In this document: positions 1-64,000 of the stretch, in pieces
Position numbering within the stretch: position 1 is the first letter of the stretch
How the letters are laid out: each line of letters begins with the position of its first letter
NCBI RefSeq assembly: GCF_003144115.1
Contig: NW_020312013.1
Span: 62,001-126,000, forward strand
Reading direction: 5' to 3'
From: Tilletiopsis washingtonensis
Taxonomy: Eukaryota; Basidiomycota; Exobasidiomycetes; Entylomatales
Length of the DNA stretch: 64,000 bases
Program-made: the position numbers and the translations under genes
Notes under the pieces: model-generated
Database searches by the model: none
The model's input: only the letters and a program-made list of their open reading frames with translations
What the model was told of the DNA's origin: nothing

Positions 1-1103
1 GCACATAGAGCAGCAGGAACTTGTCGCTCTGCGCCTGCACCGAGACGCTGTACTGCGCCAGCGCGCTGGCATGCATGCTCGGTGTAAGGCGCAGCGTCAA
101 GGGCCGCCGCAGGTGTGCGCCGAGCAGCGCGCGGACCTCGGAGCCGAGCGTGGCGGAGAGCAGTAGCGTCTGGTAGCGCGACGGCATCGAGCCGGACGAG
201 AGCAGCGCGAGAATGTCGGACGAGTGGCCGTATGAGAGAATGAGATCTGCCTCGTCGAGCACGAGCAGCTGCAGAGAGCTCAAGGAAAGCGCCTGGAAAC
301 ACGGCGATCAGCAGGCGCTTATGCTAGCGAGGCGTGCTGTGCACTCACGGAAGAGGAGAGGTGCGCAAGCGCCCGAGAGGGCGTGCTGATCACGACGTCT
401 GGCCGAGAAGACAGCAGCAGCCTGGCCACACGATGATCAGCGCATGTGGTCTTGCTGGCCAGCCGCTGCTCAGTGACACTCACTTCTGCACACCCTTGCC
501 GCCCACTCTCGCCGCATCCAGCACGAGCACGTCGTCTTGCTCGGTACATGCGAGCAGCTTGGCGACGTGGTCTGCCACCTGCGCAGCGAGCTCGCGTGTC
601 GGGACGAGCACGAGCACGCGCGTAGCCTGCCGAGATGGCGAGGTGGCCGGAAGAGCCTGCAGCCGAGGAGTCAGCAAGAGACCTCGGTACGCCAGCTGCG
701 GAGCAGTGCCGCAGCAGCAGACATCCACTTCGGCCAAGCATCGCCGCATGCTCCCAGACGATGCTTGCCGTGTATGCCCAGTGCCGCCCTGCATCATGCT
801 GCTGTGCCCGCCTCCACTCACCTCCTTTGCCTTGAGAATGCTCTGCACGGCCGGCAGCGCATACGCGAGCGTCTTGCCGCTGCCCGTCGGCGCCTGCGCA
901 AGCACATCGCGGCCCGCCAGCGCGAGCGGCAGCAGGCGGGCCTGCACGGGCGTGGCACGCTCGAAGCGCAGCTGGGCCAGCGCCCGCAGCAGGCGGGCAT
1001 CGAGGAGGTGCGCCAGCGTCGCAAAGGAGACGCCGCTGGCCGAGGCCGTCGGCGCGGGCGCGAGGGGCGCGCTGCTGCTGCTGGCAACGGCGAGCGACGA
1101 CAT
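1..1103 (-). CDS. DBP9: DEAD-box RNA helicase DBP9/DDX56, 5' part (runs off left edge)
   Basis: ATP-dependent RNA helicase of the Dbp9/DDX56 type, which in the known family acts in the nucleolus on 60S ribosome assembly. Four exons are visible: 1103-822, 656-484, 421-349 and 292-1. The joined protein shows the Q-motif region (FERATPVQARLLP), motif I (APTGSGKT), motif Ia (VPTRELA), TPSR, the DEAD box in the Dbp9-typical context LDEADLILSYG, and motif III (LLSATLGS). It then continues into the linker before the second RecA lobe, which lies outside the window. I chose the ATG at 1103 because helicase similarity begins soon after it and the sequence upstream is promoter-like. The exon 2 acceptor could also lie 27 nt further on, in frame. 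DBP9 rather than another DEAD-box paralogue is an assignment from the DEADLILSYGH signature. The gene is head to head with ATP4. Confidence 0.9.
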
Positions 1104-1460
1104 GGTGTGTGGGTGGCCGGAGGGCTGCGAGGTAGGTAGGCGGAGGGCAGCAGGCAGCAGAGGCAGCAGCACCGGGGTCTTCTCTCGCCCGCGCAGCTCT
1201 GGGCCAAGGCAAGGCCAAAAATCTGGGTCACGTGCCGCGGCAGCGCCCAGCGTCCGGCTCGCTCCGCCAGAGGCGCGGCGCGGCGCCGTCGCACGCCCGC
1301 CGCCTGCAGGCCGTGGCGCGCATGCTGGCAGCGCGGTGCGCGGCGCTGGGCGGCCGGGAGCACCGCGCGAAGGTCGCTCGGCCGTCGACGACGCCGGCGA
1401 TCGCAGCGAGCTCGCACCTGTCCCCCACCCTCCCACACCCCTCGCCCCGCACACTTCGCC
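1104..1460. promoter_or_regulatory. Divergent promoter DBP9 / ATP4
   Basis: This 357 bp interval lies between two head-to-head starts. It contains one TCACGTG motif at 1228-1234 (a Cbf1/bHLH-type E-box in other fungi). Similar motifs occur upstream of AHA1/UBA1 and RVB2. No TATA box or other element is clear. A regulatory role is inferred from position only. Confidence 0.5.
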
Positions 1461-2625
1461 ATGAGTCTGCGCGCCGCCCTGCCCCGCGCCGGTGAGTGCG
1501 CCGTGTGCGCCGCGCCGCCGCACCGCCCGCGCCGCCGTCTGCGATTGGCGCGATGCCCGACTGCTGGCGGGTGGTGTCGACGGCAATCGCTGGACCCGGG
1601 GCTCACACTCGGCCCTCTGCAGGTGCTCTGCGCACCGCTGCGCGCCCCTCGCCCGCCATGCTGCGTGCCGTCGCCGTGCTCCCGAGGTGAGTGCCGCTGC
1701 GGGGTGCCTTGGCACGCCTGGCTGATCGTGCCCTCTGTCCTTCCAGCACGCGCGCCTACTCCGACAGTACGTAGTACCGCTCAGGCCCCGCAGGCCCTCA
1801 CACTGACACGCGCTCTGCAGAGGCTGCTCCGGAGAAGCGCGCCTCGGCGCTGCTCGACCTGCTGCCGGGCAACTCGCTCATCAGCAAGACGTCGTGGGTG
1901 ACGCTCGGCACGGGCATCTCCGCGCTGGCCATCTCCAAGGAGCTCTACGTGGCCAACGAGGAGACCGTCGTGCTGGCGGGCTTCCTCATCTTTGCCACGC
2001 TTGTCGGCAAGCAGCTGGCTGCGCCGTACGCTGAGTGGGCCGATGGCCAGATTAAGGTGAGTGTGCAGTGGACAGGAGAGGGTGTGCGGCGCGCAAGAGG
2101 GTAGTTTGGGGGGTCGGGTACGCGCGCTGCAGTAGATGGCGTACCAGCGACAGGACGCCTTGCTGAATGGTCCGTTGGCACCTGCAGAAAGTGACGGACA
2201 TCCTCAACAACGCCCGCTCGGCGCACACGTCGGCCGTGCAGTCGCGCATCGACTCCGTGTCGGAGCAGCAGGACGTCGTGTCGCAGACGCAGGCGCTCTT
2301 TGCCCTCTCCAAGGAGACGGCGCAGGCCGAGCAGCAGGCGTTTGAGCTGCGCCAGCGCACGGCGCTCGCCGCCGACGTCAAGGCTGTGCTCGACAGCTGG
2401 GTGCGCTACGAGGCGCAGGAGCGCGAGGCCGAGCAGAAGGCCCTCACCAAGTCCGTCGTCGAGAAGGTCGCGGCCAGCCTGCGGGATGAAAAGACGCAGA
2501 AGCAGATCCTCGACGACGCCGTCAGCCAGATCGAGCGTGAGTGGTGCAGCTGGCGCGTGTGTCGTGTGCGCTCGCTGACCGCCGGCTGTCCGTTCACAGA
2601 GCTCGTCAAGAGCAAGGCCATCTAA
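1461..2625 (+). CDS. ATP4: Mitochondrial ATP synthase subunit 4 (subunit b, peripheral stalk)
   Basis: Subunit b of the F1Fo ATP synthase, part of the peripheral stalk in the inner mitochondrial membrane. Six exons: 1461-1491, 1623-1686, 1747-1766, 1821-2056, 2188-2536 and 2600-2625. All phases agree, giving 241 residues. The N-terminus is rich in Arg, Ala and Ser with no acidic residue (MSLRAALPRAG...), as expected for a mitochondrial presequence. The mature part starts around PEKRASALLDLLPGNS. A hydrophobic pair follows (VTLGTGISALAIS, VVLAGFLIFATLVG), and then a long charged helix typical of the stalk (QSRIDSVSEQQDVVSQTQAL). The protein ends LVKSKAI. Exon 3 is only 20 nt. Length and order fit fungal Atp4 well. 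Confidence 0.93.
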
Positions 2626-3021
2626 GCCCTGGTCTGCCATACACCGGGATAGCATGCATCGCGATGGTGGGGCCTGCCCACTAGCCTCGCTTCGTCCTGC
2701 TGCCTGTCTGGCGCGCCTCCAGTTGCGCCTGCAGCGCTGCTCCCTCCCGCCCACTCTGAGAAAGAAAGAAATGCCCACGGCGTCTGATCTTGCCCAACTG
2801 CCGTGTTGCTGGCACCTTCGTGGCGCTGTGTCCGTGCCAGGCTGTGTGCTCGGCGCAGAGAAAAGGCGCTCAATTGTGCAGGCTGTGCCTGCTGAGATGC
2901 CTCCACACGGCGGGCGCTTCGGCTCACGGCGCCGCACCAGGGCTCCCGAATCAGGTCGTGACAGCAAGCGGCCAGGCGTCGCCTCACAGCACTCCACACG
3001 ACCGATGCCGCATTAGTCTCA
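2626..3021. other. Convergent 3' region ATP4 / AHA1
   Basis: About 400 bp lie between two converging stop codons. I looked here for a missing C-terminal SRPBCC domain of the AHA1-type gene and found nothing like it in any frame. It is probably the two 3' untranslated regions. Confidence 0.5.
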
Positions 3022-3785
3022 TTAGATGTTGCCGAAGCCCGGTGGCAGCAGCGGGATGCCGGCGCGCGGCTGCGCACAGCGGGAGAGGCGAGGCCGTCAG
3101 CGTCCGTCACGAGCAGACGCAGCCCCAGCCGCCGGCGCTCACCTTGTCCTCGTCGCCCTCCTGCTTCTCCGCCGGCTTCTTCTGCTCCTTCTCCTGCGCG
3201 CTCGGCTCCTTCATCGGCGGCGGCTTATTTGTCGGCGCCTTCATAGCGCCCGCCGCAGCCTTGGCCGCCTCCTCCTCGTGGCCCAGGTCGGCGGCGTGGC
3301 TGGCGACGAGCGTGTCGCGGAACGCCTTGAAGACGGGCATGAGGCTGGGCACGAACTCCTTGCGCACCTCGCCGTACAGCGCCTGCGCCGCATTGCCGCC
3401 CTTGGTGAGCTCCGTGTCGAAGGCGTACTCGTCGCCGGCGTCCTCGACGTCGTGCGAGACCTCGGGGAAGCGGATCTTGCCCGCCACGTCCTCGCCGCCG
3501 CTCGTCTTGCCGGCGAAGGCCAGCGCAAAGGAGCAGTCGTAGATGGTGATGAGGCGGCCCTTGCGGTTGCCCAGCTCCACGTCGCCGTCCCAGTCCTCGA
3601 GCGCGGAGATGGACACCTCGCCGCTGCCGCTCGAGTGCGAGCGCGACACGAGGCGGTCGTGGAAGTACTGGCGCGCCCAGGGCGTGGCGCCCTTGGTCTT
3701 CCTGCGCGGCAAGTCAGTGGCGTGTGGCACTGTCGCGGGCGCGCCGCACGCACCAGTGGTACTGCTTGTTCCACGAGCTGCTCAT
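3022..3785 (-). CDS. Hsp90 ATPase activator, Aha1 N-terminal-domain type (short)
   Basis: Hsp90 co-chaperone of the Aha1/Hch1 family. Three exons (3785-3754, 3701-3143, 3069-3022) give 212 residues. The Aha1 N-terminal domain is clear: an N-terminal WNKQYHW that resembles a degenerate form of the family's NxNNWHW motif, then TPWARQYFHDRL, GNRKGRLITIYDCSFAL, KIRFPEVSHDVED and EVRKEFVPSLMPVFKAFRDTLV. After it comes a Pro/Lys/Glu-rich linker (NKPPPMKEPSAQEKEQKKPA). In full-length Aha1 that linker leads into a C-terminal SRPBCC domain, but here the protein ends in PRAGIPLLPPGFGNI. Retaining the last intron would only add a different short tail. It is therefore Hch1-like in length but keeps the start of the Aha1 motif. 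Divergent from UBA1. Confidence 0.85.
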
Positions 3786-4121
3786 GATGTTGTGTGTGGG
3801 GATCGAGGGTGGAGCGATAGCCGGCCGGGAGCCTTGTCGCGGCGCACGGCCGTGCGGGTGCCGCCGCCGCCTCGAAGCTTCGCAGCCAGCGGGCAGCGCC
3901 GTGTCACGTGCGCGCCCGTGCTCCACACAGCCATGCTGCTACGGCCGTGCGCACGATTCGGCCGCGCGTCACTCTCGGCAGCACCCTCGCCTCCCACCAC
4001 CGTATCTCCAGCCACCTCACATCTTGCGGCTGCACACACACTCGCTGCCGTATCACTACACGCACGCCTCACCGCCACATCGCAGCCCTTGCTCCAGCTG
4101 AGCGCGCCTCCCCCGCCCGCC
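3786..4121. promoter_or_regulatory. Divergent promoter AHA1-type / UBA1
   Basis: This 336 bp interval separates two proteostasis genes read in opposite directions. A TCACGTG motif lies at 3904-3910. I could not identify a convincing heat-shock element. The run before UBA1 is C- and A-rich (cctcacatc, ccaccgtatc), as in many fungal 5' leaders. Confidence 0.5.
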
Positions 4122-7100
4122 ATGTCCGTCAAGGCGATGGACGTCGACGAGACGTCGGCCGGCATCGACGAGGGCCTGTACAGGTGCGCAGCAGGCGCCG
4201 GCACTGCTGCAGGCCAGCTGCTGACACTCCTACTGCAGCCGACAGCTGTACGTGCTCGGCCACGATGCCATGAAGCGCATGGCCGTGTCGAACATCCTCA
4301 TCGTCGGCCTGCGCGGCCTCGGAGTTGAGATCGGTGCGTGGGCCTCGGTGGAGGCGCGTGCCGCTGCTAACCCTTTGCTGCAGCCAAGAACATCTGTCTT
4401 GCCGGTGTCAAGTCCGTGACGCTGTACGATCCGAACCCGATGGCGATCGAGGATCTCGGCACGCAGTTCTTCCTGCGCCCCGAAGACGCGGGCAAGGGCC
4501 TCAGCCGCGCCGAGGCCACTGCGCCGCGGCTAGCCGAGCTGAACAGCTACGTGCCGGTGCGCGTGCTGGAGGAGGCTGAGCTGAGCAAGGACGTGCTGGC
4601 GCGCTTTCAGGTGAGTATAGCTTGGCAGCAATCTGCCGAACCGCTGCTGACTGTCTGCACAGGCTGTGGTCGTGACAAACGAGCCGCTGCAGCGCCAGCT
4701 TGAGCTCAACGCACTCACCCACGCCACCGCGACGCACTTCATCTCCGCCGACGTGCGCGGCTTCTTCGGCAACGTCTTCACCGACTTTGGGCCCAAATTC
4801 GTCTGCACGGACCCGACGGGCGAACAGCCGCTGTCGGGCATGATCGTGTCGGTGTCGGCGGATAGCGAGGGCATGGTGACCACGCTGGACGAGACGCGCC
4901 ACGGCCTGGAGGACGGCGACCTGGTCACGTTCAGCGAGGTGCAGGGCATGGACGCTCTGAACGGCTGCGAGCCGCGCAAGGTCGCCGTCAAGGGCCCCTA
5001 CACCTTCACGATCGGCGATACCTCGTCGCTGGGCGAGTACAAGCGCGGCGGCATCTTCACGCAGGTCAAGGCGCCCAAGGTCATCGACTTCAAGCCGCTG
5101 AAGGAGAGCCTCGCTGCGCCGGAGCACCTCATCTCGGACTTTGCCAAGTTCGACCGGCCCGCGTCGCTGCACGCCGGCTGGCAGGCACTCTCTGCCTTCT
5201 GGCAGCGTGAGGGGCGCCTGCCGCGCCCAAGAAACGCTGCCGACGCCGACGCCGTCGTGGCGCTTGCGCAGGAGATCCACAAGGCCAGCGGCGACGGCTC
5301 GGACCTGCTCGACAAGATCGTGCGCGAGCTGGCGTTCCAGGCCACGGGCGACCTCTCGCCCATGGTTGCCTTCATCGGCGGCTTCGTGGCGCAGGAGGCG
5401 CTCAAGTCGTGCTCCGGCAAGTTCCACCCGCTCGTGCAGCACCTTTACGTCGACTCGCTCGAGTCGTTGCCGTCAGAGGTGCCGTCGCTGCCCGAGTCGG
5501 AGTTCGCGCCGCAGGGCACGCGCTACGACGGGCAGATTGCTGTGCTCGGCAAGGCGTTCCAGGCCAAGCTGGCCAACGTGCGCCAGTTCCTCGTGGGCTC
5601 GGGCGCCATCGGCTGCGAGATGCTCAAGAACTGGAGCATGATGGGCCTTGGCTCGGGCCCTGAGGGCGCGATCCACGTCACGGACATGGACACGATTGAG
5701 AAGTCGAACCTCAACCGGCAGTTCCTCTTCCGGCCCAAGGACGTCGGGAACTTCAAGGCCGACACTGCGGCCGCCGCCGTCGCCGAGATGAACGCGGACC
5801 TGAAGGGCAAGATCCACAGCCACCAGAACCGCGTCGGCCCCGAGACGGAGGACGTGTACGGCGACGCCTTCTTCGAGTCGCTGACGGGCGTGACGAACGC
5901 GCTGGACAACGTGCAGGCGCGCCAGTACATGGACCGCCGCTGTGTGTACTACCAGAAGGCGCTGCTCGAGTCGGGCACGCTGGGCACCAAGGCCAACACG
6001 CAGGTGGTGCTGCCGCACCTCACCGAGTCGTACTCGTCGTCGCAGGACCCGCCGGAGAAGTCGATCCCCGTGTGCACGCTCAAGAATTTCCCCAACGCCA
6101 TCGAGCACACGATCCAGTGGGGCCGCGAGCAGCTCGACGAGTACTTTGTCAAGCCCGTCGAGAACGTGAACCAGTACCTGACGCAGCCCGACTACGTCGA
6201 GACGACGCTCAAGAGCGGCGGCAGCCAGCGCGAGCAGCTCGAGCAGATCCGCGACCTGCTCGTCGACAACCGCCCGCTGCAGTTCGAGGCGTGCGTGGCG
6301 TGGGCGCGCAACAAGTTCGAGGAGAGCTACAACAACGTCATCCGGCAGCTGCTCTTCTCGCTGCCCGCCGACGCCGTCACGTCGAGCGGCCAGCCCTTCT
6401 GGTCGGGCCCGAAGCGTGCGCCCAAGCCGATCACCTTTGACCCCAACGATGTGAGTCGCAGTGGATGGGGTGTGCCTTCGTATGCTGACCCTCGATTCTG
6501 CAGCCGCTGCACATGGAGTACATCATCTCGGCCTCCAACCTGCGCGCCTTCAACTACGGCCTCAAGGGCTCGACGGACCCGGCCTACTTCCACAAGGTGC
6601 TCTCATCAATCGTGGTGCCCGAGTTCGTGCCCAAGTCGAACGTCAAGATCCAGACGACCGAGGCCGAGGCGGCCGCCGCGCCTGCCGCATCCGCCGGCGA
6701 TGACGATGCGGACCTGACGGAGATCGCCGCCAGCCTGCCGGCGCCGTCGAGCCTCGCCGGCTTCCGCCTCAACCCCGTCGACTTTGAGAAGGACGACGAC
6801 TCGAACCACCACATCGACTACATCACCGCCGCGTCGAACCTGCGTGCCGTCAACTACGGCATCCCAATCGCGGATCGGCACAAGACGAAGGGCATCGCGG
6901 GCAAGATCATTCCCGCGATCGCCACGACGACGGCTATGGCCACGGGTGAGTGCAGAGGAGGACTGATGAAGCCTGCGTGCTGACACGTCGCCAGGTCTTG
7001 TCTGCCTTGAGCTGTACAAGATCATCGATGGCAAGGACGACATTGAGCAGTACAAGAACTGTGAGTGTGCTCACATGCGTGGAGAGCGCCGTGACTGACA

Positions 7101-7675
7101 CCACCTGCAGCATTTGTGAACATCGCGCTGCCCTTCATGGCCTTCTCGGAGCCGATCGCTGCGCCCAAGTTCAAGTACAAGAGCCCGAAGGGCGAGGTCG
7201 AGTGGACGCTGTGGTCTCGGTGTGTACCACGTGTGACGATGCCACGCAGAGCCGTGCTAACACACAGCGCACAGCTTCGATGTGCCGGGCAATCCGACGC
7301 TGCAGGGCTTCCTCGACACGTTCCAGAACGAGCACGGCCTCGAGATCACGATGCTGTCCTCGGGTGTCTCGGTGCGTGCCGGCTCGACGAATCTGTCTGC
7401 AGACAGCTAGCTGACTCCCTGACAGATGCTCTACTCGGGCTTCATGCCCGCCAAGAAGCGCGAGGAGCGCCTGAAGATGAAGATGAGCGAGCTTGTCGAG
7501 AGTGTCAGCAAGAAGCCGGTGCCTGCTGTGAGTGTGCTCGGTGCTGCACCATCTCGAACACGCGCTGATACATCCCGCGCAGCACGCCAAGTACCTGATC
7601 TTCGAGGTCATGTGCGACGACGTCGACGGCGAGGACGTCGAGGTGCCGTACGTGCGCGTCGAGGTCAAGCCGTGA
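4122..7675 (+). CDS. UBA1: Ubiquitin-activating enzyme E1
   Basis: E1 enzyme that adenylates ubiquitin and passes it through a thioester to E2 enzymes. Ten exons (4122-4183, 4239-4333, 4384-4610, 4663-6450, 6504-6945, 6995-7060, 7111-7219, 7275-7371, 7426-7527, 7583-7675) join in phase to 1026 residues, the usual length. The inactive adenylation half starts [17 protein letters not shown] with [14 protein letters not shown]. The active half has the nucleotide site [14 protein letters not shown] and [17 protein letters not shown]. The catalytic cysteine is in [20 protein letters not shown]. The C-terminal ubiquitin-fold domain closes the protein ([14 protein letters not shown]). Exon 4 alone holds 596 codons, and the small introns cluster at the two ends. 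The start is the first ATG, shortly before the conserved region. Convergent with the secreted repeat protein. Confidence 0.97.
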
Positions 7676-7916
7676 GGAACGTCTAGAGCGCCCCTGTACA
7701 ATTGATGCGTCACAGAGAGCGCGAGCAGGATTGGACTGTGTATTATCGCGACTAGGTACTAGGTAGTTAGGCAGGCTTAGGCACAGCTTTGGGTGACGAC
7801 CACGACGAGCAGGGCAGATTTTGGAGGGCGCATGCGCGCTGAGCGCGCGCGGCGGCGTCTCCATGCAGGAGCAGCGCAGGCTTTGATGAGCAGGAGAGAA
7901 GCAGGGGCAGGACCGT

Positions 7917-9659
7917 TCACTCGGACGAGTCGACGGAGCCCTGAGCCGCAATGTTTGCGACGGCGGTCAGGAATGCGCGGCCGAGCGTCTCGAACACCGC
8001 AGGGTCCTCGGTGGCGTATGCCTCCCAGATACTGCCGGCCGGAGGGGTGTCTGCGCTGCTCGAGTCGCCGGTCAAGCCGAGACCGTCGCTGGATCCTGCT
8101 GCGTCGCTGCTGCTGCTGCTGCTGGTGCTGCTGCTGCTGTCGCTGTCTGCGCTGCCGTCGCCGCTGCTGGCGACTGCTGCGTCGCTCGATGCGTCGTCAC
8201 CGCTCAGCTGGCGGCGCAGAAGAGCACGGGCGTGCGACGCTGCCTCGGAGGCGGAGTGTGCGTTCTGGACCTTGGCCCACAGCGAGAGCCACTCGTTGTG
8301 TGCCGTGCCGGAGCGTACTGCAGCCGTGGCGTCGAGGCCGCGTGCGTGCCTGTCCTGGCTTGAAGTCGAGGCGGCGACGGAGCGGCGGCGGTCGGACTGC
8401 GAGAGCGCCGTTGCTGCGTTCACCGCATCCGAGACGCCGCTACTTGAGCCGTCGCTGTCGCTGTCGCTAGTGTCTGCCTCGCTTGAGTCAGACGGTGCCG
8501 CGCCCTGCTTGACTGTGCTGATCACGGTTGTTTGCGACCAGGCGGCCTTCGGCGGCAGCTCGGGCGAGGCGCTCTTCGAGGACTTGGTCGTCTTGATCAC
8601 CGATGTCGAGCTGTCGGAATCGGCATCTGCGGGCGCGTCTGCGTCGACAGGTGCGTCCGTGTCGGCGACCAGCGAGGCGTCGGCATCCGAGCTGTCCTCG
8701 GTATCCGAGCTCTCCTCCTCGTCAGAAGAAGCGCTGGACAGCAATTGCTTGGCCGGGAAGGAGGATGTCGTCGAGTTGGTGCCGCCGAGCAGACCGGTCG
8801 TCTGGATCGACGTCACTTGGTCCAGGAGGTCGGCGATCTTCGAGAGCATGGAGCGGAGCGGAGCCGAGAGGTTCAGCGCGTCAGCCGGCGAGCCGGCCGA
8901 GGCGTCCGTGCCTGTCGGTGCGGCCAGGCCAGACGTGGCGGCGAGGAAGATGTTGCCGGCACTGTCCGGCGAGTCGTCCTCTGGCGCGGCATCGCTGAGC
9001 GCGCTGTCGTCCTCGCTGTCTGTCTCGCTGTCCTGCACATCGCGCCGGCGTCCATAGCCCGCGCATCCTGGCCGGTAGATGCCGTCGTTGGGCGTTCCTG
9101 GTGCTGGGCAGCGTGCCTTCTGCGATGCGGTGGTCAGGGCAAAGGCGGCGCTCTCTGCCAGGCCGAAGCCGGGGCATCCTGGCCGATACACGCCGTCGTT
9201 TGGTGTGCCTGCCGGCGGGCACTTAGCGCCTGCCGAGCCAGCCTCTGCGCTCATCATGGCCAGATCAGCGAGCTCTGCGCGGGCGCGCACGTCTCGTCGC
9301 CCGTAGCCTTGGCAGCCGGGACGGTACATGCCGTCGTTGGGCGTGCCGGGTGGCGGGCAGTTCTTGCCGAACGTCGTCGCGGGTGCCGGTGCGGGAGTGC
9401 AGGCTGGCGGTGCAGGTGGCGGCGGAGCGGGCTTCTTGGCCGGCGGGCACTTCTTGCCCTTGCACGGCTTAGCGGCGAAGCTCGCTGGTGCCGCCAGTGC
9501 TGCGTTGGCGAGGAAGCCGTACAGGTCGCGAAGATGCAGGGCAGAGGAGAGCGTCATGTGTGCTGGTGGCACTGCGGCGCTCGCCTCCATCACCACCGGC
9601 GCCGCCGTCGATACGCCGACGGCGGCGAGGCCGACGATGCCAATCCGGAAGAAGCGCAT
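7917..9659 (-). CDS. Secreted protein with Cys-bounded GTPNDGxYRPG repeats and dibasic sites
   Basis: Single-exon gene, 580 residues, not recognised as a named family. It has a signal peptide (about residues 1-20: basic start, then GIVGLAAVGVSTAA). A Lys/Pro-rich stretch with CKGKKCPPAKK follows (about 66-76). Three copies of a unit CPxxGTPNDG[M/V/I]YRPGC then occur at about 101-116, 147-162 and 174-189. Units 1 and 3 end in GYGRR or GYGRRR, a good kexin-type cleavage site. From about residue 200 the protein is low-complexity, rich in Ser, Asp, Glu, Ala and Thr, with a few hydrophobic segments (SMLSKIADLLDQVTSIQ) and several potential N-glycosylation sites. The architecture suggests a kexin-processed repeat secretory protein, but that is inference. 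A cell-wall or surface mannoprotein is the alternative. Confidence 0.8.
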   Translation of the reverse strand: MRFFRIGIVGLAAVGVSTAAPVVMEASAAVPPAHMTLSSALHLRDLYGFLANAALAAPASFAAKPCKGKKCPPAKKPAPPPPAPPACTPAPAPATTFGKNCPPPGTPNDGMYRPGCQGYGRRDVRARAELADLAMMSAEAGSAGAKCPPAGTPNDGVYRPGCPGFGLAESAAFALTTASQKARCPAPGTPNDGIYRPGCAGYGRRRDVQDSETDSEDDSALSDAAPEDDSPDSAGNIFLAATSGLAAPTGTDASAGSPADALNLSAPLRSMLSKIADLLDQVTSIQTTGLLGGTNSTTSSFPAKQLLSSASSDEEESSDTEDSSDADASLVADTDAPVDADAPADADSDSSTSVIKTTKSSKSASPELPPKAAWSQTTVISTVKQGAAPSDSSEADTSDSDSDGSSSGVSDAVNAATALSQSDRRRSVAASTSSQDRHARGLDATAAVRSGTAHNEWLSLWAKVQNAHSASEAASHARALLRRQLSGDDASSDAAVASSGDGSADSDSSSSTSSSSSSDAAGSSDGLGLTGDSSSADTPPAGSIWEAYATEDPAVFETLGRAFLTAVANIAAQGSVDSSE

Positions 9660-12551
9660 GGCTTGTGGGATAAGAGATGGAACGTCGCGAACCGCCGGGG
9701 CTGTGCGACGTGGAAGAGAGAGAAAAGGAGTGTGTAAATGCGTGTGCGCGGGAGCAAAGAGTTAGCCGCCTGGGCCGAAGAAGGAGTAGAGGAAAGGAGA
9801 GTCGAGAGGGACGGCGCGACGGCACAGCAAGGGCTGCCGAGGGAGAGGAACGGGTGGTGGGGAGGAGGAGCGGGCGCGGAGCACGCTGGATTGCCGAGGG
9901 CGCCTTATGAGGCGGCAGGCAGCCGAGCAGACGAAGGGGCAGCGAGAGAGAAACTCTACTCGTCAAGTGGCCCACATGCTGGCGGCAGGTAGGCGCCGCT
10001 CGGCCACTTGGGCTGCGCTTGGCCCTGTTCCTCCGATGCACACATCCTGGGTCAGCCGGTAGCGCAACGAGCGACCCGAGCGAGAGGGTCTGGCCGGGCG
10101 TCAGGGACGCGGTGTGCCCTCGCTGCTGCGGTGCCGCGCCCGGCTCGAAGCGGCAGGGCCGCCAAGGCGCTGGCGGGCGTGGTGTTGGCAGCTGTGTTGC
10201 GGCGCTGTGGATACGAGCAGTATCCGCTGCAGCTTGACGTGCGCCGCAACTGCCAGCTCGGCGAGCGCCGCAGCGGGCTGCGAAGGGCTGCCGTCGGCGT
10301 GCGTGCTGCGGCAGCGCGGCGGCCGGCCTTCTCTCGCGATGATGCGCACGCCGTTGCTGCTGCATGCTGGCCACAGTGCTGCAGCGCTTCGGCAAGTCCC
10401 TCGCCGTCCACGGGCAGCATTCAGCAGCAAGGTGCGTTGCGCCGACCCGCCTCGGCGCCGGCAGCTGCGTCGCTGGCCGCTTTCTCGGGCGGCGTGGCGC
10501 TCGCCGAGCCGTGCGTGCCCGAGCGTGCGCGGCGCGATGCCCAGCGCCGGGCCCGTCGCATTCGAGAGCCGACTCGACTCGGCGGACCGATCGAAGCGAT
10601 GCGTCGCTCTGCGTGCGTGCTGCCTGCTGCAGCCTGTGTCGGACCAGCGCCGTGCTCGAGCGGCTGGCGAGGCCGTTGGGTGCGGGAAGGGACCTTGGGC
10701 GGCGCTGCTGCGCGCGGCGGCGGCGCGTCTCAGATCGCCTCTGCGCTGCTACCGCGCCGCTCTCACGCGTATGCGCCTCACGCGCGCCCTCGCGCTCCCC
10801 GGCGCTGCAGGCGCGCCGTTGCAAGCCGCCGCCGCAGCTCCTCGACGCCAACAGGCTGCGCACATGCTGCACCGGCGGGCAGAAGGGCGTCCTTCGGCGC
10901 TCGTCTCGGACTCCAGCGCTGCGCGCACGTCCACTCCGCCGCTCCGGCGGCTGGCACGCGCTCGCACAGGCGCCCGTTGAGCGGCGTCCGGCGCGCGGCC
11001 TGCCCGCCTTCTTGCCTCCGGCGCGCACGCATGAGCGAGCCACCGCACTGGGTCACTTGATAGCCTGCGCCGGAGCCGGGCCCGCCATCCCCAGTGCGTC
11101 CGCGGACGCAGAGAAAGGCACCGGTGCAGCAGCGCAGGAGAGGTGAGCTGGCTGAGGGACTGTCTCTCGATGTCCCTGGCCTGCAGCCTTCGGATGGAGC
11201 ATGCTGTCACTCTCTTGCTCCCAAGTCAAACGAAGCGCGGCAAGGCCAGTAGCAGCGGCTCGCCGTGCTCACATTCGATGGGCGTCGCCGAAGCTCTCGC
11301 ATCGAGTGCGCACGCGGGGCGTTGGGTTCGCAGCGCGCGAGCAAGGCGCGACAGGAACGCCCTTGAGCTGGCGGACTGGCTTCATGGAAGGAGGGTCTCC
11401 AGAGCAACTCTGTGCTTCAGGTGGATTTGCACAATATCAGCGCATGCTGCGACGTCTGCTCAGGTGCCCACCTTCGCGCTCCACCGTCGGAGGCTCGGCG
11501 CGTCCGCCGGCGTCCCGGCCGTTGCGCGCCAGGGCCAGCGGCTGGCCGGCATGCGCCAGTGCGCCGGCTGCGCACCTGATGGCCATGTGTGTCTGCATCA
11601 GATGCATCAAGAAGAAGAGCGCTTGCGAGATGTGGGCAACGGCTGCCTCATCCGATGTCCGGCCTGTCCTCCAGATCCACGCAGGCGCCCCGCAGCCATC
11701 GCGCCGCCGCGGCGCGCACCAGCCTCTCTATCAAGACGACGTGCCGGACTCCGAGCCGCTCTCTGCCCATCCGACGGGCGGATCGGCGTGTGTGTTTGTC
11801 CGGAGTACGGTGTCGCCTGCAAGCTGCTCAGCCGTTGCGAAGCTGCCTTTCTTGTGCAGCATAATGTGACAGCACTTGCCTCCGGCGCCTGCCGACGACG
11901 CGCGTGCCCAGCCGTGCCGTCGGCGCTGCGCTCCTGCAGCCGGTATGGACAGTACGGCCCGTCGGTCTGCCTTTGCGTCCTGCACGCCAGCACCGCCAGC
12001 ATGCGTGCCTTCTCAGTCAACAGCCGCGGCAAGCAAAGATGCGCAGCAGAAGCCGACACAATCTGCCGAGTCACCACCGTCTTTGCTCGCCTCTCATGCG
12101 AGCGTCGCCGTGCGCCGACACGGCTGCTGCATCTGCGGCATCTGCGATGCTGGCGGCTGGCCATGCCAGGTGCTTCCAAGGTCTCTGTGCTCGGCCTTCG
12201 CCTATGCTTCATCGCACTTGCTGTCGTCCGTCGGCGCGCCCGCGCAAGCAGTAGACCGACGGTGCAGCATGTTGCCAAGGCAAGCCAGGGATGCTCAGGG
12301 TCTGGCCGTTCCTTCCGACGGCATCGCCGCCTGTCGCCTCCGACGGCGACATGATCCTGCCTCAATCATGTGCCAGGCGCTCTCGTCTTGGCAAGCTCGA
12401 AGCAAGCACTGCGTGTTGTCTGCGGTACCGGCAAGTCTGCCCTCTCTTCATGCCCATAAGAAGCCTTTCTCCTCAGTCAGGCTTCAGTGCTGCCCTTGCA
12501 GGCGCATCAGGGCACGTCCATGCATGCTCATTGTCCAGGTGAGAAGCACTC
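9660..12551. other. 2.9 kb interval without a supported gene
   Basis: It lies upstream of the secreted protein and downstream of the PPR gene, so it is the promoter of the former plus extra sequence. The part next to the start (about 9660-9960) is purine-rich on the + strand (pyrimidine-rich on the coding strand), as expected of a 5' leader. The rest is GC-rich and open in several frames at once. The frames give Cys/Arg/Ala-rich translations with no domain, no consistent codon bias and no splice pairs, so I treat them as chance. No tRNA or repeat seen. Confidence 0.5.
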
Positions 12552-15179
12552 TTATTGAACGCTCGCACGTCTCCTCGCCCGATGCTCCTTGGCATGTCGG
12601 CGCCGCTTGGCTGCCGCCAGGTCCATGCGCGTCGTTGATAGCTCACGAGCGGCAGTGACGCTCGCTCCGTCGGCACCAGCCGCCTCAGACGCCGCGCGGC
12701 GATGATGCGCCAGCGCCACCTTGCCACGACGGGCATCCTCGGCGGCGAGCAGCACAAGGGCGCGGCAGGCCGGCCGGTTCTCGCGCACGTCGCTGAGCGA
12801 GAAGTCCTGCCGCGCCGTCCATCTGTCGATAAGACGCAGGCGCCAGCTGGCATCGGCGTTGCCGGTAGCCTCGGCATCGGCGCGATCGAGCAGGCCCTGC
12901 ATCTCGCGATGGTCAAAGGCCCATGAGGTGCCCAGGTTCGCCTCGTCGCGCTGCTGCGAATTCTTGAGGGCCGCGTCGAGCAGCCAGCGCCGCACGATGC
13001 GAGCACCCTCGAGGTTCTCGGGGCTGCTGCGTGCGCGCATGAGAGCGTCGAGCAGCATCGAGTAGCTGGTGAGCGTGGCACCGGGCAGCGAGGGCAGGCT
13101 ACCATCCATACCCATGGCGCGTGCGCGCTTCTCGCTCTGCGCCCAGCCGTGCGCCATGGCGACGCACTTGAGCAGTCTGTTGTGCACGCGCACCGACGGC
13201 TCCACGGCACGCTTGCGCATATCGCCCATGAAGCGCAGCACGACGCGCAGGTGCTCGCGCTGCGGCAAGAGGGCGAGCGCGGCCTCGAGGAAGACCTCGA
13301 AGTGCATCGAGTGAGCCGGCACCACCTGGTCGGCTCGTTGCCCGCCAAGTGACTGCGGGTCCGCCGCGCCAGACTGCGTCTTGCCGCCTTGACTCCAACT
13401 CAGCAGCGAGTTCCACCATTCGCCGTCTTCCGCCCCTGCTGCGGTGCTTCCGGATGGTTCGCTAATGGTGGCTGACGAGGCGACGTGGTGCTCTTGCGGC
13501 GAGTCGAAAGTGGCCGCGAGCCAGCGGGTATACATCGACTCGGTGCGCGAATGGAGCCAATTCTTCCGCGCCGACGAGTGCCTGCGCGGCAGCCGGAATG
13601 GCAGCTGTGCGCATGCGTGCAGCATGATCTTCACAGCCGTCTTGCTCGGCCACAGACGGTGTGCCGCAGCGTCCGTGTGCGCAGAGATGGCTGTGTTCTC
13701 GACGGAGAGCTGTCGGAACGAAGTGCTGAGCGCCGGCGTGTCCGAGAAAGAGCGCGCCCAGACTGCATGGGCCTCGGCGTAGTCCTCGCGCGAGACGGCG
13801 GCGTGCAGCTCGGCCGTCTCCCACAGGCCTCGCCCGGCGCGGGCAGCAGACAGTGCCTCTCGTAGCGACGCAGCTTGCTCGGTTCCGAGCGGCTCCGCGC
13901 CCCAGACGAGGCGCGCGAGGATGGAAGCGCTCGGCAGGTGCGCGTGGGTGTCGATGCGCCCGTATGGCGCAGGGGCAGCAAGACGCTCCTTGAGCGCTTC
14001 GCACGCCTGCGTGCTATGGCCAGCCAGGAGGTGGCCGACGATCTGGAAGTCCACGCTGCTCTCTATCGACGGCGGCTCCAGCTGGGCCGGCGTGAGCTGC
14101 GCGGCAGCAATCTTGGCGAGCTTGGGCATGTTGCACGTTGCAAGGCGTGCGGCGAAGGACTGTGCTGCGGCTTGCGGGTCGAAGCCTGAGACGGCCTCAA
14201 CGTCCTGCACCGAGCCCGCCTGCAGCTGCTCCATGAGCATCTTGACGGTGATAGAGCTGAGCTTGGCGCCCTCTGGCGGCGCACCAGAAGTCGCCAGGCC
14301 GGCCCAGGCGTATGCCGCTTCCAGCCGGCCGGCCAGCGCGAGCGCCCGCACGGCGCTGTTGAATAGCTTCTCCAGCGGCCGACGCTCCGAGGCCTGCTCG
14401 ACAGCGCTGACGCTCTGAGCATATGCCGCCGAGATCTTGCGCCAGAGGTGGCCCCATCCCACGCCGCCGCTGCCGCTGCTGTCGCCGGTGTAGCGCAGCG
14501 TGAAGGCGAGCAGACTTGCGATCTGCGGGTTGGCGTTGCTGTGCAGGAAGCCGGCACGAATGACGAGCTCGAGCGCGCGAGCATGCGTGACGACGGAGCA
14601 GCTAGCACGCGCCTGGAGAGCACGCAGCGTCGAAGCCATGAGCGGCACAGCCTCGTCCTCGCATGCCGTGAGTGCGAGCCAGCGCAGCACGTCACGCTCG
14701 TCGGCGGTCGCAGGATGTGCAGCGGCGTGGAGAGCGCCGGCGGCGAAGCGCGCATGCGGCCGCACCGGCGTGCCGAGCGAGACGAGGCGGCGCAGTGTCT
14801 GCGTGGCCGCGTCGGCGTCGCCCTGTGCGAGCAGGTCGAGCAGCAGCGCCTCGGGTCCCGTGGCTGTGGCCGATGTTGTGCCGCTGCGGGGCTGGGCGAC
14901 GAGGTACTCGTCCGTGGGCGCCTCGAACATGCTCTCGTCGACGCCGGCCGGGTCGAGCTCCATGTTCGGTGCGCTGCTCTCCTGCGCCGTGCTGATGCGG
15001 CGCATCGGCGAGCCGCACGTGGCCGCTGCGCTGGGCCAGGGCGCGGCGAGCGAGGCGGCATGGCGCGCGCGTGCGGGCGGCGCGGCGCCGCGGGCCAGCC
15101 AGGCGTGCGCGGGGCGCGGGCGCAGCGAGCGCACGCTGTGCAACAGCAGCTGGCCTGCCGTGGGCGCGGGCCCCGGCAT
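12552..15179 (-). CDS. Mitochondrial PPR-like protein
   Basis: Intronless 875-residue protein if it starts at 15179. The open frame extends upstream, but the ATG giving MPGPAPTAGQLLLHSVRSLRP is followed by an Arg/Ala-rich, acid-free stretch typical of a mitochondrial presequence, and it leaves 235 bp for the divergent promoter with THR1. The body is all helical, with PPR-like helices towards the C-terminus: SVRVHNRLLKCVAMAHG and TLTSYSMLLDALMRARS. Helical repeat-like segments occur earlier (LEKLFNSAVRALALAGRLEAAYAWAGL, given here in part). By analogy it could act in mitochondrial RNA metabolism or translation, but no specific orthologue is recognised. The Lys/Arg-rich C-terminus (AAKRRRHAKEHRARRRASVQ) is unusual. 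Confidence 0.75.
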   Translation of the reverse strand: MPGPAPTAGQLLLHSVRSLRPRPAHAWLARGAAPPARARHAASLAAPWPSAAATCGSPMRRISTAQESSAPNMELDPAGVDESMFEAPTDEYLVAQPRSGTTSATATGPEALLLDLLAQGDADAATQTLRRLVSLGTPVRPHARFAAGALHAAAHPATADERDVLRWLALTACEDEAVPLMASTLRALQARASCSVVTHARALELVIRAGFLHSNANPQIASLLAFTLRYTGDSSGSGGVGWGHLWRKISAAYAQSVSAVEQASERRPLEKLFNSAVRALALAGRLEAAYAWAGLATSGAPPEGAKLSSITVKMLMEQLQAGSVQDVEAVSGFDPQAAAQSFAARLATCNMPKLAKIAAAQLTPAQLEPPSIESSVDFQIVGHLLAGHSTQACEALKERLAAPAPYGRIDTHAHLPSASILARLVWGAEPLGTEQAASLREALSAARAGRGLWETAELHAAVSREDYAEAHAVWARSFSDTPALSTSFRQLSVENTAISAHTDAAAHRLWPSKTAVKIMLHACAQLPFRLPRRHSSARKNWLHSRTESMYTRWLAATFDSPQEHHVASSATISEPSGSTAAGAEDGEWWNSLLSWSQGGKTQSGAADPQSLGGQRADQVVPAHSMHFEVFLEAALALLPQREHLRVVLRFMGDMRKRAVEPSVRVHNRLLKCVAMAHGWAQSEKRARAMGMDGSLPSLPGATLTSYSMLLDALMRARSSPENLEGARIVRRWLLDAALKNSQQRDEANLGTSWAFDHREMQGLLDRADAEATGNADASWRLRLIDRWTARQDFSLSDVRENRPACRALVLLAAEDARRGKVALAHHRRAASEAAGADGASVTAARELSTTRMDLAAAKRRRHAKEHRARRRASVQ

Positions 15180-15414
15180 GGCGGCAAGAGGGTGTGCGGC
15201 AGGTGAGGGTGATGGGGTCGAGAGCGTCGCTGGCCGGCCGGATCTTCCTGGCGCGCCGTGGGCGTTGCGGCGCGCCTCGGCCGACGTGCGCCGCCGGGGC
15301 GCGTGGGAGCGCAGCCACACAGATGTGCCGCGGCCGAGGGCGAGGCCCCAGCGAGTCACCCCGAAGCGGCCGCCTTCCCGGCCTTCCCTCGTCGCCTCCA
15401 CCACCCTGCCCAGC
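15180..15414. promoter_or_regulatory. Short divergent promoter PPR-like / THR1
   Basis: Only 235 bp separate the two chosen start codons. It has a C-rich run just before the THR1 ATG (cctccaccaccctgccc). It must carry the basal promoters of both genes unless 5' untranslated regions overlap the neighbouring coding sequence. Confidence 0.5.
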
Positions 15415-16644
15415 ATGTCGCGCCAGTTCAGCATCCGCGTGCCGTGCACCTCGTCCAACATCGGGCCCGGCTTCGACGTCGTCGGCCTCTCGCTCTCCCT
15501 CTACCTCACGCTGCGCGTCACCGTCACGCCCGGCGGCGCGCCGCACCCGCGCCTCGCCTACACGGGCACCGGCGCCGCCGAGGCGCCGCTCGACGCCTAC
15601 AAGAACCTGACGACGCGCTGCGCCCTCTACGTGCTGCGCGCCAACGGCATCAGCGCCTTTCCCGCCGGCGTGGAGATCGATGTGCACAACGAGGTGCCCT
15701 TCGGCCGCGGCCTGGGCAGCTCCGGCGCCGCCGTCATTGCCGGCATCCTGCTCGGCAACGAGCTCGGCCAGCTGAAGCTCTCGACGTCGCGCCTGCTCGA
15801 CCACGCCCTCATGATCGAGCGCCACCCCGACAACGTCACCGCCGCGCTCGTCGGCGGCTTCGTCGGCTCGTACCTGCTCGACCTGCCCGCCGAGGCGGCG
15901 GCCAAGAAGGACGTGCCGCTCTCCGAGGTGCTGCCCGAGTACCCGCCAGACGCCGGCGAGACGTGGGGCCCGCACCCGCCTGCGCCGCCGGAGGGCATCG
16001 GCCACTACATCCGCTTTGGCTGGGCCAAGGAGATCAAGGTCATTGCCATCATCCCCGAGTTCGAGGTCAGCACGGCAAAGGCGCGCGACGCGCTGCCAGA
16101 CACCTACTCGAAGGCCGACCTGGTGAGTAGCGTGGAGGAACATCTGGGTCAGGAAGAGTGCGAGATGTGACGTGGAGAGTAGTTGCGTCCTGTACCTCTG
16201 TTGTATGAGCCTCGAGCCGCAGCACACGTCCCGCGCCAGTCTAGCTCCTTCCACCTTGCCGTGCTTCCAGCACTGACCTCTCCGCTACAGATCTTCAACC
16301 TGCAGCGCCTCGCGGTGCTGACGACCGCGCTGGCGCGTTCGCCGCCGGATGCCGGCCTCATCTTCCAGGCAATGCAGGACCGCGTGCACCAGCCGTACCG
16401 CAAGCACCTGATCCCGGGCCTGCCGCGCATCCTCGCCTCCGTCACGCCCTCGACGCACGCCGGCCTGCTGGGCATCTGCCTCTCGGGCGCCGGCCCCACG
16501 ATTCTCGCGCTCGCCACCGACGACGAGCGGCGCATTGCCGACACGATCGTCGAGGAGTTCAAGAAGGACGGCATCAAGTGCGCCGCCGAGTTCCTGCACG
16601 TCACGCAGGACGGCGCACAGGTCTCCGAGGGCCACCTGCCGTAG
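15415..16644 (+). CDS. THR1: Homoserine kinase
   Basis: GHMP-family kinase that phosphorylates homoserine in threonine synthesis, in the cytosol. Two exons, 15415-16122 and 16291-16644, in phase, give 353 residues, the family's usual size. The N-terminus is diagnostic (RVPCTSSNIGPGFDVVGLSL). The GHMP ATP-binding motif is EVPFGRGLGSSGAAVIAG, and the substrate region includes ERHPDNVTAALVGGFVGSY. The C-terminal GHMP motif is GICLSGAGPTILALA. The single 168-nt intron is longer than most in this window. The gene is divergent from the PPR-like gene and converges on the dynein intermediate chain 120 bp away. Confidence 0.96.
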
Positions 16645-16764
16645 AGGCACCACCAAAAGCATAAGCAGAAGGCGCGAGGGAGGTGTAATGTGACTCGGTA
16701 GAATACAATGGGGTTGAGGATGCAGCACGGATAAGGCAAGAGGCAAGAGCAGCCAGCGCGGTGC

Positions 16765-19548
16765 CTAGCGAGCCGCGGCAGCCGTGCGCTGGCTCTGCCA
16801 TTCGAGGTCTCGCGCGGCGGAGAGTCCGGCACCATCGCTTCCCGCAGTGGCCGCATTCACGGCGGCGCCGCTGATCGACAGGTCCTGGCCGCTAGCGACG
16901 AGCAGGTGGCCGATTGTCTTGCGCAACGCCAGCCATTCGTCCTCGCGCGGCACGGCGAGCGCGCCAATGTCAAAAACGTACAGCCTGCCGTCGGCGCCGC
17001 CAGTCGCGACGCGCCGGCCCTCGCGCCGGTCCCATGCCACCTTGTTGAGCGGCTGGCCCGAGCCGACGGCCGTCGAGATGACAGGTCGCTGAAGAGGTCG
17101 GTCAGCAAGGCCACAGACAGGCCTCTACCGCGGCGGCTACGCACCTCGGCATCGACGTTGAGGTTGAACAAATCCAGGTGCCCTGAGCCGTCGACCTGTG
17201 CGAACAGAGCTGGGTGCAGCGGGTGCCAGCGGGCGTCGTACACGTAGTCCGTCGCCTCCTCGCAAGTGTGCAGTGGCCGAAGGCTGCCGCTGGCGGAGCT
17301 CGATGGCCGCCCCGACGCGCCCGCGACGCCGCCCTTGACGCGCCACAGCCGTGTGGTCCAGTCCATGCTCGTGCTCAGAAACAGGTCGCTGAAGTCGACG
17401 GGCCCGGCGAGTGGGTGGAAGTGGATGCTCGTGACGGGCGCCTCATGCGAGCGATACACCTCGTGCGCATCGAGGCCAGCCTGGGCGCCGGCACGCGCAA
17501 AGCGGTTCGCGGCGTAGATGTGGCCTTCCTCCGTGCCGACGCAGAAGTTGATCGTCTCCTGGTCCGGGAAGCCCATGCACACAACAGCCACCTCGTCCGT
17601 CTTGTTGTGGTGCACATTGACGAGCTCGAGCGCATCCTGCGGGCGCGCCAGCATGTCGAGCGTCCAGCTGCACACAAGCCCGTCGGTCGAGGCGCTGACG
17701 AGGTTGTGCGCGTTCTGCGTGCCGGCCATCTGCAGCGAGTAGACGGGATGTGTGTGGCCCGTTGCGGACAGAGGCGTCTTGAGCACGGGCAAGGACCGCG
17801 CCCGCGTGTCCCAGATGAGAATCTGCCCGCTGTACGTGCCGCCGATGATGAGACTCGGGTTGAACGGCGAGAAGAGCACGGAGAGCACGTCCGTCTGCGA
17901 TTCGCGTCAGCCTGCACGCGAGGCACTGTGATCTGAGGCATTCTCACCTGAGCGTGAAAGACGAACTCGGGCCGGTCTGCGAGGTGCATGTTCCACACGA
18001 GGACAAGCCCGTCCGGCTCGTCTGAAGCGCCATTTTCGGCCCGGCTATAGCTCGCCACGACAAGCTCAGGGTGCTGCAGCAAGGTGTCAGTCATACCTCC
18101 CCCCCCCCCCCCCCCCATGCAATGCAGACCACTAACCTTGGTCGACCAGTCGAGATCTGTCAAGCTCCGGCCGCGGCAGAGCTTCTCGTCCCAGAAGGTC
18201 CGTGCACGCTTGACCTGCCGCCCTTCCTCATCATCACTGGAAGCCGAATGAGCACGGGCTTTGCACTTGCAGCCGTCTAGACTCACTCGACAGCCACGCC
18301 GTCGGCCCTGTAGTCCTTCATGAAGTCGTATGAGTCCGTCAGTGCCCGCTCCACGATCTTGGAGCTGAGCTCGACAAAGTCGCTGAAGTCGGGCGCCGAG
18401 TAGATGGCGCCGAGCTCGGCAATGCTCAGCTCTGTGCGGAAATAAGGGATCAGCATGACGCTGGCACTCTCCAGCCTCGAAGAAGAGCGCGACGGCTCGA
18501 GATACCATCGCAGTGCGCTCGCTGGCCTCATCCTACCCACAGCTCTACGCTGAACGTCGCCTGCTGACACGCTGTGCAGAGCTTTCCTGGGCGCCAGCAG
18601 CACAGAGGTGCAGCGGCGGCGACGCTCGACACCGCTACGCTCATCCCCTCGCTCGCGCCTGCTTCTGTCTGCCTGCAACCCCTACACAGACCATTCCCGC
18701 GTCGCAGCCAGCAGCACTCACCACGCAGGCCCTCTTCGATCTCGCGCTCGAGCTGCTCCTCCTCCTGCCGCATCGACTTGTCTGCCTCGTCCTCATTTTC
18801 CTCTTCCCGCTTCCCATCTGCTGCCCCATCTAGCGTCGGCAATGCAGGCGCCGCGCTTGCAGGCGCCGTCGGCAACAGAGGCGGCGAGACGGCGGTCGTC
18901 TGCACCTCCTTGGTGTAGTAGACGCGCTCGACGGGCGCAGCTGTCTGCACCTCCTTGGTGTAGTACTCCTGCACGCAGCAGTCAGACGCTGCCGTTGTGC
19001 AAAGGCTGTCTGAACTGGCTCACTTTGGCTGGCTCGTCTGGCTCAGACTTTGCGATGCTATGCCGTCTCTCATCAGCACAAGCGCCGGACGCAGCTGGCC
19101 GGCCGACTCACCCGACCACCTCGCCATCGCCGCGCTCGACGCGGATGCCCGGCACCGAGCTGCCGCCGACGGCGCTCTCGGCGTACTCCGAGTCCGTCGC
19201 CGCGGCCGTCGGGCGCCGCGGGCTGCTGCTGCTGGCGCCGTCGAGCGGCAGCGGCGCCGAGGCGTGGCTGGGACTGCTGACGCCGCTGCTGCCGCCGCGG
19301 TGCCCGAGGAGCGAGCCGACGAGGTCGTCGATGTCCTTGCGCGACGCCGGCGTCGTGGCCTGTGCGCGTGTCAGCGTCTACCTCCTGCATCGCAGCGCAG
19401 GCCGGCGCACCTCGGAGACGAGGCCGCTGCCGGCCGCGCGCCCGGCGGCGATGCGCGAGCTGCGCTCCTCGCGCGCCCGCTTGAGCTCGGCGAGCTTGGC
19501 GCGCTTGGCCTCGATCTCGGCGCGGCGGCGCGTGTCGGACGCGGACAT
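16765..19548 (-). CDS. Cytoplasmic dynein 1 intermediate chain
   Basis: WD40 subunit that joins the dynein heavy chain to light chains and dynactin. The start at 19548 gives MSASDTRRRAEIEAKRAKLA, the family's N-terminal coiled coil. Next come DIDDLVGSLLG, two copies of YYTKEVQT (LC8-type light-chain motifs), an acidic helix (EDEADKSMRQEEEQLEREIE), SAPDFSDFVELSSKIVERAL, and WD repeats (LIIGGTYSGQILIWDTRAR, LVSASTDGLVCSW, LFLSTSMDWTTRLWRVK, GGADGRLYVFDIG). Last exon ends 16765. At least seven introns. One (18721-18432, 290 nt) is long and one (18136-18074) contains a run of 18 G on the coding strand. The junction between the DDLV exon (ends 19112) and the KEVQT exon is not settled: the obvious donor and acceptor are out of phase, so an acceptor 37 nt upstream or a weaker donor must be used. 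Confidence 0.9.
18099..18116. repeat. Poly-C tract (18 C) inside a 63-nt intron
   Basis: Eighteen consecutive C on the + strand (G on the coding strand of the dynein intermediate chain) lie within intron 18136-18074. The donor is GTTAGT, the branch-like CTGAC lies downstream of the tract, and the acceptor is CTGCAG. The tract makes up over a quarter of the intron. Its length is likely to vary between strains, and the exact count may be an assembly estimate. Confidence 0.9.
18898..18965. repeat. Two exact 23-bp direct repeats encoding YYTKEVQT
   Basis: Identical 23-bp copies at 18898-18920 and 18943-18965, 45 bp apart, both in coding sequence of the dynein intermediate chain. Each encodes a YYTKEVQT segment, so they duplicate a candidate dynein light-chain binding site. 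Confidence 0.85.
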
Positions 19549-22301
<2,753 letters not shown>

Positions 22302-22516
22302 GCGCGCAATGACACCGCGTTGTACATCAGGTGCCGGGCTGCGTGAGGAACGCAAAGGGATGAGAGAAGAGGCTGACATTCGAGAGCGACGGTGCGAAAA
22401 GATGACGGTGCGTGTGTGCGGACGTGTATGGATGTGTGCGGGGAGTACATGGTGCCAGCACAAGGAGCTCGCGAGCCTGAACGGCGGCGGTGAGGGGGTC
22501 TACTCTCGGGGGATCA

Positions 22517-23880
22517 TTAGGCGTACATGGACAGGTCTCTCTCTGCCTCAAAGTGCACGGCCGCGCGCACGGGAGGCGGAGGACCGTTGAAGAGCACCTT
22601 CCCATCGCGGGCAGGCGACGGGACGGGTAGGTCCAACGTCAGCGCGGTCGTCTCGCGGTCGTCTTCGACGAAAGGAAATTTGGACGGCCCGGCACTGCCT
22701 CGCGGGTCTGCGCGGAGTGGAAGACGAAGCCCACGAGCCATGGCCGCACACGCATCAGCAATGGCGTGGTGCGCCTCGAGTGACACTTCGACGTCAAAGA
22801 CGGCCGTGGCCGAAGCAGTGAACTCGCTCGAGTGCGATCGCGTCTTGCCGTGCTTGAGTCCTACGCCGACGCCCCACGCGGCGAGCTGGCCAATGCCAAA
22901 GTGGCACGGTGGGTCCGGCTCAGTTTCATCGTCGTAGTGCGAGTACGGAGTCGAGACGATGCTGAGGGCCCAGGTGCTAAGCGCCTTGGAGATGTCCTGG
23001 TGACGCAAAGGGTGCACAGGCGCAGTTCAGCGGGGTCTGGGGTTATGAGCCAGAGTAATGCGCACCTTCCACTCGGGCTTCGCCTTATGGCCAGACAAGA
23101 ACTCGAAATGAGCCAGCCGCATCAATCCTCTGACCTCAGTGCGGCTGCACGTGGAGCCACAGCCATCGCAGCCTTCACAGTCGTCCGAGTAGTGGAAGAT
23201 CCCAAACTCCGAGCGCTCAACGGCGCAGTGAGCCTCGATCAGCTCCGACGAGATGCCGTGCAGTCCCTCGGCCTTGCGTGCACTACAGAGCGCGCACTGC
23301 CGCACCCTGGAACAGTTATGAGCTCTGGTTGGACGAAGATTGAGCTGCAGTACATCACGCATCCGCAGTACGATTGCTCACCTTGTGTCCACAGGCGCTT
23401 TAGTCTTGCGCTGCGCAATCGCCTTCTTCGTGCAGCGCGAGCACGGAGGGACGGAAGTTCCGGCATGGTCGTCCAGGATGGCGCGGCACGGGTGAAAGTC
23501 GATGTAGGCCACGTCAAAGAGGCGCGACTCGATCTGAAAGGGAGCGGATCAGCAAAGCTGCGCGTCTGTGTTGTCCCGACCCTCTCACCTCCTGCAGCAG
23601 CTCGAGGGGCAAGGCGAAGATGCCGCTGAGCTCCTGGCGCTGCGTGCGCATGGCGCCGCTGCGCACTGCGACGAGGCGAAGCACGTGCAGTGCGTCGCTG
23701 CGTTTCAGAAAGTTTCAGCATCCGGCCCAGATCACGAGCGGCAGCAAGCAGTCAGGCTCACCTGATGGCATTGTGCGTGCGGGCACTGGCGAGGAGGTGC
23801 AGCGGGTCGACGTAGACGCCCAGCCAGGCAGAATAAGTGGGCGGCATGCCGTGGTCGTCTTCCCAGCACTGCTGGCACAT
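22517..23880 (-). CDS. F-box-like protein with Cys-rich segments, function unknown
   Basis: At least five exons. The likely start at 23880 gives MCQQCWEDDHGMPPTYSAWL. Exon 1 ends at 23762 and continues in phase with SDALHVLRLVAV, then IFALPLELLQE, an intron, then IESRLFDVAYIDFHP. The LPLELLQEIESRLFD stretch resembles an F-box. The middle exons carry Cys pairs (CSRC, CALC, DDCEGCDGCGSTC) that could bind zinc. The last exon ends DISKALSTWALSIVSTPYS ... RDLSMYA at stop 22517. An F-box role as a ubiquitin-ligase adaptor is inference from a short motif only. The family looks restricted to fungi. The internal splice between SGHKAKPEWK and DISKAL is approximate. Confidence 0.6.
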
Positions 23881-24937
23881 GCCTCTCGCAGGCAGAAAGG
23901 AGAGGGGTGACGGGCGACGCTGTGGTGCGAGGATTGGTGTGTGGCGGGGCGCAGTGACGAGGCGCTGGCTGCGGCGGTGGAGCTGGCGGCAGAGGGGATG
24001 GTGGTGGTGGCTCGCAAAGCGCAGCGCCGTGGCTGCCGAGCTCTTAAGGGCCTGAGCAGGCGCCGATGGCCTGCCTGCTGGCGCTGACCGGCCGGCGAAG
24101 GGTCAGCAGCACTTTACGCGCTCGTCGCGTCCCTGCCGAGCGCACGCGCGTGGCCCATGCCCCGGTCGAGACTGCCTCGAGCAGGCCTCGGCGTCTTGCA
24201 CCGAGGAAGCACCACGGGCTGCACATGTGCGGCGTCTCATCTGCTGCGACACCCTCGGCAAGCTGTCAGCGTGCAGCGAGGTGCCGCCAAACCGAGCTCG
24301 TCGTGCAGAGCAACACGCCCAACACGGCAACACGGCGCCGCCCCTGTCGTGCTCCCACGCTTGACGCGTCGACGCGACCTGCCGTTCCTGGCCGCGCGCC
24401 AGCGCCCTTGCTCCGCTCGCCGTGCCGTCTGCGGGTGATGCTGCGCTCGCTGCCGCTGCGGCCGTGGACTACATGCCTTTGCTGGCGGCGACTCGCAGCA
24501 GCAGGTGAGGTGGGAACTGCTTGCTCAGCGCGGCACTCGGAGCGCTTTCGTTGCCGAGCCGTGCGCCCCAGAGCTGCTCGCTGGCCGCAGCCCAACACAT
24601 GAGCTCGGACGACAGACGCCAGCTTCTGCAGCTCCCGCGGAAGCATCGAAGAGCAAGCTCCTCGAGTCCCTTCCTTCGAGATGCCGCGCTGCGGCCGTAA
24701 CGGGACGCTGACCCAGCAGCGCAGCGCAGCACCGAGGCGCGAGCCGGAGTAACTCGCGAGAAGAGCCGCGGATGCGGGGTGCCTGCCAACCGGCGCCGCC
24801 ATCGGGCCGGCAGCGACGCGGCCCGGAGCGGCGCAGCGCAGCCACAAACCGCTGCTGGCAAGGCACCAACCATAAAGTGCGTCTTTGACGCAGTCCTCCC
24901 TTCTCTTCCCACCACCCACCTCACACACACATCCACC
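23881..24937. promoter_or_regulatory. Divergent intergenic region, F-box-like / reductase
   Basis: About 1.06 kb between two starts. Just before the reductase ATG is a pyrimidine- and CAC-rich leader (ccaccacccacctcacacacacatccacc), typical of an expressed fungal gene. The remainder is GC-rich and uninformative. No gene or RNA is supported. Confidence 0.4.
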
Positions 24938-26266
24938 ATGGCCCGCACCAACACCCAGATCTTCCTGGCGAACCGCCCGCCCAACGACGGCGCCATCGAC
25001 CCCAAGCTCGGCGCCACGTTCGACCAGCGCCGCGTGCCCGTGCCCGAGCAGCTGCCCGCCGACTCGGTGCTCATCGAGGTGCGTGTGCTTGCGATGATGG
25101 CGGCGACGGCAGCATAGTCGCTTCTGCCGCGGCTGTCCGCATCGCCCTGCTGACGCCCTCGCTGCAGGTCAAGTATCTCTCCTGCGACCCGGCCATGCGC
25201 GGCTGGCTGCGCGACGCGCGCTCCTACCTGCCGCCGGTGCAGATCGGCGAGACAATGCGCGCAGCCGGTCTCGGCGTCGTCGTCGCCAGCACTTCGTCTG
25301 CCTTCCAGGTCGGCGACGAGGTCAGCGCCACGACGGGCTGGCAGACGCACGCCGTCATGCCGGCCAAGCAGGTCGAGAAGCTGCCGAAGCGCGAGGGCGC
25401 AGAGCTCATCGACGCCCTCGGCGTGCTCGGCAGCTCGGGCATGACGGGCTACTGGGGCCTGTTCGACGTGGCTGGACTCAAGGGCGGCGAGGTGGTCGTC
25501 GTCACCGGCGCGGCGGGATCGGTCGGCAGCGTCGTTGTGCAATTGGCCAAGCTCAAGGTGCGTGTCTCGCTCCGCACGACGCATTCGCTGCATGCTGACT
25601 CGCATCCAGGGCTGCACCGTCATCGCCACGGCCGGCTCCGACGACAAGGTGCGCTGGCTCAAGGAGGAGCTGGGCGCCGACGCCGCATTCAACTACAAGT
25701 CGCCGACGTTCTCGGCCGACCTCAAGAAGTGCTGCCAGAAGGAGTACAAATTTGTCGACGTCGTGTTCGACAATGTCGGCGGCGAGCAGCTCGACGCGCT
25801 GCTGCTGTGCCTGCGCCGCTATGCCCGGTGAGCAGCGCAGCTTGGGACGAGCCTGGACATGTGCTTACTCTACGCTCGCAGCATCGCGCTCTGCGGCGCC
25901 ATCTCGGACTACAACCGCGCCCCGGCCGGCCTGCGGAACTACCAGACTCTGATCGCCATGGAGGCGAAGATCCAGGGTGCGTGCGCTCCACGCATGGCCC
26001 ATACTGCCCTTGCTGACTGCTCGCAGGCTTCATCGTCTTCACCTACGCGTCGCGCTACGAGGAGGCGCGCCAGCAGCTGGCGAAGTGGATCGGCGAGGGC
26101 AAGCTGAAGCGCAACTTCTGCTACGCCGAGGGCGGCATCCTTGGCACTCCGCAGGCGCTCGTCGGTGCGTTGCGCTGCACTGGCGGGCTCGCCACACATG
26201 CTCACACTCGCCTGCACAGATCTGTTCTCCGGCGTGAACAAGGGCAAGATGGTCGTCCCTCTCTAG
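24938..26266 (+). CDS. NADP-dependent medium-chain reductase (alkenal/one oxidoreductase type)
   Basis: Zinc-independent medium-chain dehydrogenase/reductase of the leukotriene B4 dehydrogenase / CurA / alkenal reductase group. It reduces activated C=C bonds with NADPH in the cytosol and usually detoxifies. Six exons (24938-25078, 25168-25557, 25610-25827, 25882-25976, 26027-26164, 26220-26266) in phase give 342 residues, the family size. Typical segments: IFLANRPPNDGAID, YLSCDPAMRGWL, VGDEVSATTGWQ, LGSSGMTGYWGLFDVA, the nucleotide motif VVVTGAAGSVGSVVVQLAK, DVVFDNVGGEQLDALLL, and GAISDYN. The catalytic zinc cysteines of alcohol dehydrogenases are absent, as expected. The actual substrate cannot be told from sequence. 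Confidence 0.92.
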
Positions 26267-26344
26267 ACGCCCAGGCGCGGCGCTCGTCACCTCCATTGTA
26301 CGAAAGCACTACTACCACACATCTCTCGGGCTTCAGTGATGCAT

Positions 26345-28673
26345 TTACGTCGACTCCTCGCTCTCGCGCTGCGCAAGCAAGGCCGCTGCGCGCTTGTCGG
26401 CGCGTTCTTGCTTCTTCGCCTCTAGCGTCTTTCGTAGCCATGCCTCTCTCTTGATTCGTTGCAGCATCCTGCGGTGAGCCTCCCTTTCACTCATGCGCTT
26501 TCGGATGGACTTCCGGTCGTCTGGGGACTCGAGGACCCTCGGGAAGCCAACGGTATCCAGGAAGCTCTCGATCCGCGGCCACAGAGTGTCCAGCTCCGAG
26601 GAGATGGCAGACGACGAGGCGAGCGAGAGACAGGCAGCCTGCTGACTGATGGCGATGGCCTCGCTCAGCTGCGCCTGAGTCCAGGCGCTGGGATGCATGC
26701 CGCGTTCCCGCAACGACTCATTGCTCAGCGCCAGCATGCAGCCGGCGAACGTGTCGCCGGCGCCAGAGCTGCTGACGATGCTGCCGGGCGCCAGAACTTG
26801 CGCGGGATGGTGCAGGATCTCGTCGTGGCCGTCGATGCGGCGAGCGGAGAGCACACCGTTGGCGCCGTCCTTGACCAGCATGAGGCAACCGCCAAGGAGA
26901 CGCGACAGTTGCAGCGCCATCGCTCCTTCTGGGTTTGCGTCGCTTCTGACCGTCTGCTCGCGCTTGGCCTGGACGAGGCCCTCGTCACACGCCGCCTGGA
27001 ACATGGCCCGCAGCTCGTCCATCGTCGGCGTGCAGATGTTCACGCGGAGCCGTTCTTGCTTCTCCTCACTTGCGACTGGCACGAGCGCAGAGATGAGGCG
27101 TCGGCTCTTGACCACTGACGTCGGCTCCACCAGCAGCACGGCGCTGTGGCGGCCTATGCAAGACGTCAGACCCGGCTCAGGCGTCAGGCCGCTTGGCGCT
27201 CACCAGTCATGTACGAGAAGGCTGCGCGCAGTGTCGGCACTGACACGTTGCAGTCCAGCGCCGCCACGAGGTGGCTCTCTTCCTGGCTGCGCAGCGCAAG
27301 TGCCTCGCTCACCGTCGCAGGCAAAATGTGCTGCTCGGTGATGTCCATGTCGATGATGCCCCTCAAGAGACTGCCGTCGCTCGAGAGCATCATCGTGGCC
27401 GTGGCGGTAGAGGCGCCCGGCGCGACGAAGAGGCCGTCTGTGCGCATCTCGGCGTCCTCCAATGCACTCTCCAGCATCTCGCCTTGCTGGTCCTCCGCGA
27501 TGGGCGCAATGAGCTGCACAGCGTCCGGTGAAGCCGAGAGACGAGAGGCCGCCTCGGCGACGTTGCGTGCCACGCCGCCGGCGTTCACCCACATGCGCCC
27601 GGGCAGCGTGTCGCCCAAGATTGGACCGGCGCCGAGAGGTGTCTCGCGCAGCGATGGCTCGATGGCGTCTCGTGTGTCCGTCTCGTCTGGGTGTGCTCTC
27701 GTAGTGAAGTCGAGAGCGGCGCCGCCGAAGACTAAGATTTCTTGCGGACCGGGCTCTTCGTAGTTGTTAGCGGCTGCTTGCTCAGCCAGTTGCTGCAGCT
27801 TCTCTGCGTTGCGTTGAGTCTCTTCGTCGATCTCATCCCCGAAGGCAGCAGCCTGTTCCAGCTTGCCGAGCGCCATGCGTGCGTCTAACTCGCGCTCGAA
27901 CTTCACCGCGCGCTGCGCTGGCGACAACAGCGCGTCGGGGTCGCCGGCCGCACGCACCAGCGGCATGCCGGGCTTGCCAAACACGAGACCGTTCTCGCCA
28001 CGGCGGCTGCTCCACGTTCGGCCGCTTTTGGCGTCTTTGGAGCCGCGCAACCACTGCAGCTCGACAGCCGTCTCTGCGGCCACGCGGGCATTGTTGACGA
28101 CGAGCGCCACGTTGCTCTCCTTCGACGACGTGCTGAGCTCGCCGACGCGCTTCAGCAGCCACGGCGTCACCTCCTTGCCGCGCTTCGCCATGCCGTTGGC
28201 CACGCTCTCTGCCACAGCCTGCTCGACGGCGCGCGCAATCGCCTCGCCTGCCGCCTCGTACTTCTCCGGAATGGGCACGGCGAAGAGATTGGCGCCTGGC
28301 TGCTGCACGTCGAGCGAGCGCATGATGATGCGCGCTGCCGCTTCCGGCCCCCTGACGGGCGGCACGAAGAAGCCGCTCCGCGCCGAGTAGAACGCAGGGA
28401 ACTGGCAGCGACGTGAGCATGCGCTGAGATGAATAGGTTGCAGATCTCACCTCGCCTGTCGGATTGAAGCTCATCACGTTCACCGCCATCGTCTCGAGGT
28501 ACTCGAGCGTCTGCTCGATGGCGAGAATGCTCTTGACGCCGGAGCAGAAGACCGACGTGCCCTGGGCGCGCGCCAGAGCCGTCAGGTCAGACGAGATGTC
28601 GAACGCTGCCGGGCAATACGTCAGCCCAAAGCACCGCAGCACTGGCCACTGCTCCACCACGCACATGTCTCGG

Positions 28674-28704
<31 letters not shown>

Positions 28705-29160
28705 CGCGAAGAACTCGATCTCGGCCAGGCGCGCGAGGTGCAGCGTGGCCGAGACGGTGGTGCCGCCGATACCGCCGCGTGCCAGCACGGCAGCAATGTC
28801 GCGCTCGCCCGTCTTTGTCGCCGTCTCCCGGTTGCCCTCCTCGGCGCAGCGGGCGACGCGCTCGAGCTGCTGCGGCGACAGCCCGACGTGCACGCGACCG
28901 TCGAGCAGCGCGATCGTCGCCGGCTCGGCGCCGGCGTCGCGCACGGCGCGCTCGCATGCCTGCGCCGTCTCGAGGTTCAGCGGCCACGGCAGGCCGTGCG
29001 AGATGATGGTGCTCTCGAGCGCCACGAGCGGCCGCGTCTCGGCGCGCGACGCACTGAGGCCGAGCATCATGCCCGGCGGCGGCGTCGTCCTGACCAGCGT
29101 GCTCTTGGCGCGCTGGCCGCGCCGGACCATCGGCCAGACTTGGCGCAGCGGGGCCAGCAT
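26345..29160 (-). CDS. Bifunctional pseudouridine-5'-phosphate glycosidase / pseudouridine kinase
   Basis: Fusion of the two enzymes of pseudouridine breakdown: a PfkB-type kinase makes pseudouridine 5'-phosphate, and a PsuG/IndA-type glycosidase splits it to uracil and ribose 5-phosphate. The N-terminal half is PsuG: ALESTIISHGLPWP, TIALLDGRVHVGL, GGTTVSATL, FATGGIGGVHRGAE, CSGVKSILAIEQTLEYLET. The C-terminal half is PfkB: ILVFGGAALDF, VNAGGVARNVAEAASRLSA, SSGAGDTFAGCMLAL. At least three introns were resolved (within HRGAETS, after FNPTGE, and after FSYMTG), each in phase. The start at 29160 gives a basic N-terminus (MLAPLRQVWPMVRRGQRAKS) that could target mitochondria. An extra charged tail of about 50 residues follows the kinase. 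Head to head with COQ10 across 202 bp. Confidence 0.92.
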
Positions 29161-29362
29161 CGCTCACCTCGGGCCAGACCGTGGGCTTGACGAGAAGGGC
29201 GCCGGGTGTGCTGCTTGCTTGACGGCGATGTGGTTGGAAGGCGAAGGGTCCGCGCCGCGCAGAGGCGCCAGTGCAACCGGCGAGCGTGGGAAACGCGCCC
29301 CAGCGGCTGACACGCTGCGCTCGCCGTGCGCTGCTCCTTGCCGCTCCTCCACTTGCTCCCCC
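29161..29362. promoter_or_regulatory. Short divergent promoter, pseudouridine enzyme / COQ10
   Basis: 202 bp between start codons, the tightest head-to-head pair in the window. No clear TATA or CCAAT box. A pyrimidine-rich leader (cttgccgctcctccacttgctccccc) precedes the COQ10 ATG. Confidence 0.5.
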
Positions 29363-30184
29363 ATGCTCCGTACCGCCCTGCCCGCTCGCCGCCAGGCCGT
29401 CGGCCTCGCACTGCTCCGCCGCGGCGAGAGCAGCGCCGTGCCGCAGCTGTGCCATGTGCGCGCCACCGCACCGCCCCTCGCCCGCTCGTTCTTCAAGCTG
29501 CCCGACCTCTCAGGCCTCTCGCCGTTCGCCACGCCGGCACAGAGCGGCGCCCCGGGCCAGGAGCCCAGTGGCACCGAGACGTTCCGCGAGCACGTCGAGC
29601 TTCCGTGCGTGCCGCAGAGCCGTCCTGAGCTGGCTCGGCGCTGACCTGCTCGACTGGCCACAGCTTCACGGCGCAGCAGCTGCACGCCCTCGTGCACGAC
29701 GTCGACGCCTACTCGCAGTTCCTGCCCTACTGCTCGCACTCGCGCGTCACTGGCGCGGGCACGTCTGAGCCGCAGGACCCGCCGGGCGCAGACGTGCGCC
29801 TGGCCGAGCTCGGCGTCGGCTTCAAGGGCTTCAACGAGAGCTACACGAGCCGCGTGCTCAGCGTGCCGGGCAAGCGTGTGGAGGTGAGTCTTCGCTGCCG
29901 GCGGTGAGGAAGCAGACGCCTGACTGTCGGACTTGCAGGCAACGGCCACCTCTTCGCCCATCTTCAAGTACCTCCGCACCGTCTGGGAGTTTGAGCCGGC
30001 GCCCTCGTCGCAGCCCGAGGCGCCACGCACGACCATCGACTTCTCGCTGCGCTACGCCTTCGCCAACCCGCTGCTCGCAGCCGTGGCGCGCGCCTCGTGC
30101 GAGCGCATGGCACGCGAGATGATCGGCGCCTTCGAGAAGCGCGCAGCCGTCGTGTACGGCCAGCCGCGGCAGCAGGCGCGATAG
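29363..30184 (+). CDS. COQ10: Coenzyme Q-binding protein COQ10 (START domain), mitochondrial
   Basis: START/polyketide-cyclase-fold protein that binds coenzyme Q in the inner mitochondrial membrane and is needed for efficient respiration. Three exons (29363-29604, 29664-29883, 29939-30184) in phase give 235 residues. The N-terminus is Arg/Ala/Leu-rich (MLRTALPARRQAVGLALLRR), consistent with a presequence. The START domain includes FTAQQLHALVHDVDAYSQFL, PYCSHSRV, AELGVGFKGFNESYTSRV, FKYLRTVWEFEP, and the closing helix FANPLLAAVARASCERMARE. Length and motif order match the family. Confidence 0.94.
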
Positions 30185-30341
30185 AGTAGACATAGAGCAG
30201 CCCTCAGCCCCGCATTCGCTCCCCAGCCCCGCATCACAAGCTCCGCTAATCGCATAGACACGAGAAAGTCATACAGCGTGCATTCGCAGTCGTCGTCTCG
30301 CGCCGGCCAGTCGGCGCGGCCACAGCACATGCCAGCAGCGG

Positions 30342-32120
30342 CTACGACTCGAGCACGCTGACCTCCTCCCACTTGCCCTTGAGGCTCTCCTTGTACAGAC
30401 GCACAAGGCCGTCCTCGGCGCTGACGGCGAGCACCTGGCCGCTGACGGACCAGCTGACGCGCCACACGGCGCCCGCAAACGGCTCGGGCGTCAGCGGCGT
30501 CTTGCTCCACGGCGAGCCGGGCGCGTCCTGCGTCCACACGAGCACGGTGCGGTCCTGCGAGCACGTGGCAAGGTACGAGCGCGGCAGGCCGATGTTGGGC
30601 GCGTACGCCACGTCGCGCACCCAGTCGCTGTGGCCGGCGAGCGAGTCGATCTCGAGCCAGCGCGACGCCTCGGCGCTGCGGCGAAGGGGTCAGCACAGGC
30701 ACGACCATCAGCCAGCAACAGGCGCTCACTTGAACTCCCAGATCTTGACGGCATTGTCGCAGCCGCCGCTGGCGAACCGCCGCACCTTCTGTGCCTCTGG
30801 TGCCGGCGCGCCCTGCGCCGCGGGTTGTTGGCCAGAGATGAGCGAGCCGGGCACCGTCGCCGGCGCCCACGACACGGCGTTGACGCCCAGCGGGTGTGCC
30901 GAGACCATGTCCACCGTCCATGTGCCGTCGTCTGGCGAACGACGTGTCAGCATCATCGCAGCACTGGACAGCTGCGTCACGCACCGTTGAACGTGAGCAC
31001 AGACACATTGCCGTCCGACGAGGCGCAGGCGAGGATGGCGCCGAGCTCGTGCGGTGCCCATGAGATGGAGTTGACTGTGCGGTCAGAGCTGTCAGCAGCC
31101 AGATCTTGTCACGCTACCCGACTCCGCACTCACCGCTGGCGCTGTGCATGGCGTGCTCCTTGATCTTGCTCCAGCCGCCCGTGCTGGCAGGCTGGCCGTA
31201 GCTCTGCGCGCCGTAGGCGGCCCCGGCCGAGCTGGCGCCGCCGTCGTTCTTCCAGATGATCACCTTGCCGTCGTACGAGGCCGAGGCGAGGATCGGGCCG
31301 AACTTGGGATGTGCCCAGGCCACCTGCCACACCGGGCCCTCGTGGCTGCGCAGCACCGATCGAGTCAGCCTGATTCGCGCATCTCGGCACCGCACGACGC
31401 GATCTGCGTGCTTCCCTTCCGACCGCGCAGAGGCTCTTGCCGCGAGCTGACGAGTCCTACGATCGCACAAAATTGAGGAGCCACCTGCGCCCAAGTTCTC
31501 TCGCGACCGGAGCGGCGAGACTGCACGCGCTTCAAGTAGTGGTGTGCGGACCCCTGCTCCTTCCGCTGGCCGCATGGTAGCATAGCCCGCCCCGCTGCTG
31601 CCCTCGCGTCAGAGCTCTGCAGCCCAGCAACACTGTCGCAGAGCGCATCCCACGCTCTGCCCGGCAAAAGCTGATCCGGATGCAACCTGCTGCGCCCTGT
31701 CCCAGCCCCCCAGACCTCGCCAGCGTCGCACTCACCCGCGCAGCGTCTCGCCCTGCCCTGCCGCACTGCCATCCACGACGTCAAAGACCTTGACGGAGCG
31801 GTCGCTCGAGCACGTCGCCAGGCGGCGGCCGTAGTAGTCCAGCTGGGCGTCGTGCTGCAGGAGAGCGTGTCAGTGAGGCTTTGCGAGGGCGCTCTGAGGG
31901 TCTGGCGAGATGCGAGCTGCAGGGCTGGCGCCTGTAGTCCTGGTCGCGCTGCACCAGCAGCACATACACTGCAGCCAGAGGCCGCGCATCTGGTTGGCTC
32001 GCAGCTGCCATTCCCTGCCCCGGACTGCCAAAGCTGCAGGCGACGCACAATCATGTCCTCGTGGTGCGTCTCGATGGCGCGCGGCGCCTCCGGGGCGACG
32101 GACGCAGCAGCGGGCGCCAT
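30342..32120 (-). CDS. SEC13: COPII coat / nuclear pore WD40 protein SEC13
   Basis: Six-bladed WD40 protein shared by the COPII coat (with Sec31), the Nup84 nuclear pore complex and the SEA complex. The first exon, 32120-32049, encodes [20 protein letters not shown]. Then come [20 protein letters not shown] (31854-31736), [17 protein letters not shown] with [14 protein letters not shown] (31345-31134), [53 protein letters not shown], and a last exon ending [10 protein letters not shown] at 30342. [18 protein letters not shown] is diagnostic of Sec13. The second intron (31735-31346) is 390 nt, far above the local norm, and still ends in a CTGAC branch plus CGCAG. The body after the second exon is well conserved. 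Confidence 0.95.
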
Positions 32121-32417
32121 GGTGCGGCGGGCGCGGTGTGGGGAGAATGCGAGAGCGCGGAGTATCGGAGAGGGGTGCCAGGCGGCTGCTGATGAGTACC
32201 GAGGGGAATGTGCTGTGCCAGGAAGATGGGGCAGGAGTCGAGTTGGAGGAGCACGTCCGTCGACACGTCGCCGGCGCGCGACACGCACGGGCGCCACGGC
32301 GGCGCATCGTTGGCGTGCGCGCGAGAACATTCGGCCGGCCAGTCCCCCTCCCCCTCCTCCCCTCGCCAGGATCCCCGTCTCAGCCTTTTGGCATTGTACA
32401 GCATCTATTGCCACCAT

Positions 32418-33976
32418 CATGCGGCCGGAGCAGCAGCAGCGGTAGCAGCAGCAGCAGCAGCGGACTCCTCGGCTGCCGTCACAGCAGCGGCTCTAGCCGC
32501 TTGCGCTGCGGCCGCGGCAGCCTCGACGGCCGCACCCTCGGTCGCTGCGCCCGCCGAGGGCACACGCGGCAGCAGCTCGGGCACGGGGCGCATGGCCAGG
32601 TAGCCGCGCTTGCGCGGGTCGCTGTAGTAGACTGCACCCGAGGCGTCAGCACAGGAGATTCTTCACCTTGCGACGGAGAGCAACTCACTCAAGTCACGCT
32701 TGTCCGACGGGTCGGCGGGCCGCGGCAGCAGCTTGCCGGCGTCGAGGAACGTGTGCGGCTTCACGAGCGCCCGCAGCGTCGTGGCCGTGTAGTAGCGCGC
32801 CACGACGCTGCCGCCGGCAGACTCGATGGCAGCAGCGGCGCTCTCAGACACCCGCGACACGACCAGGTGCACGGGCGTGGTGAGGTGCTGCGAGCCCTGT
32901 CACACAACCGTGGTCAGACAGGCGCGCGACAGGGCTTGTGAGAAGCATGGCTCACCTCGCCGAGGATCTTGATGCCGTCACGCAGCGAGTGCACACAGTT
33001 GGACTCGTACAGCTCGCGCGCCGTGATTGGCCGCGAGGGGTCGAGCAGGCCGCGGTCGATCCAGTGCTGCAGACGGTCCACGTTGACAGGCACATACTTG
33101 CGCGCGTGTCTGCAAGCCCAGTGTCAGCGAGAGTACATCAGCCTGCTGGCTGCAGCCTGCTTCCTGCTGGCACGTCCGGCCCACGCCACAGGGCATGCTG
33201 CGCCTGACTCCTTGCTTCACCTCCACTGTCTGCTCTACGCCCGCCCACATGCTCTCCCTGGGTCACTCACGCATTCACGAAGCCGCGCTTGGGGAAGCGG
33301 CGTGCCAGCGGCGTCTGTCCGCCCTCAAAGCCGGGCACGGGCTTGCCGTTGCCGGCGCGGGCCTTCTGACCCTTATGGCCGCGCGTCGCAGTGCCGCCAC
33401 GTCCGGAGCCGGGACCACGACCCACACGCTTGCGCTGAGAGGTGAAGAAGGGTCAGCGTCGCTGCTTGGGCTACTAACCCGTAGCAAGCGGCCTTGCTCG
33501 CAGCTCAATGCGTTGCGAGTCGGCTGCGCCTTGGCCGCAGCGGACGTCTCCTCTTCCCGTCTTCCATGGAACGAATCACGGACTGCCATCTATGCCGCTC
33601 TATGCCGCTCTTCTCATCCCGTCATGCTCCGGCTTGTCTCCCTGCGGCTGAGCCCTCTGGGAGCCGGGCGGTGGCATAATTCTCGCGCCGCCTCTCTAGC
33701 CCTGCTCTGCTTCACACTCCCTCCCTTCGCAAGGCTCACCTTCTTCGTCGGCATGGCCGGGCTCAGTGCGCCGAGCTTCACGGGCCCCGAGGCGAGGGCG
33801 GACGATGCGCTGCTGGCATACCTCCGCAGCACCTGCGCCTGTGCTTGCCGCGAGGAAGAGGCGCCGGCGTGGGCCATGACGGCGCGCGGCGCAGAGGCGG
33901 CGAGGCGCGCGCCGGCGCTGCGGCTGCAGCCGACGCTGAGCCGCGCAAAGGCGGCGCCGAGGGTGCTGGCGGACAT
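32418..33976 (-). CDS. MRPL10: Mitochondrial ribosomal protein uL15m
   Basis: Large-subunit mitoribosomal protein of the L15 family. The start at 33976 gives [20 protein letters not shown], a plausible presequence. Exon 1 ends [11 protein letters not shown] at 33740. Intron 1 (33739-33435) is 305 nt. Exon 2 carries the L15 signature: [51 protein letters not shown]. Later exons give [20 protein letters not shown] and [20 protein letters not shown]. The last exon, [20 protein letters not shown], continues into an Ala-rich tail of about 45 residues encoded by GCN repeats. The tail is unusual and its length may vary. Divergent from the acidic protein at 34765. Confidence 0.93.
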
Positions 33977-34764
33977 GGCTCGCGAGGGATGGAGGGATGC
34001 GGGTGGCTCGGAAGATGAGGCGAGCGTCACGCGGCGGCGGCGTCTGGCGGTGAGGCGTGAGAAAGCGCGACTCGCCCAATTTTTGCGGCGCTGGCCAACT
34101 TCGCCGCGCGCGGCAGAGCTCTCGCATGCCAAGCTGCACCCCAGCCGCTGCTGCACGGCTCCACAAGCTCACGAGTATCCGCATTCGAGCTGAGCACGAA
34201 CAGAGGGATCCTCAACACCACGACGAGCATCAGAGCGTGAAGCATCGGTCTCTGGAGGCGCTAGGGCGCGCCGCAATCTCTACGCGCGCTCTCTGCGGGT
34301 CCGCGGCGCGCCTCTCCACTCCCACGTCCCACGACGCTCCCCAAGCTGATCTGCCGGCGAGCACGAGCCTGCGGTGTCCAAGAACGCAGCGGCAACTAGC
34401 TGTGAACAGCTGTGCTCGGAGCGAGGGGCTCGACCCATCCGTACGGCAGGCTGGCTCACACGCACAGCCCGGCTGTCCGGCGCTCATCGTCCTCGAGCGC
34501 GCACTGAGCTCGGGCCCCTCGATCATCGCGGCAGCTGCTCGAGCACCTGTCAAGCGCCACTCGCGCACGAGCCGGGGCTGTGGGCCTGACGTCTGCATGT
34601 GTGCTGCCGGGCCGCTGCGAGTGACATCACGGCCCGCAGCAGCTGCACACAGGTGCCAGCACGCTCGCGCTCGCCCGGCTTCGTCTTAAAGGCGCAGCTG
34701 CCGGGCGAGCGTCCAGCTCGGCCCCACCACTGCCTTGCTCTCCTTCGTACGCTTTGCAGCCACT
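33977..34764. promoter_or_regulatory. Divergent intergenic region MRPL10 / acidic protein
   Basis: 788 bp between starts. A CCAAT (cgcccaattttt) lies at about 34074-34085, roughly 100 bp before the MRPL10 start. This is a plausible Hap-complex site for a mitochondrial gene, though on the + strand. Otherwise GC-rich, no supported gene. Confidence 0.4.
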
Positions 34765-37700
34765 ATGGAGGCACCTCAGCCACCTACCCACGGCCGCGAG
34801 GTCAAGAAGGCGCGCGCCGTCTCGCTGGCGCTCCTGCCGCTGCTTCTCTCAAACCCGCCCTTCATTCCGGCGAGCCTCAAGTCCGATGAGCTCAACCAGC
34901 GTCACCAGGTGGTGAGTGCATGTGGCGTATGACGGTGCGCTTCTCGATGCTAACAAATCATCTCCAGCTCGACATGCAGCCAGACGAGGAGGGCTACCTC
35001 TTCAGCAACGTCTACAACATGCCGTCGGGCACGGCGAGCCGCGTGCTGGGCCTGCTCCGCGAGCTGCAGGCGCAGGTCGAGGCGCTGCACGGCATCATCC
35101 TCGTCAGCCAGAACGTCGTCGTCGGCGAGCTGAGCTTCTTTGCGCCCGAGCCCGACTTTGTGCTCTGCAGCGTCGCGCTCGGCGCCACGAGCGAAGGCCA
35201 GGAGCCGCTGCTGGCGCTGCTGCTGCGCAAGCCCGTCAACGAGAACTCGATTCGCGAAGACTGGAAGTTCGACAATCTCCTGCCGGCCGGCAGCGTGCCA
35301 GGCATTTGGCAGCAGAAGTACGACGACGCCCTGCGCCTCGCCACGGAAGACGACAACGACGCCGACGTCTACTCGCGCGACCGCAGCGCCTCAACGGCGA
35401 GCAAGTACAGCAAGTACAGCAACAGCTACGAGCGCACGTCGGATAGCTACGAGCGCACGCGCAGCTTCAGCAGCCACACGACTGGTGTCACGTCTGCGTC
35501 GTTCAACACCGCCGGCACGAGCTTCGACTCGCCGCAGCGCACGCCGCTCTCCGAGTCCGAGGGCAAGGGCGAGTACATCAGCGACCCCAACGAGTTCTGG
35601 GGCGGCTTCGACGACGACGTGGAGGATCACGACGAGGATGCCGAGCCATCCTCATCGCACTTCCGTGCCGAAGACGGCGACGCGCGCACGGAGCGCGGCG
35701 CCGGCAGCGTCTCGGGCGGCGACGACGAGGGCGTCTCGGGCGCCGATGAGCACGACTCGTACTGGGACTCGTATGCGCGCGCCGCTCCCGTGCTCGACGA
35801 GGGCCACATGAACGAGCCCTCGCTCGAGCACGCTGAGAGCATGTCGACGCTCGGCGCGCCGTCGTCGACCGGCGGCGGCGACCTGACGCGTGACTTTGGC
35901 AGCGTCGGCGGCGTCTTCAGCCAGGCGGAGCGCGAGCTCGAGCAGCGCCTGCCCGACGAGAACGTCATCGCCGAGGTGCCCAGCGAGACCGAGGACCTCG
36001 AGGACGCCGAGCAGGAGGACGCTCCGATGCCCGGCGGCCTTACTGCTGGGCTCAACGCGCGGGACTTTGCCGCTGCATCTGCTCCTCCACGCTGGTGGGA
36101 GATGCCCAATGGCGTGACGAACGCTCGCAAAGGACGTCCCGGTGCCGCCTCGCCGGTGTCTGACGCAACCGACTTCGGCACCGAAGGCACCGCCGAGCAG
36201 CCGAACAGCCACGCTGGCAGCATTTCCGCCACGCCTCTCCCAGAGGTCGATGCCCCGAGCAGTGACGTCGAGCCTGAGGACGCGGACGACGCGCAGGACG
36301 ACAGCGTGACGGAGCAGACGCACCCGAGCTCGCTTGATGCTCTTCTCGACGACGACGAGCTGAGCAAGGAGACGCAGCTTGAGGAGGCAGAGCTGATCGA
36401 TAGCCCCGGCTCGCCTGGCCGCCCTCGCGCGACATCGTACGCCGACGTGCTGCCGCCCAGAGCGCCGCGCAGCGTCGTCAGCGCCATCTCTTCTGTGGGT
36501 CGCAGTATTTCGCGCCTTCACAGCTCTTTGCTGACGGACGCCTGCAGTACGAGACGCCGGAGGACATGGGCCTCAAGGACCTCGAGGACTTCTACCGCTC
36601 GCGTGATCTGCAGCGCCAAGCAGAGGCGCGCGAGCGCTTCCGTCGCGGAGGACAGTGAGTGCCCGTGGACTCCAGCGCTCTCACGTCGCTGACCAGACTG
36701 CATAGGATCCCCGGCCTCACCGACGTGCAGGAAGACACGCGTGGCAAGAAGCCCTCCACCGAGCCGTCCAAGTCGCCGAGGCGCGAGCCGCCAAGCCTGC
36801 AGGACCTCGACCCAATCACCGCGCTCGGCCTCGCCGAAGATCCGGCTCAGCGTGCAAGAGAGCAGCACCGGCCCGTGCCGCGCAACGCCTCAATGGAAGC
36901 GCTGCGCCAGATGGCGGACAACGGCGAGGCCAGCAAGAAGTCTGCTCGAGCCACCGTCAGCGAGGCCAGCGGCATCTCCAAGCGTAACTTCCTGCAGATG
37001 GCGCCGAGCGAGGTGACCGACTTGACGTCCGCCTCGTACGCCCAAGAGCCGCCACCGGAGTCTCCCGAGCTCGAGCAGAGCATCGAAGAGTCGCTCGATG
37101 AGGCGCAGAGTCTCGACGTCGCGGACGGCAGCTCGACTGGCTCGCAGACGTCTGACCTTCCCGAGACGGCGCGCTCCGAGAGCAGCTCTCCCGTGGCGGT
37201 GCTTTACGGTCAGGACGACGTGACCGGCGCGCCCTCCACGCGCGAGCGCAACTCTAACGGATCGAAGCGCTCGAGCGGATACTCGTCGTACAAGGATGCA
37301 TTCAGCCATCTCTCTTCGCTGCACCAGGCTCGCCACTCGGGTGACGCATCCAGCTCGGTCGCGGGCGTTGCTGCGAGTGAGAGCTTTCTGCCGGGCGCAG
37401 CGTCGGATGCCTCCGTCAAGCCGCTGCTCGGCAGTGTCGCCTACCCCGGCAGCCCGTCAGAGCCCAGCACGGGCTCGCTGCCTGCCGCCCATGGAGTCAA
37501 AATCAGCACCAAGCTAGCTCGGCGACTGCCCGATGCGCCAAACGAGGACGACGAGGACGCACGCTCCGAGACTTCGCTCCAGCAGAACCTCGGCATCGAC
37601 GATGAGCTCGTCGGCGGCCCCAACTCGATGTCGACTGAGCTCGGCAACTCGACCATCAACAGCTCGCTGGACACGGGCGCCGTCGGCATAGCGCCGAACC

Positions 37701-39372
37701 CTCGCGGCGCCGCACCCCCTCCGGGCTCGACGTCCGCGCGCACCGCCAACCTGCGCCACGACTACCTGCGCCAGCAGCGTGCTCAAGCGCTCCAGATCCA
37801 GCGAGAGAGAATCCAGAAGCAGCGCGAAGGGTAAGTCTGGCTCGCTGTGCGTGACTTCGAGCCCATGTCGTCTGACACTCGCTCTGCAGCCAAACGAGTC
37901 GGTCTGAGGACCCAGGCTACTTCAACTTCGACACGTTGCCGCTGCAGCGTGGCGCTCAGCAGCGCGCACCATTCAAGCTCAACGACCGCGGTCGCGGCCG
38001 CGGACGTGGACGCGGGGCGCCGGGTGCCGCTGTGCGGCCGCACAACCTGCGTCAGATCACAGACGTGACGTCGGGCACCGGCTCGACTGTGCGTCCCAGA
38101 GGCGCCCGTTCGCCTGCGGCAGGGTCGAACGGAGGCGGAGCGAGCGACGAGGAGAACAGGTCCGGCGGCGACGACGACGGCGGCTCAGGCGGTAGCGACG
38201 GCCGCGGCTCGGGTGGCAGTGAGCCGCGCGACGAGCAGGACGTCTCGGACGAGGACGCTCCGCGCGATGAGGGCGAGCTGTCTCCGGAGGACGGCGACTT
38301 CGACGACGAGGACACGGAGCGCGAGCCCGAGCGAGACGGCGGGCCGGAAAGCGACGCCGAGAGTGACCTGGGCATCGACGAGACCATCGGCGTCGCAGCC
38401 AATCTCAACGCGCTCGACTCGCCCTCGACCTTCTCTGCCGGCGGCACCGAGCCCGAGATCGTCTTCGGCGGTGACGAGGAGAGCGACGGAGATGTCGCGA
38501 CTCCAGGCCTTGCGGACGGGCCGGCCTCTGATCTTGAGGACCACGGCACGCCTCAAGAGCTCTCGGACAATGATGCTGGCGGCAGCGGTGACGGCCTCAG
38601 CGGCGATGAGTTCAGCGGCGACGACGCCGGCAGCAACGCCGGCAGCGCATCGGGAAGCGCAGGCAGCGCATCGGGAAGCGCAGGCAGCGCCAGCATCGGC
38701 TCTGGCCAGGACGACTCGCAGTCTGCTGCAGACGTGCCGCTGCCCGACGAGGACGGCCACGTCACGGAGGAAGAGGAGCAGCAGCGCGACATTCTGCTCT
38801 CGCCCGTGCCGCCGCGCGCATCCGAGGCATACTCTCTCTCGCCAGCGCTCGCCACGACGGGCGGCCAGTCGACAGACAACTCTGCGCTCGGCCAGTATCC
38901 GGCCAAGAGGAGTCTACAACGGCCGCAGCCAAAGCGGGCAAACACGCCCCGTCGGCTGCCGACTGCCGGCGAGGCACGCGCCGATGCCGCGCGTCGTCGG
39001 CGTCTCGCCATGGACGCAATCGTGCGCCGCAATGAGGCCGCCAAGACGATCCTTCGCGGCGCGTGGCTGCTGATGGAAGAGGCGACGGCCAACTTCGAGG
39101 GTGCACCTGACGGCGGCGTGCGCCTCGCAGAGGGCGAGTGGGTACGGATCTGCAAGGAAGTTTCGCGCGAGAGTGAGTGCAGCGCGAGCCGCAGGCCAGA
39201 ACGGAGCTGACTGTGCCATCTTGCCTCAGTGCTCAACAGGCGCTCAGAGAACGACGAGGCCGGCAAACGCAGCCGAGGCCCGAGTGACCTGAGCAATCGG
39301 ACGATCGGACGGCGGAGCGTCGACGGCCAAGACGATGCGCAAGCTGTGCGCGTGAATGGCCGAGACGACTAG
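34765..39372 (+). CDS. Large acidic, mostly disordered protein with a conserved-looking head, function unknown
   Basis: Six exons (34765-34911, 34968-36494, 36548-36654, 36706-37830, 37890-39172, 39230-39372) join in phase to 1443 residues. Not recognised. The first 180 residues look folded: SLALLPLLLSNPPFIPASLK, EEGYLFSNVYNMPSGTASRV, GELSFFAPEPDFVLCSVALG, SIREDWKFDNLLPAGSVPGI. After that it is low-complexity, rich in Ser, Glu, Asp and Ala. It has short conserved-looking islands (YETPEDMGLKDLEDFYRSRD, LRQQRAQALQIQRERIQKQR), an Arg-Gly run (RGRGRGRGRG) at about 38000, a GSASGSA repeat, and a C-terminal helical segment (DAARRRRLAMDAIVRRNEAA, ILRGAWLLMEEATANFEGAP). The RG run hints at nucleic-acid or protein binding, and the many acidic Ser sites hint at phosphorylation. 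Both are guesses. Confidence 0.75.
38641..38682. repeat. 21-bp tandem repeat, two perfect copies (coding)
   Basis: Two perfect 21-bp copies plus a partial third encode GSASGSA repeats within the acidic protein. The frame is preserved. It is a likely site of length change between strains. Confidence 0.85.
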
Positions 39373-39452
39373 GACTAGCTGCTGCGCCATACTCTGACGT
39401 GACACGGGCGACTCGGTGATGCGAATGTGATCTGATTCTGCTCTACAGCGCA

Positions 39453-42400
39453 TCAGCTTGAGCCGGAAGCGCCGGCACCTGCAGACGGCTGCGCTTGCTG
39501 GCTGAGCATCTTCGTCCAGTCGAGCGCGTCCCAGCCGCGCTGCTTGAAGGCGGCGATGGCAGCTGTCTGCTGACGAGGGTCGAGCCGGCCGGGCTTGCGC
39601 CATTGCCGCGGCTCGAGCTCGAGCAGCGTGCCGATGATCTCGCTGGCGAACCATCTGCAGGGCCGATGTCAGATCGCACACCGCCTCTGTGAGCGCTTGT
39701 CCCACTCACTTTGGGAACGCGCCGCCGCTGCGCTGGCCTTCGGCGAAGCCGTAGTCGTCGCCATCGGCGTCCATGTTGTTCTCGCCCTCCTCGATGACGT
39801 GCCCGTAGCCCTTCTCGCCTTTGTAGTCCCACTGCACCATGAAGTACGGCAGCTGCGGCACCATGGCGCGGCGGAAGGGGCGCGCGCTCGAGAAGTCGAT
39901 GAGCTTGCGGTTCTGCGACCACTCCGTCTCGACGCTGAGGATCTCCTGGCGGAACGTGCCCGGCAGCACTGGGTGCACGTCCTGCGGCACCGGCATGCAC
40001 TCGATGAACGTGTGCTTCTGGTGCTTGAGCGTTGCCACGGTCTCATAGAAGACGTACGCCTGGCCGAGCTTGTGTGCGAGCTGCATGAGGCACTTCATGA
40101 AGTTCTGCAGCGCGGGTCAGCGCAGTGAGAAGGAGGCAAGCCTCGAGACGCATACCTTGATCTCGTCCCACGTGTCATCGTCCGCCTCCAGTGAGCTCAA
40201 ATGATGCTGCATGGGCACGATGAGGCAGTGCCCGTCTACGAGCGGCGCACCCTCTGGCAAGGCCAGGTAGGCGCGCGTGCCGGTGCTGACGCTCGCAGCC
40301 CGCGGCGGTGCGGCGCCCTCGTCCTGCCAGCAGAAGCGGCAAGTGTCGAGTGCCTTCTTTGTCTTGGCGAAGTCTGCGATAGCGGGTCAGCGCAGATCCT
40401 CTCGCTGCTAGCGGCTTGCACGCACCCTGAATCGCGAATTGCCGCTTCATGGCATCTGCGGCGACATCGTAAGCGGATGGCAAAGACGACCTGCGGCAGT
40501 CACGCACCGGTCTTCATCTTCTTGCGCGCCAGGCGCTCTGCGTTCTCGTCCATGTAGTCCAAGTTGTGCTGCAGAGGACGCGTCAGCAATCAGTCTTGCC
40601 ACCTGCTCGTCGCGATACGCACGTCGTAGCGAGCATCGTTCATGATGCGGCCCGCAAGCTCGGCATCCATGCTCTTCTGGTCCGCGCTGCCGGCGCCGAA
40701 GCGCTCTTGCCGCACGAGCTCTGCGAGTGTGACGCTGTCGTCGTCGGCATTGACGCGGAGCAGCTCGCCCGTCTTCGGGTCGTGCGTCTCGAACTGAAGC
40801 AGGCAGCTGAGGTCAGTCTAAGATCAACTGCGGTGGCCGCACGCCAGACGCACCTTCTGCCGGTCAGGATTGTTCTTCTCGCGCAACCGGTTCCCAGAAG
40901 TGATGCCAGGCGCGTCTTCGCCAGGACGTCCGGTGCCGACGTCGTACAGGCGGCCGTGTCCATCCAGAGTTGGCAGCACCTGTACGTCTGCGCTCTGCTC
41001 GGCACTGCGCACGTGGCCCTGCGAGTCCATGGTGCCCAGACCGCGGTCGCCGCCGCTGGCCTTCGCGCGCTCCCGCTCGAGCTCTTCGCGCAGAGCCGCT
41101 GCATTTGGCGCCGACATGAGCTCAGCGCGCATCACCTTGGCTTGCAGGCGATTCAGCGCCGACGTGTCGAGCGCGGGGCCGCTGGTCTCGGCAGAGCCTG
41201 AAACGTGCTCAGCCGCTTGCCGCGTGGCATCGGTGGGCCCGGCGCTCTCGCCCGACTGCACAGCACGCCGCGGAATCGTCGGCGTGAACACGCTGGGCAC
41301 CGGCGTGCCCGGCTTGCTGCCCGGCGTGTCGTAGCCGCTCTGCTGGAAGCGACGCACGGCCGGCGTCGGTGCGGCCGCCGGTGTGCCCGGCGCGCTCGAC
41401 TCGCCCGGCTTGCGGAAGCTCGCGCGCGACGACGGCCGGCTGATGCCCTCGCCGCCTGGCGAGCTGAACATGAAGCCCTTAGGACGCGCGCTGGCCGAAG
41501 GCGTGTTGCGTCCGCTCGAGAGGCCGCTCGAGGTGTTGCCGCCGCCGCCGCTGCCGGCGCGCCCACCTGCTCTGTCGTCGAGGAATTGCCGCTCGGCGCG
41601 AGCCTCGTTGAAGTCGGCCAGCGTGGCGTAGCGCTCCTTCGCCACGTCCTCGACATCGCGTCCCTCTTCCTCAGCCGCCTCGTAGACGCGGCGCAGCTTC
41701 ATCATGCGCCACTGGTGGCCGGCAGAGCCTGGCGCGACAGCAGCCTTGGCTGCACATGCAGCATGTCAGTAGGCGGCAAAGGAGTGCAGCATGGAGGCCG
41801 AGCCGTGGCTCTATCACCCCCGCAGCAGCCAGCCACTCACTCTCAGTCTTGTAGTCGTCCAGCGCCTTGCCCTGCACGAGCTGCTCATTGAGCTCGCGCT
41901 TCGACACGTGCAGCTTCTCCGGGTCCGGCTTCTCCTCGCGCGGCTTGCGCTCGCGGTCGCGGCCGAGGCGCGCAAACATGTCGCCCTCACCGACTGGTGC
42001 GCCGGTGAGCGGGTCAAGACGCGGCGGCGGCGGCTCGAGCTCAGGCCCGGCCTCGGAGTGGCTCGTCGCAGTCGGTGCGTCGCGCGGCAGCGGCAGTGCA
42101 TCGGACGCAAGGCGAGACGCTGTCATGGGACCAGACAGCGACAGCGAGGCGGACGTGGGGATGGTGGATGCAGGATCCTGCAGAGCATCACCAGTGAGCT
42201 CAAGCCCAGCTCAGTCCGCTTCTCCGCCTCAGCGCGGCGCTCACCTGCATGGAGAAGTCCATCTCTCTGGACGGGTCGGGCTCCCGCTCGTCGTCGTCGA
42301 TCACCCCGCCATCCCGCCGGGAGTCGTCGTCATCCCTGCGGTCGCGACGGCTGCTACTGCCGTGCTCGCGGCGCGGCGAGCGCGAGCGCCGGCGCGACGA

Positions 42401-42691
42401 GCTCGTGTGCTCTCGCCGCTCCTTCTTCTCGCGCCGCTCGTCCTTCTCCCTGCGCTCCTCCTTGTCGCGCCGCCTGTCTTTCTCGCGCCGGTCATCCTTG
42501 TCACGGCGCTCGCTGCGGCTGTGCTTGTCGCTGCGCTCGCGCTCGTCGTGGCGCCGGCTGCTGCGCTCGCGCTCGTCGCGGTCGCGGTGCGAGCGCCGCT
42601 CGTCCTTCTCGCGGCGCTCGCGGCCGGCGTCGGCATCGTCACGGCTGTGCCGTGAGCTGTGCCGCTCGCGCGCGTCCGCTTCTGCGGGCAT
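39453..42691 (-). CDS. CWF19: CWF19/DRN1-type splicing factor (CwfJ domains)
   Basis: Spliceosome-associated protein of the Cwf19 / CWF19L family, linked to late splicing and lariat turnover. The start at 42691 gives MPAEADARERHSSRHSRDD and a long Arg/Glu/Asp/Ser-rich region typical of splicing factors (ERREKKERREHTSSSRRRSR). Next come ALPLPRDAPTATSHSEAGPE, DPEKLHVSKRELNEQLVQGK and QWRMMKLRRVYEAAEEEGRD, all usual in Cwf19. The CwfJ C-terminal domain 1 is HIT-like: KKALDTCRFCWQDEG, then LVDGHCLIVPMQHH with the His cluster. Domain 2 follows: AYVFYETVATLKHQKHTFIE, GYGHVIEEGENN, WFASEIIGTLLELEPRQWRK. About eight short introns. It converges on the acidic protein, with 80 bp between stops. Assigned by domain order; the presence of both CwfJ domains makes it secure. 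Confidence 0.92.
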
Positions 42692-43006
42692 GGTGCGAAG
42701 CGAGGTGGGGTAAGAGAGGCGCGATGAGATAGACTCAAGGTCTGACGTGGTGGTGAGAAGGGAAGGAGCCGCCAGCACCGCAGGCGAGCGGCGTGACGCG
42801 AGCCAGGTGGAGGTGCTCGCGGCACAGCGCAGGCACACCTTGACCTCTGCCAGACGCGCGCCCTCTGGCATCCGGCCTCCCACTACACGCTGCAACGCCG
42901 CAAGCAGCGGACTTCCGACAGATGGTTCACAAGGCAAAGCAAATAAAGACGCATCTATAAGCGGATGGGGCAGGCATGCTCGGGCGTGTATCGTGTTGAT
43001 CGGCGC
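42692..43006. other. Intergenic, CWF19 promoter and aminotransferase 3' region
   Basis: 315 bp between two genes on the same strand. A slightly AT-richer patch (aagcaaataaagacgcatctataagc, about 42937-42962) lies between them. Nothing else recognised. Confidence 0.4.
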
Positions 43007-45027
43007 CTAGCCGTGAGCTGAGAGGCGGTGATGGTCAGCAGTGTCGGGCTGCGGCGGGAGGCGCTGCGCTGCACGCACCTTGCGGATTGTGCTTCTCCTT
43101 GGTATCGGTCGCCGCACGGGTGTAGCCCTCGCCGAGCTTCTCGCCCTTGCGTGCCTTCGACAGCACGCGCTCGCTGCAGGCAAGGTGTCAGAGACAGGCC
43201 AGACGCACGCCGCTGCGGCACTCACATGGCGTCGCAGCCGCGCTCGCACTCCTCGATCGTCGGGCCGTAGCTGATGCGCACGAAGGGCTCGGACGCGCTG
43301 TCGACGATGTTGCGCCGGTGCGACGGGCTAGCAAGATGGCGCAGTAAGCAGAGCGCTGCGCGACAGAGCTGCGTGCCGACTCACTTGACGTCAAAGACGA
43401 TGCCCGGCGTGACGATGACCTTCTCGCGCAGGCACTCCTCGGCGAAGACCAGGCCGCTGTTGAGCGGGCTGCTCAGCTGACTCAGATTAAGCCAAAGCTG
43501 CGATGCGAGAGTCAGCACTGCGACCTCTGGCTTCTGCCCACGCCAGGCCCACGTAGAATCTGCGATGCGAGAGTCAGCACTACGACCTCGCTTCTGCCCA
43601 CGGCAGACTCACGTAGCAACCGGCGGCACCGTCACCGGCAGGCCCATGCGCTCAAGCCGCTTCAGCATGTACTCGCGCTTCATGCGGAAGTGCTTCTGCA
43701 GCGCCTCGCGGTCCTGCACGACACGCTGCGGGTCGAGCATCTGCAGCGCCAGCACCTGCATTGGGTGGCTGGCGCCGCCGTCGAGGTACGAGCCGGCCTG
43801 CGAGATGGCCTGTCGCAGGTGTCAGCTACGCGTCGATGGGGATGGGCCAGCTGCAGTCACCGAGATGAGGTCCTTGCTCCCGGCAACCCAGGCCACGCGC
43901 CAGCCCGGGCAGCGCCAGCCCTTGGTCAGGCCGTCGATGAGCGCCAGGTTGCACTCGTTGGGGTCCTCGATGTACTGCGCGGCCGACACGGCACGGCCGA
44001 CGGGGCCCTCGTGCAGGTACCAGGCGTAGAACTGCGGCAAGTCAGCAGCGCGCAGACTCAGAAGCCCTCTGCCGCACGCACCTCATCCACAATCATCGTC
44101 GTGTCGGAGCGCAGCGAAAGCTCGACGAGCTCGCGCAGCTCCTCGCCCTCGATGAGCGTGCCGCACGGGTTGCGCGGATTGGAGAGCAGCACGGCCGTGA
44201 GGCCGCGGTCGTGGATCTCCTGCCGCAGCTGCTCGACTTTAAGCTTGAAGCCGTCTCTCTCAGCCAGCTGCAGCGGGATGCTCTGGACCTTGCCGAAGGA
44301 GCCGAGCAGCGGCTCGTACGCGGCGTAGTCCGGCACCTGAGGAGGTGCTTAGTTAGGCGTGACGGTGGGCTTTAGCGTCGGCCTCACCTGGTAGCCGAGC
44401 ATGATCGGCGAGATGACGCTCATCAGGCGACTCAGGCCAGCGCGGCCGCCAGGCACGACGCAGATGTTCTCTGCCTCAAAGGGGATCATGCCCTTGCGGA
44501 ACGTCACGTTGTAGTAGTCTGCGCCGGCCAGTGAGCAGAATGCTGAGGTCGCGCGCCATGCTGCCCTCACCCGCGATCTTCTGGCGCAGCGCCGGGATGC
44601 CGGCCGTCGGGCCGTACTCGTGGATGTCGTCGCCAAAGTCCTCGACCTCGAGCTGCGTCGGCTTGGGTGCTGCGCCGGGGATCTGGCCCGTCTCTGGCGC
44701 GCCCTGGCCAAAGTTGGCCCACTGCGGATGCTGTATCAGCCAGGTGCCGCGCTGCTAGGCCCCTTATCAGCCCTGCCTCACCTCCTTGTTGCCCGGGTAG
44801 TAGCCGTTGGCCGCCGCGCGCTCCGAGACGTACACGACGCCGACGGAGCCGGGGTGCTCGATGCCGGGCACGACGTGCGGCTGCGCGCCCTTCTTGGACG
44901 CGGCGCGGTGGCCGGGCTGCTCGCGGAAGAGGCGGTGCGCCTCGCTCTGCGTCTCGTGCACCAGCGACGCCGCCGCCTCGGCCACGGGCGCCGCGACGGG
45001 CGAGATGACCTTCTTGAGTGTGTCCAT
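43007..45027 (-). CDS. PLP-dependent aminotransferase, class I/II
   Basis: Fold-type I aminotransferase, cytosolic by appearance (no presequence). The start at 45027 gives MDTLKKVISPVAAPVAEAAA. Landmarks: HEYGPTAGIPALRQKIADYY, CVVPGGRAGLSRLMSV, NPRNPCGTLIEGEEL (NPxNPxG-like), the PLP lysine in DGLTKGWRCPGWRVAWVAG, and FVRISYGPTIEECERG. About eight introns. One region is extraordinary: exon sequence ending GTTGCTAC (43613) is followed by a 53-nt intron, the 7-nt exon ATTCTAC (43559-43553), and a 55-nt near-copy of the first intron, then CTTTGGCTT. Only this splicing yields ATFYLWLNLSQL, which fits the family; skipping the microexon or keeping intron 2 gives an early stop. The last intron leads to a short end NPQAHG. 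The substrate amino acid is not predictable. Confidence 0.88.
43498..43613. repeat. Tandem intron duplication around a 7-nt microexon
   Basis: On the minus strand, intron A (43612-43560, 53 nt) and intron B (43552-43498, 55 nt) are near-identical along their length. Both contain gtgggcagaagc, a gtgctgactctcgcatcgcag-type 3' end with the same CTGAC branch site, and the same acceptor. The donors differ: GTGAGT in A, GTGGGC in B. Both are preceded by CTAC. The 7 nt between them are coding. Confidence 0.9.
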
Positions 45028-46627
45028 TGTGTTGTTGTGGTGGGATGGAGAGAAGCGCCGTTGTCGAGAGCGCTTGAACAGGCTTTGAGCTGCTCGTGTT
45101 GGTCCCTTGCCGCCTTCGCGAGGAGGCGCGGCGCAGCGCCTTCTCTCGAGCGGGCGCAGCGCGGCGCCAGGCACCAATTTAGACACTCCGCCGCGGCCGG
45201 CAACGTGCCGAAGCGCGCCAGCGGAGCCGCGCCGGGCCGCCGGCTGCGTGCCTGAGCGCGGCCGCTCCGCCTCGCAGTGCCCCCTCCTGTACCTCTCCGG
45301 AGCCCCAGCATGCAGCACGGCCATCCTGCGCACGTTGCACCATCCGGGGCGTGCCAGCTTTCAGCTTAGCGCTGCAACTCAATCCGCAGCGGATTTGAGA
45401 TGCTTCATCGCGGCAGCGGGTGCCGGGACGGAGGAGCTCTGCGCAGCGCAGCCAGGTGCAGCACACCACCCTCTCCATCCGCCCCTTTCTCGCTCTACGG
45501 CCCCCTGTCTCTCTGCCGAGGGCGCTCGCGTTTGGCGTCAAATTGCAGATAAGCTTCTGCTCGAGATCTGTGCGGAAGCAGACGAAGCTTCTATCCGATC
45601 CATCTCGGACCTGGACGACGTGGCAGCACATCCTGTTCCTGCTCCTGTCCCTCTCCCCAGGCTGTTCACGCATTCGCGCATCTGCACCCCGCACCTGAGC
45701 GCTGCGCCCTCGCTCTCATCAATCATCGCTCAGCTCACACCACACGACTACGCGGCCGCTTACGCTGCAGCGTTTAGACGACAGCTCGTTCACGGCATGA
45801 GTCGGTTGCGCACGCTCTAGGGCGCCCGCTGCGGTGAGTGCGCTTGCTCTGCTTGCGATCGCATCCGCCTGCGTCAGGCCCGAGGAGCTACACGCCGGCC
45901 TGCCGCCCCATCGCAGCGCACGGCCCACTGCGCGCGTCGAGGTGTCGGGATGCCATCCATCCAGAGGGGTCTGGCAGCGGCGATGGGCAGCGGCAGCGCG
46001 TGCGGGGAGCGCTGCGGTGCCGAACGCCGCAGCCGATGCCGCTGCAGCAGCTGGGGGAGGACGTCATCGCGGCGGCGCGCGTCCGCGCCAAGCGCCGGGC
46101 AGCGCTCACGCATCGGGCCTGCTGCTCGCCGCGCCGCGCGCTTCGCCGCTCTTCTCCACGCGGCCGCCGCTCTCCCCGCATCATCATCGTGCGGCGAGCG
46201 CCGCGCAGGCAGCGGAGAGGGGAGAGAGGCCGGCCCTCGGTCCGCCCGCCGCGGCCAGTGAGCCGTGCTGCGGCTGCGCTGTGCCGCGCTCTCGCCCGCC
46301 AATCGAGACATGCTGGCTGGCGGCGTGCCCTCGTGCGCTCGCAAATTCGCCGGCGCGGCCGCGGATGCAGCGGCGCTTGCTGCCGCTGTGGAGAAGGCGC
46401 GGCGCGCGGTGCCCCAGGATCCGCACAGGCGCCGCGTTGGCCGTGCTCTCGTCTGCTGCTGCTGCACCTGCGCCGCCCGGGTGCAGCCTTCCGCCTCGTC
46501 TCCACCTCCGCACTCTGCCTTCCTCACACCCCACACTCACATCCGCCGCACAGCAAGCCCGTCACCTCAGCCGCAACACATCCACACAAGCACATCCGCA
46601 CACGCACACGCACCACGCACACCTGCC
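45028..46627. promoter_or_regulatory. 1.6 kb divergent intergenic region, aminotransferase / disordered protein
   Basis: Open frames here are Cys/Arg/Ala-rich and overlap in all frames, so no gene is supported. The last 120 bp before 46628 form a C/A/T-rich leader (cttcctcacaccccacactcac, cacatccgcacacgcacacg), consistent with an expressed gene's 5' untranslated region. Confidence 0.4.
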
Positions 46628-48262
46628 ATGGCCACGGCCTCGCGCACCAGCCTCGTCTCGCAGAACAGCTTCTCCAGCAGCACCGGCAGCGGCAGCGGCG
46701 GCGCCGGCAGCAGCAGCCATGGCGGCGGCCCGCTGAGCAGCACCGCCAGCCTCGCCGGCACCTCGTCGTCGGGCGGCAGCGGCGGCATCCTCGCCAACGC
46801 CCACGAGGCCACGCCGCGCTCGCGCGCCGACAAGGGCAGCGGCTTTGCAGCGGCGCTCAAGACGGCCTTCATCCCGCCGCAGCCGGGCAAGCAGCTGCCC
46901 AAGAGCAAGAAGCCGCTCGGCAAGACGTTTGAGCGCCAGACGCCGCTGGGTCCTGGTGGCACACATGCCGGCGGCGACGTGCTGCCGTACGACCCGCGCG
47001 GTGAGGCGGCCAGCGCCGGCGACGGCATCCTGCCGCCCGACGCTGCGGGCCCCGGTGCGCGGGCGCGCGCCGCCAGTGCCGCCAGCACGGGCAGCTCCGT
47101 CGACGGCCTGCCGCCGAGCAGCGACGGCAGCGGCGCATGGAGCAGCGACGGTGCCATGCTCTCGCCGGCCTCGGAGAGCGGCGGCGACGAGGCAGCGTGG
47201 CACCGGCGCGGCAGCAGCGCCACGACGGCCAGCAGCGCCGGCGGCGAGTCGAGCAGCAGCGGCAGCCAGTGCGCCATCCGCTTTGCGCCGCTGCCGTCGT
47301 CGGGCCGCCTGAAGCGCGCCAACTCGATCACCATCGGCGTCGCGGCGCGCTCGCACCTGCTCTCCTCGCAGGGCGCCGCGCGCCAGAATGCCGCCGGCTG
47401 GCAGCAGGCGCAGCTGCACCCGCCCAGCTACGGCTACGGCGCCGGCCAGGTCGACCCCAGCCAGAAGCACAACACGCAGATGTGGTACAACGGCGGACCG
47501 AAGCCCGACGACGTCGTCGACGTCGGCGAGGAGCTGCGCAAGGGTGCGCTCAAGGCGTGGCGCAAGGTGCGCGGCGGACGCTCCGAGAGCCCGGCGGCCA
47601 AGGCCGAGGGCGACGGCAAGGGCGCAGCGGCTGCTCCTCAGGTGGCAACAGAATCGCCTGCCGCTGGTGATGCCACGCCGCGCCGCGCCGGCAGCCCTGA
47701 CCACGCTGCGCGCACCTCCAAGGACGAGGCGCACCCGCCCGAGGGCGGCCAGCCGCACTCGTACCACCTCGCCGACGGCGACGACCACACAGCCGAGGGC
47801 GCGCGCACGCCGCGCAACGGCATGACGCGCCGTCTCTCCACGGGCGCGTTCCTGGGCAACGCCAGTCTGCGCGGCATGCAGGACGACCGCCGCAAGAAGG
47901 TGCTCGGCCTCGACGGCGGCGACGATGAGGACGAGGATGAGGAGGAGGCGCGCGGCAAGCGCGAGAACGCACGCTTTGCCGAGAGTCTCGGGCGCACAAA
48001 CGCCGAGCACCTGGTCAGCAAGACGGGCTCCGAGCACTGGCATCCCGGCCTGCGCCACGCGCGCGCCGAGGCCGATGCGCGCAAGGTGCAGACGGTCACA
48101 CCGGACGCCGAGACATCCGACGACCTCAGTGTCGACTCTGAGCGCGACGACGACGTCGATGACGAGGAGACGCGCGAGGCCGAGCGTCTGGCTGCTGCCG
48201 CCGCCGACCGGCCGACGACCAAGGCCGGCGGCCTGGAAAAGTTCGAGAAACACACTGGCTAG
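46628..48262 (+). CDS. Disordered Ser/Gly-rich protein, function unknown
   Basis: Intronless, 544 residues. The start at 46628 (gccatgg context) gives MATASRTSLVSQNSFSSSTG. Not recognised. The first 60 residues are a Ser/Gly/Thr run. Possible short linear motifs follow: FAAALKTAFIPPQPGKQLPK, RLKRANSITIGVAARSHLL (basophilic kinase-type site RxxS), NTQMWYNGGPKPDDVVDVGE, LRKGALKAWRKVRGGRSE, GMTRRLSTGAFLGNASLRGM, and an acidic DEDEDEEE cluster. No membrane segment or catalytic domain. The short well-formed islands in a disordered background suggest a regulatory or scaffold protein, but that is a guess. The GC3-rich codon pattern matches neighbouring genes, so I think it is real. Confidence 0.72.
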   Translation: MATASRTSLVSQNSFSSSTGSGSGGAGSSSHGGGPLSSTASLAGTSSSGGSGGILANAHEATPRSRADKGSGFAAALKTAFIPPQPGKQLPKSKKPLGKTFERQTPLGPGGTHAGGDVLPYDPRGEAASAGDGILPPDAAGPGARARAASAASTGSSVDGLPPSSDGSGAWSSDGAMLSPASESGGDEAAWHRRGSSATTASSAGGESSSSGSQCAIRFAPLPSSGRLKRANSITIGVAARSHLLSSQGAARQNAAGWQQAQLHPPSYGYGAGQVDPSQKHNTQMWYNGGPKPDDVVDVGEELRKGALKAWRKVRGGRSESPAAKAEGDGKGAAAAPQVATESPAAGDATPRRAGSPDHAARTSKDEAHPPEGGQPHSYHLADGDDHTAEGARTPRNGMTRRLSTGAFLGNASLRGMQDDRRKKVLGLDGGDDEDEDEEEARGKRENARFAESLGRTNAEHLVSKTGSEHWHPGLRHARAEADARKVQTVTPDAETSDDLSVDSERDDDVDDEETREAERLAAAAADRPTTKAGGLEKFEKHTG

Positions 48263-48528
48263 GCACCGCGCGTGGCCCAGAGCGTCGCCTTTTCTTCGTT
48301 CGTGCGGCCGCTGCCCTGCCTCTCCTCGTCTTCGATGCATACCCGACTCCTTCCTCCGAGCTGCGCGACCCATCACCGCCTCTGTCGTCTCCGGTCTGCT
48401 TCACATGGATATCATCTTTTGCTACAAAGTGCGGGCTGCGTGCGTGTTGCATACAAGTACGGAGGACGGGGTGCGGTGCAAAGCAAGGGAAAGCATGAGG
48501 AGGCGTCAAGCGGTACCGGGCCCGAGCG

Positions 48529-50783
48529 CTACAGAGCGTTGCTGCTGCTGTCCTCGGTGCCCGGCGGGCTGCGCCAGGCGCCGTAGCGGCTGCGCGGCAG
48601 GATGCTGGCGTGCTGCGTGGCGTCGAGCACCTGCTGCCGGCTGCTCTTCCACGAGCCGCCGCCGGGCGAGGCGGACATCGTCGGCGGGCTCATCATCGGC
48701 GGTGAGCGCTCCGCCGGCTCGGCGCGGATGACGCCGTATGGCGTGGCGAACTGCATGCTGGAGGGGTTCGTCGGCGTTGACGGCGCCGTGGTGGCCTTGC
48801 GCGGCGAGCCCTTACCGGCGCCGGACAGCTCGCTGCCCGACCGCGTGCCACGCAGGATCTTGGCGCGCGAGGCCGAGCCTCGTCGTGTCCGCACCGGACT
48901 GGGCATCGCTGTGAGCGAGGAGTCATCGCCGGCGTCGCTGCTCTTGGCCTTGCCTCCGGCGAGCTCGTGCGTGTGCGTGGTTGAGCTGCGGTAGCTGCCC
49001 GACGACGTGGCGGCCGAGCCTCGCCGCATGCCGCCGCTGCGCTGCGTTGCGATCTGCTCCTCCTCACCGGTGAGCGACAGGAACGGCGCCGAGGCGGCGA
49101 CAGAGCGTGCCACCGACTGCTGGCTCCTCACGCCGACGGACTGTGACTGCTTCTCCGACTCGGCCTTGTGCGCGCCAAGCAGGCCGAACAATGGCCGCGG
49201 CCGCTCGACGGGCGCCGCGCGCTCCTCTGGCTCAGGCGAGAGCGTGAGGGACGAGTCGAAGCTGCGCCACAGCACGGCGACGATGACCGCCGAGCCGAAG
49301 ACGGCGGCCGCGTAGCCGGCGATGAGGTTGGCGATCATCTGGTTGCGCCCGATGGTGTTGTAGCGCGCGCTGTGGTACGCCTCGCCGGCGAGGATGCCCG
49401 CCGAGGTGGCAAACGTCGCGGCGCCGGCGCTGATGCCAAAGTACTGGATGACGATGTTGCGGTACAGCAGCTGCAGCAGCTCCTTGCGCCGGCTCGCTGC
49501 AGTGCCAGCAGACAGGTGGGTGCGCTGCTGCTTCATCGGCGGGTAGAGCGTCGCCACGCCGACCTCCTTGCCTGCATCAGGAGGTCCCTGCGCGGCGGCG
49601 TGCTTGCGGCCCGTGCCGTATGCGCCGGCATCGCCGTCGGAGGTGCAGAACACGGGCCGCATGCCGCTCGCAGCGTCGTCGCGGCCGTCAAGCTCGGCAG
49701 AGGGAAAGAAGTGGAAGGAGTGCAGCGCCTCGTCGCGCTTGCGTGCCAGCTGCACCTGGGCGCGCACGCGCCAGATGGTGTGTGCGCCAATGGGCACAAA
49801 GACGAGCACCACGATGCAGGCCCACGTCGTCCAGATGGCCATCGTCCAGGCGTAGTACCAGTAGGCCCGCGTGACGCTCAGCCAGATGTCTCGCGCCTCG
49901 GCCACGAGCTGCGGCAGCGCCGGCGGGTTGGTCGACAATGCAGCGGCGCGCCATGCCTCGTGGCGCGGCAGCTGGGCGTCGTACAGGTTCGACGCCAGGA
50001 TCGTCGGCCCGAGCAGCGAGGCAATGCACACGACCGGCCCGCTCATCCAGATGACGTTGAAGAGCGCGGGCTGGATGAAGTTGCGGCGCACGCCGCCCTT
50101 GCCACGCATGCGCAGAGCGTCGGGGAACTGCGAAGGTGCGTCAGTCGGCTGCTGGTGCCTCGAGGACAGGTCACTCACAGCACTCAGCGTACCCCAGGCA
50201 CAGAGCCAAGCGCCCAGCCACAGCGGCCACCAGACTAGCTGTCGCCACAGAAAGAAGCGCTTCGGGAAGGCGTCGGATTGGTAGTGCTGTGCGGCGACGA
50301 TGTGAGCTGCGCCTAAGCCTTCGACGCCCAGCGCTGCTCACCTGGACGATGACGAAGACATAGGCGCTGTACACGGCCGTGTAGATGAAGATGCAGCTGC
50401 ACAGGCTCATGACGGCATTCGGGATGATGTAGGTGCCCGCCGACGTGGGGAAGAACTGCACCAGCCAGGCGCTCCGCTTGATGAAGCGGCGGATCACGAT
50501 GGTGACTGCCGATCCGGTCAGTGCTGCAGCGTAGCATGTCCACGACGGACTCACGGGCGGCGAGGACGAAGGTGATGGTGATGCCGGCGACGACGTACAT
50601 CTGGACAGGAGCACATCTCAGCCTGTGACAGCCCTCACCGCGCTGCCTCGCACGCACCTGGACGTAGAAGCTGTGGGGCAGCGCCGGGTGGAAGAGCAGG
50701 TGCATGAAGCCCACGAGCGCCTGCGCATCGTCCTCGGGCAGCACGCCCGCCGGCAGCGTGGCGTTGAAGTGCGTGAGGCCCAT
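48529..50783 (-). CDS. Multi-pass membrane protein with long cytoplasmic tail, function unknown
   Basis: Start at 50783: MGLTHFNATLPAGVLPEDDA. About four short introns in the N-terminal half. Hydrophobic segments in order: MYVVAGITITFVLAALTIVI (across a 49-nt intron at about 50551-50503), YIIPNAVMSLCSCIFIYTAV, FFLWRQLVWWPLWLGAWLCA, FNVIWMSGPVVCIASLLGPT, YAWTMAIWTTWACIVVLVFV, FGISAGAATFATSAGILAG, and MIANLIAGYAAAVFGSAVIV. That makes seven likely transmembrane helices. A Ser/Thr/Arg-rich tail of about 230 residues follows, ending PPGTEDSSSNAL at 48529. Seven helices plus a phosphorylation-rich tail recall a fungal receptor, but no known receptor motif is visible, so I do not assign one. An acidic N-terminus without a signal peptide fits an extracellular N-terminus. 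Confidence 0.75.
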
Positions 50784-52589
50784 GGCGTGAGGCTGCGGAT
50801 GGCGGCCGTTGCAGACACGCTCAGCAGCTCAGGTGCAAGGTTCGCGCGCGCGCCGGCTGCAGACACGCCGCGAGCGCGCCGGCGGGTGGAGAGGGAAGAG
50901 GTGTCGCAGGGGTCCAGGGATGGCGGTGGGACGGCAGGACGCACCCCTCGCAGCCATGTCGTCGTCGTCGCCGCGGCTGCGGCGGCGCAGTCAGCCGGGC
51001 GCCGTGACAGCGAGCGGCAGACGAGCGTGGCCGGCGGCGAGCGGCGGGCGAAACCGCGCCGCCGTTTGGCGTCATGCGAGCGTCTCACCTCGGCGCGGAG
51101 GAGCGCCACGACGCGCGCGGGAGCACGAGCAGCGAGAGGCTCGCCCTCGTCTCGCCCTCGTCGGCCGCGGATCTGCACTACGCATGCATGGGCGTGCTCG
51201 CTTGATGGAAGCAAAGGCGCCGCGCACACGGCGGGGCACCGCGTCGCAGCGAGAGAGGCGAGCGAGAGCGTCGTGCTGCAGAGGCTGCAGCCGCAGATGC
51301 GCTAGCCACGCTCTGCCGCGCTAGACGGGCGCACCTGCCCTCTCCAGCGGCGGAGTGCCCGAGCACAGATGAAGCGCAGGCAAGCATGACGACAGGCCCC
51401 CCGCACCAGCGCGGAAAGCGTCACCTTCACACAGCCGCAGGCGCCTGTAGTGTGTCTCGAGGACCGCCTTCGCTGATCTACGAGGGGCTGTGAGAGGAGC
51501 ATGCGCAATGGAGCACTCCGCTGCTGCGGCAGCGCAATGCGGGGAGATTCGAAAATAAGCGCAGCGTCGGCGTCGGGCAGAAGGGCGCTCGCTTCAACAA
51601 GATCCCGGCGGGCAAACGTCACCCGCAGCAGCAGCAGCTCCGCCCGCCGCACAAGCGGACGCCGAGCCGGCCAAGGAGCGCTGCGTGCTGCGGCACCGGC
51701 ACCGGCACACTCGACGCCGAGGCTAGTCGCCGCAAGCCGGAGCAGCGGAGGTGCGGAACGGCGGGTGCTGCGGCACCGCTGCCGAGCGCTCACCGCTCTC
51801 ACCGCTCGCTTCCTCTGCTCCCGGGCACTTTTGCGCTGCACCACGCGCTGAAAGCGCCGCACAGCTTAGCGCCGGCGAGGGCTGCGCAAATGAACGAGCA
51901 GCAGCCGGCGGAGAAGCCGCATCGGCTCGCTCCGCAGCGCGCAGGCGAGGCGATCACGTTCAGCCGCTGCGTGCGCACAAGCGTGGGCATCTCGGCCCGT
52001 GATCGGTGCACCCCTGCTCGCCTGCCCACGCCGCCGACGGAAGGTGACAGACAGCAAGGTGCGGCCTCGTCAACAGAAGCACCCATGCGTGCCTGCTTGG
52101 GACCACGCAGATCCGCTACAGTACCCACGCGGGGCTAGGCACGAGCCATGCGGGCATTCGCAGGCGCTGCAGGGGCCAAGGGCGCCGTCGGATGCAGCGC
52201 GGCACAAGGGGTCCGCTCGGCACGGGTGGCACGGTGAATTTGCACAGAGAGCAGGCAAACATGCAAGGCAGCACAGAAACGCTGCCTCGGAGGAGGAGGT
52301 GGGAGCGAGAGGCGTGGCTGAATGTGTGTGTAATGCATGAGTGGGAGAAGGGCGATGAGCTTGAAGTTGCAGGAGTGTTGCGCACACGAGACGTTCGGAA
52401 ATGCAGCGGGCGGGCAGGACTCGGGAGAGCTTGGAGCAGTCGCGCGCATCAGCGGGTGGTGGCAGGCGGGTACGTGAATGGCGGTATCTGTATGTGTATG
52501 ACCGACGGGAGAAGGCGAAGGAGGAGAGCGCACTGCGCAGAGGCACAGTGGGCCCTGACAAGGAGGAGAGAAAGACGATGGCGGCACGC
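50784..52589. other. 1.8 kb interval without a supported gene
   Basis: Holds the membrane protein's promoter and the transcription factor's 3' region. 52240-52580 is purine-rich on the + strand. All frames are open in GC-rich parts but give low-complexity Arg/Cys/Ala translations. No RNA gene seen. Confidence 0.4.
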
Positions 52590-54937
52590 TCAGCACGGCA
52601 TGCCTTCGCCGACGTAGCGAGGCACATGCGACATGCGCGTGTCGACGGCCGTGCGCTGCCGCTTGGGACTGGGCAGGGCATCGCCGACGTCGGAGCGCTT
52701 TGCTGGATTTGGCGACGACGCCATGGAGCTCACCGTCGTCCGGCGTGTCGGCAGGCTGTCGCGCGGACTGCCCGAGTGGCTCGATGAGCCGTGCGTAGAG
52801 ATGTTGCCGCGCTGCTGCACCTCGTCGAATTGCTGGCCATACGCAGCGCGAGGCGTCGAGCGCTCGCGAGCGGCGGCAGACTCGCCAAGGCCGACTGGCG
52901 TGCGGAAGGCAGGACTGCGCTCGTGCGTCTCGTCCTGTGCTGCATTACGCAGCACCGCAATCGACGGATGCGTGGCGTCGTTGCCAAGCTTGAGGAGACT
53001 GGCGACGACGTATGCACGGCCGAGCGTCTCGGGCAGGAAGAGGTCGGCGCCAAAGTAGCCACCGAGGTGCAGACGCACGCTGTAGAAGTCGAACGTGCCG
53101 CTGCGCAGGCGCACGCGGAACGTGTTCTCGACGAAGACGGTGCCTGCGGCGGGCAGCAGCAGCTGGGCCGGCGGAGCGTTGAGGATGACGGCCGGGTGTG
53201 CCGGGGCGCCCGACGGCCGGATGCCGACGGGCCGGATAAGGCTTTGCCAGAGGTCCTCCAGCTGCGGGCCCTCCGTCGGGTGGACGAGGTCGAAGAGGCT
53301 CAGCTGCTGGAGCTCCTCAGGCCGCAGACCAAGCAGCGTGCTGCACTCCTCCGAGGAGCGGACGCACTGCAGCTCCGTCGAGCAGATGAGAGAGACGGTC
53401 GGCGCATGGCGCACGACCTCGGATGCTGGCGTCGATGCAGCAGGCGTGTACGGAAGCTCGCGTGCATGCACCGGCGGCTCGGTGGCGTGCGGCAGCACTG
53501 CTGCTGACGACCAGCTGCGTCCACGGCCATGATTGACCTGCAGCTGTTGAGGGATGGACCGCGGCGCATGCATGGCGTCGTGGCCGTCGATGGACTCGCG
53601 CCGAGCCCACGCTTGGCTGGGTCCATGGTGTGCTGCTGCGGCGGCCCACGGTCCCGTGTCGCCGGCTTCCGAGTAGCGTCGGAAGCTGTGCTGTGGCGGC
53701 GCAGCTTCACGGTGCAAGGCGACATGGACGCCTTTGGGCGTGTGGTGCGCCGGTCCCACGGCGCCGGACGCTTGGCGAGGCTGCATTGATCCGTGTGCCG
53801 CAGGCTGGTGGCTGATGACGGGAAGCGGTGAGCCGGCGGCGGCGGCCTCGCGATCCTTCAGCCTCGGTCGACCGCGCTTCTTTTGCTGCGACAGGAAGCG
53901 TGAGTGGACAGGCGGTGAAGGTGGGTGCGCTTACTCGACTCACCACGACGTCGATGCAGGTGTCTGATTTGCCGAGGTTCACACAACGGCGGCATGGTCT
54001 GCCGACTGGAAGAGAGGCTTGATGATCAGCTTTGTGTAAGTGGCGAGCAGTCATGATGCTCACCATCGCATGCAAGGTGAGCCCGCTTGCAGTTGAGACA
54101 GGCGCTGGGCACATGCTGCTTGCCAGCCTTGCGTCCGCTCAACGGCATCGCAGTCGAGCCCGAGGAGCCAGTGGCCGTCTGATACGACGTGCTCGCCATG
54201 TGCAGGTGCATGCCGCTGATATGCGGCTGCGAGTGCGAGTGCACCGGTCCGGGCGGACGGACGACTCGGTCCTGACGGAACGCCTCCTCGCCCCGTGGGT
54301 GCGCCGTGCCACTGGGATGCGTGAGCGTGGCGGGATGCAGGCGCGGTGGCGACGAAGCACGGTGCGGGCTGTGCGCCGGAAGGTGACTCTCCGCTGCCAT
54401 GGTGCGACTGTAGAGAGGCGGCAGCCGTGTGGCGCCGAAGGATGCCTCGTCGGACGCACGCTTGAAGCGCGACAACGGCTCGGGCAGCGTTGGAGCACGG
54501 TGTTGGCGAGCAGAGCCTTCGGCGACCGGCAGCCGGTCCGACGAGCGCGCCGAGGGCGACGCATTCAGGTCGTTGGCAGGCGGTGCACGCTGTGGCGGCA
54601 TGTCTTGGAAGAAGGCCGAGCGCTCGGACCGGCCGCCAAACGGTGGCAGGCCGCCGAGACCCAGAGGCGAGAGCTTCGGAGCCGGAGTGTAGTCTGTTGA
54701 TGAGAAGGATCAGCACCAGCAAGCACGGCAAAAGACGTGCAACGCACCAGGCCGGTATGTCACAGACGCACGCCGAGCTGCGGCCTCAAAATGTGCCGAC
54801 GTCGAGCGGGCCGAGAGGTCCGACGCGGCCGACGGCGGTGAGGCGGAACGCGGCTCGTCCATGGCTGCGAGGCGTGGCAGGCGGAACACATTGCCACCGC
54901 TGCCGCCGTCGCTTGCGTTGGAGCGTGGTGAAGACAT
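52590..54937 (-). CDS. Zn(II)2Cys6 transcription factor with PAS-like domain
   Basis: Fungal binuclear-cluster DNA-binding regulator, nuclear. The start at 54937 gives MSSPRSNASDGGSGGNVFRL. Four exons were resolved in phase. A long Ser/Pro/His-rich N-terminal region precedes the zinc cluster, which is split by an intron: ACLNCKRAHLACD, then VGRPCRRCVNLGKSDTC, i.e. C-x2-C-x6-C-x5-C-x2-C-x8-C. Directly after another intron is QKKRGRPRLKDRE, basic and AT-hook-like. The C-terminal half has a PAS-like stretch (PTVSLICSTELQCVRSSEEC, LLGLRPEELQQLSLFDLVHP, FRVRLRSGTFDFYSVRLHLG) and ends RYVGEGMPC. The zinc cluster sits in the middle, unlike the usual N-terminal position. Similar middle-Zn plus PAS proteins exist in basidiomycetes, but I do not name an orthologue. 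The target genes are unknown. Confidence 0.88.
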
Positions 54938-57900
54938 GGTGGAGTGTGTGTGGAGGGTGCGGAACGGTTGCAGAGAAGTGCAGGCCGGACGGAGAGTATC
55001 GTCGGGCGGCGAGAGGGGTCTGAGAGGATCTGAAATGTGCGAAGAGGAACGCAGGAGGAGGGAGAGCCCGGCAGGTGTTATCGGATCATCGGCCACGCCC
55101 TGCTGAGATCGAGAGGTGCAAGGCCGTGGCGGCAGCGGGTACGGAAATGCGGCTCGGAGATGCCGACAGTCGCTTGCCTTGACGCTCCTGGAGCGGCAGA
55201 GCAACGGGGTGTGCGAGGCAGAAGCTGCTGATTGCCGGCGCACGAGAGTGCGGCGAGGCGGAGCGGTGCACGCGGGCCCGGACGGCGCTCACAGCAGCGC
55301 GAGCAAGTGCAAGCGCAGCGGCTCGGCGCGGCCCAGAGAGGCGTGGGCAGCGGCGGAGCGCGCAGCGAGCGGCGAGCTGGAGGCTCGAGGCGCTGCGAGG
55401 AAAGGCGCGCGTAGAGGAGGGGCAGGGCGAGGCGGACGGACGACAGGAGACGGCGTGGCGCTGGCAGGTGGTGGAGAGGAGGAGAGCAGGGTGTGTGGCG
55501 CAACATGGCTCACGCAGGCATGGCCCATGGCAGGTGCGGGTAATAAGGTGTGAGCCAGCTGCGGCTGCGGGCGGGCGGCGGGCACGGGCGCGGGAGTGGA
55601 AGCTGAGCGGCGGGCACGGCGCCTGCCATCGGGCCTATCCCTCCATGCGGCGCTGCGTGTGCGGTGCCTGCCGCCTGCTGAGCAGCTGATGCTGCGCTGA
55701 CGTGCGGTGCGGCGGCCGGACGAAGCAGCACATGCAGCGCTCACAGCCGAGCAGCACCCCCTTCTCTCCCGCGCTGCCCCGTAGCCCGGTCTCACGTTGC
55801 CGCAGGGCAGTTGCCTCGCCAGCAAGTGCCCGCCACGCATGCAGGCACACGGCGCATGCAGCGACGGGCGGCGGCGAGGGCAGCGTCGGAGGCCTCGACG
55901 GCGGGCGAGGCGAGGCGAGGCAGCCGCCAGATGTGCCATGCACCTCCTCTCATGCATCAGCCGGCGCTGTCTCCCAAGCTGAGCGGCGGCGTGCTGCGTC
56001 TGCGTGCTGCACAGCGGCCGCTCTGGCGCTGCGAGCAAGCTTTGCTCGCCACGCCGCGCGCCGAGCAGCTGCGGTGTCATCGGGTCCGCGGCGCGCCCGA
56101 GCCGCGGGCGGCCCCGATGCCTTCCAGCGCAACGCACGGCTGCTGCTGACGGCCGCTGCATGCGACGCTGCGGCGTGCCTGCGCCCCGGCTGCCGTACCG
56201 ACGCCGCAGCAAGCGGCAGCTGCCTCCGCGCTTGCGCAGCAACGCGCGCAAGGGCGGCCCGGCGATGCGGACGGCGGACGGTTGCGGGTGCGGGAGGCGG
56301 CCTCGGCGGCAAGGCGCTGCCCGCGCGAGTCTCAGGCGGCGCTGCCAGGGACGCAAACGAGGGTGCCGAGCTGCTCTGCTCGCCGCGTGCCATCGCACCT
56401 CGACTCCGCAGCAACACGAATCATCTGCGCGCATCCGCACCCGCTGCTCGCCAGTTGATTCGGACCCAGCGGCTCCCGAGGTGCCGGCTGCGTGGGTCGC
56501 GCCGGGCAAGCACTCGACTGGCGCTTGCTTGCCCCCGCCGGAAGGACAGGTGCGGCGCGCGGGATGCGGCACGGCGCGCGGGCGCGGGCTGCATCTTGCT
56601 GCCGAGGCGCACCGGGTCGCCGCGAAATGCGCAGCGGTGCGTGCTGGCGCTGCGGCCTGGCAGGCATGCCGAGCCTCTGCTGCTCCGCACGGCGCACGGC
56701 GAGCAGCTGCGTCACCCTGAGACGGCCCGGCGCGCAGCAGCGGCGGTGCTCAGAGCGTCGCAGGCGCTGATCTGCCCGATGGCGCGTCGCAGGCGGCCGT
56801 GTGCTGGGCCTGCGCGGCTGCACCTGAGCGCGCGCCGCCGCGCGACGCATGACGCCGAGCCCGCCGCGCACGCCGTGGGCGCTCCTACGGTGGTGCCATG
56901 CCGGCGGGACGTGTGCCTGTGCACCTTGTCGGCCCAACCTCCGCACCCGTCCGTCGTGCGCCCGAGCCCGAGCAGCTCCTTCCCGCGCGCAGGCCGTGTC
57001 GTCACCTGCGCGCCTTCGACGCACGCGCGCAGGACGAGAGCGGCACTCGCAGGTTGGCCCGGCCGGCACTTTCTGGCGCCCGGACATGTGCCTCGAGCGC
57101 GGCGTGCGCGATGCAGGCGCGGCCCATCTGCGGTGGCACTTCTCTCTGACTCGGCTGCGGAGTTGCTAGCGTGCGAGAGGCGCACATGAGGCATGGGGGC
57201 GTGCCGTCGGGCGCGAGTGCAAGGAGCAGGGCACCAGCGGCAGGCGTGGTGCTCTGAGGAGGGACGCCTGGCGTGATTCGGGCACGGCGCAGTGCACTCT
57301 GCGGGCTGCGAGGAAGACGAAGAGGACGAGCACGGCGACGGACGAAGCTTCCGCGCCCAGCATCACTCTCGCCAGCAGCAAGGCACCTGACAGGTGTCCC
57401 GCACCCGATGAGCGTGCGCGTGCGCCTGGGGGCTGGCGGCTGCTGCCTCCTGCGATGCTGGGTGCATCTGCCCTGCCCAGCGGCGGCGGGCTATCGCCTC
57501 GTTCCCAGCACAGGCTCGCCGGGAGCATGGCAGCTCATGCGCTGCCGAGCGGAGTCCGTGCGGCGCAGACGCAGGCACATGCCACCGCTGCGGCGGAGTC
57601 CGCGCGTGCGCTTCGGGTCGCAGGCTCGCGGTGCAACGGCGCCGAGCAAGCTTTCCGCCGTGCAGACGGCATACGGGCAGGCGAGATGTGCGCTGCAGAA
57701 CAGAGCAGCCAGGCGCAGATGCGCCGGGCGGGCATGCAGCCAGTCAACATCGCCCATGCGGGCGCCCGGTAGATTCGGAGTCCGCCGTGGGCAGTGCCTT
57801 GCTGCTGCCAGCCGCGCTCCGGTGCCGCACGCAGCGGCGAGACGGCAGCATCCGTCGCGGCCGGCGCTGTCGCAGGCCGAACTTGCTCGGACGCAGCGCA

Positions 57901-60900
57901 CACAAGCGAGGAGGCGCGCTTGAGGCTGCGGTTGGAACGGCGCCCAAACAGCCAGGGTGCGCGGCTCAGCAGCGAGCGAGGCACGCGGCCGCAGAGGCCT
58001 CACGCTGCAGCTGGCCTGCCGATGCGGCGCGTGGTATGTAGCCGACGGCAAACAAAGGAGCGGCGTAGCGTGGGCGCGCCCATGGACACGCGCTCACGAG
58101 CCTCCCTCCGAGCGGCACATGTCGCTGCGACGCGCCTGCATCGGGGCGCGGGACGAGCCGGATGGCGGCTCTGCGCACCTCCTTCCTCGCCGCGTAGCGT
58201 GGTGCGTCACCTGCACGCTGATGCACTCCTCTGTCCTTTCCTTAGGCTCGCTCGCTCGCGCCGGAGGGCCGCAGGAAAAGAAACGCAGCTAGGCGCGGGC
58301 GCATGTGTAGCGCGTGCACCGCCGCACGCTTCGATCCCATCGGACGTGCGGCGGCTGTTGATGCAGGGCAGCACGATTGGACGCACAGCCGCCGCTGGGC
58401 TCTTCGGCGGCGCAGGCGGAGTGTGGCGGCAGCACGCCAGAGGATGCAGCCGCCAGCATGCGGCACCCAGCATCAGAGCCAGGTGCAGCGTCGAGCACCT
58501 GCGCTCTGGTGATCCTGCCCTTCGTGCTCCTTCGCTGCATCCGCACCTGCATGCCGCACCACTGCGGCGCGGACCTTACCACTTTGGCGGCGCGCGTCCC
58601 GACGGATGCTGACCCAGCCGCAGCGCTCATGCTCGCACCCACGCCTCTCCCGACGATGTTCTGTGGCAGCTGCACCCTCCGAGTTTTAGTCCTTGCTCCT
58701 TGCTCATCGACGGCACTGTCTGCTGCCCAGCGCTGGCCGTGGGCCCTGCGAGCGGAGGCATCGAGGGCATTCCCGCGGCACACGGGCGTCGCGCCGCGCC
58801 GCGCGGCGAGCAAGCCGTCGGGCGCCAGGGTGCAGCTGACATGCTGCCGAGCAGCTCGTGGCGCTGCAGCTGCCGGCGATGATCGCGCCTTGCTGGCCTT
58901 GCAGCTGCACCTGCAGCGGCTGCGGGCCCGATGGAACTCCTGCCTTCCCACGCCAGCGCCGTGCTCGCCGCAGGTGCGGTGCCGCGCCCGGAATGCATCC
59001 TGCGCTGCAGCTTCGCCAGCGGCAGTGGCAGCGTGTGACAGGCAGCAGTGAAGGGTGCAGGCCAGGCAGCGTCAGCGACGCATGACTCGGGAAGCACAGC
59101 CCACGCCAAATAAGCAGCACGCAGAACGCCCAGCCCCAGGACGCCTTCGCCGCCGCCGTGCGGCCACGCGCGCGCTCTGCTGCAGCGCCATCCTCGGGCC
59201 GAGGAGATGCCGCGCCTGGCCCTTCGCGCCGCAGCCGCAGCGCTCCGATCCGATGCGCATGCTATGCTCCGCCTTGCGGTCACGATGTTCTGTCCTTCGT
59301 GCGGAAGAGGCGGATGCCAGGGTGCAGCAAGCGACGCGGCCTCGGCCTTGCGCTGCGGCCGCAAGGAGAAGGCGTGTCGGAGGGACGAAGGCTCCGCTTG
59401 TCCCCTCGCTCGCCAGCGCGCAGGTTTTCATTTTCCACGTCGACGTCTCGCATCAGTCGGAGTCGTCAGATTCCCAGCTGCGCGTGGTGGCGGCAGCGTC
59501 GGCTGCGCTCCTGCACCCCTGGCATGCCCGCCTCGCTCGTCTCCTCGCGCGGCCAAGTCGTCTCGTCCAGATGCGCCTGCGGAGGCACCTGACGACGCAG
59601 CATGTGGGACAGCATCCCGTGCACATCACCACCATCGCCTTGCGCCGTGTGCTTGGCCTAGCGGGCCCGGCAAAACGGAGCCGCGCTTGTGCTGCGACCT
59701 GCACCTGGACGCCGGCATGCGGGCCAGCAGAGGAGCATCACCGTGCCGTCGAGAGGCCACTGCGGTGCCGTCGCTTTGCACTTCTGCGCGGCTCGCACTT
59801 TTGCCTGGTGTGTGGAGCGTCCGCGGGAGCGCATCGCGAATTTGCAACCGCAGTGCAGTGGAGTAGCCTAGCGTGGGCGAGATGCCCGGATCGCCTGCAT
59901 CCGGTTCCGACGGAACAGCACCACGGGTGGCTACGCGTGTCCCCTCGCTCGTGTTCTAGTGGATTTCGCACGGTGCTGTGCCTTGGCGTGCAGCCCGGCA
60001 TCATGCGTCCCGCCGGCCGCACGGACGTGAGGCTGGCCCTTGCGGCGACGCTCCCGCTCCGAAGTCCATTCGCACGCGTGCCATGCGGTGCGCAGATGCA
60101 CTTTAGATGCAGGAGAGGAGACGGCAGGCGAGGCAGGAGACACCCTGTTCCCTGCATGCTGGGTGCTGTATGTCGTGCTCTGGGGCTGGTGCTGTGCTGC
60201 GCGCATGCCACACTCAGACTCCGGGCTCGAGCAGCAAGCGCCGTTCCGAGCTCCGGTCGGGGCATCTCGTGCGAGAGCCTCCGCCGTTTGTCCCTCATTC
60301 CCGAGCTCACTGTCCGACCGCACCTTGCTTTGGCCGTGCTTCTTCCGTCCAGTTTCGCCGCTGCACAGACACGTCGCCGGGGCGAGATGGCCGAGCGCCC
60401 GGTCCCGAACAAGCCTCGGCCAGAGATCTCGCTTGATGTGAGTGCCTTGCTGGCACGCGCGACGAGGAGAGGCCTCGGCGTCTTCATCTGCAAGGCTTGG
60501 GCCGCGGCGTGCGACTCGGCTTGCCGTGCGTCGGCATCGGCGCCGCTCGAGGTCTTGGCTCGAGGGCGGGCCCCTTGCTTGCCTGCGCACCCCGCGTCCA
60601 GGTTCGCGCTTTTCTCAACCGCTGGGCTCCAAGTCGGAGCTGCGTGTGCTCGATCGCACCGACTCGGTGGGGCTGCGATGCGAATCATGGCCGCTCATCA
60701 ATCCTTCAGCGACGAGCGAACACCTCGGCGTGGCCTGGCTGTGAGGATTGCGTGCTTCGCGCTGCCGCAGCGGACAATCAAAGGCAGCGTGTGCCTCGTG
60801 CACCAGGTTGGCTTGACGAGACGCAGGCACAGGCAGGTCGAGCTGAGTGCCAAGTGGCGAGTTCGCTGGAGCAAGTCGGTGTCCCGGTACAGACCGACGC

Positions 60901-61706
60901 CGAGGCCGCAAGGTACAGCCTCCAGCTCGCCGCCGCGGAAAGCCGACAGCTGAGTCTTACTGCGCGCTCGGATCAACGAAGCCGTGCGGGCCTCGCATAG
61001 ATACTCCGTTGCGCCGTCCTTTTGATCGCAGAGGACCCGATCGGCCGTCGCACACCGCCATGCATCGCGAACTCATGACAGTCTCGCCGATGCAAGACGG
61101 GCCGCCAGGCGCATGCGGTCTGCCCTGCGCTCTGCCTTGCGTGCAGCGTGCAGGTGGTTATGCCGATCGCTCCGGGACGGGCCTTGCTCAGCAAGGTTTG
61201 TGCTGTGTGCCGCGCGAGGAAAGATCTCCAGGCCAAATTCCGACAAGGCGAAGAGGATGTTGCGGGCAGCGAGGGACAAGCGGGATTGTCCGTCTTCCTG
61301 TGCTGCCACGTGGGCCCGATGAGGCTCGGAAGCCGACGTTGAGGGTGGTGACCGAATGTACTCGTGCTCGACGTCGATGGAGAATGGTGCTCCTTGCCAG
61401 GTGGGTAAGCGTGGCGGACCCTCAAGGGTGACGTACATCACCATACCGAGTGGAGGACGCTCACTCATCGATTGTGACCGCTTGCGTAGCCTGAAGAAAG
61501 GAGATGAGCGATGGAAGCTGAGCGGTACGCTCGCGAGTCCTCCTCGTCTCGGCTCGGCAAGGCTCATGCCACGCGTGCGTACTTCTCTTCATCAGACAGC
61601 AAGAGACTCGTCGATCAGTCCGAACAGCCGGACTTCGTCCAGCAGCGAGCTCACTGGGTCAGAGACGCGGCACGGGTATAGATTGAGCATGAGCAAGAAC
61701 GCGGCA
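54938..61706. other. 6.8 kb gene-poor interval upstream of the transcription factor
   Basis: No gene is supported except perhaps one weak open frame at 61073-61567. The 600 bp next to 54938 are purine-rich on + (pyrimidine-rich for the regulator), a likely promoter and 5' leader. 55560-61000 is GC-rich, rich in GCA/TGC words, with long open frames in all six frames whose translations are Cys/Arg/Ala/His-rich and domainless. One of them, 59055-60953 (632 codons), was inspected and set aside. I saw no tandem array, transposon end, tRNA box or AT-rich centromere-like core. It could be a long regulatory region, host an untranslated transcript, or hold genes I cannot see. Confidence 0.45.
61073..61567 (-). 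CDS. Weak candidate small gene, 164 codons
   Basis: Unrecognised. Unlike the chance frames around it, the translation has no cysteine and a balanced composition with protein-like stretches: LGMVMYVTLEGPPRLPTWQG, APFSIDVEHEYIRS, LSLAARNILFALSEFGLEIF. The end is Arg/Ala-rich. There is no domain, signal peptide or membrane helix. It lies 140 bp downstream of the small Cys-rich gene on the same strand, so it could also be untranslated 3' sequence of that gene. Codon use is less GC3-biased than in neighbouring genes, which argues against it. Confidence 0.25.
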   Translation of the reverse strand: MSLAEPRRGGLASVPLSFHRSSPFFRLRKRSQSMSERPPLGMVMYVTLEGPPRLPTWQGAPFSIDVEHEYIRSPPSTSASEPHRAHVAAQEDGQSRLSLAARNILFALSEFGLEIFPRAAHSTNLAEQGPSRSDRHNHLHAARKAERRADRMRLAARLASARLS

Positions 61707-62252
61707 TCAACGAGCAGCAGCCACGCCGTCACCGACAGGCTGAGTGACTGGCGTTGGCGCAGTGGGCACCTCGATCGGCGGCGGCGCCTCAGCCGAACAG
61801 GGCACGACCATAGGCTCCTGCGCCTTGTACGCCGGCGGAGCGGCGTCGCCGCCCGCGGCGCCCGCGAGGCCCTCCTTGGGGCGCCGCGCCGCCTCCTGGT
61901 CCTCGCGCACGTACTCGCCCTCGTCCCAGCCGCACTTGCAGCGGCAGCAGTTGTCGCAGCACGACGATTCGGCGCCGTAGCGCTCTGCATACGGCCGCAG
62001 CATGTGAGCCAGGCGCAGAGGTGAAGAAATGAGCTCGCGGTCGCGCAGCCAAGCCGGCGGCTCGTGTGCGCCAGCTACGGAGACACGCCGACTGCCAATG
62101 CACCGACTGTCACTCACGAAGGCCGCACCAGTACCCGAGCGCGCCGACGATGGAGGCGCACTGCGGCCGCTGTCAGCCAGGAGCGCCGAAGCAGCGCCGC
62201 TCAGGCCTCAACTCACGCAGCCGCCGCCCGCAGCAGCGCCGTATTCAGCCAT
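61707..62252 (-). CDS. Small Cys-rich protein with PPAY motif, function unknown
   Basis: Three exons (62252-62217, 62169-62118, 61984-61707) join exactly in phase to 121 residues. Both introns have GTGAGT donors and CAG acceptors, which is why I accept the gene although no single exon stands out. The N-terminus is MAEYGAAAGGGCRPQCASIV, then GALGYWCGLQ, then a cysteine cluster ESSCCDNCCRCKCGWDEGEY with vicinal pairs. A charged stretch VREDQEAARRPKEG follows, and then DAAPPAYKAQEPMVV with a PPxY motif. The tail is Pro/Thr/Val-rich. No true signal peptide. The cysteines could be palmitoylated or bind metal, and PPxY is a known ligand of Rsp5/Nedd4 WW domains. So a membrane-anchored ubiquitin-ligase adaptor is conceivable, but this is inference. 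Confidence 0.65.
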
Positions 62253-63599
62253 GGTGCAGGCGAAGAAGCAGAGGAGGCAGCAGAGGAGAGACGCGCAGAG
62301 GCGTCGAGACAGGCAGAGGTGGTGCTTAGTGGTGCTCCAGTGTAGAGGTGGCGCGCGAGGGGCCTTGACGCCAAGCGAGGTGATGGTGGTGAGGAAGAGA
62401 GCGGCCCCACGTTGCGTTGCCGTCAGGAGGCGGTGCGCACGGACGACGCGAGCCGGCGCGCGCTAAATTTGGCACTTCATGCGGTCCAGCAAAGGGTGCA
62501 CCGCCACAGCGCTCGACCATCCGTATGGCTCGCGCACAGCCGGCTCGCAACAGCCACCTCGCAGAGTGCAGAGGCGCATCCATCGACGCTGATCTGTGCC
62601 ACTCGGGACCGCAGAGTGGGGTGAAGTAGGGCACCCGATTTCGCAGCCTGGCTCTGGCCTCGTGAGAGACAGAGGCGCTGGCCAGCGCCGCAAGCACGCG
62701 CCGCGCCAGCAGCAGGGCATCCAGGCACCGTCTCTCTCGACATCGATGCCGAGTAAGGCAAGGGTGAGCGGCAGCAATGCCATAAGGAAGAGCAGCGAGA
62801 ACAGCAGAAGATTTCGAGACCATGCCGGACTCGCGAAGCTGGGCCAAGCTCATGCATCGGGCGCCTCGATGCCTCTCAAGCGTCAGAGGGCAGAATGCAC
62901 CGGTGATGGCGTGGAGGCGGAGGCGACGCGCGTCGCGTGCGAGGGGCTGCTGCGCCCAGCTGGGCGGCGCTGCGGCGCTGAGCCACACACAGCTGCCGGT
63001 CGGGTCAGCACGCAGCTTCGAGGCGCGCCATGCGCTCGTCGTCCGCAAGAGAGGGGCAGCGAGGAGGCAGCGAGCGTGGGACTGCTCCGCGGCGGCGCCC
63101 CGCTTGCGGCCGCAAGCGAAAGCCGCGGCACTCACTCGCTGCGCGTCGCGCGTGTGGCGCGATCTCGCCGCGTGTGCGTCATCGGCGTGCGCCGTTTTGC
63201 TGCTGACCTCGCGGCCGCCAAGCGCAGCGGGCAGTGTCAGTCCGCGCCGGAGCGCTGCGCCGGACGTGTCCGCGGCCGCGGAAGTTGCACGCTGACATGA
63301 AAGATGAGGATGCGAGCTGGTCCCTGATGGGCTTCGGCTGCCGCCTGCGAGAGGGTTGTGGCCGAGTGAGGTGGCTGAGGGGGTGAGGCAAGCGGCGCGC
63401 GTGTTGGCGCCTCCACCACGCGGCGGCCGAGCGGCCAGAGAGCGTCAAAAGCGGCGTGCTCCGCGACGCCGCGCTTCCTCCTTGTCTCCTCGATACCCTC
63501 TCGTCGGCGCTCCTCGCTCTCTCGCCGCGCAGCGCACCCCCGCCGCCGCATAGCTCCTCAAATCCACACCTTCGAGCCCGCCGGCTGCTGCTGCCCGCC
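62253..63599. promoter_or_regulatory. Divergent 1.35 kb region, Cys-rich gene / DUF1295 gene
   Basis: No supported gene. The last 120 bp before 63600 form a pyrimidine-rich leader (cttcctccttgtctcctcgata). The rest is GC-rich and open in several frames without codon signal. Confidence 0.4.
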
Positions 63600-64000
63600 A
63601 TGTTCCACGCGGTCCTCGACCCGTACTATCTCGCCATCACGGCGCTCGTGACGATCGGCTGGCAGGCGGCCGGCTTTGCGATTGCCTTTGGCCTGCAGAT
63701 CGACACCATCACCGACTTCTGGAGCGCCACCAACTTCGGCTTCCTCGCGCTCCTCACGCTCAACCTCGGCGCCGCGTACGAGGCGCGCAACATCGTCGCC
63801 ACGATCTTTGTGCTGCTGTGGGCCGTGCGCCTCGGCGGCTGGCAGCTCTTCCGCCTGCTGCAGAGTGAGTGTCTGCGACCTGTGGCCATACAATGGCGGC
63901 ATTGCTCACCATGGCACTCGCAGTGGGATCGGACACGCGCTTCGATGAGATGCGCTCCAAGCCGCTTTCCTTTGCGCAGTTCTGGGCTGCGCAGGCGCTC
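63600..64000 (+). CDS. DUF1295 / steroid 5-alpha-reductase-like membrane protein, 5' part (runs off right edge)
   Basis: Polytopic ER-type membrane protein of the DUF1295 family, related in fold to 3-oxo-5-alpha-steroid 4-dehydrogenases and isoprenylcysteine methyltransferases. Exon 1 is 63600-63864 and exon 2 starts at 63924 and is cut by the window end. Visible: MFHAVLDPYYLAITALVTIG, WQAAGFAIAFGLQIDTITDF, NFGFLALLTLNLGAAY, RNIVATIFVLLWAVRLGGWQ, then GSDTRFDEMRSKPLSFAQFW. The last stretch, D-x-R-F-D-E-x-R-x-K-P, is typical of DUF1295. The catalytic C-terminal part is outside the window. The substrate is unknown for most members. Confidence 0.88.
   Translation, partial: MFHAVLDPYYLAITALVTIGWQAAGFAIAFGLQIDTITDFWSATNFGFLALLTLNLGAAYEARNIVATIFVLLWAVRLGGWQLFRLLQSECLRPVAIQWRHCSPWHSQWDRTRASMRCAPSRFPLRSSGLRRR

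Follow-up and report, generated by a model that had tools for sequence, protein, structure and literature searches.

Homologous introns on either side of a 7-nt microexon in an aminotransferase gene of Tilletiopsis washingtonensis

The routes by which spliceosomal introns are gained are still a matter of dispute, and the source of many gained introns is unrecognised, according to the available text of PMC3443670. Intron transposition has been described for Mycosphaerella (Torriani et al. 2011, as related in the same available text of PMC3443670) and for yeast (Lee and Stevens 2016, as related in excerpts of PMC6726248). By the PMC3443670 account, as far as its available portion goes, reverse splicing had been demonstrated solely with a mutant factor and solely back into the original site, ESTs and cDNAs had yielded no reverse-spliced intron, and tandem duplication was the sole gain mechanism demonstrated in vivo by then. 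Excerpts of PMC2891723 prefer tandem duplication over reverse splicing for that study's Drosophila cases, and those of PMC4974935 describe whole introns multiplied by tandem duplication along with exon sequence. In the smut lineage Ustilaginomycotina, intron loss exceeds gain, at least in the accessible part of PMC8476143. Here we describe a pair of introns, found in a 64-kb window (the whole stretch of DNA analysed) of an 18.7-Mb genome in 32 contigs, one of which appears to be an end-to-end copy of the other, an exceptionally clear record of the way in which a gene can acquire a new intron. A literature search for a seamless intron copy flanking a microexon returned no such case, with subscription papers and preprints mostly outside its coverage.

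The pair lies in a gene for a PLP-dependent aminotransferase, whose coding region (43007..45027, minus strand) comprises 11 exons and 10 introns of 50–61 nt; in our hand-made model, built from the sequence, splicing out the ten introns gives 492 residues with zero internal stops. The closest proteins come from Meira (65% identity over 96% of the query), Ceraceosorus (64%) and Tilletiaria (60%), which we take to be smut-lineage fungi. The product also matches PF00155 (class I/II) with an E value of 6.1e-42, and this match and the Meira homologue together confirm an earlier identification of the gene as an aminotransferase. In the same model, the last coding exon, which follows intron 10, is just 11 nt long (43007–43017, minus strand; CTCACGGCTAG). 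Searching the whole window against Rfam at the gathering threshold gave zero matches, and the RNA fold around the intron pair is ordinary (z −1.23).

Intron A (43560..43612, minus strand; 53 nt, phase 2) has the donor GTGAGT, and intron B (43498..43552, minus strand; 55 nt, phase 0), which is A's copy or source, has the atypical donor GTGGGC; both end in the acceptor CAG. The two are identical at 49/53 aligned bases and differ by one 2-nt indel and by mismatches at alignment columns 4, 6, 10 and 33, so that the final 22 nt, with a branch-like CTGAC and the acceptor, are the same in A (43560..43581, minus strand) and B (43498..43519, minus strand). Their alignment score of 84 compares with a maximum of 44 in 20,000 dinucleotide shuffles of B with its ends kept (z = 11.6) and with a best score of 30 among the remaining 44 intron pairs within the gene. 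On this alignment, we regard A and B as homologous. A general repeat finder gives the repeat as two pieces, and Tandem Repeats Finder gives none. The tetranucleotide CTAC closes both the exon upstream of intron A (43613..43616, minus strand) and the microexon before intron B (43553..43556, minus strand), and precedes 0/8 of the other introns of the gene; the four borders read CTAC/GTGAGT, CAG/ATT, CTAC/GTGGGC and CAG/CTT. A previous, sequence-only reading had proposed that near-identical introns of 53 and 55 nt, alike through branch site and acceptor and each preceded by CTAC, reflect duplication of one intron, and the scores and borders above bear this out; the end coordinate it gave, 43613, is one base too far, as intron A ends at 43612.

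Between the introns lies the 7-nt microexon ATTCTAC (43553..43559, minus strand), which finishes a Thr codon and then encodes Phe-Tyr. Among five splice forms tested, the sole open one includes the microexon and removes both introns, giving PPVATFYLWLNLS. Joining the outer exons directly, with the microexon skipped, gives VATFGLI followed by a stop; a stop follows at once when intron A is retained, whether or not B is too; and retaining intron B shifts the frame and leads to a stop shortly past the intron. The microexon is thus essential for the frame, just as had been argued before, and we infer from the reading frame that the present transcript has both introns removed and the 7-nt exon retained. 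In the 120 homologues listed of 743 above threshold, the Phe and Tyr of the microexon occur in 120/120 and the preceding Thr in 117/120. Because Phe and Tyr are invariant in these listed homologues, the microexon is, as judged from protein comparison, old, ancestral coding sequence and not a product of the duplication.

A fragment search (120 proteins listed of 451 matches) places TFY directly before one of I, L, V, M, H or C followed by W in 118/120, and the proteins P0207 and P0241 begin downstream. No clear case of a retained intron at this site appears among these 120 listed proteins, P0158 being odd: this 116-residue metagenome protein reads GTFYSLIKSNTVATFYMW, with the TFY motif twice at the microexon site, which may reflect intron retention or a small duplication. 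Genome-wide, patterns in which CTGAC plus an acceptor is followed after 3–20 nt by a donor number 121 with GTGAGT and 230 with GTGCGT, versus 47 and 109 for reversed-pattern controls; the control is a crude one, and the matches, which overlap in part, are candidate exons by pattern alone. These counts suggest that very short exons are not rare in this genome. A 7-nt exon is perhaps less exceptional in this genome than had been supposed; the surprise is the seamless local intron copy rather than the tiny exon.

Could the pair be an artefact, either an assembly duplication or a wrong gene model? The model comes from sequence alone and from one assembly, which leaves room for such an error. An assembly duplication is nevertheless unlikely from the sequence itself, because the copies differ at 4 sites and by a 2-nt indel and because the loss of one 60–62-nt unit on collapse would take the invariant Phe-Tyr with it and disrupt the frame; overall, we consider an artefact very improbable indeed.

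The copying also seems to be confined to this spot. A genome search with a 66-nt query (E<=10) recovered A and B alone, and one with the 22-nt 3' part (<=3 mismatches) recovered A, B and two 3-mismatch sites; no third copy of the intron was reported by the genome-wide DNA search, which skips very common words and scores only the best candidates, making its copy counts lower bounds. Because no third copy was reported, a local event is indicated rather than an introner burst, and we rejected membership in an introner or introner-like family, A and B being the only copies reported. A scan of 264 kb (the window plus 200 kb) considered 618 candidate introns and 1588 pairs starting <1.5 kb apart; its four hits scoring >50 were all overlapping versions of A/B, and it revealed no second similar intron pair in those 264 kb, which amount to about 1.4% of the genome scanned with strict motifs, so that similar pairs elsewhere are possible. 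As to intron position in relatives, a scan of viral contigs gave 12 pattern matches with no relative among them, and plasmids gave no match.

Compared with an assumed ancestor that had one intron, at either of the two sites, the present sequence contains exactly one intron more. The inserted intron cannot be shifted by even one base on either side and is thus seamless at both GT and AG. Given this fixed placement, neither the target site nor any exon has been duplicated; a search at the insertion for a target-site duplication of the DNA-transposon type found none, with zero slack left and right. As to intron gain by double-strand break repair of the Daphnia type, in which short direct repeats flank the new intron, no direct repeat abuts either border here, and CTAC recurs 3 nt from A's right border, where it is explained by coding sequence. 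Plain tandem duplication was rejected, as no exon sequence is duplicated beyond the CTAC that the coding sequence already explains; had intron and exon been tandemly duplicated in one step, 7 extra nt would remain and the frame would be broken, and the AGGT-bordered duplicated exonic segment of the tandem genomic duplication model is absent at the A/B borders. A stwintron was likewise rejected, the locus consisting of two complete introns with 7 nt of required coding sequence between them. The locus does share with intron transposition a whole-intron similarity with an identifiable source and, given the assumed one-intron ancestor, a seamless insertion; its 7-nt spacing also falls within the <32 nt of near intron pairs. 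The sequence-only reading had offered tandem duplication or reverse splicing: reverse splicing survives as our preferred reading, and simple tandem duplication does not, with no exon duplicated and the microexon old.

We favour intron transposition, a reading of the sequence to which we give an even chance of being right: one intron would be a seamless copy of the other, set down 7 nt away in a formerly single-intron spot. After excision, the intron would have been reverse-spliced at the second CTAC, which lies 7 nt from the position it had left; the reverse-spliced copy could then have reached DNA directly or via unspliced pre-mRNA. Fully spliced cDNA would be a less likely vehicle, because gene conversion with such a cDNA would tend to remove the neighbouring intron 7 nt away. 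The presence of introns 5 and 8, with exons of 197 and 113 nt between them and the pair, also speaks against a long spliced cDNA as the replacing sequence. Reverse splicing at the second CTAC would explain both exact borders in one step. There are also arguments against transposition. First, landing 7 nt from the source would be more natural for a local DNA event. Second, the exact borders can also reflect selection, because imprecise copies would have broken the gene. Finally, a 4-base CTAC match is expected by chance about 1 time in 256, and this one was noticed after the fact. A variant that we find doubtful is stuttered reverse splicing, in which, after excision, the spliceosome would have re-engaged the same transcript or DNA one register off and inserted the intron again, the slip in register being due to a repeat of the four exon bases CTAC at a distance of 7 nt. 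If this variant were true, the coexisting pair would represent the missing intermediate of intron sliding, with the copy made first and the old intron lost later.

The locality of the copy is also what a DNA route would predict, either by a template switch during replication or repair or in two stages, the intron first being tandemly duplicated together with ATTCTAC and a deletion across the CTAC repeats then removing 7 nt. The CTAC repeat offers 4 nt of microhomology for such a deletion or for a forward jump. In addition, the intermediate and the final allele can both yield the ancestral peptide, on paper: splicing of the first donor to the second acceptor would keep the intermediate silent by restoring the old mRNA, which, once the deletion had occurred, would be restored by including the 7-nt exon instead. 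There is also precedent, in that tandem duplications with whole introns plus exon sequence are known, for example in Arabidopsis TOUCH3 (from the available part of PMC4974935). Against this route, the boundary between the intron end and ATT lacks microhomology and yet falls exactly at the splice site, and the route calls for either two template jumps or two steps that are both precise. We regard the DNA route as a real possibility, short of probable, and rank reverse splicing ahead of a DNA-level template switch; sequence alone cannot decide between them.

One homologue bears on which of the two introns is older. The Microbotryum intermedium protein P0114, the sole one with such an insert among the 120 listed, carries 23 extra residues exactly between FY and IW, that is, at site B. 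The insert starts with VS, as GTNAGY would, and contains KLT, as a CTNAC branch site would; its acceptor, read from the protein as GAG, would be unusual. From these features, the insert is probably an in-frame intron at site B that has been retained in the annotated protein, and P0114 thereby hints that site B may have carried an intron for a long time. Used as a query, the Microbotryum insert matched itself alone. By contrast, an intron retained at site A would be invisible in proteins, since GTRAGT in phase 2 after AC produces an immediate stop; the lack of a retained intron at site A in proteins therefore means nothing. An old intron B would also suit a scenario in which unrelated introns once occupied both positions and one was replaced by the other through short-range gene conversion, with CTACGTG common to the left edge and the branch-acceptor consensus to the right. 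Unrelated introns, however, offer too little homology for ordinary conversion, and nothing points to an older intron at site A, which proteins could hardly reveal, so we consider such overwriting improbable.

In a rough splice-site census, for which 88 introns were inferred and 60 kept, donors were GTGAGT in 16/60, GTGCGT in 12/60, GTGGGT in 2/60 and GTGGGC in 0/60; the census returned 4/10 introns of the aminotransferase gene, each with one or both ends displaced, and only its general donor pattern is used here. The atypical GTGGGC of B, set against the standard GTGAGT of A, suggests only that B has decayed. Across the pair, 4 substitutions in 53 sites correspond to 7.5% divergence (Jukes-Cantor 0.08). 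To call the duplication ‘recent’, as was done earlier, is a guess, the divergence being 7.5% rather than zero.

The coding sequence around the pair is unusual in composition. Third-position G/C is 4/11 in codons 382–392 (43480–43620, minus strand) versus 92% across the gene, and for eight scan widths of 5–31 codons, the reported (first) minimum always falls on the intron pair. In codon shuffles for this stretch, which was picked out prior to the test, the minimum was reached in 26 (9 codons), 8 (11), 17 (13) and 49 (15) of 5000, and in 3321 (5), 1018 (7), 293 (21) and 510 (31) of 5000 at the other widths. Third-position G/C is 8–10/10 at the junctions of introns 1–5, 8 and 9 and is also low, at 6/9 codons, at that of intron 10, near the gene end. 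A possible cause of the dip is selection for an AU-richer microexon context; it may also be a scar of the duplication event.

The next gene downstream (39453–40386, minus strand) is CwfJ/Cwf19-like, with CwfJ_C_1 and CwfJ_C_2 matches in 3/4 ORFs; a family search with five further ORFs of the region assigned none. This family is, we presume, tied to the spliceosome and lariat turnover. Beside a duplicated intron it makes no more than a curious neighbour.

More broadly, the locus confines source, copy and target to 115 nt, with exact borders and an invariant protein motif that limits what the mRNA can be. Should its nearest relatives prove to have a single intron there, the locus would be of use in telling copying at the RNA level from copying at the DNA level. 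It would then also provide a concrete intermediate for intron sliding, a model that, in the available text of PMC2891723, supposes that two neighbouring introns are almost never present together.

As in the transposition reported from Mycosphaerella and yeast, so far as the sources' excerpts describe it, a whole intron with an identifiable source occupies a second site; here, by contrast, source and copy share one gene, where they coexist at a distance of 7 nt. The pair resembles introners and the sister stwintrons of Hypoxylaceae (available part of PMC8469720) in the near-identity of the introns, their seamless integration and the fungal host, whereas it comprises two copies, with no others reported in the genome, and is not nested. 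Tandem genomic duplications in potato RdRp and in Drosophila similarly add an intron by local duplication, but those cases, in the accessible portions of PMC4974935 and PMC2891723, respectively, duplicate exon sequence or intron-exon borders, and here none is duplicated except the CTAC explained by coding. Finally, like near intron pairs, the two positions are <32 nt apart; coexistence of both introns in one gene is considered very unlikely for such pairs in the excerpted PMC2891723, whereas here both coexist, as copies.
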